Positions 1-35,894 of a stretch of 35,894 nt of DNA are shown here, in pieces. Both the position numbers and the translations under genes were made by a program. The stretch spans positions 56,962 to 92,855 of the forward strand of contig MFRN01000031.1 of the NCBI GenBank assembly GCA_001784585.1. The letters are read 5' to 3'. How positions within the stretch are numbered: the first letter of the stretch is position 1; every line of letters begins with the position of its first letter. The notes beneath the pieces were generated by a model, which saw only the letters and a list, made by a program, of their open reading frames with translations, did no database searches and was not told the origin of the DNA. The stretch comes from Candidatus Melainabacteria bacterium RIFCSPLOWO2_02_FULL_35_15. Its GTDB lineage: Bacteria; Cyanobacteriota; Vampirovibrionia; 2-02-FULL-35-15.

Positions 1-249
1 TACGTTTGCATCATTTGCACCATTTGGATTTTGTGGTGTGTTCAGCCCGGAGACTACCTGGACGCCGGGAGTATTTGGATCAGCATCAAACGGTTGTCCA
101 AGAATAAGTGCTGTTAACAATCCTTCCAAATCTCTTACCCTTTGTTCAGCTACAGCAATTTTATTTCTGATTTCTGCCAAACGATCTGACGGATTAACAC
201 TTCCAGTATCTCCAAGTAACGGTATTGGAATTATACTTAATATAAACAT
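1..249 (-). CDS. Unknown protein, N-terminal 83 residues (runs off left edge)
   Basis: The reverse strand has an ATG at 249 preceded by a strong AGGAGG ribosome binding site about 8 bases upstream, and stays open to base 1. The visible 83 residues start with a short hydrophobic stretch (MFILSIIPIPLLG), continue with a helical segment rich in R/E/K that looks like a short coiled coil (RLAEIRNKIAVAEQRVRDLE), and end in a Pro/Asn/Gly-rich segment. I do not recognise a family. It is divergent from the response regulator at 593 and shares a ~340-base intergenic region with it. The long forward frame over the same bases is a shadow: it lacks a ribosome binding site, whereas this one has a textbook site. 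Confidence is high that a gene starts here and nil as to function. Confidence 0.75.
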   Translation of the reverse strand, partial: MFILSIIPIPLLGDTGSVNPSDRLAEIRNKIAVAEQRVRDLEGLLTALILGQPFDADPNTPGVQVVSGLNTPQNPNGANDANV

Positions 250-592
250 GATTTATTTCCTCCTGATAAACGTTTTGAACTTTAATTACGTAGACATGAA
301 CCTGTATCTTGTATCTCTGTCATACGTTGGAGCACATTAAACAGGCTGTTGGTAAAGGGAACGTAAACAAATCAAAAAAATAAATATTAATTTTTTTTTA
401 TCTTTCATAAAACATACTTTTAATAAAGATTTCAAGAGATTTTTAATAAAAAACAATATTTGGTTAAAATACCGTTAGGGTTATTTCTAATAGAATTTCA
501 CAGCTTTTCACAATAAAAATTAGGATCTCTACCTGTAGGGATGTAGCATGCTGCGTCCCTATAATGGTCAATCTTATATTAAAATGGTACTT
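250..592. other. Divergent intergenic region
   Basis: This is AT-rich sequence between the leftward gene starting at 249 and the response regulator. It contains T/A tracts around 376-400 and a near-perfect palindrome at 535-562, listed separately. A TATAAT hexamer lies at 560-565, 28 bases before the chosen ATG at 593, but I see no good -35 at 17 bases. No gene, tRNA or recognisable riboswitch was seen here. Confidence 0.6.
535..562. repeat. 28-bp near-perfect palindrome (REP-like)
   Basis: Every base pairs about the centre at 548/549: 11 Watson-Crick pairs plus three G-T pairs (535/562, 542/555, 544/553). The outer arms are TAGGGA and TCCCTA and the core is AGCATGCT. GC-rich palindromes of this kind with 'GTAGGG...CCCTAC' ends occur as dispersed repeats in some bacteria, cyanobacteria among them (recollection, not searched). 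The last bases overlap a TATAAT, so it could also act as an operator. No second copy was seen in the window. Confidence 0.7.
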
Positions 593-1294
593 ATGAACCA
601 GCAAAACACATTTGTAATAGCTGATGATCATCCGCCAATAAGAGCTTTTAGCAAAAGCGTACTAAAAGATAATTTTCCAAACTGTACTGTTCTTGAAGCC
701 AGGACAGGTCAGGAAGCTATTGACTTAAGTTTAAAAAACCACCCTTCATTAGTAATTATGGACATTGCAATGCCGGATCTGGATGGAATTGCAGCCACGC
801 AAAAAATTGTTCAGAGCTTACCTCAGACAGGCATTGTAATTTATTCAAATTACGGAGATGAAGTTTATGTCAGAAAGGTAAGGCAAACAGTACCTGTCGA
901 CAGAGCATTCGCATATGTTCTAAAAACAGCTACTCAGGATCAGTTTACCCAGGCAATAAAACAGGTACACTCAGGTGAAGTCTGGTTACATCCGGATGTT
1001 CAGCAGGTAGTCTGGAAGTTAAATGTTAATAAACGAAGTACACAACTTACGGAAATACAGCAGCAAATTTTAATTGCTGTATCAATCGGAAAAACAAATG
1101 ACTGGATAGCTGAAAAACTTTACATGAGTAATAAAACTATTCAGTACCATTTATATTCCATTTATGATAAATTAGGTATAAATAGTGCACAAAAAAAAGT
1201 TAACCCAAGAAATGAAGTTGTCTGTGTATCGTTATTAAAAGGGCTTATTGACATGCAGGATTTAAAACTGGGATATGAAAAGGAAAATCATTAA
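593..1294 (+). CDS. NarL/FixJ-type response regulator (LuxR-type HTH)
   Basis: This is a two-component response regulator acting as a cytoplasmic DNA-binding transcription factor. The receiver domain (about residues 5-125) shows the acidic pair ADDH near residues 10-12, the phospho-acceptor Asp57 in VIMDIAMPDLDG, the switch Ser in VIYSN, and the conserved Lys in FAYVLKTAT. A LuxR-type helix-turn-helix follows (LTEIQQQILIAVSIGKTNDW ... MSNKTIQYHLYSIYDKLGI). The same frame opens at 548, but that ATG sits in the centre of a palindrome and would add 15 residues before the receiver fold. ATG593 puts the first strand at the usual place, although no clear Shine-Dalgarno precedes it. The stop overlaps the next gene's ATG (TAATG), so it is translationally coupled to an exported protein and a CHAT protease. 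No histidine kinase is adjacent. Confidence 0.88.
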   Translation: MNQQNTFVIADDHPPIRAFSKSVLKDNFPNCTVLEARTGQEAIDLSLKNHPSLVIMDIAMPDLDGIAATQKIVQSLPQTGIVIYSNYGDEVYVRKVRQTVPVDRAFAYVLKTATQDQFTQAIKQVHSGEVWLHPDVQQVVWKLNVNKRSTQLTEIQQQILIAVSIGKTNDWIAEKLYMSNKTIQYHLYSIYDKLGINSAQKKVNPRNEVVCVSLLKGLIDMQDLKLGYEKENH

Positions 1295-1968
1295 TGGGCC
1301 TTTATTTTAAAAGTTTAAAAATCCTGATAATTGCAGTTATTCTCTCTTTTTTATTTAATCCTGTCTTTTCAAATATAACTGAACAAAAAAATAAGCCTGC
1401 TTCCACCTTTACAGTAGTTAACTATGCCAGAAATCTTTTATTAAGTATTGTAGATGGGAATTTTCGTGGCAGCTGGGTTATTGATCCGGAAAAACGCGAC
1501 AAAATAGAACAATCAGTTCAAGCCATGCAAAAGTCTTTTAACAGTCTTGCAAAGGTTAAGATTGGAAGCTCACAAAGAGATGTAAGAAAAATATTAAACA
1601 GCCCACAGGATGTCAGAAATGAAGGCAGGCTCTGGATTTATGGAATTCAGTCAGAAGACGGGACCTATAAGGACATGCTGGAAGTCTTCTTTGATGAAAA
1701 AGCAGAACATGTAATTGGAATTATATCTTTTAATTCAAAAAATATTACAGAGAAAATTGGTGTAAACATTGGTGATTCAATTGATAAAATGATTATAGTT
1801 TATGGTGAACCTGTTGATGAAAAAGATTTTATTGAAGATCCTGATAACAAAGACTATCTGGGATTATATTACCTTTATCCAAGATCCGGTATTGGTTTTC
1901 TTCTTGGACAGGATAAAACTACAAAAAATCTTTTGGTGCAAGGAGTCCTTGTCTTTGGCAAAACATAA
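1294..1968 (+). CDS. Exported protein with two BamE/SmpA-like motifs
   Basis: The 224-residue product begins with a signal sequence (LKILIIAVILSFLFNPVFS, cleavage likely near residue 26), so it is probably periplasmic or exported; no lipobox Cys is visible. Two segments, KIGSSQRDVRKILNSPQDV (about residues 90-108) and IGVNIGDSIDKMIIVYGEP (about 153-171), resemble the 'iGmskeeV...lGkP' turn of BamE/SmpA/OmlA-type domains, each followed by beta strands (LWIYGI..., LGLYYLYP...). The resemblance is by eye only. The ATG overlaps the response regulator stop (TAATG), and the gene's last 14 bases overlap the start of the CHAT gene, so the three are one operon. It may be an accessory or substrate-sensing partner of the CHAT protease, which is inference from position. 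Confidence 0.7.
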   Translation: MGLYFKSLKILIIAVILSFLFNPVFSNITEQKNKPASTFTVVNYARNLLLSIVDGNFRGSWVIDPEKRDKIEQSVQAMQKSFNSLAKVKIGSSQRDVRKILNSPQDVRNEGRLWIYGIQSEDGTYKDMLEVFFDEKAEHVIGIISFNSKNITEKIGVNIGDSIDKMIIVYGEPVDEKDFIEDPDNKDYLGLYYLYPRSGIGFLLGQDKTTKNLLVQGVLVFGKT

Positions 1969-4693
1969 TAAAATTTTTAAAACTGTAACGGTAAAGAAGT
2001 TTTATTTACTTGCTTTTCTGTTTTTCTTTTTATCGATAAGTTCATCACAGGCTCAATCTGATTCTCCAATTTATATTAATCCGTCATATATTCAGATTCA
2101 GCAATCAGGCACAGCTGTAGCTGCTGTTACAGGTATAGATTTAAATAATGCAGTTATTAAAATTAACGGCAGTGGAATATTTGGTTTTATCTCAGAACAG
2201 AACCCTGACGGTACACAGCTTCAGGTCCAGTTTTCAGCCCAGCCTACTGCTGAGCTTGGAGAGAGAGAATTTTTTATAAAAACTGAAACTCAGGAAGCAA
2301 AGTTTATTATTAAAGTAATTCCTTCGGGTGCACCAACTGTTGAAAGCATTTACCCTAACAGTGCAAAACCAGGTAAAACATTTTTTTTAAAATTGTTTGG
2401 TATGGGATTTATCCCTGGTACAAATGTTATAAGTAATTATTTCTCTGTAAGTTCATATGCTTCCACGCCAGATGGTTCTGTTCTGGTAGTTTCACTCTCT
2501 ATATCTCCTGAACTGGAGCCAGGTACTTACCCTATTTATATAAATAATCCTTCAGGACAACAGGCTCAGGCAGATTTTACAGTATCAGGCTCTGATACTG
2601 CTGAAAACACTGATTCATTTAATGTAGATCCGTACTCTCCCGGAATTTATTCTATTGAACTAAGTTCTGCAAACAAAAATCAGATTGTAATTAAGGGTTC
2701 TATGTTTGATCCTGATCCGTATAAAAATACAGTAACTTTGCTTGAAAATAAGGATAATACGGTAACCGGAAGACCGGTTGAAGTGGCTTATTCGGACAAC
2801 GATGAAATTATTATTAATCTGCCAGATGACATAAGTTCAAATTCCATAAGCTTTGCTGTATCCAGTGCTGACGGTAAATCAAGTAATATTAAAACCGTTA
2901 ATCTGGACACTCTTCAGTTAAGTACAGCACATTCATCTGATACTGCTCAAACCACGCCAGAATCAAACACTGCTTCTGTTATTGCATCGCAACCAGCACA
3001 AATAATAAATACTACAACAATTACAGAAGGATCCACTCATAATAAACCTGAGAATAATCTCCAGGAAATAAACAAAACTGAAGTAACAATAAATGAAAAG
3101 ATACCAGTAAAACCTGCAATTACTGAAGATTCTGATGTTATTAAGAATATACAAAATATCAGCCAGTATCTTTTCAACAGTTCAGCAATTGATTCAAATA
3201 AAGATTTGACAGTTCCCTCTTTAGAAGAAGTTAAAGATCCTGTAAAACTGATTTCTGCAATAGAAGAAAACAAACAAATTAAAAATCAGGTTGATCTGAT
3301 TACCACAGCACTTAATGGAGCAAAACAAAATCAGGAATTATCCAATACATTAAAAAAAGCAGAAGTATTAAAAACAAAGGTAGACGAGCTTGAAAAATTA
3401 CTTTCTGCAGAAAAACAAAAGAATAAACCTGATCTAAAAAAACTTGCACAATATGAAAAACTTTTAGCAAGTGCTGATGCTGAGTCCAGATCACAGACAT
3501 TTACACTCTTAAATAAACTTTTAAAATACAAACCACAGCTAAAAAATCTTCTTACCCAAAAGCCGCTTGATCTGGCTACAGTACAGCCTAACATTCCAAA
3601 CAATGCTGTTATATTACAGTATGTGCCTACTGAAGAAGGTTTAATTATCTTTGCAGTAGATAATAAAAACTTAAAAACAAGAATAAATAAAAATATTTCA
3701 AAAGATATTTTAAACAGAGAGGTTCAGTCTTACAAGCAGCTCTTTGAAAACGAAATAGAAAAAATCAAACTTACAGGCAGAGTGACACCTATAAGTAACT
3801 GGAAAAACGACAAATCAAACACATACAAAAAAGAAATTCTTCCTTTAAAAGAAAAAGCTGTTTTTTTATACAATGCATTAATAGGACCTGTTGAAAAAGA
3901 CATTGCAAATAAAAAAGTTATTGCAATTATTGCAAACGGGTGGCTCAGATATTTACCCTTCCAGTCGCTTGCAAAACCAACCAGTGACGGTGACTTAAGA
4001 TTCTTAGTATCCGACAAATCAATTGTTTATTTAGACAGTGTAATAGCTGTAAGCAGAAATCAGTCTCCGGAATTAACAAATATGGCAAATATTACTGTGT
4101 TTGCCAATCCGGACGGAACGCTTACAGGAGCAAACAAAGAAGCAGAATTAATTTCAAAGCTATTCAGTAAGACCACTATGAGTCTCGTACAGCAGCCATT
4201 CAATGTTTCTCTTATAAACCAGCTGGCTAAAAAAGCTGATATCTTACACCTCGCAACCCATGGACATCTGGATGGAAGTGACATTGATTCCAGCTTTCTT
4301 ATATCCGGGAAAACAAAAGCAGGAAGTAAATTTACTCAGGGAAAACTTTATTTAAAAGATATTTATGATTTAAACCTGAGTAATAGTAAACTAATTGTAC
4401 TTAGCGGGTGTGATACCGGGAGGGTAGGAAATCTGTTAAATGAACCTGATGATATTGTAGGCAGCCTGGCATCGGCATTCAGGGTAGCCGGTGCAAATAC
4501 AATACTGGCAAGTCTCTGGAGAGCACATGATGAAGCTACAAAAATAATTATGCAAAACTTTTATGAAAACATTTCGCTTGGTCTGGATAAAGCCGAATCA
4601 CTTAGAAGAGCAGAATTAAAAGTAAAAGAAAATCCTAAATATGGTCATCCATTATTCTGGGGATTGTTTAGTTTAATTGGGGATTGGCGATGA
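1955..4693 (+). CDS. Exported TIG/coiled-coil CHAT-domain protease
   Basis: This is a caspase-like (clan CD) putative cysteine protease of the CHAT family. I place the start at TTG1955, 9 bases after an AAGGAG site, which yields a clean signal peptide (KKFYLLAFLFFFLSISSSQA) and a 912-residue product. An upstream in-frame ATG at 1802 lies deep in the preceding gene. In order: signal peptide; beta-rich IPT/TIG-like domains (about 125-212 and 226-319); a Ser/Thr/Asn-rich linker; Lys/Glu-rich coiled coil (about 440-535); and a C-terminal CHAT domain (about 549-912). The catalytic dyad appears intact: His769 in LATHGHL and Cys819 in LSGCDTG, followed by the typical VGSLASAFRVAGA and [16 protein letters not shown]. 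It is the last gene of the response-regulator operon. Its 3' end overlaps the end of convergent ftsH by 21 bases. The protease target is unknown. Confidence 0.88.
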   Translation: MAKHNKIFKTVTVKKFYLLAFLFFFLSISSSQAQSDSPIYINPSYIQIQQSGTAVAAVTGIDLNNAVIKINGSGIFGFISEQNPDGTQLQVQFSAQPTAELGEREFFIKTETQEAKFIIKVIPSGAPTVESIYPNSAKPGKTFFLKLFGMGFIPGTNVISNYFSVSSYASTPDGSVLVVSLSISPELEPGTYPIYINNPSGQQAQADFTVSGSDTAENTDSFNVDPYSPGIYSIELSSANKNQIVIKGSMFDPDPYKNTVTLLENKDNTVTGRPVEVAYSDNDEIIINLPDDISSNSISFAVSSADGKSSNIKTVNLDTLQLSTAHSSDTAQTTPESNTASVIASQPAQIINTTTITEGSTHNKPENNLQEINKTEVTINEKIPVKPAITEDSDVIKNIQNISQYLFNSSAIDSNKDLTVPSLEEVKDPVKLISAIEENKQIKNQVDLITTALNGAKQNQELSNTLKKAEVLKTKVDELEKLLSAEKQKNKPDLKKLAQYEKLLASADAESRSQTFTLLNKLLKYKPQLKNLLTQKPLDLATVQPNIPNNAVILQYVPTEEGLIIFAVDNKNLKTRINKNISKDILNREVQSYKQLFENEIEKIKLTGRVTPISNWKNDKSNTYKKEILPLKEKAVFLYNALIGPVEKDIANKKVIAIIANGWLRYLPFQSLAKPTSDGDLRFLVSDKSIVYLDSVIAVSRNQSPELTNMANITVFANPDGTLTGANKEAELISKLFSKTTMSLVQQPFNVSLINQLAKKADILHLATHGHLDGSDIDSSFLISGKTKAGSKFTQGKLYLKDIYDLNLSNSKLIVLSGCDTGRVGNLLNEPDDIVGSLASAFRVAGANTILASLWRAHDEATKIIMQNFYENISLGLDKAESLRRAELKVKENPKYGHPLFWGLFSLIGDWR

Positions 4694-6598
4694 TGGCGCA
4701 GAAGACCCGTTAGCACTGGTTTCTAAGTTTGCTTTTCTACTACCTTCTATTTTTCTTTCCTGATAAATAAATGTACCATTATCCACTTTTTCCACAATTT
4801 CCTTAAACTCATCCTTTTCAATAGTTTCTTTATCCAATAGAATTTGAACTATGGCATCCATGTGTTTCCTTTTTTCTTTAAGAAGCTGTGTACAGTCCTC
4901 ATAAAGCTTGGATATTATGGTCTTCATTTCAGAATCAATTCTTGTAGCAATTTCTTCACTATAATCCCTGATATGTCCAAAGTCACGACCTAAAAACACA
5001 TGCTCATTTGTTTGCCCGAATGTCATAGGTCCGAGCTTCTCACTCATGCCAAACTGAGTAACCATTTTTCTTAACAGCTCTGTAGCTTTCTGCAGATCGT
5101 TTTGCGCACCTGTAGTAATATCACCAAAAACCACTTCCTCTGCCACTCTCCCGCCAAGCAAAACTTTTATCCTGGCTAAAAGCTGCGAGCGGCTTAAGTT
5201 CAGGTGATCTTCTTCAGGTAGTGTCATGGTAATACCCAGAGCCATTCCACGCGGAATTATAGTAACTTTATGCAGCGGATCTGAACCTTTTTCAAAATGT
5301 GCCACCAGTGCATGACCTACTTCATGATAGGCAGTAACTTCTTTATCCTTTGGTGTAATAATTCTGCTTTTTCTTTCAGGTCCGGCAAGTACTTTATCTA
5401 TAGCCTGTTCCATGTCATCCATGTAAATTTCACGTTTATTTTTTCTGGCAGCTAAAAGTGCTGCTTCATTTAACATGTTCGATAGATCTGCTCCGGTAAA
5501 ACCAGGTGTTCTTCTCGCAAGTATCCTTAAATCTACATCAGGTGCCAGTGGTTTTCCTTTTGCGTGGACTTTTAAAATTGCTTCCCTCCCTGCAATATCC
5601 GGTCTGTCAATTACAATCTGCCTGTCAAACCTGCCAGGCCTGAGCAAAGCACTGTCTAAAATATCCGGTCTGTTCGTAGCAGCTAAAACTATAATTCCTG
5701 TAGTAGATTCAAAACCATCCATTTCTACAAGAAGCTGATTTAAAGTTTGTTCTCTTTCATCGTGCCCGCCACCTAAACCTGCACCACGCTGTCTGCCTAC
5801 AGCATCAATCTCATCCACAAAAACAATACACGGGGCATTTTTTTTTGCCTGTTCAAATAAATCACGTACACGGGAAGCACCAACACCTACAAACATTTCC
5901 ACAAAATCAGATCCGCTTATGCTAAAAAACGGTACCCCTGCTTCACCGGCAACAGCTTTCGCTAAAAGCGTTTTACCAGTACCGGGTGCCCCGACAAGCA
6001 ATACTCCTTTTGGAATTCTTGCTCCGATTGCCAGATATTTTTCACTGGTTTTTAAAAAGTCTACAACCTCCTGTAGTTCCTGTTTTGATTCATCTATTCC
6101 TGCTACATCTGAAAATGTAATTTTTACTTTTGTATCCTGTTGTAACTTTGCTCTGCTTTTTCCAAAACTCATTGCCTGTGAACCGCCGCTCTGAGCACTT
6201 CTAATCATAAAAATAAGCATTATTAAAAATAAAGCAGGTACGATAATTGAAGTTAAAAAGCTAAGCCAGAAGCTGCCTCCGCTTGGTGCACGTACTTCGA
6301 CATCTATTGCTCTTTTAGTCAGGGAATCAGCCAGGTCCTTAAGTGCTTTGCCGTCTGAATTTGGAATGCGGACTGTTTTCTCTGAATTATCCAAAAAAAT
6401 TACAGTAGCACTGTCTGATTCATTCGTTATAATTACTTTTTTTATAGGCGGGGTACCTTCATCAGGCATTGCAATTCTTATAAACTGACTGTAAGTAAGT
6501 ATATTGTTTTTTTCTTTCTTAGCCACCAGGGTTATAACAAACAGGCTAAGAAGCATAAATAAAATTACAAACGGTATAGTAGCGCTAAATTTTTTCAT
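4673..6598 (-). CDS. ftsH: ATP-dependent zinc metalloprotease FtsH
   Basis: This is a membrane-anchored AAA+ protease that extracts and degrades damaged membrane proteins and regulators. The 641 residues match the usual length. Visible parts are: a transmembrane segment at about 8-26, a periplasmic domain, a second transmembrane segment at about 112-132, Walker A GAPGTGKT (203-210), pore motif FVGVG (236-240), Walker [10 protein letters not shown] (257-265), the second region of homology with the arginine fingers ([20 protein letters not shown]), zinc site HEVGH (425-429), and the third ligand Asp501 in TTGAQNDL. The C-terminal tail is Ser/Pro/Asn-rich. It lies downstream of tilS and hpt on the same strand, the widely conserved tilS-hpt-ftsH order, with a 136-base gap that could hold its own promoter. 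Confidence 0.98.
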
Positions 6599-6734
6599 TT
6601 CTATTTTTACCCACTGTCATCCTTGCCTCTGACAGAAATCGCTCTTAATATTAGCAGATGACATGCAAATATATCTATTGTAACCTCTTCTTAAATATTT
6701 ATACCCTCATATGAAAATTTAGAATCAGTGCTAT

Positions 6735-7268
6735 TTATCCATCTATAGCCAGATATGGCAAATGCCTAAATTTTTCAGCATTATCTAATCCATAGCCTAC
6801 AAGGAAATAATCTCCAACATCAAAACCTATATAATCTGCTTTTATATTTACTTCTCTTCTGGCAGACTTGTTTAGCAAACAGGCTACCTTCAGACTTTTT
6901 GGCCTAAACTGGGCACTAAAATATTCTCTTAAGAAACGAATCGTTTTACCACTATCCACAATATCTTCCACTATCAATATATCCCTGTTGCTTAAATCAG
7001 GCAGCAATAAAAGAGGTGCTTCAATTTTTCCACTGGATATTTTTTTTGTACCATAACTGGATATTCTTACAAATTCAAGCTGAACAGGTAAATTAATTTC
7101 CCGTATTAAATCAGCTGTAAAAATAAAAGCACCTTTTAAGACCGATATAACCACAAGAGGCTGAGGATGCTTAATTACAGAATAATTTTTCTCGATTTTT
7201 TTTGCAAGCTGTTTAACAACTTTCTGTATCTGGGATTCCGAATATAATACTTTTAATTTATGTTTCAT
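6735..7268 (-). CDS. hpt: Hypoxanthine phosphoribosyltransferase
   Basis: This purine salvage enzyme makes IMP/GMP from hypoxanthine/guanine and PRPP in the cytoplasm. At 177 residues it has family length. The PRPP-binding signature ILIVEDIVDSGKT (about 97-109) is clear. It also has the LKGAFIF segment near residue 45 and the C-terminal purine-binding stretch YIGFDVGDYFLVGYGLDNAEKFR ... LPYLA, where FDVGDYFLVGYGLD is diagnostic. Its ATG lies within the 3' end of tilS (11-base overlap), implying translational coupling, as in the conserved tilS-hpt-ftsH cluster. Confidence 0.96.
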   Translation of the reverse strand: MKHKLKVLYSESQIQKVVKQLAKKIEKNYSVIKHPQPLVVISVLKGAFIFTADLIREINLPVQLEFVRISSYGTKKISSGKIEAPLLLLPDLSNRDILIVEDIVDSGKTIRFLREYFSAQFRPKSLKVACLLNKSARREVNIKADYIGFDVGDYFLVGYGLDNAEKFRHLPYLAIDG

Positions 7269-8250
7269 AACAACTTAATTTAATACTGAACATTATCTCA
7301 TTTCCTGTAACATTCATAATATATTTTTTACTAAGATCTATTTTCTTTTGATTTGTAATTGCATTTTTGATGACATGGATCTTACTAAGGGCACCTTTAA
7401 TACCGTAAACTGTAAAAAACCAATATATAAAAGCTGTTTGAGTGCAAGAATCCAGTTTTAAAAATTTATCCCTGTTTAGTATTAAAGGTGATCTGATTCT
7501 TATTTTTTTTAAAAGCATAGAAAAATAATTACTTAATGCTATATATTGAGAATAAGCTAAATCACTAAAAGTTAAAATATTATTTTCAGCTTCCGGATTG
7601 ATTTTTCTTAATAACGGTAATATTTTTACCCTGATTAAATTTCTTTTATAATTTACATCACGATTTGTTTTATCCTCTATATATTTTAATTCGTTTTCTT
7701 TTGCATATTTATAAATTTGTCCTTTTGTAAAATCCAGAAGCGGTCTGAATATTGTTATTCCACCCGGAAGCTCTCTAAACTCTTTAATTGGAACAAGTCC
7801 ATTTGGACCGGTTCCTCTGGCTAATCTGAATAAAACTGTCTCAAGCTGATCGTCCCTGTGATGAGCAGTACAAATGACTTTCAGGGAAAATTTCCTTGCA
7901 CAAGTCGTGAAAAAAGAATATCTTTGTTCCCTGGCTGTTGCTTCGTCTTTCCCGCCTGAGGCGGGTCCGTCTTTGGCGGAAATTATTTCCCCTTTATTTC
8001 CTCCATATAAAAATTTTATTTTATTTTCCTTACAGTATTTTTCAACCAGTCTGGCATCTTTAAAAGACTCCTTTCGCCATTTATGGTTATAATGCATAAC
8101 ATAAAGTTTTAGATTATGCTCTTTGCTTATATTAAAAAAAATGTCAAGCAAAACCATTGAATCCACACCACCGGAAACTGCGAGTCCGATTTTTTTATTC
8201 TTTAATTTCCGGAGCAGTATCGGTTTCTGGTGTTTTTTGTTTTTTGTCAT
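7258..8250 (-). CDS. tilS: tRNA(Ile)-lysidine synthase with an in-frame repeat insertion
   Basis: The enzyme attaches lysine to C34 of the CAU-anticodon tRNA-Ile so that it reads AUA. The N-type ATP pyrophosphatase loop SGGVDS is at residues 26-31, followed by VMHYNHKWR and the typical ATAREQRYSFF and CTAHHRDDQLETVLFRLARGTG motifs. The 330 residues fit the shorter forms of the family. Residues about 90-102 (SAKDGPASGGKDE), just before ATAREQRY, are encoded by a double GC-rich palindrome and look like an insertion relative to family members. The ATG at 8250 has no clear ribosome binding site and overlaps the upstream gene by 56 bases; no better in-frame start precedes the P-loop, so it may depend on coupling. 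It overlaps hpt by 11 bases. Confidence 0.95.
   Translation of the reverse strand: MTKNKKHQKPILLRKLKNKKIGLAVSGGVDSMVLLDIFFNISKEHNLKLYVMHYNHKWRKESFKDARLVEKYCKENKIKFLYGGNKGEIISAKDGPASGGKDEATAREQRYSFFTTCARKFSLKVICTAHHRDDQLETVLFRLARGTGPNGLVPIKEFRELPGGITIFRPLLDFTKGQIYKYAKENELKYIEDKTNRDVNYKRNLIRVKILPLLRKINPEAENNILTFSDLAYSQYIALSNYFSMLLKKIRIRSPLILNRDKFLKLDSCTQTAFIYWFFTVYGIKGALSKIHVIKNAITNQKKIDLSKKYIMNVTGNEIMFSIKLSCYET
7951..7980. repeat. Double GC-rich palindrome inside tilS
   Basis: Two hairpins lie back to back: CCCGCC-TGA-GGCGGG (7951-7965) and TCCGTC-TTT-GGCGGA (7966-7980, one G-T pair). They are strikingly GC-rich in an AT-rich gene. The arrangement matches a type of dispersed REP-like element I recall from several bacterial genomes. 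It adds about 10-13 residues to TilS without breaking the frame. Confidence 0.75.
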
Positions 8251-9226
8251 TTTTATTTTTTTCTATTTCATTTTCCATTGTTCCACTTTGATAGAAGTCT
8301 AACAAGCCAACAGATTTATTTAACGCTGATCTGGCTGAAGACTTGGTTATACCTGTCTCACTAAGGAGCTCATTAACCGGTACAACATTTACTCTTCTTG
8401 TTAAAAAAGCCAGGCCTAAAAGTTTTGGTTTTAAAGCCCCGCCGGTTAAACCTACCGTAGCAGTGATTAATTCATTTTTGCCATTTTTATTTGCTGGAAT
8501 TAATCTTTCCAGTTTAGGTTCATTTATAAGTCTGAATTTGTCTTCAGCAGCAATCTGAGGATAAACCAGTACCTCCTTACTAATTGCTGCAACCGGTTTT
8601 ATATCAGGCGGCAGCTCAAAGTCCAGCCTTGCTGTATACTGCTGACCGCCAGGAACCTGCTCCGGAGCTGATAATCTGATTTTATTCTGGTCAATTAACT
8701 CGCCTCCCAGCGCATAACCGATGCTGACTCTTTCAAAAATAGTTTTGTCGCTTGTAATTTTCCACATAGGCCCGAATTTTTTTAAAAACACTTGTCCGAC
8801 TGAAACTGCTTTTAATACCCCGTTTGCACCGACTTCCTGTCTTATCATTGAAGAATTACCTTCAAAAATATCAGTACTTTCAACAGTGGCGTATTCACCG
8901 TAAACCCTGATAGTTCTATCCTGTGATTTTGTTTTAATATCAGGATATGCTTCCCATAGCTCTACAGTAAGGTTTTTTACAGAACCAATATTCAGCCCGT
9001 CTCCGTTTACAAAATCATCAGCATAATATTTAATTAAATTATCAATCTTATAAAGGTTCCAGTCATTTTCAAGATTATCTAATAACTCATTTATTTTTTG
9101 TACCTCGGTAATATTATTAATATCTTTATTCTCTGCATTTACTGAAAAACTGGTACTCTGTGAATCAAAAGAAAAAGCCGGCAAAGATATAAATGTAATT
9201 AAAATTATTAAAAAAAATCTTTTCAT
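8195..9226 (-). CDS. Exported protein with NTF2/SnoaL-like domain
   Basis: I choose ATG9226, which follows a GGGG-type ribosome binding site about 6 bases upstream and gives a compact signal peptide (MKRFFLIILITFISLPAFS). The same frame could open at a GTG at 9238, but that GTG overlaps the ribosome binding site. Residues about 35-155 look like an NTF2/SnoaL (DUF4440-type) cone fold: VQKINELLDNLENDWNLYKI, YYADDFVNGDG, TIRVYGEYATVESTDIFEG and VFLKKFGPMWKI. A beta-rich C-terminal half of unknown type follows (ARLDFELPPDIKPVAAISKE...), then a charged Lys/Glu/Pro tail. Its last 56 bases overlap tilS. It is the first gene of the leftward NTF2-like/tilS/hpt/ftsH run and divergent from the asparaginase. 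Its role is unknown. Confidence 0.75.
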   Translation of the reverse strand: MKRFFLIILITFISLPAFSFDSQSTSFSVNAENKDINNITEVQKINELLDNLENDWNLYKIDNLIKYYADDFVNGDGLNIGSVKNLTVELWEAYPDIKTKSQDRTIRVYGEYATVESTDIFEGNSSMIRQEVGANGVLKAVSVGQVFLKKFGPMWKITSDKTIFERVSIGYALGGELIDQNKIRLSAPEQVPGGQQYTARLDFELPPDIKPVAAISKEVLVYPQIAAEDKFRLINEPKLERLIPANKNGKNELITATVGLTGGALKPKLLGLAFLTRRVNVVPVNELLSETGITKSSARSALNKSVGLLDFYQSGTMENEIEKNKNDKKQKTPETDTAPEIKE

Positions 9227-9277
9227 CAATAACCCCACAAAATCTATATAAAGATTTTACAATAGAAAGACAAACTT

Positions 9278-10222
9278 ATGGCTAATACTAAAAATTCAAA
9301 GCCTGAACTCCTGTTAAAAACAATAAGAGGAAATAATATTGAAACTTTACATAATGGCTGGATTTGTGTGCTGGATAGAAATAAAAAAATAATCTATAAA
9401 AAGGGAGCCGTTAATGATTATATTTTTTTAAGATCAACTGCAAAACCAATTCAGGCAATTCCTGTCATTGAAAGCAATATTAAAGTAACCCGGAAAGAAC
9501 TAGCCCTTATATGTGCATCACATTCCGGATCGGAAAGACACATTAGCATATTGAAGGAGTTTTTAAGAAAGCATCGTATAAATCCATCTGACTTACAATG
9601 CGGTATTCATCAGCCCTTTAATCCGGTACCTTTTCCAAATGTGCTCCATAACAATTGCTCAGGAAAGCACATAGGAATGTTAATAGCCTGTAAAAAAAAT
9701 AATTGGGATTTAAAAAATTACACAGATCCAAATCATCCATTACAAAGATTAATTTTAAATAAAATTAAAAATCTTTCAGAAGCAAAAAAAATATTTATAG
9801 CTATTGACGGCTGTAGTGCACCTACTTTTACACTGCCAGTAATAAACATTGCAAAAATGTTTTCAAATTTCACCCTCGATAAAAGATATTTAGAAATAAT
9901 AAATGCTATGAAATTAAATCCATATCTTACAGGCGGAGAAGGTCAGATTGATTCGGAAATTATAAAAGTATCAAAGGGGAAGCTGGTTTCAAAAGTCGGA
10001 GCTGAAGGAATAATCATCGTAGCATATGATGGAAACTGTGCTGTAGTAAAAATTGCTGATGGATCGCAGAAAGCCAGATCAATAGCAATTTTAAGGCTTC
10101 TTATAAAGCTGGGCTGGTTAAAAAAAGAGCAGATTAAAAACTCGCCTTTAGAAAAAATATACGATCTTAGAATTAGAAATTGTGCCGGGAAAGTAGCTGG
10201 AGAGATTAAACTGGTTTTTTAA
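9278..10222 (+). CDS. L-asparaginase II (PF06089 family)
   Basis: It probably hydrolyses asparagine to aspartate and ammonia. The family motifs are easy to see: LRSTAKPIQAIPVIES (about 51-66), ICASHSGSERHI (about 78-89), NNCSGKHIGML (about 128-138), AIDGCSAPTFTLP (about 169-181) and VGAEGIIIVA near residue 245. This is the family typified by the thermolabile Rhizobium etli asparaginase and common in cyanobacteria, not the E. coli AnsA/AnsB type. The 314 residues fit. There is no signal peptide, so it is cytoplasmic. The ribosome binding site is weak (AGAAAG). Its TAA stop overlaps the stop of the convergent gene by 4 bases. Confidence 0.9.
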   Translation: MANTKNSKPELLLKTIRGNNIETLHNGWICVLDRNKKIIYKKGAVNDYIFLRSTAKPIQAIPVIESNIKVTRKELALICASHSGSERHISILKEFLRKHRINPSDLQCGIHQPFNPVPFPNVLHNNCSGKHIGMLIACKKNNWDLKNYTDPNHPLQRLILNKIKNLSEAKKIFIAIDGCSAPTFTLPVINIAKMFSNFTLDKRYLEIINAMKLNPYLTGGEGQIDSEIIKVSKGKLVSKVGAEGIIIVAYDGNCAVVKIADGSQKARSIAILRLLIKLGWLKKEQIKNSPLEKIYDLRIRNCAGKVAGEIKLVF

Positions 10223-11004
10223 TTCCTTATCAACTGAATATTTCTGTTAAAAACGATTTGTAACTCCTGTCCTCTGCTTAAAGTAGTCGTATCAGTCTGA
10301 GCAAATAATGCAAATAATTTCCCGCTTAATAATTTATCAATTAACAATGTCTCCAAATTATTAACCGGAACAGTAAGAATACTATCAGGTAAGAACTGAG
10401 AATTTGACGGCTTAGTGGTTTGTGGTTTTAATATACCATCTTCACTTAATATCCCTTTTTGAACATCAAGTTCAGTATCAAGTACAAATGTTTCACCAAG
10501 TGGTGTAACAAGCTCATCTAAATGTAAACCAATTTTTCCAGCTTTGATGAAAAAGTTTGGTCTTTTTAAAAAACTAATTCTACCTCTTACCCACGAACCT
10601 TTAGGAAGAATCAGCTGCGGTGGATTAGCCTGAATATAAAAATCTTTTGAAACATGAGCCTTAAAATAATCACCGATCTTTGCAGTTTTAGCATCAATAA
10701 AATTATCTGCTACAAGTTTTAATGAAGTATTTAAAGGAATAGTAGTATTAGTAACAGCAGGCTTTGGAAAATGTGGAATAGTATTTAAATCAATTTGTGA
10801 TGGGAGATTTTCCTGCGATTCATTTTCCTGGACGGGAACTTTTAGGGAGAGTGAATCGTGAATCGTGAATCGTGAATCGTTACTGGTTCGTAACTCGCTG
10901 CTTGTAGCTCGTGAATCGTAATTTGAAATAATCAAGAAACAGCTAACAAGAAAAAGAACGACGAGCGACGAACGACGAGCCGCATTTTTTTTACTGTACT
11001 TCAT
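10219..11004 (-). CDS. Exported protein of unknown function with repeat-derived N-terminus
   Basis: The 261-residue protein has a hydrophobic N-terminal segment (SSLVVLFLVSCFLIISNY, about 12-29), so it is probably exported or a lipoprotein; the Cys is inside the segment but the lipobox is not convincing. Residues about 30-53 (YDSRATSSELRTS ... FTIHDSLSLKV) and residues 8-15 are encoded by short tandem DNA repeats (see repeat entries) and look like low-complexity filler. The remainder is beta-rich, with a segment (IGDYFKAHVSKDFYI ... LPKGSWVRGRI) resembling envelope proteins that specify an outer-surface beta barrel or LysM-like fold, though I cannot assign one. It starts inside the upstream YtxH gene (14-base overlap). 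Being last in the leftward operon, it ends in a 4-base tail-to-tail overlap with the asparaginase gene. Confidence 0.65.
   Translation of the reverse strand: MKYSKKNAARRSSLVVLFLVSCFLIISNYDSRATSSELRTSNDSRFTIHDSLSLKVPVQENESQENLPSQIDLNTIPHFPKPAVTNTTIPLNTSLKLVADNFIDAKTAKIGDYFKAHVSKDFYIQANPPQLILPKGSWVRGRISFLKRPNFFIKAGKIGLHLDELVTPLGETFVLDTELDVQKGILSEDGILKPQTTKPSNSQFLPDSILTVPVNNLETLLIDKLLSGKLFALFAQTDTTTLSRGQELQIVFNRNIQLIRN
10851..10878. repeat. (GTGAATC)4 heptamer tandem repeat
   Basis: Four exact head-to-tail copies of GTGAATC occur at 10851, 10858, 10865 and 10872, and a fifth isolated copy lies at 10911-10917. They lie inside the leftward exported-protein gene (as GATTCAC on the coding strand). 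Because the unit is 7 bases, gain or loss of one copy would shift the reading frame. Confidence 0.9.
10900..10983. repeat. Degenerate ACGA/CTCG short-repeat tract
   Basis: Sequence flanking the heptamer is built from related short words: AGCTCGTGAATCGTAA near 10907-10922 and ACGACGAGCGACGAACGACG at 10959-10978. On the coding strand these encode the ARRSS segment before the hydrophobic core and the Ser/Arg-rich segment after it. Such words look like an expanded simple repeat and not like conserved coding sequence. Confidence 0.65.
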
Positions 11005-11299
11005 CTTGAATTAAAATATCTGTACCACGCCTTGCAAGCTCATCAAGTTTTGAACTTATTTTACTGGCTTTTGTCTGGATATTACCAGCCATTTCAACTG
11101 CTTTTCCTCTGCTTATTTGCTGAAATTCTTCAAATCTGTTTTTGGTAAAATCTTTTAACTCATTAGACTTACTTACTAAATCTTCTCTCATTTCTTTGCC
11201 GGGTTTTGGCGCTACAAGCAGACCTAAAACAATTCCGGAAACTAATCCTGAGACCATTCCAAAAACAAACCTAAAAATACTTCCTTCTTCCTTCGACAT
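10991..11299 (-). CDS. YtxH-domain membrane protein
   Basis: This is a small single-span protein of the YtxH/gas-vesicle-like (PF12732) type. It has a glycine-rich transmembrane segment (FRFVFGMVSGLVSGIVLGLL) directly followed by the signature VAPKPGKEMREDL, then a long amphipathic helix. ATG11299 follows an AAGGTG site by 7 bases; the GTG at 11308 is part of that site and is less likely. The protein is about 102 residues. It is sandwiched between a DUF948-like protein and the exported unknown at 10219, and overlaps the latter by 14 bases. In Bacillus, ytxG/ytxH are stress-linked; the role here is unknown. Confidence 0.85.
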   Translation of the reverse strand: MSKEEGSIFRFVFGMVSGLVSGIVLGLLVAPKPGKEMREDLVSKSNELKDFTKNRFEEFQQISRGKAVEMAGNIQTKASKISSKLDELARRGTDILIQDEVQ

Positions 11300-11304
11300 T
11301 TTTA

Positions 11305-11673
11305 TCACCTTCTTATCCCCGGACTGCCGTTATTATTGTAGCTGTTTTCATCAGTTTTACAAGCTAAGAAATATTCCTTAACACCAGCTAATATACCATG
11401 TGCTGAAGATGCCACAAACATACTGGCTTCATGTGCACCGGATTCCAGTACAGATGTTCCTTTTTTCAGAGCAGTTTTAACATTGTAAACACTTTGCTTA
11501 ATTTCTTTAACAGTTGGTTTTACATCATCATTAATTGTGTCAAGTAAGCTTTGTAGTGAACTTAAAGTTCTGGAAAACTGTAGTGCAATCGGAATTAAAA
11601 CAATAACTACAACAAGAGAAAAAAAAGCCAATATTGCAAGTGAGATTACAACAATTGTGTTTAAATCAAGCAT
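11305..11673 (-). CDS. DUF948-like (YtxG-type) membrane protein
   Basis: The 122-residue protein has one N-terminal transmembrane segment (TIVVISLAILAFFSLVVVIVLIPIALQ, 6-32) and then an amphipathic helical region (LSSLQSLLDTINDDVKPTVKEIK ... ALKKGT), the pattern of DUF948/YtxG proteins. It starts 2 bases after the stop of the upstream YtxH gene and ends 5 bases before the ATG of the next, so it is firmly in one operon. A DUF948 protein next to YtxH proteins is the arrangement known from Firmicutes, which supports both calls. No enzymatic motif is visible. Confidence 0.8.
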   Translation of the reverse strand: MLDLNTIVVISLAILAFFSLVVVIVLIPIALQFSRTLSSLQSLLDTINDDVKPTVKEIKQSVYNVKTALKKGTSVLESGAHEASMFVASSAHGILAGVKEYFLACKTDENSYNNNGSPGIRR

Positions 11674-11675
11674 TT

Positions 11676-11990
11676 TTATTTGCTCTGACTGGTTTGTGTA
11701 GCGTATTTTCTCAGTTCATCCGATTTTTCTTTTGCTGCAGAAAGTCCGCTCTCAAATGCTTTTGAAAATTTGTAACTTTGTTCCTTAAAAGCTGATTTAG
11801 CAAAATCCAGGACTGAAACAGTAAGATCAATTAAACTTTCCAAGAAATTAAAAAAAGTTTGTGGTACTGCCTCAACTTTTTCTTTTAATTCTTTACGAAG
11901 CTCTTTTCCAGTCTTAGGAGCATATAAAAGTGCAGAAGCAACTCCTATTAATAAGCCAAGCAATAATCCTCTTTTTAATGTCATTTTCAT
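11676..11990 (-). CDS. YtxH-domain membrane protein (second copy)
   Basis: This 104-residue single-span protein has LKRGLLLGLLIGVASALLYAPKTGKELRKEL, which is the YtxH transmembrane segment followed by the APKTGKELR signature, and then a long charged helical tail. I take ATG11990, which lies 4 bases after the stop of the GT9 gene; upstream in-frame codons reaching to 12020 lie inside that gene. It is a paralogue of the protein at 10991 by motif, with a longer soluble helix. Confidence 0.82.
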   Translation of the reverse strand: MKMTLKRGLLLGLLIGVASALLYAPKTGKELRKELKEKVEAVPQTFFNFLESLIDLTVSVLDFAKSAFKEQSYKFSKAFESGLSAAKEKSDELRKYATQTSQSK

Positions 11991-11994
11991 AGTA

Positions 11995-13975
<1,981 letters not shown>

Positions 13976-13978
13976 TCA

Positions 13979-14024
13979 TTCTCCTTAGAAACAAATTATA
14001 GCGTATAGGGCTATCCATATACCA
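13979..14024 (-). promoter_or_regulatory. Putative ilvC promoter
   Basis: On the reverse strand there is a perfect TATAAT (13995-14000), 22 bases upstream of the ilvC ATG, with GGAG between them. The -35 at 17-18 bases is poor (TGGTAT). A small inverted repeat ATAGC...GCTAT lies immediately upstream. No T-box or leader peptide was seen; the leader would be only about 15-20 bases. Confidence 0.45.
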
Positions 14025-14080
14025 GTTTAATGGCTGAGTTTATCTGCCTAATTATAAGGGCAATATGAAGTAAGAAGCGA

Positions 14081-14103
14081 GGATTTTCTTTAAACGAAAA
14101 TCC
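14081..14103. repeat. Perfect inverted repeat, 8-bp arms
   Basis: GGATTTTC (14081-14088) and GAAAATCC (14096-14103) flank a 7-base loop. It is the first of three palindromes between ilvC and the small gene at 14239. It has no T-run, so a simple rho-independent terminator is unlikely. Confidence 0.75.
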
Positions 14104-14153
14104 GAGCGATGTTAAGCAAGAGAAAAACAAAAGACAACGTTTTTACAAATAAA

Positions 14154-14183
14154 GGATTTGTTCTGCCTAAGGCAGACAAATCC
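14154..14183. repeat. 30-bp imperfect palindrome
   Basis: GGATTTG...CAAATCC outer arms and TCTGCCT/AGGCAGA inner arms pair with a single bulged T. The inner core CTGCCTAAGGCAG resembles the CCGCCTGAGGCGG core of the tilS insertion, suggesting a related repeat family. Confidence 0.75.
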
Positions 14184-14211
14184 GATCAAGCACAAAAATC
14201 GACCGACGGAA

Positions 14212-14230
14212 GCTGCAGCTTGTCTGCAGC
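14212..14230. repeat. Hairpin just before the small gene start
   Basis: GCTGCAG (14212-14218) and CTGCAGC (14224-14230) pair perfectly around CTTGT. The hairpin ends 8 bases before ATG14239, where a ribosome binding site would be expected, so it could impede or control translation. Confidence 0.7.
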
Positions 14231-14238
14231 ATTAAAAA

Positions 14239-14430
14239 ATGATCTTAAAAGAAATAAAAGAAGATTTAATTTCTGAAGCTGAACTGATTATTTATCAGAT
14301 GAAAGCTGCCCAGATTAATGCAGATTTTGAAACTGTAAACGATAAGGCAAATACACTAAACGATATTTGCAGAAAGCTTGAGTTTGTAAAGCATGAAGAA
14401 GAAAAACTTTACCGGGAATTTGATTTCTAA
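14239..14430 (+). CDS. Small helical protein of unknown function
   Basis: This is a 63-residue acidic, helix-rich protein (MILKEIKEDLISEAELIIYQ..., ending RKLEFVKHEEEKLYREFDF) with no signal peptide, transmembrane segment or recognisable motif. It has no visible Shine-Dalgarno site, and the hairpin at 14212-14230 sits in its place. It is followed after 5 bases by a second small coiled-coil gene, so the pair probably forms one unit ahead of yggS-sepF. The even Lys/Glu heptad-like spacing and the tight spacing to its neighbour are the main support for it being real. Confidence 0.55.
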   Translation: MILKEIKEDLISEAELIIYQMKAAQINADFETVNDKANTLNDICRKLEFVKHEEEKLYREFDF

Positions 14431-14435
14431 AAACC

Positions 14436-14675
14436 ATGATAAATAATAAAGAAAAAAATTTAGAAAAAATAAGAGTACAGATTGAACTTCTGAAGAAACG
14501 AATCAACAATATGGACAAAACTCTTGCTCTTCAGGAAAAGGCAATTGATTTAATTGATGAAAAGTCAAAAGCCCTGTTAAGGGAAGCTCAGCTCAACGGT
14601 ATTAACCTGTCTGTAGAGCAGATCATGAAAAACGCTTTTTCAGGCAAGACTTTACCAAAAATCTTATCCATTTAA
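14436..14675 (+). CDS. Small coiled-coil protein of unknown function
   Basis: The 79-residue protein starts with a heptad-patterned helix (LEKIRVQIELLKKRINNMDKT), continues with QEKAIDLIDEKSKALLREA and ends with a short region (LSVEQIMKNAFSGKTLPKIL). It is cytoplasmic by appearance. It starts 5 bases after the stop of the preceding 63-residue gene with no strong ribosome binding site, suggesting coupling. Two small coiled-coil proteins next to division gene sepF could be division or flagellar-type accessory factors, but nothing in the sequence assigns a function. Confidence 0.6.
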   Translation: MINNKEKNLEKIRVQIELLKKRINNMDKTLALQEKAIDLIDEKSKALLREAQLNGINLSVEQIMKNAFSGKTLPKILSI

Positions 14676-14879
14676 ACTCATACAATCTTAAATGGCCGAT
14701 TTGTGCAGATTTTAGGCCGAAGTGGCCCAAATTCTGATTATCTTTACAACCTTTCCTGAATACACAAAATTTGGAATGTAACACGAAAGATTTATTTCTC
14801 TTGACAAGTTATCTAAAATTGGTGATTCTATATATGAACATGCAAACATTTTGATATTGAAAATGTCTTTTGGATCCAA

Positions 14880-15545
14880 GTGGCTATAAAAGAAAATCTG
14901 ACAAAAATTAAGGAACAAATAGATAATATCAATGTCAAAATTATTGCTGTAACAAAATACTCCAGCCAGGAGCAAATTTTTGAAGCATATAATCTGGGCA
15001 TAAGAAACTTTGGTGAAAGTTATTTACAGGATGCCATAGAAAAAATATCCAGAAAATCCCAGTATGAAAATCCGGAAGATTTAATTAGCTGGCATTTTAT
15101 AGGAAGACTTCAAAAAAATAAGGTAAAACAGGTAGTTGGAAAGTTTTGTCTTATACACTCAGTTGACTCACTGGAATTAGGAGTGCTGATAAATAAAGTA
15201 GCAAATGGTAACGAGCTTGTTCAGGATGTTTTACTTCAGGTAAACATTTCCGGGGAAGAAACAAAGGCAGGTTTTAACCCGGACGATCTGAGGGGTTCAT
15301 TTGGAAAATTAATTAAGCTTCCAAATGTAAGAATCCAAGGGCTTATGACCATAGCACCAAAGACAGATGATGAAAATCTTATAAGAAGTTATTTCTCGGA
15401 TTTATCAAGCTTGCAAAAGGAGCTAAATAAAAATTTCATGACAGACATAAAAGAACTTTCAATGGGAATGACTAATGATTACAAAATGGCTGTTGAATGC
15501 GGGGCAACCATGATAAGGATTGGGAAGGGATTATTTAAGGATTAA
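14880..15545 (+). CDS. yggS: YggS/PROSC-family PLP homeostasis protein
   Basis: It binds pyridoxal phosphate without known catalysis and buffers PLP and amino-acid pools. Seen: the PLP-lysine motif IIAVTKYSS (Lys near residue 25), FGESYLQDA, SWHFIGRLQKNKVKQV, LLQVNISGEETKAGF, GLMTIAP and the terminal LSMGMTNDYKMAVECGATMIRIGKGLF. At 221 residues it is of family length. The start is GTG14880 with a modest GGA-type site; no ATG lies at the expected position. It is directly followed by sepF, a pairing conserved in Gram-positives and cyanobacteria. The 204 bases before it hold a small GGCC hairpin near 14713-14728 and no convincing gene. Confidence 0.94.
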   Translation: MAIKENLTKIKEQIDNINVKIIAVTKYSSQEQIFEAYNLGIRNFGESYLQDAIEKISRKSQYENPEDLISWHFIGRLQKNKVKQVVGKFCLIHSVDSLELGVLINKVANGNELVQDVLLQVNISGEETKAGFNPDDLRGSFGKLIKLPNVRIQGLMTIAPKTDDENLIRSYFSDLSSLQKELNKNFMTDIKELSMGMTNDYKMAVECGATMIRIGKGLFKD

Positions 15546-15563
15546 TTTTTTATGGAGGATAAA

Positions 15564-16139
15564 ATGAGTATTTTAGACAGAATACAAAACAAGATAAAAA
15601 AGGCATGGTACAACGAGCATGAAACTGATATATATAACTCGGATGATTTTGATGGACTCTGGGGCGATGGTCGGGAAAATTCATCACCGGATAATTTTCT
15701 AAACCGTCAAATAAAAAAAGAGAAGGGTTTAAATACAATTAAAATAAATAAGGAGATTTCAAACGTGATAGAACATCCCACATTAACACCTCAAAGCGAG
15801 GTAGTAGTAATAGAACCAAGGTCATTTGATGAGGCACTGGATATTATCGAAGAACTGCGCTGCAGAAGGTCTGTAGTATTAAATCTTCAATTTTTAGACA
15901 CAGAGCAATCTCAAAGAGTCGTAGACTTTTTATCCGGTGCGACACATGCATTAGATGGTCACCAGCAAAGAATTGGACAGGGTGTATTTATCTTTGCACC
16001 AAGTAATTTCACCATTAATACTGAATCTCAGGAAGCAAGAGCGCTAAAAGATGCTTTCTGGGGACGAAGCAAAGAAAAAGAACAAGTTCAAACACAGTAT
16101 CAATACGCTGAGCCGGTAAAGAAAAGCAGTATATTTTAA
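15564..16139 (+). CDS. sepF: Cell division protein SepF
   Basis: SepF bundles and anchors FtsZ filaments to the membrane. I choose ATG15564 because the GGAGG before it (15554-15558) is a strong ribosome binding site with 5-base spacing. The ATG at 15552 overlaps that site and would add four residues. The N-terminal amphipathic helix (MSILDRIQNKIKKAW) is the membrane anchor. The SepF core follows at about residues 80-165: VVVIEPRSFDEALDIIEELR, RRSVVLNLQFLDTEQSQRVVDFLSGA, DGHQQRIGQGVFIFAPSNF. An acidic linker separates them. It sits 18 bases after yggS. Confidence 0.95.
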   Translation: MSILDRIQNKIKKAWYNEHETDIYNSDDFDGLWGDGRENSSPDNFLNRQIKKEKGLNTIKINKEISNVIEHPTLTPQSEVVVIEPRSFDEALDIIEELRCRRSVVLNLQFLDTEQSQRVVDFLSGATHALDGHQQRIGQGVFIFAPSNFTINTESQEARALKDAFWGRSKEKEQVQTQYQYAEPVKKSSIF

Positions 16140-16156
16140 TTGTTTCTGCTATATCT

Positions 16157-17713
16157 GTGGATCACAATAACAAAACGTTTTACATAACCTCTCCACTTTA
16201 TTACGTAAACGATATACCTCATGTAGGAAGTGCATACACTACTATTGCCTGCGATACTATTGCCAGATATAAAAGACTAAGAGGATTTGATGTCTGCTTT
16301 TTAACAGGTACAGATGAACATGGGCAAAAAATTGCCAGGGCGGCAAAGCTGGAAAATCGATCTCCCCAGGAACACTGTGATTTCATAAGTGCCAGGTTTA
16401 AAGAGCTGTGGGATCTCTTAAATATCAGGTACGACAGGTTTTCAAGGACCACTTCAAAAATACATGAAAAAATAGTACATGAATTTTTTAATCGGGTTTA
16501 CAAAAAAGGAGATATTTACGAAGCTGACTATGAAGGTTTGTACTGTGAAGGATGTGAAGATTTTAAATCCGAAAAAGATCTGACCGATGAAAAGCTCTGT
16601 CCCATACATAAACAAAAAGTACAGGAATACAAAGAAAAGAATTATTTTTTTGCACTTTCAAAATATGAAAAAAAACTTACTGAATACTTTGATAGAAATC
16701 CGGACTTTATACAACCCTCTTACCGAAAAAATGAAGTTCTTGGCTGGGTAAAAGAAGGTTTAAGAGATTTCCCTATAACAAGACGGACAGTTAGCTGGGG
16801 AATTCCTGTACCAAACGAAAGTAATCAAACAATTTATGTCTGGTTTGATGCACTGCTTGGATATTTGTCCGGACTTCTAAATGCAGACAATTCTTCTACA
16901 ATTGAGTCAGCCACAAAAAAATATTGGCCTTGTTCTGTTCATGTAATTGGAAAAGATATTTTACGTTTTCACGCAGTTTACTGGCCTTGTATGCTTATGT
17001 CTGCTGGTTTACCGCTTCCTCAAAAAGTATTTGGACATGGCTTTCTTACTAAAGATGGCGAGAAAATGGGGAAGACTACCGGAAATATTATTGACCCTTA
17101 TGAACTTGTAAAAGAATTTGGTACTGATGCTGTCAGGTTTTTTTTCTTAAAAGAAATAAGTTTTGGAAAAGACGGTGATTATTCCAGATCTAATTTTATA
17201 AACAGGATTAATTCTGATCTTGCAAACAATCTTGGAAATTTATTAAACAGGACTTTAAACCTTGCTCATAAAAATTACAATGGAGTTATTGAGTCTCGAA
17301 AAGCTGATGATTTTTTAGGTCTCAAAGATAGTACTATCTCTACAATTAACACATATGAAAAGCACATGGATAAACTTGAATTAAAAGAAGCACTTGATGT
17401 ATTATGGGAATTAATAGACAGTACAAACAGGGCATTTAATGCTAAAGCACCCTGGAAATTAATTAAACAAAATGAAAAAGATACTGCTCAATCCTGTCTT
17501 TACGAGACCTTAAACATATTGAGGAATATTAGTATCCTGATTAATCCTTTTATACCTGAAACTAGTATAAAGATATACAGCCAGCTTGGATTTAACGAAC
17601 CCGACCTGTATAATGAATGGGAAAAGTTAGGATGGAAAAGCAAAGAAGAATGCTTTAAGTTAAACGAAGCAAAGCCAGTTTTTCCAAGAATTGATATAAC
17701 CAAAACAATTTAA
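16157..17713 (+). CDS. metG: Methionyl-tRNA synthetase
   Basis: This is a class I synthetase that charges tRNA-Met. The HIGH-type motif is HVGS (22-25). The zinc/connective region has CEGCEDFKSEKDL...CPIHK (three Cys and a His), and the KMSKS-type loop is KMGKT (303-307), a known variant, followed by GNIIDPYELVKEFGTDAVRFF. The C-terminal anticodon domain is helical and lacks the dimerising tRNA-binding extension, giving 518 residues. The start is GTG16157, 17 bases after sepF, without a strong ribosome binding site. Confidence 0.96.
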   Translation: MDHNNKTFYITSPLYYVNDIPHVGSAYTTIACDTIARYKRLRGFDVCFLTGTDEHGQKIARAAKLENRSPQEHCDFISARFKELWDLLNIRYDRFSRTTSKIHEKIVHEFFNRVYKKGDIYEADYEGLYCEGCEDFKSEKDLTDEKLCPIHKQKVQEYKEKNYFFALSKYEKKLTEYFDRNPDFIQPSYRKNEVLGWVKEGLRDFPITRRTVSWGIPVPNESNQTIYVWFDALLGYLSGLLNADNSSTIESATKKYWPCSVHVIGKDILRFHAVYWPCMLMSAGLPLPQKVFGHGFLTKDGEKMGKTTGNIIDPYELVKEFGTDAVRFFFLKEISFGKDGDYSRSNFINRINSDLANNLGNLLNRTLNLAHKNYNGVIESRKADDFLGLKDSTISTINTYEKHMDKLELKEALDVLWELIDSTNRAFNAKAPWKLIKQNEKDTAQSCLYETLNILRNISILINPFIPETSIKIYSQLGFNEPDLYNEWEKLGWKSKEECFKLNEAKPVFPRIDITKTI

Positions 17714-17740
17714 GAGTAAATATATTTGAGGAGCACATTA

Positions 17741-18442
17741 ATGGAAAATCCACTTAATACTGTTGGAGATAATTCAAGGGGAAGAATTGCAATCTTTATT
17801 GATGGCAATAACCTCTTCCATGCTGCCAGAACAATTGGTATTGAAATTGATTATGCAAAGCTTTTAAAGCTTCTCTGCCATTGCGGTTCATTGCTTAGAG
17901 CCTTCTTTTATACCGGTGTAGATGAAAATGCAGCAAAACAGCAAGGTTTTTTACTCTGGATGAGAAGAAACGGCTATAGAGTTGTTCAAAAGGAACTAAA
18001 GATTTTTCCTGATGGTACTAAAAAAGCAAACTTAGATGTTGAGATTGCTGTTGATATGCTTAGCTTGTCTGGTAAGTATGAAACTGCAATTCTTGTAAGT
18101 GGAGATGAAGATTTTGCATATGCAGTAAATGCTGTAGCTTATAAAGGAACCAGAGTTGAGGTGGCAGGTTTTAGGAATAATACTTCTCCAAAATTAATCG
18201 ATGTAGCAGACAGATTTATAGATCTTGACAGCTTAATTCCATACATAGTAAAAGAACCTGACAGCGAAGAGCAAAGAGCTGCAATTGCTGCTGCAAAAGC
18301 AAACGGGCTCTTATTTATGGATGAAGATGTTTTACAAGCCACAAGAGAAAGAACATCCTCGTTTATTGGTAAAAAATCAGCTGCCACTAATCACGAAAAA
18401 TTAATGCCTACAGAAGTAACAATACCTAAACATAGAGATTAG
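17741..18442 (+). CDS. NYN/LabA-like PIN-fold protein
   Basis: This belongs to the NYN (PF01936, DUF88/LabA-like) family of PIN-fold putative ribonucleases. ATG17741 is preceded by GAGGAG 9 bases upstream; the in-frame TTG at 17726 is part of that region and is rejected. The acidic residues expected of the active site are present: FIDGNNLFH (Asp near 21), KKANLDVEIAVDML, and LVSGDEDFAYAV. A C-terminal tail of about 70 residues is basic and probably disordered. It is co-oriented with metG (27-base gap) and the cytochrome gene. An RNA-processing role is inferred from family only. Confidence 0.88.
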   Translation: MENPLNTVGDNSRGRIAIFIDGNNLFHAARTIGIEIDYAKLLKLLCHCGSLLRAFFYTGVDENAAKQQGFLLWMRRNGYRVVQKELKIFPDGTKKANLDVEIAVDMLSLSGKYETAILVSGDEDFAYAVNAVAYKGTRVEVAGFRNNTSPKLIDVADRFIDLDSLIPYIVKEPDSEEQRAAIAAAKANGLLFMDEDVLQATRERTSSFIGKKSAATNHEKLMPTEVTIPKHRD

Positions 18443-18489
18443 TTAACCATAAGAGATTGCTAAAATCGAACGGGAGAAGGGGGGAAATT

Positions 18490-19716
18490 ATGGCACAGAT
18501 TCAGTTTCCATATTTGGGAAATTCACTTGTTATGGCAATTGTAATCCTTACTCACGTATTTCTTGCCTTTATTGCAGTAGGTGGTATTACAATCGCAGTC
18601 GTTTCTGAATATATAGGGTACACAAAAAAAAGTCCATATCACGATTTACTTGCTAAAAAATACATGAACTTTATATCAAACCTCATGAAAGTAGGAGGTG
18701 TTTTTGGCACAGCGATTGTTGTTCTCTTAATTGGCCTTTTCGGCGAGTTCACAAAAACGCTTTTTAATATTTTTTTCTTCCCGCTTCTTTTAGAAGCTCT
18801 GATGTTTTTTGTCTTGTTTGCCAGCTCAATTTACTATCGTGAAACCTGGAACAATACAAAAAATAAAAAACTTCACCTTTTTAGTGGTTTTATTGCAGCA
18901 CTGGCAGGAATCATAGCAGCGTTTATTATTAATACAGTATGGTCATTTATGCTTACCCCGGGAAGCTATTTTAAAAATCCCAGTATGACATCTGCTGTAT
19001 TTAATCCGCTTGCTTTTTCTTCCTTTACCCATCTTATAATCCCATGCGTTATAAATAGTGCCTTTTTCTTTTTTATTTACTCGTTCTACAAAATAAAAAC
19101 CGGGAACCTGGAAGAAAGGCCATTTTATAAGTGGGCAGGAGACTATACAGGAAAGATCACTGCAATATTTATTCTGTTCCAGATAGTATCCGGAATTCTT
19201 TTCCTTCTGACGATTAGAGCTATAGATAATTCTATCTTTACTAAAATTGTAGCGGGGGATGCCAGTATATTTTTCTATTCCATGATTACCCTTGCAGCTA
19301 TTGCTGCAATTTCAAGCATTATTTTTCTGCTTACAAGAAAGCAGGCATATGTTGTTTTACTCCTTGGTGGACTGGCAGTATACTTAGCGTTTCCACTTGG
19401 TGGATATACAAGAGAAAGAGCAAGAAAGCCTTATCTTATTCAGGGATACATGTACATGGACCAGCGACTGGCAACTGCTCAAGGTGTAAAAAAAGAAGTA
19501 ACTAAGGAAAATATACTTGCCAAGTACGGGTGCCTCTCATGTCACAAATTTAAAGGTCAGGGAGGAACATTTGGACCAAATCTTACCAATGTAAGACTAA
19601 AGCTAAATAAGAATCAGATAAAAAGTATTTTAAAGGCTCCTCCACCAGGTATGCCGCCTTTCGGTGGTGACGACAAGGGTATTGAACAAATTACTGAGAC
19701 CTTGCTAAATAAATAA
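18490..19716 (+). CDS. Cytochrome bd subunit I-like protein fused to cytochrome c
   Basis: The 408-residue membrane protein has about eight to nine hydrophobic helices, followed by a C-terminal mono-heme cytochrome c domain: CLSCH at 348-352 and a probable distal Met in PPPGMPPFGG (about 388). The membrane part looks like a divergent CydA. His22 (ILTHVFLAFIAVGG) corresponds to the first heme ligand, Glu102 (PLLLEALMFF) to E. coli Glu99, and His181 (FTHLIIPC) to His186. ARKPY (311-315) resembles the GRQPW motif. The position equivalent to Glu107 is Phe, and no Q-loop is present between helices 5 and 6. No cydB-like gene is adjacent. ATG18490 follows a GGGGGG ribosome binding site; the in-frame upstream codons from 18457 are rejected. 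Confidence 0.82.
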   Translation: MAQIQFPYLGNSLVMAIVILTHVFLAFIAVGGITIAVVSEYIGYTKKSPYHDLLAKKYMNFISNLMKVGGVFGTAIVVLLIGLFGEFTKTLFNIFFFPLLLEALMFFVLFASSIYYRETWNNTKNKKLHLFSGFIAALAGIIAAFIINTVWSFMLTPGSYFKNPSMTSAVFNPLAFSSFTHLIIPCVINSAFFFFIYSFYKIKTGNLEERPFYKWAGDYTGKITAIFILFQIVSGILFLLTIRAIDNSIFTKIVAGDASIFFYSMITLAAIAAISSIIFLLTRKQAYVVLLLGGLAVYLAFPLGGYTRERARKPYLIQGYMYMDQRLATAQGVKKEVTKENILAKYGCLSCHKFKGQGGTFGPNLTNVRLKLNKNQIKSILKAPPPGMPPFGGDDKGIEQITETLLNK

Positions 19717-19725
19717 ATTGATGGG

Positions 19726-19739
19726 CGTTTTGCAAAACG
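19726..19739. promoter_or_regulatory. 14-bp perfect palindrome upstream of mgtE
   Basis: CGTTTTGCAAAACG is perfectly self-complementary and lies 10 bases after the cytochrome gene stop and 45 bases before the mgtE ATG. There is no T-run after it, so an operator-like site is more likely than a terminator. No Mg2+ riboswitch (M-box) is evident in this short gap. Confidence 0.45.
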
Positions 19740-19784
19740 TATTCCTACTGGTCACAGGTTGCTATTTGTACTATCCTAGATATT

Positions 19785-21167
19785 ATGCCGGTTAAAAAAC
19801 CAAAACAAAAGCAAACTTTATCTGAAAAAATCACTGAGCTGCTCGAGAATAATCAGGATTATGACTTAAAAGATCTCTTAAATGATCAATACCCACAGGA
19901 TATAGCTCCTGTTTTGGAAAATCTGAAAGAGGAAGGAAAAATTTTATGTTTTTCACTGCTTGATTTGGAAAATGCAGGCAATGTCCTTACTGAACTAAGC
20001 TCTGAAACACAAATGATGCTTTTAAAAACCCTCGGCATTGAAAAATTTAGCGGAATTATTTCACAAATAGATGTAGATGATGCAACTGATATTATTATCC
20101 AGCTCCCTGAAAAAGAAAAATCTGCACTTTTAAAAATTTTACCCGATCCTGTTCAGCTGGCACATGTACAGGAACTTATACACTATCCTCCGGAATCTGC
20201 CGGCGGAAGGATGTCTACTGATTTTTTAAGATTGAGGTCGGATATGACCATTCATCTGGCATTTAATTATGTACGCAGACAGGCAGCTGAATACAAGGCA
20301 CAGGTTCATTATTTATATGTGGTTGATAATACAAATAAATTAGTCGGGGTAATCAGCTTAAGAAATTTAATATGTGCTCCGCCAAACGATCTTGTGGCAA
20401 ATCACATGAGTACTGATATTCTTACCTGCAAAGTAACTGATGATCAGGAAAATGTAGCAAAAACAATTTCAAAATATGACTTAATAGCACTGCCTATTGT
20501 AGATGAAGAAAACACTTTAAAAGGAATAGTAACAATTGATGATGTAGTAGACATTTTAAATAAAGAAACCACAGAAGATATTTATCAAAGTTCCGGTATC
20601 AGCGATAAATTCAGATCAGATGAATTAATTTCCGGGAAAGTAACTTACGCAGTAAGAGCCAGGTTACCATGGCTGTTAATAACACTTGCAGGAGAAGCAA
20701 TAGCTGCATTAATTATTGCTTCGTATGATAAAACAATTATTTCTGCACCGATTGCAGTTTCATTTATGCCTCTTTTATCCGGACTTTCAGGAAATGTCGG
20801 AGGACAAACAGCCACAATAATGGTAAGAGGACTGGTTACAGGCGACATAGATCTAAAAAATACTGCTAAGCATATTTTTCATGAGTTAAAAATTGGAATA
20901 TTAATTGGTGCCATATGTTCGCTTATAACCGGGCTTATTGCCTGGCTGCAGCATGATCAACCAGTCTTAGGTTTAGTGGTTGCATTTGCACTTATATGCT
21001 CTATAATCAGTGCTGTATTGCTCGGAACTATATTCCCTATTTTGCTCCAGTGTTTTAAAAAGGATCCTGCTGCTGCAAGCTCGCCTATAATAACGACACT
21101 GCTTGATATATTGACTTTTACATTTTATCTGGTGATAGTTTCAATGAGCCTTAGATATTTACATTAA
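19785..21167 (+). CDS. mgtE: Magnesium transporter MgtE
   Basis: This is a Mg2+-selective channel/transporter of the cytoplasmic membrane. The 460 residues contain in order: a helical N domain (about 15-135), two CBS domains that sense Mg2+ (MSTDFLRLRSDMTIHLAFNY..., then HMSTDILTCKVTDDQENVAK...LKGIVTIDDVVDIL), a plug helix, and a C-terminal membrane domain with five helices beginning at PWLLITLAGEAIAALIIASY. The pore signature LSGNVGGQTATIMVRGL is intact. It stands 68 bases downstream of the cytochrome gene on the same strand. Confidence 0.96.
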   Translation: MPVKKPKQKQTLSEKITELLENNQDYDLKDLLNDQYPQDIAPVLENLKEEGKILCFSLLDLENAGNVLTELSSETQMMLLKTLGIEKFSGIISQIDVDDATDIIIQLPEKEKSALLKILPDPVQLAHVQELIHYPPESAGGRMSTDFLRLRSDMTIHLAFNYVRRQAAEYKAQVHYLYVVDNTNKLVGVISLRNLICAPPNDLVANHMSTDILTCKVTDDQENVAKTISKYDLIALPIVDEENTLKGIVTIDDVVDILNKETTEDIYQSSGISDKFRSDELISGKVTYAVRARLPWLLITLAGEAIAALIIASYDKTIISAPIAVSFMPLLSGLSGNVGGQTATIMVRGLVTGDIDLKNTAKHIFHELKIGILIGAICSLITGLIAWLQHDQPVLGLVVAFALICSIISAVLLGTIFPILLQCFKKDPAAASSPIITTLLDILTFTFYLVIVSMSLRYLH

Positions 21168-21230
21168 AAAATAGGAGTATGATAATATATTAATCTTAGA
21201 TTTGGGTAAATAATAAAGTGGGAGGTTGCT

Positions 21231-21407
21231 TTGTCTGAAGTTAGAATTGAAGATGGTGAAAGTTTAGAGTCTGCTTTAAAAAGATTTAAGAAAAAAGTTC
21301 AGAAAGCAGGCATTTTAACTGAAGTTCGTCGTAGAGAACATTACGAAAAACCCAGTGTCAAGAAAAAAAGAAAAAGCGCAAATGCAAAGAAAAAGAAAAG
21401 ATTTTAG
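21231..21407 (+). CDS. rpsU: 30S ribosomal protein S21
   Basis: This is a small-subunit ribosomal protein located near the anti-Shine-Dalgarno end of 16S rRNA. The 58-residue product ([20 protein letters not shown]..., then [14 protein letters not shown] and a Lys/Arg-rich tail) is a clear S21. The start is TTG21231, preceded by GGGAGG 5-9 bases upstream, so initiation is from a rare start codon behind a strong site. Its last 26 bases overlap the next gene. Confidence 0.95.
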
Positions 21408-22263
21408 TTTCTTTTTAATATCAGTATTTTTTTGCATGCAAATTACTTTTGCTCAGGAACCGGATAATAAAGAATTAAACAATTTAGAAGAAAAAATTTT
21501 TCGTCAAAGTTATAGTTCTGAATCTAAGGAAGCAAGGATTGAAAGACTGGAAAATTTTTTATTTGGAAAGCCAGCTTCAAAAGAAACCATTGAAAACAGA
21601 ATTAAAAAAATTACCACTGCACTTAAAACACCTGAAGCAGAGCAGCCAGTTGGAAAAGAAATCAAATCAGAAACTCTGGATAAAATACCTTCACTACATG
21701 TCTCTGCAAATAACGAAGGCATAATCGGAGCTATTAGTCAGATTGAAATAAAAATGTTTAATATGACATTTAATGAATATCCTTTTGTTGCAAGAATAAA
21801 TGCTCTTGAAGACAGGCTTTTATCAAAGCAGGAAATTGCAACAGACAGAATGAAACCTCTGCTTGAGAGGGTAACAATACTTGTAAAGAAAGCCGGAATA
21901 ATGCAGGGTTCAGGAGCTGGGATTCAGGATCCGGCTAACAGCCAAAAACCAACAGCTAACAGCGGTCCAAGAAGTTATTCCATAGATCTAAATACAGGAT
22001 TACTTATAAATGATCAAACAGGTGAAACAGTAAAAGACAATACCGGTCAGCCAATTTCTGTCATGCTTCCACAAGCTATACCACCACAAATTCTGCCTCA
22101 GCCAAATTACAGATACCAGCCTCAGCCACAAAACCCTCTGTATCAAAACAGTCCCTATGGAAATCAGTTTTTGCCAAACCAGGGCGGCATACCATCTCCA
22201 TATGATTTTTTATTTAATCAGCAAAACAATTTAGATCCGGGAGAAATTGATCCTGGATATTAG
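21382..22263 (+). CDS. Secreted protein with repeated LE-FG motifs and Pro/Gln/Asn-rich tail
   Basis: I choose ATG21382, giving a clean signal peptide ([20 protein letters not shown], then ITFAQ); the same frame opens further upstream but inside rpsU. The 293-residue mature region has two related helical stretches: [23 protein letters not shown] with NFLFGK, and [21 protein letters not shown] with NALEDRLL. These resemble the 'LExxxFGxxxxxxxxxxRixrLE' repeats I associate with secreted proteins of Melainabacteria-type cyanobacteria (recollection). The C-terminal third is Pro/Gln/Asn-rich and probably disordered. It overlaps rpsU by 26 bases. Its TAG overlaps the stop of the convergent transferase gene by 4 bases. 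Function unknown. Confidence 0.72.
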
Positions 22264-23408
22264 AACTTAAAAATATTCCTGAATAATTTCTGTCTCTTCC
22301 GGTTTATTACACATGTATAAAACAAAGCTATTAAAACTATAAAAGCACTTAGTACTAAAAATCTAAGTGATGATTTGAAGCTTACCAGATATGTTGCTAA
22401 AAGCCCAAGTAAAGCAGAAATTAAATATAAAAGATAGGATGCGTATTTCTGTGAAATGCCAAAGGCTAATATTCTATGGTGGAGGTGTCCCTTATCAGGA
22501 TCAAAAATAGATTTTTTGCTTATAGTTCTTCTGATTATCGCAAAAAGTGTATCGATTATTGGCAGTGCAAATAAGAGAAAAAGTACAGGCGAAATAACAG
22601 CAAGTGCTACTTTTTTTATTACACAGCTTACTGACAGACATGCCAGGACAAAACCTGTCAAATAAGCCCCAGAATCTCCTAAAAAAATTCTAGCCGGGTT
22701 AAAATTCCATCTTAAAAAGCCCAGAAGTGCACCTGCAAGTGTCGCTGCCATAAGCGCCCCGCCAGACTGACTAATCCTGTAATCCACAGCAACACTCCAT
22801 ATGGCAATAGCACTTATTAATGAAACTCCTGTAGCAAGTCCGTCCATCCCGTCAACCAGGTTTATGGCATTTGTAATTCCTATTATCCATATTAAGGTAA
22901 TTAAATAACTTGCAGTTCTGTCAAAGTGAAAATATTGATCGCCGACAGAAATACTAAAAAAATGAAGATCAGCGTGATAAAAAGGATTTATAACATGAAC
23001 AATTCTTATTCCTAAATACCAGGCTATAGATGCAGCCATAATCTGGATATAAAGTTTATATACAGCAGGCAATGGCTCAATATCATCTAACAAACCAAGA
23101 AAAAAAATAATTGTTCCGCCTGCAAAAATTCCAAGCAGTGAGAATGTGCCTATTACTGAAATTTTATAATGCCAGTATGCTGCAATAAACACAAGTGAAG
23201 TTAAAAAAATACTTGCATAAATACTGACTCCGCCAAGGCGCGGAACCGGTGTAGTATGAATCTTACGCTTAGATGGTCTATCCAGTACACCAAGCTTTTG
23301 TGCACGGCTTTGAATTAATGGTGTTAACAGGTAAGAAATAAAAAGTGCAATTGCAAAACCTGAGATTTGAATTGATTCTATATTATGAATGATTTTACTT
23401 AACAGCAT
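22260..23408 (-). CDS. Undecaprenyl-phosphate GlcNAc-1-phosphate transferase (WecA/TagO type)
   Basis: It initiates a surface polysaccharide by moving a sugar-1-phosphate from a UDP-sugar to undecaprenyl phosphate in the cytoplasmic membrane. The 382-residue polytopic protein has the family landmarks: [20 protein letters not shown] after the first helix, [45 protein letters not shown], and the HLHHRIL motif of WecA-type enzymes (as opposed to MraY). ATG23408 lies inside the end of glyA (14-base overlap), so translation is probably coupled. Confidence 0.93.
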
Positions 23409-24648
23409 ACTGAGTATATAAGGGAAATTCTTTACACAATGATTCTACAGTATGTTTTGTTTTATTTTTAACATTATCATCACTTGGATTCTTAAGTATA
23501 TTTGCAATAGTCTCACCAAGGATCTGCATTTCTTTGCTTCTCATTCCTCTTGTAGTTACTGCCGGTGTACCAAGTCTGATTCCACTGGTTACAAAAGGAG
23601 ACTGAGGATCACGGGGAATAGTATTTTTATTACAGGTAATACCGGCTGAGTCTAAAAGTATTTCAGCCTCCTTGCCTGTCAGGTTTACCTTTCTAAGATC
23701 CACAAGAAGTAAATGATTATCTGTTCCGCCGCTTACAATATCTAAACCTGAGTTTATTAGAGTTTTTGCCAAAGCCTGTGCATTATCAATAACTGCTCTC
23801 TGGTAATTTTTAAAATCCGGAGAAAGTGCTTCTTTAAATGCTACAGCTTTTGCTGCAATTACATGCATAAGCGGTCCGCCCTGACTGCCAGGAAAAACAG
23901 CAGAATCAATTTGCTTGGCATATTTTTCTTTGCAAAAAACCAGTCCGCCTCTTGGTCCTCTTAAAGTTTTATGGGTAGTAGTAGTTACAAAGTCAGCATA
24001 TGGAAAGGGGCTTGGGTGCAAACCAGTTGCTACCAATCCGGCAATATGAGCCATGTCTACCATTAACAGTGCACTTACAGAATCTGCAATTTGTTTAAAT
24101 TTGTCAAAGTGAATAGTTCTGGAATAAGCGCTTGCTCCTGCAATAATCATCTGCGGCTTTTCAACTCTTGCGGTTTTTTCAAGCTCGTTATAGTCAATGA
24201 CTCCGTTTTCATTTACTCCATAAAAAACTGACTTAAACCATTTGCCGGAAACATTTGCTTTTGAACCATGGGTTAAATGCCCGCCCTGATCCAGAGACAT
24301 TCCCAGAATAGTATCTCCTGGCTTTAATGCTGCTAAAAAAACTACAAAGTTTGCCTGGGCACCGCTATGAGGCTGAACATTTACATGTTCAGCTCCAAAA
24401 AGTTTCTTTGCTCTCTCAATAGCAAGCTTTTCAACCTCGTCTACAAATTCACAGCCGCCGTAATATCTTTTTTTTGGCAAACCTTCAGCGTATTTATTTG
24501 TAAGAACAGTTCCTTGCGCTTCCATTACAGCAAGGCTTGTAAAGTTTTCACTGGCTATAAGTTCAATATTATTTTGCTGACGGTTAAATTCTTTTTTTAC
24601 AGCATCAAATATTTCCGGATCGGTTTTTTGCAATTGTTCGAGCGACAT
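23395..24648 (-). CDS. glyA: Serine hydroxymethyltransferase
   Basis: This PLP enzyme interconverts serine and glycine while charging tetrahydrofolate with a one-carbon unit. At 417 residues it has family length. Motifs seen are [20 protein letters not shown] (32-51 region), [52 protein letters not shown], the PLP-lysine [14 protein letters not shown], and the C-terminal [15 protein letters not shown]. The ATG at 24648 has no clear Shine-Dalgarno site. The leader contains two hairpins (see repeat entry) where regulation could act. It is the first gene of a two-gene leftward unit. Confidence 0.98.
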
Positions 24649-24666
24649 GGTCTTATTTTACTTCAA

Positions 24667-24744
24667 TAAAGATACGGGTGTGTGTAAACTAAACAGCGTC
24701 ACCCGTAAAAGATTTATACACCCTAAAGATACAAGTGTATAAAC
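24667..24744 (-). promoter_or_regulatory. Two hairpins built on a direct repeat in the glyA leader
   Basis: A direct repeat TAAAGATACnnGTGT occurs at 24667 and 24724. Each copy contributes one arm of a hairpin. ACGGGTG (24674-24680) pairs with CACCCGT (24700-24706), and TTTATACAC (24713-24721) pairs perfectly with GTGTATAAA (24735-24743). They lie 26-95 bases upstream of the glyA start. They could be regulator operators or an RNA leader structure; I do not recognise a known riboswitch class. Confidence 0.5.
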
Positions 24745-24819
24745 AAAATACGAATAATTACATTGTTATAAAAATTTAAATTATTTTTGATTTGAAATAT
24801 TAAAAAAATAAAAATATTC

Positions 24820-24838
24820 ATGTAACCTGCGGTTACAT
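24820..24838. promoter_or_regulatory. Perfect palindrome, operator-like
   Basis: ATGTAACC and GGTTACAT flank the 3-base spacer TGC. The size and symmetry are those of a dimeric repressor site. It lies between the two divergent genes, about 170 bases from glyA and 210 from the rightward gene. No T-run follows, so it is not an obvious terminator. Confidence 0.5.
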
Positions 24839-25047
24839 TCTAAGGTTTTATCTCTGATCAGATTAAGAGAGTTTTTATTTGTTTTGCAAGAAAATTGTTT
24901 TTAAGATTAAAAAACATGTTTTTATGCAAGAAAAAAAACCTTATGACAGATATATCCTGTGCTTACATTCCACAGACTTTTCCCGATTGAAAAAATACTA
25001 AGCCATTTGATTGAATTATCCCAGGTATGTAAAAAGGAGTTAATTCA

Positions 25048-27279
25048 ATGAAAGCAAAATTAGTTTTAATGTTCTTATTTCTTTATATTTTTTCTTCAAT
25101 AGGTTTTTGCATAGTGCCAAAAGCCTGTGCCCAGAGCACAATTGCACCTGTGGTTTCCCTCTTTGCAAAGGTCGGAACCGGTGATTATTACACCATCTAT
25201 TCAACAGGTTTAAAGAAAGAGGATTCCTATGTAGGTGGATTTAAATCAGTTCAGCTGGATCCGCAGGAAGAAAATATTTACTTTTATGACACTGTCCTTA
25301 AAGTAGTTGCCAGGATAAATATCCTGGATGGAAAAATTTACAATGTAATTGGCAAACCAAAAAGCAGCACAATACTGGATTACAAAACACCGGTAAAATT
25401 TACTGATGCAAGCCTGGGGACATTAACTGATTTTACTTTTGATAAATACGGGAATATTTATATTCTTGTTAATAATAATCCCAGCGGATCTCCATCTCCA
25501 AGATTGCTAAAAGCGTCACTTAAAGACAAGACATTAAAAGAAGTTTTAAATTTTGAAACTCAATTCAAGCCGGGGATTAATGGCGATTATTCTTTCAGTA
25601 TTACACTAACTGGTCTAAGTTACGATCAAAATAGATACATCTATGCTTATGGAAATTCCGCCTTCCCTGGAATAGACAACTACGGGAATTTTAGTAATCA
25701 AATAAATCGCAGCGCTACAATTTACAGATTTGATCTGCTATCTGCCACGGGTGAACTATTTGGAGCAGGTAACGGGTTTAAACAACCTGGCTTTAATCCA
25801 AAATATATTTTTAACCCTGCTAATTCTTTATATTTTACATCGGTTGCTTTTGACCATACTGGTACATGTTATTTAGGAACAAGTAAGTACCTGAACTCAG
25901 AATGGGTCCCGTTTATTACAAAACTGGTTTCCGGCTCTAATAATGACGGGACCTTTACAGGACAGGCATTTGTGGGAGACGGGACAGGCAGTATATCTGA
26001 TATAGGTGATGGCGGTCAGGCAAAAAGCGCATATGCAGGAATCTCAGGCGCAAATTGTTTTTGTGCTGATAAAAACGGAGATATTTATTTTGCTGACATA
26101 TACACAAACAGAGTAAGGAAAATATTAAATGACAGCGGATTAATAACCACTGCTGTTGGCGGTGGAACTGAAACTTTAACATATGGACAGTTCAAATCTC
26201 CCAGATTAATTTCTCTACAATCCCCAAATTCAATCCTGGTTGATAAATCCAACAACCTGTACATAGCAGAAAACAACAGGATTTTAACCATCACTAATCT
26301 GATCGTCCACGATGACAAACTAAGTGAACAAATAAAAATAGCAAACCTTGCAATTACAAAAATTGCAGGTAACCAGATTAATAACCCAAAAGGAGATATT
26401 TCACTACCTGATCTAAAGCTTGATTATACATTTAGCGGAGATCAAAGCATTGAAGTAAAAGGTGATAATATTCCGGACGGGACAAATGTAAAACTTTTAA
26501 GTGTTAACACTGACGGAACAACTACACAGACTACTAACAATGGAAAACTTACAAGTGGCATAGCAACCATTCCGGTAAAAATAGAAGCTGGAACCACAAA
26601 AGTAATTAAAGCTGAAACAGATCCATTCATTCCGGCACCGGGAGTATATTTACCTGGTACAGCACCACAAATTACCGTCGGACAATTATCAGTTGAACCA
26701 CAAGTACCAGCAGCAATAAACAGAGATCAGATAAATCTTTTAACAAAAGATGCAAGCAATACAGTTACAAAAGAAAATCTAATACCTTATTCAGGCAGAT
26801 TTGGGTTTAGTCCATTTTTTGGATGGAAACATGCATACTTTTATGATTACAGTAATATTCAGGTAGAAAGCAATGCAGCAATTGATCCTGACAATAATAT
26901 AAAGGATGCGACATTGCTTACATTCGGAGCAGTAAGTGACGCAATTTATTTTCCAAACCTTGCGCCATGGACAGGAGCAAGTACATTTACTGTCTGGATG
27001 AGGACAGATTCAGGTAGTGTAACTGTGCCTATTGGAATCGGACCATACTGTAACATGCCTGACTGGACAGGATGTGGAGCTGCAGGCTCATTTGCAGGCG
27101 GCAATCCTACAAACTATGCATTCACTAATGCAAATGTAACCAATACCTGGCAAAAATTTACTATTACAAGTGATATAAACCAGGGTGCTCAAAACAAAAC
27201 CCTGATTATTGGCGGCCTTGGGCAGACAAATAATAAAAAGATTTATGTCTGGGGTGCACGCTTGGAAAAAAGTCAATAA
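25048..27279 (+). CDS. Exported NHL-repeat protein with C-terminal carbohydrate-binding-like domain
   Basis: The 743-residue protein starts with a signal peptide (MKAKLVLMFLFLYIFSSIGF, then CIVPKACA, cleavage about residue 28). ATG25048 has an AAGGAG site 8 bases upstream. Residues about 35-430 form a beta-propeller of NHL type: repeated blocks such as DFTFDKYGNIYILVNNN, NCFCADKNGDIYFADIYTNR with VRKI, and SILVDKSNNLYIAENNRI. A beta-sandwich of unknown type follows (about 440-560). The last ~165 residues (ENLIPYSGRFG ... TFTVWMRTDSG ... TWQKFTITSDIN ... KIYVWGARLEKSQ) resemble the sugar-binding jelly-roll module found in phage tail fibres and surface proteins. The giant PKD gene follows after 28 bases, so the two are probably co-expressed surface proteins. 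Confidence 0.8.
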   Translation: MKAKLVLMFLFLYIFSSIGFCIVPKACAQSTIAPVVSLFAKVGTGDYYTIYSTGLKKEDSYVGGFKSVQLDPQEENIYFYDTVLKVVARINILDGKIYNVIGKPKSSTILDYKTPVKFTDASLGTLTDFTFDKYGNIYILVNNNPSGSPSPRLLKASLKDKTLKEVLNFETQFKPGINGDYSFSITLTGLSYDQNRYIYAYGNSAFPGIDNYGNFSNQINRSATIYRFDLLSATGELFGAGNGFKQPGFNPKYIFNPANSLYFTSVAFDHTGTCYLGTSKYLNSEWVPFITKLVSGSNNDGTFTGQAFVGDGTGSISDIGDGGQAKSAYAGISGANCFCADKNGDIYFADIYTNRVRKILNDSGLITTAVGGGTETLTYGQFKSPRLISLQSPNSILVDKSNNLYIAENNRILTITNLIVHDDKLSEQIKIANLAITKIAGNQINNPKGDISLPDLKLDYTFSGDQSIEVKGDNIPDGTNVKLLSVNTDGTTTQTTNNGKLTSGIATIPVKIEAGTTKVIKAETDPFIPAPGVYLPGTAPQITVGQLSVEPQVPAAINRDQINLLTKDASNTVTKENLIPYSGRFGFSPFFGWKHAYFYDYSNIQVESNAAIDPDNNIKDATLLTFGAVSDAIYFPNLAPWTGASTFTVWMRTDSGSVTVPIGIGPYCNMPDWTGCGAAGSFAGGNPTNYAFTNANVTNTWQKFTITSDINQGAQNKTLIIGGLGQTNNKKIYVWGARLEKSQ

Positions 27280-27307
27280 CGACTGGTCACAAATCAGGAA
27301 ATAAAAA

Positions 27308-30300
27308 GTGAAGAAATATTTTTATCTTGAAATTATATTAACTATAGGCAGCCGTATTGGTCTTTCAGTATATTTTTTACCAAAGTATTTCAAAAAATAT
27401 AGTTTCTCGTTTAGAAAAATATTCCTTCTGCTTCTATGTCTGAAACTTCTGTTGATTGATCCGTTTTTACAAATCCCGGTAAAAGCCCAGGCGGCAGACA
27501 ATAACTTTGAGCTTGTAAAACTCCAGTCTTCACCAGTAAGTTTTGATACTTCTCTTTTACCGGCTACTATAAAACTAAATTCATTACCGGTGAGTTTTAG
27601 CACTACCAACCTGGCTTCTGTAATTAAACTCTCATCACTACCGGTAAGTTTCAGCACTGCAAACCTCGCATCCTCAATCAAACTCTCATCAAATCCGGTC
27701 AGTTATTTGATTTCCCAAACCGCCGGTTTAATAAAATCAGCTTCACTTCCTGTAAGTTATTCTCTGACTTCTTTTACCGGTGAAGCTATTAAACTCTTAA
27801 GTGATAATGTGGCTTATAAAGTATATAACAGCGTTCCGCTCCTTGAACTGGTTTCACCAAACCTCTTGCCTGTTTTACAGGATGGTAAGTCTATTGATAT
27901 CAGTCTGCAGGGAGATAACTTTGTAAAAAATGCAGCAGCATCAATCGGCACATTAAAAATTCAAACGAAATATGTTTCACAAAAAGAATTAATTGCTACT
28001 ATTCCGGCAACTTTTTTAAACAAAGAAAACAGTTTTGAAATATTTGCAGCAAATCCGCCACCAGAAGGAGGAGTAAGTAAAGGTTTCAATATCATGGTAG
28101 TCAACCCGGTTCCAATAGCCAGAATAAATGCCAGCCCTAGTATTGGTGTAGCACCGCAAATAATTATATTTGATGGCAGAGATACAGAAGATCTTCTGGC
28201 AAAATATTTTGGAGAAGAGCTTAGTTATTCGTGGAACCTTGGAGACTCAGATATGGAAAATAAAGAAAATCCAAACACGTCAAGTAATCCGGTTGTATCT
28301 CATACTTACAAAACACCAGGAAAATATACAGCTGCCTTAAATGTAGTAAATGCTTACGGGAAAACATCTACAATTACAAAACAAATTGAAATCAGAGAGA
28401 AAAACTTTGCACCTGAAGGGACATATACAGCCGATAAAACAAATGGCGATGTACCGCTCCAGGTTTTATTTACCTCAAATGTCACTGATACGGAAAATGA
28501 TAATATTTCATATTTCTGGGAATTTGGAGATGGAGAGACTTCTGTAGAAAAAAATCCGGCGCATACTTATATAATTGCCGGAAAGTACCTGCCAAAACTT
28601 ACTGTAAGCGATCCGCTTGACGCAAAGACAGCAATAACCTCTGCAAAACTAACATTGCTTTCACCAAACAATTTACCTGTTGTAGAAATTGCAGCAATTC
28701 CAAAAGAAAGTATTTTAAAACTTACTAATGAAGGATTCTTTACAGGCGCTGTTCAGTTTATAAGCAATGGTACATATGAGCCGGACGGAGAAGAGCTAAC
28801 ATATCTTTGGGATTTTGGAGATGGTGAGACAAGTGATGAAATCAATCCAAAACATGAATACAGAAATGCCGGAAATTATAATGTAAAACTTACTGTAACT
28901 GATTCACGTAACGGACAAAATATTAAAACAGTTTCAACTCTGATTTCAAAACCACAGCCGAATGCAATTGCAAAGTCAGATCAAACCACCGGAAATGCTC
29001 CTTTTGAAGTTACATTTGACGGAAGGAATTCACAGGATTATGATAGTAGCCCTGTAACTTTAAGGTGGGATTTTGGGGATGGAATCTCTCAAAATGTTGA
29101 CAGCACAGAAAGTTTAATTAAACACACTTATCAGGACCCTGGTGTTTACCTGGTTTCACTGACAGCAAGTACTGCTGACAACAGATCTGTAAAAATAAAT
29201 CCCGGAAATATTATTGTAGGCCCAAATAACGGGCCAGTCGGGCAGATTATAAAACTGGAAGGTGATAAAAGTGGTATTTTAGGAAAAGGAAAAGTAACAC
29301 TCTCAGCAGCTGGCAGTTATGATCCTCTTGCTATATCATCATCACTAAAATACAAATGGTCATGGAGTGCCAGAACATGGGATGCAAATGGAAATTTGAT
29401 TGATATTTCAAAAGATATAAATAATGAATTAACGAGCGATGAATCACAAATAACTGGCAGTGTTTTTGAATACACATTTACCAGGACAGGACAATTTACA
29501 TCAGTTCTGGAAATCGAAAAAGCAGATGGTGCAAAAGCTAAATTCTTTGGTGAAACATTTACCATTACACCGGATCAGGCACCACTGGCAGTAGCAAAAA
29601 TACTAAGCGATAAAACAGCTGGCGCCCCGGGATTAGAAATCAGCTTTGATGGATCAGAAAGTTATGATCCTAAAACAAATGGCGGATTAAAAATACTTAC
29701 ATGGAATTTTGGTGACGGGGAAAAATCTACAGAAGTCTCACCAAAGCATGTTTATAATAAAGAAGGTACATTTACTCCGACGCTTGTAGTGGTAGATAAT
29801 GCAAATAATATTGGTTTTGCTCAGGCAGCGTCTATAAAAATTACAAATCAGATAAATGACACAAATGGAAATACTCTTGCAAGGACAACTTTGTTCCAGG
29901 CTACAGGGGAAAATACAGAACCTGCACAGGAAGAAATCCAGTCAGCTATTGATGCAATGATAAAAGAAGCAGTTAATGTATTTATTTCAAATGACAATAA
30001 AAAACCAGAAATCGGACCCATAACAATTGAACCTAAAGCTGTAAGTCCCGGCGGAGTAATTAAACTCTCATGTTTTGTAAAAGACAATATCGGGCTGAGT
30101 AACTTTGGTTATACATTAATTGATTCAAATGGAAAAATTATTTCCCGGAAAGTAATTGATCTGTTAAATAAAAATGATGACAAAATAATCAGAGATGAAT
30201 TCTTTATCGATGAGAATATTCAGATTCCGGAATATCTGCTGCCGGGAAATTATAAAATAAAACTTACAGCTACTGATACCACTGGAAATCAAATTGCTAA

Positions 30301-33300
30301 GAGTACATCATCTGCTTCGACCAAGGAAGAAATCGTGGTTGACTTTGAAGTGTTAAATCAAAATACACAAACTGCTGCTTCAGCTAATACAATCATTCTG
30401 CCAAGTACCACAGAAAAAGTATCTGCATACAGAGGTATAGGAGCATCAAAAAGAAAATACACAGAAATATCAGCTCACGAAGATGAACAAGACAAACCTG
30501 ATTTAACCGGGTTTTTCGTAAGAGGAAGAAACACTGAACCGGCCTTACAAACACCACATACTCCTGCAAGAATTAATGACACAGACATTGAAAAACATAA
30601 TAAATATCTGGTCGATAATTTTCAGGTTATAAATGCTACATATGTAGTTAATCCCTGGGTTTCTATATCTCCCAGCTCTGCGAAGACACTTGATATTGAT
30701 ACTCTTTCTGAAAGAGACGGATATATTGAAATTGGAACTAAAGGATCGCTTACAAGTACATATTTTTCAAAATGGTATACCACAAATATTTACGTAGACT
30801 ATAAAAAAGTAGGAAATGTACCATGGTATTTTGGAGCTGGAATTTCATATACAAGTGATGTCGCAAATCCTGTTAAAATTGTAGAATTCAGACCTGCAGA
30901 CAGTGCCGGAAATGAGCTTTCATCTGTTACCTGGGTAAAAAAGAGTTTCATATTTACAAAAATTATTCAGCCACAGCTTACATCTGTCTTTCCTGCAGAA
31001 GGTACAGCAGGACGCGGGGCATTTGATCTTAGAATTAACGGAAATAATTTCACCACCACATCAAAGGTTTACTTTGACGGATATCTGCTTACCCCGTACG
31101 CTATAAGTTCAACCGTTTTATATGTAAGGATTCCAGCATACTTAGTTAGCTACCTTGGCTTCAAAGCTGTTTCAGTATTGAACTTAGACGGTTCACAATC
31201 AGGCACACAATACTACACTGCAAAAGCAAATCAAAATAATCCATGCAATATAAATAAAACTCTTCCACAGACATACTGGGGCGCTGATGCACAGACTATT
31301 TTAAATGGAAATAATACTTTTCTCTCATCCCAATCTGCTGTTATAGAAGGAAGTGGCACAGTTACTATTCCATTCTGCCTCGATACTAATTATGATACAG
31401 GCATATCATTAAATCTTCAGCACTATAAAAATTTATCAAGAGGAACAAATTATATTTATTTCTGGTTAGATGGAAATTACTTAAGAAGCACATTTGCAGA
31501 CACCTCACAGTCCTTATCTTTTAATAACATTGTCACCAGAAATCTTTCAGGCGGATTGCATGAACTAAAAATAAATTTTAACGGAGGCAGTAACGATCAG
31601 CTCTATATTAATGATGTAACTTTCTCAAACGGAGGAATAATACTTAACTCTATCGATCCGACTTCAGTTACACTGGAAGGAACAGGCAGAGTATTAAATC
31701 TCTATGGCAGCAACTTTGATCAAAGCTTAAATGTACTTGCAGATGGCCAGCTACTTACAAAACTTTCTGTAACAAGCCATAAAATCGTTGCAGGTTTGCC
31801 TGATAAGTTTTCGGGTATCGGACCGAAACCTGTTCAGTTAGCAGGAAACGGAAAACAGTCCAGCATTTTACAGCTCAGTGTTAAAAATTCAGTAGAACTT
31901 GTAAGCAGTTCATTTAAAATAACTCCGGTACAGCCATTCCCGGGAAATAGTTTTGATATTGAACTTAAGGTAAAAGATAATCAGGCAGGTACTTACACTG
32001 CTACTATAGCGATATATGATCCTGACGGAAAATTACTTACTATTCCGAATATTTCAAATTACTATTCAACTGTTCTCTTAACAGGAGTAAAAGATTCAAA
32101 CAGTGATATTTTATTCAAAGGCTCAATACCTCTTCCACTGCAAATAAAAGCCGGGAATTATACAGCCATTGCTTTTGCAAAAAGGATCTCAGGCTCAGAT
32201 GAAGATTATTCAAGTCTTTATACTGCTCAGTATATTTATGCCAGAGGACTGGGACTTAGCTATTCAGACACTTCTATTCCTGCTTCACACAGACTGACCT
32301 TCACACCAAAACCTGCCATTTTAACTGTATTTGGAATAGAAGAAAACAGCTCCGATAATGCAGGCTTTATACAGGCAGGAAATAAAGTTATTCAGGACAG
32401 TCAGTCTGTAAAATACAAGGTTCAAATTTCAAGCGGACAGGAAAACGCTTCTAAACTCAGGTACAATTTTATCTCCGGCGATGGCAGAGAAAGCGGGCAA
32501 ACTTCAAGCGATAATTTTACTTTTACTTATCAAAATCCGGACACCTCGCCTGCTACACCAAAAACTGCAAATCCAAAACTGGAAATCTTCTGGGTAGAAG
32601 ACGGGACACAGACAAAAATCGGAACATATAACGGACCTGCTGTTTTCATTTATCCGAATTACAGCCCAATAGCAAAGGCGAAAGTTTCAGGTGATATTTT
32701 TGCTACTATGCCACCTCTGTTTACTACATTCTTAGATCTGGACAGCTATGATCCGAATCAAAGATTTTCAGGTGCCATAGATTTTGTAGATTCGGCAAAA
32801 AACAAATGGGATTTGTACCAGTTAAAACTCAATCAGGACGCACAGCTTATTTCATCACCAGTTGATGCAAAGATTTCAAGTGACAGAAAAACTTTTGATT
32901 CCGGAAAAATCTATACTCCGGGAAGTTACTTTGCCAGACTGACCGTAAGAGATAAAACAAATTTAACAGATACTGCATCCACAGAGTCAGTCACATTAAC
33001 TTGGCCGTCGCAGATGGTCATAGTCTTTGCTACTACCGATCCTTCTGATAAAAAAGTTTTTGATCCAACACAGATAGAAACATCTTTAATGCCCGGTGTA
33101 CCGGTTCAGTTTAAATCTGAGGTAACTGTGCTTGGTGGCAGACCAGCTCTTGCATACAGATGGGATTTTGCAGATGGATCATGTATTGGAGATGATATTA
33201 CAAAGTTACCGGAAGACTGTACTTCTCCTAACCCAAAACATTATTACTTTGATGAAAAGAAATCATTTATGGGACAGCCGTTTATCGACAGAAAATCTAT

Positions 33301-35894
33301 TACTCCAAAGTTAACAGTATCTGCCAGCTTTCCCGGCGGAAAAACAGAGACATGGGAAGCTTGTGCGGGAACTATTACGTTTCATGCAGATCCACATTTT
33401 GTTTTATTAAACATTATTCCTGATTCTGTAAACGGAATAGTTCCATTGACAGTTAATCTTATGATAGACAGCGCTACTGCAAAAACAGTTAATGCGACCA
33501 TTACAAAATATGAACTTGACTGGAATGACGGCAGTTCTGTCATTGCGAGTGAAGCACAGCAATCTCAGACAGAAATAACGCTTCAGGATATCCTCTCACA
33601 AACTTTTACACACACTTACACTAAATCCGGCACCTACACTCCAAAACTCACAGTCTTTGTAAAAGAAACCACAAAAACATTTGTATTTAATGTACCGGCT
33701 GTAACAGTAGCAGGGACCGGGGTAAGCGGAGTTTATCTCTTAGACGATTTAAGTCAGCTATCATTTACAAATCAGCCAATAGTTACATTTATGGTTTTTG
33801 TATCTTTTGCAAACCCACTGGATTCAAACAACGGCCTGCGTATCAGAGTAAAAGATGAAGATGGAAATGAAACGGTTACAGAGCTTGATCCAAATGATTC
33901 AAATCAAACCATCTCACTCAGCGAAGGTAAAAATACTTACTACTTTGAAACCTCTGACAGCTCAAATCAGACAGTGATGAGTGAAAGCAGGACTATTGTG
34001 CTGGATACAGAAAAGCCTGTATTAGAGCTGGTGTCACCAAATGAAAATGATGTAATTTCTGACAAGCTTACAATTTCCGGAACAGTTGAAGATCAATTAT
34101 TTGATTCAATATCTTATAAGGTTAATTCGGTAATCAATGAAACGAAGATTTCAAATGACGATTTAGAAGATCTCGGTGACAATAAAAAAGCATTTAATAT
34201 TTTACTTGATCCGAATTCTTCAGGATCTCAAATAACTAAAGTGGAAATCACTGTAAAAGATAAAGCAGGGAATGTTACTAATGATGAGGTTAATTTTGGA
34301 TCAGATCGAATGGCAAAACTTTTAAGCAAAGAGATAATTAACGGAGCAACAATAATTAGAAATGACGGTTCGTCGCATCAAATCAAACAGGGGGAGCCGT
34401 TCCAGTTCTCAACTACTACAAATATCTGCGATGATATGACTCTAAAAGGCAGTGATTATCAGGCTAAACTTATCATTGCATCTAACAGTTACACCATTAA
34501 CGGCACAGAAAACAAAACTACATCTCAAAATATTCCAGGTGGAATAGCAAATATTGTTCCTGGAGCAGCTGGACTGTTAAATGGTTGTGCAACTCAAGAC
34601 AATGTTTTTTATTCAGGTATATTTAATTCAGACAATACTATCAATGAATTATTTCTGCCAGTTTCACCTCTCGGGAATCCAGTGCTTTATTGGCCAATCG
34701 GGAAATATACTATTGAACAAACTTTAACTGCTGCTCCGCAATCACTAAGCATTTATGGAACTACATTTGAAAATAATTCATTAACTACAATGACTACATT
34801 TCTTGTGGAAGTAATTCGTAACATAAATGCAGAAATTACAGCACTTAAACCACAGAATATTCTCTGGAACAAACAAAATAATATTACCTTTAATTTAACT
34901 CTCACTGACAGCATTCCAATAAAAGATAAAGATCATCTTCCAACCATAGGACAGGCATTTATTCAAACCCCAAATGGAATTATGGATAATGTAAGCATTT
35001 CATGTGTTCCAAAAACAATCATTTCATATCCTGTAATGGAAATAATTGAAAACTGTTCTTTCAGTTACACGCCAAAAGAATTAACAAACAGCTCTACCGG
35101 TTACACTTTAACCGTTCCTGTAAGTTTTGCTCCTGATTCAGGAAATCTATCTGACAGCAGACCATCAGTTCCGGCTGAATACAAAGACATAAGATCAAAC
35201 TTTGAAACTGCTGCAGTAATCACAAAGCCTGATGAATACACTGTAATCCAGTCTTCAAAAGCTTTAATCAGTTCTACTCTGGATAAAACCAAACTGCCAC
35301 CAGAGATACAATCCTTAAGTTTAAATAAAATTAAAAACCTTGCAAGGTATGGAATCAGATTTGGATCTAATGACAAAGTCAGAATAATTACTTCAGGAAA
35401 CAATTATGATTCGATTATTAAAGGTATTAATGTAAACAGTATCGATCAAAATCAAATTTCATTTGATTATAATTTAAACTTTAATCTCAGCACGGAAAAT
35501 AATTTCAAAGATGCCTTTGAAAACCTAAGTGCATTCGGTCCTGTTTATCTCTACAATGAAATCTCAAGCCTGTCTCCTGCAAATACCACATTTTCATATG
35601 CTGAGCCGCAAAAATTAATCTTAGCAGATAAAACAAAAACTCAAAATGAAATATTAAAAACCAATACTAAAACAAATACTAAAGTTTTAAACCTGACTGT
35701 TACAACTAACGCAGGTGTACAAGCCAGATATCCTTTCTACCTCAAAGTTGAACCGCATGATAAAAACGGAAATATCCTTGGTACCCAGGGACAATTTGAC
35801 CTAAATGAAATTAAAATACCAAAATCTCAAAGAAGTAAAAATATATCAATAAAAGCTCTGCCTCCTGAAACAAATGAAGTAAAAATAACATTAC
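27308..35894 (+). CDS. Giant exported multi-PKD/TIG surface protein (C-terminus beyond window)
   Basis: Reading codon by codon from GTG27308, no stop occurs to the window end: 2862 codons, partial. An AGGA site lies about 9 bases upstream. A long N-region (about 37 residues) precedes a signal peptide (FRKIFLLLLCLKLLLIDPFL ... VKAQA). Then come five 18-residue repeats (71-161) and PKD domains at about 270-362 (WNLGDSD), 366-452 (FWEFGDGE), 457-549 (LWDFGDGE), 550-638 (RWDFGDG) and 757-846 (TWNFGDGE), with a degenerate one at 640-756. An Ig-like domain follows (about 898-1016), TIG-like domains (about 1221-1307 and 1446-1527) flanking a possible carbohydrate-binding module, more PKD-like domains (1781-2136, with RWDFADG and DWNDGS) and an Ig-like domain (about 2236-2334). 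It is probably an adhesin or matrix protein. Short frames inside it on either strand are shadows. Confidence 0.88.
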   Translation, partial: MKKYFYLEIILTIGSRIGLSVYFLPKYFKKYSFSFRKIFLLLLCLKLLLIDPFLQIPVKAQAADNNFELVKLQSSPVSFDTSLLPATIKLNSLPVSFSTTNLASVIKLSSLPVSFSTANLASSIKLSSNPVSYLISQTAGLIKSASLPVSYSLTSFTGEAIKLLSDNVAYKVYNSVPLLELVSPNLLPVLQDGKSIDISLQGDNFVKNAAASIGTLKIQTKYVSQKELIATIPATFLNKENSFEIFAANPPPEGGVSKGFNIMVVNPVPIARINASPSIGVAPQIIIFDGRDTEDLLAKYFGEELSYSWNLGDSDMENKENPNTSSNPVVSHTYKTPGKYTAALNVVNAYGKTSTITKQIEIREKNFAPEGTYTADKTNGDVPLQVLFTSNVTDTENDNISYFWEFGDGETSVEKNPAHTYIIAGKYLPKLTVSDPLDAKTAITSAKLTLLSPNNLPVVEIAAIPKESILKLTNEGFFTGAVQFISNGTYEPDGEELTYLWDFGDGETSDEINPKHEYRNAGNYNVKLTVTDSRNGQNIKTVSTLISKPQPNAIAKSDQTTGNAPFEVTFDGRNSQDYDSSPVTLRWDFGDGISQNVDSTESLIKHTYQDPGVYLVSLTASTADNRSVKINPGNIIVGPNNGPVGQIIKLEGDKSGILGKGKVTLSAAGSYDPLAISSSLKYKWSWSARTWDANGNLIDISKDINNELTSDESQITGSVFEYTFTRTGQFTSVLEIEKADGAKAKFFGETFTITPDQAPLAVAKILSDKTAGAPGLEISFDGSESYDPKTNGGLKILTWNFGDGEKSTEVSPKHVYNKEGTFTPTLVVVDNANNIGFAQAASIKITNQINDTNGNTLARTTLFQATGENTEPAQEEIQSAIDAMIKEAVNVFISNDNKKPEIGPITIEPKAVSPGGVIKLSCFVKDNIGLSNFGYTLIDSNGKIISRKVIDLLNKNDDKIIRDEFFIDENIQIPEYLLPGNYKIKLTATDTTGNQIAKSTSSASTKEEIVVDFEVLNQNTQTAASANTIILPSTTEKVSAYRGIGASKRKYTEISAHEDEQDKPDLTGFFVRGRNTEPALQTPHTPARINDTDIEKHNKYLVDNFQVINATYVVNPWVSISPSSAKTLDIDTLSERDGYIEIGTKGSLTSTYFSKWYTTNIYVDYKKVGNVPWYFGAGISYTSDVANPVKIVEFRPADSAGNELSSVTWVKKSFIFTKIIQPQLTSVFPAEGTAGRGAFDLRINGNNFTTTSKVYFDGYLLTPYAISSTVLYVRIPAYLVSYLGFKAVSVLNLDGSQSGTQYYTAKANQNNPCNINKTLPQTYWGADAQTILNGNNTFLSSQSAVIEGSGTVTIPFCLDTNYDTGISLNLQHYKNLSRGTNYIYFWLDGNYLRSTFADTSQSLSFNNIVTRNLSGGLHELKINFNGGSNDQLYINDVTFSNGGIILNSIDPTSVTLEGTGRVLNLYGSNFDQSLNVLADGQLLTKLSVTSHKIVAGLPDKFSGIGPKPVQLAGNGKQSSILQLSVKNSVELVSSSFKITPVQPFPGNSFDIELKVKDNQAGTYTATIAIYDPDGKLLTIPNISNYYSTVLLTGVKDSNSDILFKGSIPLPLQIKAGNYTAIAFAKRISGSDEDYSSLYTAQYIYARGLGLSYSDTSIPASHRLTFTPKPAILTVFGIEENSSDNAGFIQAGNKVIQDSQSVKYKVQISSGQENASKLRYNFISGDGRESGQTSSDNFTFTYQNPDTSPATPKTANPKLEIFWVEDGTQTKIGTYNGPAVFIYPNYSPIAKAKVSGDIFATMPPLFTTFLDLDSYDPNQRFSGAIDFVDSAKNKWDLYQLKLNQDAQLISSPVDAKISSDRKTFDSGKIYTPGSYFARLTVRDKTNLTDTASTESVTLTWPSQMVIVFATTDPSDKKVFDPTQIETSLMPGVPVQFKSEVTVLGGRPALAYRWDFADGSCIGDDITKLPEDCTSPNPKHYYFDEKKSFMGQPFIDRKSITPKLTVSASFPGGKTETWEACAGTITFHADPHFVLLNIIPDSVNGIVPLTVNLMIDSATAKTVNATITKYELDWNDGSSVIASEAQQSQTEITLQDILSQTFTHTYTKSGTYTPKLTVFVKETTKTFVFNVPAVTVAGTGVSGVYLLDDLSQLSFTNQPIVTFMVFVSFANPLDSNNGLRIRVKDEDGNETVTELDPNDSNQTISLSEGKNTYYFETSDSSNQTVMSESRTIVLDTEKPVLELVSPNENDVISDKLTISGTVEDQLFDSISYKVNSVINETKISNDDLEDLGDNKKAFNILLDPNSSGSQITKVEITVKDKAGNVTNDEVNFGSDRMAKLLSKEIINGATIIRNDGSSHQIKQGEPFQFSTTTNICDDMTLKGSDYQAKLIIASNSYTINGTENKTTSQNIPGGIANIVPGAAGLLNGCATQDNVFYSGIFNSDNTINELFLPVSPLGNPVLYWPIGKYTIEQTLTAAPQSLSIYGTTFENNSLTTMTTFLVEVIRNINAEITALKPQNILWNKQNNITFNLTLTDSIPIKDKDHLPTIGQAFIQTPNGIMDNVSISCVPKTIISYPVMEIIENCSFSYTPKELTNSSTGYTLTVPVSFAPDSGNLSDSRPSVPAEYKDIRSNFETAAVITKPDEYTVIQSSKALISSTLDKTKLPPEIQSLSLNKIKNLARYGIRFGSNDKVRIITSGNNYDSIIKGINVNSIDQNQISFDYNLNFNLSTENNFKDAFENLSAFGPVYLYNEISSLSPANTTFSYAEPQKLILADKTKTQNEILKTNTKTNTKVLNLTVTTNAGVQARYPFYLKVEPHDKNGNILGTQGQFDLNEIKIPKSQRSKNISIKALPPETNEVKITL
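27518..27790 (+). repeat. Five tandem 18-residue (54-bp) coding repeats
   Basis: The repeat consensus is K-L-x-S-x-P-V-S-F-x-T-x-x-L-x-x-x-I, with copies starting at 27518, 27572, 27626, 27680 and 27734 (the last is 19 residues). PVS is invariant, and Phe becomes Tyr in the last two. Copies 2 and 3 are the most alike at DNA level (CTACCGGTRAGTTT). They lie straight after the signal peptide and before the PKD array. Confidence 0.9.
33539..33566. repeat. REP-like element inside a PKD domain
   Basis: GTCATTGCGAG at 33539-33549 and GCAATCTC at 33559-33566 form an interrupted palindrome (ATTGC/GCAAT). This is the pattern of a widespread bacterial dispersed repeat ('GTCATTGCGAG...GCAATCTC'). It is translated as VIASEAQQSQ within the DWNDGS...FTHTYTKSGTY PKD-like module, where it looks like an in-frame insertion. 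Confidence 0.75.

Follow-up and report, generated by a model that had tools for sequence, protein, structure and literature searches.

What is a GC-rich double palindrome doing inside the gene of an essential tRNA-modifying enzyme, in DNA that is otherwise AT-rich? The question is raised by tilS of Candidatus Melainabacteria bacterium RIFCSPLOWO2_02_FULL_35_15, located in a window (the whole stretch of DNA that was analysed) of 35,894 nucleotides. The features concerned are the following:

7258..8250, minus strand: tilS, tRNA(Ile)-lysidine synthase, the host gene; 330 aa, open throughout, with the element in frame.
7951..7980, no strand assigned: putative double-palindrome insertion element of 30 bp; two abutting 15-bp hairpins, near-palindromic overall.
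7951..7965, no strand assigned: hairpin 1, CCCGCCTGAGGCGGG; perfect 6-bp stem and 3-nt loop, by folding.
7966..7980, no strand assigned: hairpin 2, TCCGTCTTTGGCGGA; 6-bp stem with one non-Watson-Crick T.G pair, 3-nt loop.
7945..7986, no strand assigned: target-site flanks; on the gene strand ...ATAATT, the element, AAAGAC..., giving an ATT^AAA junction.

The two hairpins follow each other without a spacer (7965/7966), and their GC-rich stems stand out from surrounding DNA of about 31–37% G+C in a genome of 35% GC. Each of CCCGCCTGAGGCGGG and TCCGTCTTTGGCGGA is the single such site in the whole window, against 0.15 and 0.01 matches (at up to three and up to two mismatches, respectively) expected from dinucleotide shuffling. 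Read on the gene strand, positions 7951–7980 are TCCGCCAAAGACGGA-CCCGCCTCAGGCGGG, i.e., the ten codons TCC GCC AAA GAC GGA CCC GCC TCA GGC GGG encoding Ser-Ala-Lys-Asp-Gly-Pro-Ala-Ser-Gly-Gly (SAKDGPASGG). The sequence-only reading of this locus had placed two adjacent GC-rich hairpins in an AT-rich tilS, correctly as regards both coordinates and hairpins; of the peptide that it ascribed to them, SAKDGPASGG does come from the element, and the last three residues, KDE, are native.

The host open reading frame (ORF) belongs to the PP-loop family (PF01171, E 4.6e-54) and matches the tRNA(Ile)-lysidine synthase structures 1wy5, 3a2k, and 1ni5. SAKDGPASGG directly precedes the conserved EATAREQRY segment of TilS and is missing in all 26 aligned relatives (gap of 9–10 residues), as the sequence-only reading had expected of family members. 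In the TilS alignment the ten-residue gap is present in all ten same-family genomes and in most others, with at most one residue at this place elsewhere. The estimate of about 10–20 extra residues thus narrows to exactly ten. At the DNA level the alignment with four relatives has one 30-nt gap, immediately 5' of an AAA codon. It is also worth mentioning that TilS is short here (330 aa) and in one same-family genome, G008 (329 aa); the open frames of the other same-family genomes encode 461–507 aa.

The expectation that further copies would be found in the same genome was confirmed: pattern searches, on which all genome-wide copy counts rest, found eight double palindromes (at most two mismatches) in the 1.94-Mb genome and none for a reversed-pattern control. 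Six of the eight lie within ORFs, whose frames they leave unbroken. The aminotransferase, phosphomannomutase, and CAX-type antiporter of this genome are each exactly ten residues longer through a copy, and in same-genus orthologues of these three genes (78–88% identical) the site is empty, except in the aminotransferase of a second same-genus species (G002), which has the insertion in common. DNA alignments of four genes, tilS included, have 30 additional bp at TT^AA-like sites and no target duplication. The nearest empty sites are those of sister species, and no copy was caught moving inside one species. Insertion rather than loss is the parsimonious direction at the genes compared, and the aminotransferase insertion appears to have been inherited by descent in the two species.

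Two other kinds of repeat were also observed. One, a palindromic family of about 29 bp in the own genome (GGATTTGTCCGCCTNAGGCGGACAAATCC; contig stretches L002, L003, L005, L006, and L014, at position about 1501), lies in stretches without long ORFs and consists of single hairpins with a longer stem and the same CCGCC core. The other, TGTCATTGCGAGGAG...CGACGAAGCAATCTC, is in frame (peptide SVIASEAKQSHNSYNENEIASSSAKGGLLAMTS) at about 1400–1520 of L007, also from the own genome, in a 932-aa ORF resembling valyl-tRNA synthetase (ValS-like); an ORF of a related genome (L192) has a similar repeat with a double palindrome inside it. Around position 1500 of L180 and L191, from same-genus genomes, an additional inverted repeat, GAGGCAGGTTT...AAAACCTGCCT, encloses the copy of the double palindrome; the enlarged element measures about 54 bp and is likewise in frame, in L180 within an alkyltransferase-like ORF.

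The tilS element can be considered, with a probability of about 0.83, a non-autonomous mobile 30-bp 'double hairpin' that was inserted at an AT-rich TT^AA site with nothing else changed. This reading is drawn from the exact 30-bp gains at independent genes, the presence of the element in several phyla, its preference for TTY^RAA, its co-varying stems, and a bias in reading phase. The clean insertions, the empty sites, the copies elsewhere, and the residence in essential genes likewise bear out the suggestion of the sequence-only reading that an essential tilS tolerates a mobile-type palindrome.

Public genome contigs were searched with a core pattern of 28 bases, most stem bases being fixed, which matched at least 117 stretches; the data are genome assemblies, including metagenome-assembled ones. 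Among the matches listed are many Patescibacteria lineages, Omnitrophota, Kiritimatiellae, Margulisiibacteriota, Firestonebacteria, and Auribacterota, as well as single members of other phyla. The 25 element-bearing genomes in which copies were counted contain from 1 to 58 (the control gave 0 in all), with the highest numbers in one Omnitrophota genome (58) and one Kiritimatiellae genome (49). Prevalence is patchy. The window's own family has the element in 7 of its 11 genomes, the rest of the class one doubtful match among 183; in the phylum that includes a Doudnabacteria genome 7 of 145 have it, and in that of an Omnitrophota genome 26 of 117.

The consensus of 118 distinct sites among the matches listed is TT, TCCGCCRRAGGCGGA-TCCGCCTYYGGCGGA, AA; each half consists of the stem arms TCCGCC and GGCGGA, enclosing the loop RRA in the first hairpin and TYY in the second, so that hairpin 2 is approximately the reverse complement of hairpin 1. 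In the flank logo of these sites T and then T or C precede the element and A or G and then A follow it (T at position -2 in 83%, T or C at -1 in 83%). The ATT^AAA junction in tilS, which has no target duplication, fits this TTY^RAA preference. The hairpins abut in 132 cases, versus 2–8 at any other gap, a difference that is partly ascertainment, the pattern itself fixing the spacing. Direct repeats of 7 bp (at least 6/7 identity) surround copies at 9 of the 118 sites, against 0.7 expected. This excess, for which clean insertion does not account, is seen at sites within genes as well as at others; several of the sites with such repeats are in locally repetitive DNA. With respect to the direct target-site duplication of a transposase-type MITE, the observations point in two directions: 7-bp repeats occur at a minority of sites, and target duplication was seen at none of the four sites with empty comparators. 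The repeats of genic copies can hardly be target duplications, because a net insertion of 37 bp would shift the frame; they may be pre-existing repeats. In one Kiritimatiellae contig (L135) a tandem repeat contains the element twice, in identical form and about 100 bp apart, at positions 4423 and 4522.

Pairing of the stems has been maintained through sequence change. A pattern leaving each side of a stem free to vary found 31 copies in the window's class, almost all of them in its own family; 11 cells in these copies had changed on both sides and were still paired, compared with 3.1 ± 1.4 after shuffling (maximum 8 in 2000 shuffles). In the aminotransferase insertion common to two species, each copy has a stem mismatch of its own, in keeping with decay once a copy is in place; it is therefore more probable that pairing is needed by the moving form than by the resident one. 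Two further kinds of pairing were considered and rejected: an outer stem around the element does not exceed chance (1 site vs. 0.4 expected), and the unit as one long palindrome finds its loops weakly complementary (26/118 vs. 16.8).

The element has no gene of its own, so some other factor would have to move it in trans. Movement would probably take place on single-stranded DNA, with each half folding as its hairpin; such a route best fits an element that inserts without regular duplication of the target and is recognised by structure instead of sequence, and may be similar to that of Y1 (HUH) transposases. Phages and plasmids were dropped as carriers, as there were two matches in 2.9 million viral contigs and none in plasmid and phage collections.

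The alternative that survives best, though still unlikely, makes the element a minimal REPIN, i.e., two inverted REP hairpins mobilised by a REP-associated tyrosine (Y1/HUH) transposase, RAYT. The inverted pair of hairpins and the lack of a regular target duplication do resemble Y1-transposase chemistry; Y1_Tnp genes are present in 20 of the 25 element-bearing genomes, as well as in several same-family genomes, and different REP-like palindromes occur at or within RAYT genes of these genomes. REPs (PMC3733652) and REPINs (PMC3116915) share with the element short, GC-rich, dispersed hairpins without a gene of their own and the inverted pair. However, REPs are mostly extragenic and tagged with GTAG or CGTC (PMC3733652), whereas the element is mostly in ORFs of the sampled loci, and neither tag is found in its consensus or in the flank logo of the 118 sites. 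Nor is it associated with a cognate RAYT gene: the double palindrome was near none of 30 Y1/RAYT loci sampled from the Y1_Tnp matches in element-bearing genomes, many of which carry other hairpins, and three genomes (G003, G004, and G201) have 5–9 copies and no detectable Y1_Tnp. A RAYT/Y1 protein was for these reasons abandoned as the obvious mover. A separate observation concerns four stretches from same-family genomes (L199, L200, L201, and L202), in which Y1/RAYT ORFs themselves hold strong GC-rich palindromes in frame, with peptides such as GADPCVCPN and VGANQCVCPN, as though the transposase gene had been invaded by its own REPs.

It is highly improbable that the palindrome is a functional signal selected wherever it is located, be it a terminator, a protein-binding, DNA-uptake, or chromosome-organising site. 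Sequence conservation and paired stems would suit such a role, but the few copies per genome, their absence from close relatives, and their presence inside essential genes would not; no known RNA family of Rfam matches the element, and no T-run follows the hairpins.

Residence in protein genes is common among the matches listed: 66 of the 118 sites are well within a reading frame of 200 codons or more. Genes are barely avoided, since overlap with ORFs at the 200-codon cut-off is only slightly lower for elements (63%) than for random positions (75%). Host proteins recognised by curated models include RpoB, AtpD, SecA, UvrA, TsaD, CysS, GyrB, ProS, and ArgS, together with DnaG, UvrC, RecG, Mfd, and others. 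In alignments with solved structures of RpoB, AtpD, and TsaD the residues of the element have no counterpart (gap of 8–10). Two Omnitrophota (L109 and L133) have an insertion in the same gene at the same position and two Magasanikbacteria (L098 and L118) have a RecG insertion in common; copies can therefore persist. In another stretch (L070, 4495–6939) a pheT-like ORF contains two copies, one of them located at the start of an apparent NlpC/P60-type segment within the phenylalanyl-tRNA synthetase beta frame; a fusion, a join made during assembly, or an inserted domain may lie behind this arrangement.

The reading phase of the 66 genic copies is strongly biased: 59 are in phase 0 (SAxGGSAxGG), four in phase 2, and three in phase 1. 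TYRA sites in the long ORFs of the same loci predict 60:30:10, and the excess of phase 0 has a P of about 1e-7. The TT^AA target by itself, with phase bias as a side effect, would account for the scarcity of phase 1, but not for the 59:4 ratio of phase 0 to phase 2, and was discarded as an explanation. From frame and phase we infer that the ten residues are translated. Ribosome-skipped hairpin inserts are known from T4 gene 60 and the byps of fungal mitochondria, and the element, a hairpin structure within a gene, is similar in this respect; an insert kept in the mRNA and left out of the protein, by ribosome bypass or RNA excision, is nevertheless scarcely credible here. Its length is divisible by three, the frames are open, and the preference for the phase yielding small, flexible residues is understandable only with a peptide that is actually synthesised, which counts against bypass.

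As a mobile 30-bp unit, the element would be tolerated in genes because it amounts to ten codons, mostly stop-free in frame, and would encode a small, flexible, and soluble linker; in the favoured phase this linker, Ser-Ala-x-Gly-Gly-Ser-Ala-x-Gly-Gly, could be accommodated in a surface loop. Loss is presumed for copies that are out of this phase or at structured positions. The unit is not universally stop-free, as about a fifth of the copies have a stop in at least one of the six frames.

A lineage-specific loop extension by ordinary small insertions, with an accidental palindrome, has next to nothing in its favour beyond the variable length of loops in TilS-type proteins, and is contradicted by the recurrence of the 30-bp unit genome-wide and across phyla as abutting 15 + 15 bp and by exact 30-bp insertions in several genes.

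Several known systems invite comparison with the mobile double hairpin. The Rickettsia palindromic elements, RPEs (Ogata et al. 2000, 2002), given as 105–150 bp in PMC2229807 and PMC10969869, and the protein-coding palindromes of Wolbachia (Ogata 2005, cited in PMC3733652) are likewise palindromic selfish DNA located both between genes and in frame in conserved genes, with host proteins that presumably stay functional. The likeness to RPEs proposed by the sequence-only reading therefore holds for behaviour, namely in-frame residence in conserved genes, and not for membership: at exactly 30 bp the element is about four times shorter, and it is a double hairpin encoding a Gly/Ser/Ala linker and occurring in several phyla of mostly uncultured bacteria, a distinction made by description. 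The mitochondrial double-hairpin elements (DHE) of Allomyces and the repetitive hairpin-forming elements (PMC2800124) offer another parallel. DHEs also consist of two short GC-rich hairpins back to back, dispersed in AT-rich DNA and entering genes; compared by description, they are organellar, in contrast to the bacterial element with its fixed 30 bp and reading phase. The small dispersed repeats of cyanobacteria (Elhai 2008) and the coding palindromic repeats of Methanocaldococcus (Suyama 2005), cited in PMC4390886 and PMC2229807, respectively, are similar in being very small mobile prokaryotic repeats, some with coding potential. No description of the element's DNA or peptide was found in the literature searched, which mostly excluded subscription papers, so its novelty is provisional.

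More tentatively, and with the odds slightly against it as a whole, we suggest that these copies represent an undescribed family of coding mobile palindromes, patchily distributed over several phyla, for which a candidate trans-acting machinery would recognise the hairpins and insert 30 bp at TT^AA, donating ten-residue Gly/Ser/Ala linkers to essential proteins such as RNA polymerase, gyrase, SecA, ATP synthase, and tRNA synthetases.

Discussion of selfish palindromes in protein genes has so far treated them as peculiar to Rickettsia and Wolbachia. A much smaller element that encodes a linker would display the same behaviour in core genes of Patescibacteria, Omnitrophota, and other mostly uncultured lineages, which raises the question of what enzyme transfers the two hairpins, 30 bp in all, from one TT^AA site to another. 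For annotation the finding is a warning that such residues would be mobile-element inserts. The copies would also constitute natural insertional experiments, mapping where essential proteins tolerate a ten-residue linker.

Follow-up and report, generated by a model that had tools for sequence, protein, structure and literature searches.

The window, i.e. the whole stretch of 35,894 nt that was analysed, carries an intact gene for a CydA-like protein fused to a cytochrome c (bd-c protein). The fusion is real and stands alone. Its sequence and predicted structure suggest that the protein is, on balance, probably a membrane O2 reductase of the bd superfamily that is fed by c-type cytochromes. Judging by sequence comparison, it is a variant of an already known c-bearing kind of bd protein, distinguished by two unusual active-site features, His181 and Leu109.

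Domain architecture and predicted structure

The bd-c gene is an intact open reading frame (ORF) that starts with ATG and encodes 408 aa; the mechanically determined ORF begins further upstream at TTG 18457. The gene, its neighbors and the sites discussed below are located as follows.

17726..18442, + strand: upstream neighbor, NYN-domain protein, left insertion border (PF01936; adjoins mgtE in 7/7 family genomes)
18473..18484, + strand: purine-rich, ribosome-binding-like stretch just 5' of ATG 18490 (sequence reading)
18490..19716, + strand: bd-c gene, CydA-like protein fused to cytochrome c, 408 aa (PF01654, 78.1 bits; PF13442, 29.6 bits)
18490..19467, + strand: CydA-like membrane domain, residues 1-326, eight predicted helices (AlphaFold2 and VIA-align)
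18553..18555, + strand: His22, equivalent of an active-site heme ligand (His19 in E. coli); His in 9/9 CydA and 86/86 OR-C rows
18793..18795, + strand: Glu102, equivalent of E. coli Glu99; Glu in 95/95 other rows
18814..18816, + strand: Leu109 at the second conserved Glu position (Glu107 of E. coli); Glu/Asp in 95/95 other rows
19030..19032, + strand: His181, corresponding to His186, a ligand of heme b558; His in 9/9 CydA and 0/86 OR-C rows
19225..19260, + strand: short loop in place of the Q-loop, connecting helices 6 and 7 (residues 246-257; AlphaFold2, alignment)
19282..19284, + strand: Met265, probably corresponding to Met393, a ligand of heme b558; Met in 9/9 CydA and 5/86 OR-C rows in one alignment
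19414..19431, + strand: Glu309-x-x-Arg312-Lys313-Pro314, Glu of the b595-ligand position and OR-C form of the GRQP motif (alignment tally)
19498..19713, + strand: cytochrome c domain, residues 337-408 (cytochrome c551 alignment, PF13442)
19531..19545, + strand: CLSCH heme c attachment site, residues 348-352; Cys, Cys and His invariant in alignments A1 and A5
19651..19653, + strand: Met388, likely distal heme c ligand; invariant in alignment A1, at least 90% in A5
19785..21167, + strand: downstream neighbor, MgtE, right insertion border (PF01769/PF03448/CBS)

Both Pfam domains are matched far beyond chance, PF01654 (cytochrome bd subunit I, E 6.4e-22) over residues 14-235 and a second stretch, and PF13442 (cbb3-type cytochrome c domain, E 8.7e-7) over residues 347-401. 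A phmmer search against solved structures retrieved 5doq_A, the bd oxidase of G. thermodenitrificans (E 1.3e-16). The base composition gives no sign of a foreign origin of the gene: its GC content is 36.7%, compared to 35.5% for the window, and its GC3 is 31%, compared to 24-31% in nine neighboring genes.

The AlphaFold2 model, built from the query and 72 relatives (structure alignment A5, 73 rows, C-termini of the relatives cut at 470 residues), has a mean pLDDT of 84.4 and a pTM of 0.85. It shows eight long helices followed by a small helical C-terminal domain. The top Foldseek match of the model is again 5doq_A (E 1.1e-6), and in VIA-align ten solved CydA/AppC chains are found at Z 30-34 with 310-321 residues aligned, the next fold being an alternative complex III subunit at Z 18.9. 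The predicted fold is thus that of CydA and not of a non-heme family, and CydA-like helices are indeed joined to a cytochrome c, as a sequence-only reading of this DNA had described. The C-terminal domain is a class I cytochrome c; residues 337-408 align to cytochrome c551 351c (Z 6.9, 72 residues). The CLSCH site named in that reading lies within this domain, and the Met ligand it considered likely corresponds to Met388.

The Q-loop is missing, which had likewise been noticed from the sequence. At its position the model has a loop of about 12 residues, flanked by predicted helices at residues 211-245 and 258-280. In CydA, the N-terminus and the Q-loop are periplasmic. Combined with eight predicted helices, this topology would place the cytochrome c domain in the periplasm, and the charged loops, judged by eye, agree with that placement.

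Conserved residues and kinship within the bd superfamily

Residues were tallied in one alignment of the query with 9 CydA rows and 86 c-bearing OR-C rows. The OR-C rows comprise 77 best ORFs, two second copies (L083, L084), three plasmid proteins and four rows from the genome search. Over the columns used for the tree, 93 of the 96 rows are distinct. One of ten canonical candidates (L202) was left out because it lacks the GRQP motif; long multiheme rows were shortened to 620 residues and L088 to its C-terminal 460.

E. coli Glu107 belongs to the proton path of the enzyme. The corresponding position is Glu in 9/9 CydA rows and Glu (85) or Asp (1) in the 86 OR-C rows, and in the query it is occupied by Leu109. 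The sequence-only reading had assigned Phe to this site. No insertion of the Leu101 type interrupts the helix here, which puts the site at +7 from Glu102, the distance seen in all nine CydA and 86 OR-C rows; the Phe sits one residue further, at +8. The other equivalents claimed in that reading, His22, Glu102 and His181, are present and aligned in 9/9 CydA rows. His181 also faces His in the phmmer match to 5doq and in the hhalign match to alignment A3.

Two further ligand positions, which the earlier reading had passed over, are occupied as well: Glu309 at the b595-ligand position and, less surely, Met265 at the b558 Met position. The register of the Met265 helix is not secure: a second alignment displaces it by 1-2 residues, and the phmmer match displaces it further. 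Glu309 and Arg312 are common to all alignment rows. The position of Lys313 is Lys in 85/86 and Arg in 1/86 OR-C rows and Gln in 9/9 CydA rows, and Arg308 follows the OR-C pattern (Arg in 86/86) and not that of CydA. For comparison, the ligands given for E. coli bd-II in parts of PMC8585947 are His186/Met393 for b558, Glu445 for b595 and His19 for heme d.

Sequence profiles relate the membrane part most closely to OR-C. It scores 126.6 bits against the OR-C profile (residues 5-324), 39.4 bits against the profile of the OR-C partner subunit and 26.4 bits against that of CydA. Similarly, the hhalign match to OR-C is full-length (387 columns, E 6e-34), and the one to CydA spans 184 columns (E 1e-8). 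In the trees, sampled without OR-N and cable-bacteria sequences, the query is located on a long branch outside 86 OR-C rows (quick tree, SH-aLRT 97) or outside 39 such rows (careful tree, 88/96). Its end branch has a length of 3.08-3.25, and the tree program warned of long branches. When the query was held together with L086/L089/L132, the log-likelihood was 3.0 above that of the free tree (p-AU 0.58, not rejected). A first reading of the trees that placed the query as a 'missing link' was dropped, as the AU test gave it no support over nesting with these three loci.

The protein has distant matches across the collections searched (genomes, plasmids, genome_contigs, viral_contigs), with identities of at most about 31% and of 27-29% for the best-scoring ones. 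An exact-peptide scan returned no close relative from genome_contigs or viral_contigs. The alignment-based scan of genome_contigs returned 350 relatives with a top identity of 27%, of which the best 80 were retained; 77 of these gave a bd-c ORF, and L108, L109 and L152 were dropped for want of a matching ORF. Among plasmids, a single 29% match is found on a Niallia plasmid and covers 40% of the query. The 386 genomes of the phylum hold one further match at E<=1e-12 (L211). It was rejected as a close relative, since its sequence is that of a usual OR-C protein, in which Arg follows the missing His. Its genome (G165) is listed under the same phylum with 7% contamination, and the OR-C gene may be foreign there.

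The OR-C family of the cytochrome bd superfamily reportedly goes back to Murali, Gennis and Hemp in 2021. We take a C-terminal c-type cytochrome domain to be its defining feature, and the query has one (PF13442, CLSCH, Met388). It further resembles OR-C in the CxxCH type of this domain, the missing Q-loop, the R-E-x-x-R-K-P motif and the full-length profile match. Unlike OR-C, it has His181 (0/86) and Leu109 in place of Glu/Asp (86/86), and it lacks a detected partner and adjacent Rieske/cytochrome b genes. A nearby partner (63/77 loci from the best 80 of 350) and a missing b558 His (86/86) are OR-C patterns counted in this work and not published definitions. The family names of the superfamily are used in passages of PMC10839748 and PMC13189123, and the remark of the sequence-only reading that c-bearing members had already been described was right.

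With canonical qOR (5doq, E. coli bd-I/II) the query shares the CydA fold, His22, Glu102, His181, Glu309 and probably Met265; in contrast to them it has neither a Q-loop nor CydB, carries RKP for RQP, and has eight predicted helices and a cytochrome c domain. Subunits of alternative complex III (6lod_C, 6btm_F) and polysulfide reductase (2vpw_C) have a distantly similar helix bundle (Z 17-19), but at 8-10% identity these matches are clearly weaker than those to CydA. OR-N of Nitrospina is outlined in sections of PMC3578206 as a bd-like oxidase in which extra helices replace the Q-loop, with 14 predicted in total. By this description, the query with its eight predicted helices is set apart from OR-N. 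In parts of PMC10839748, the Nitrospinota authors state that functional confirmation of the OR-N type is lacking, and the portions of the literature covered gave no tested function for any c-bearing bd relative.

Genomic locus and respiratory gene content

The source genome (G000) has a size of 1.94 Mb in 45 contigs and is 98.95% complete. The bd-c gene was inserted between the NYN and mgtE genes: these lie 55-205 bp apart (mechanical ORF starts) in 7/7 family genomes examined, and in the source genome the bd-c gene is located between them. No match to the query was found in 10 other family genomes searched, two of them from the same genus. Bin contamination is an unlikely source of the gene: the contig surrounding it is 92.9 kb long, its two flanking genes are direct neighbors in sister genomes, and its GC content is similar to that of the window.

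COX1 is present in 7/8 other family genomes searched. Only G002 gave no match; this genome has a completeness of 86%, and one cytochrome b match in it begins 467 bases from a contig end. In G001, the COX1 gene is cbb3-like, and genes for FixO, cytochrome c, a Rieske protein and two cytochromes b come after it. In the source genome, no COX1 (heme-copper oxidase, NorB-type included) was matched. This lineage thus appears to have lost the cbb3/bc cluster and acquired the bd-c gene, a candidate exchange, among the species of a single genus, of a cbb3-type oxidase for a lone bd-c protein. The cluster could still sit in one assembly gap, as synteny with G001 would place it beyond the end of the bd-c contig.

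The bd-c gene is the single PF01654 gene of the source genome, in which no cydB (PF02322) was matched either; the control search was positive in 10/14 known genomes. As the sequence-only reading had it, there is no cydB beside the gene, and neither a cydB elsewhere in the genome nor a Q-loop in a corrected gene model was found. That either was overlooked by the gene model is ruled out by the neighborhood, the genome search and the predicted loop. A profile search of the genome for a bd-like partner gave no match, its sensitivity to very diverged proteins being low: it missed the query gene itself, which scores about 38-39 bits when searched directly. No second bd-like ORF was found on the whole 92.9 kb contig and other stretches of the same genome (271,478 bases, overlaps and window included). 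The bd-c protein is the only candidate found and is probably the only oxygen reductase of this bacterium.

Genes for cytochrome c maturation (ResB, CcsA), which the earlier reading had suggested looking for, are present. The genome also encodes the nar operon NarGHJI, with narG (1528 bits) and narH (640 bits) above the NCBIfam cut-offs. Within this operon (L077:9885-12849, G000:C17), a NarI-Rieske fusion is followed by cytochrome b and a CxxCH protein, and the sister loci L080 and L081 are similar. This nar-linked cytochrome b is the only one in the genome, and the operon, as potential donor, and the bd-c gene are on different contigs. A five-heme cytochrome c554-like protein is encoded elsewhere (L065:8165-9634, G000:C4).

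Proposed electron path and alternative readings

From the missing Q-loop, the tethered periplasmic heme c and the missing cydB we infer that electron entry through cytochrome c is likely. The electron exchange with cytochrome c proposed in the sequence-only reading gains likelihood to this extent and stays inferential. Electrons of the quinol pool could reach periplasmic c-type cytochromes via the Rieske-cytochrome b module beside NarGHJI. From a periplasmic cytochrome c they would pass to the tethered heme c, on to heme b558 (His181/Met265) and finally to a two-heme active site (His22, Glu309), at which O2 would be reduced. As no partner was detected, the protein may be a homodimer. Leu109 in place of the second Glu could mean another proton route, or that little or no energy is conserved. 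In this nitrate-respiring bacterium, the enzyme would probably be used to respire at low O2 or to remove O2.

A precedent comes from cable bacteria. In these, a CydA homologue whose cytochrome c domain faces the periplasm has been proposed to reduce O2 (parts of PMC13047784), and CydA homologues without a complete bd oxidase have been reported from their genomes (parts of PMC10030654). The query resembles this CydAh of Ca. Electronema / Ca. Electrothrix in being a CydA homologue with a periplasmic cytochrome c in a genome without a complete bd oxidase, a likeness of architecture; unlike CydAh, it comes from a different phylum. The precedent lowers the novelty of the query, and by analogy the enzyme is perhaps non-electrogenic.

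Several points weigh against a c-fed O2 reductase. Leu109 at a site conserved in 95/95 other rows could mean lost activity; no partner was found, compared to one nearby in 63/77 c-bearing relatives (from the best 80 of 350); a partner as diverged as the query could escape the profile search of the genome; the Met265 register is insecure; and the potential donor operon is located on a different contig. Possible but unlikely is a usual enzyme of the OR-C type. Its bd-like partner would then be encoded at another place in the genome, lie in the unassembled part or be too diverged for recognition. In the 63 OR-C loci with a partner gene, this gene encodes a second bd-like protein without CxxCH of about 340-430 aa, and the 14 loci without one include some that are cut by contig ends. 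In the class relatives G020 and G015, a partner-like gene and the bd-c gene are located on different contigs. The tree with the query beside L086/L089/L132, which was not rejected, also fits a hidden partner. Against it stand the negative searches of the genome, the whole contig and the other stretches of the same genome, and His181 and Leu109, which are unlike all 86 OR-C rows.

The neighborhoods of these relatives are informative for the electron path. Of the 77 loci from the best 80 of 350, 39 have an upstream cytochrome b gene whose end is at most 250 bp away from the bd-c gene, and 34 encode a protein with a Rieske motif. The frequent cytochrome b adjacency supports, at the level of gene order, a flow from quinol via cytochrome b/Rieske to heme c and bd. 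The order cytochrome b - bd-c is likewise found in class relatives of the query, beside whose own bd-c gene no partner, Rieske or cytochrome b gene is located. A common order is partner - Rieske - cytochrome b - bd-c (L083-L162, e.g. L085:3240-7437 and L113:3066-7362), predicted to form a single quinol-to-O2 unit. The partners (alignment A2, e.g. L084:8575-9702, L162:7252-8376) mostly carry R-x-x-H, and some (L085, L120) have Phe at the His position. Since the His of this motif aligns with His181 of the query, the low-spin heme of partner-bearing enzymes may sit in the partner subunit.

That the active site of the bd-c protein reduces nitric oxide or peroxide arising from nitrate respiration, as a detoxification enzyme and not in O2 respiration, we consider improbable. 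NarGHJI is present and no NorB-type COX1 homologue was found in the genome, and canonical bd oxidases are ascribed a role in O2 and NO detoxification (parts of PMC10839748). However, no gene of nitrite/NO metabolism adjoins the bd-c gene, which has NYN and mgtE genes as neighbors, and a similar nar operon occurs in the sister genomes G006 and G008, where the query has no match. Least probable of the three is a degenerate bd relative that has given up O2 reduction and would only carry electrons between periplasmic cytochromes and some other protein of the membrane. The loss of the second conserved Glu, the long branch and the lack of a detected partner speak for it. Against it, the ORF is intact and, diverged as it is, has retained His22, Glu102, His181, Glu309, Arg312 and the heme c site.

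The c-fed O2 reductase can be spelled out further, in a form that is rather unlikely to hold in all its parts. The protein would then be a one-subunit, four-heme cytochrome c:O2 reductase (c, b558, two-heme site) that forms a homodimer, keeps the ancestral b558 site, is fed by its own tethered cytochrome c, is intermediate between qOR-CydA and OR-C, works without the Glu proton path and has replaced a cbb3-type oxidase in one lineage. As a single gene with no known partner to co-express, it would be convenient for asking whether a tethered cytochrome c drives bd chemistry and whether such chemistry conserves energy.

Two further arrangements were observed among the relatives. In L095, L102, L117, L118, L122, L123, L157 and L160, the bd-like protein has extra C-terminal CxxCH motifs, mostly eight in total and two in L118. 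L083:4680-8401 and L084:5977-9705 each encode two bd-c paralogues in tandem, followed by one partner-like protein.
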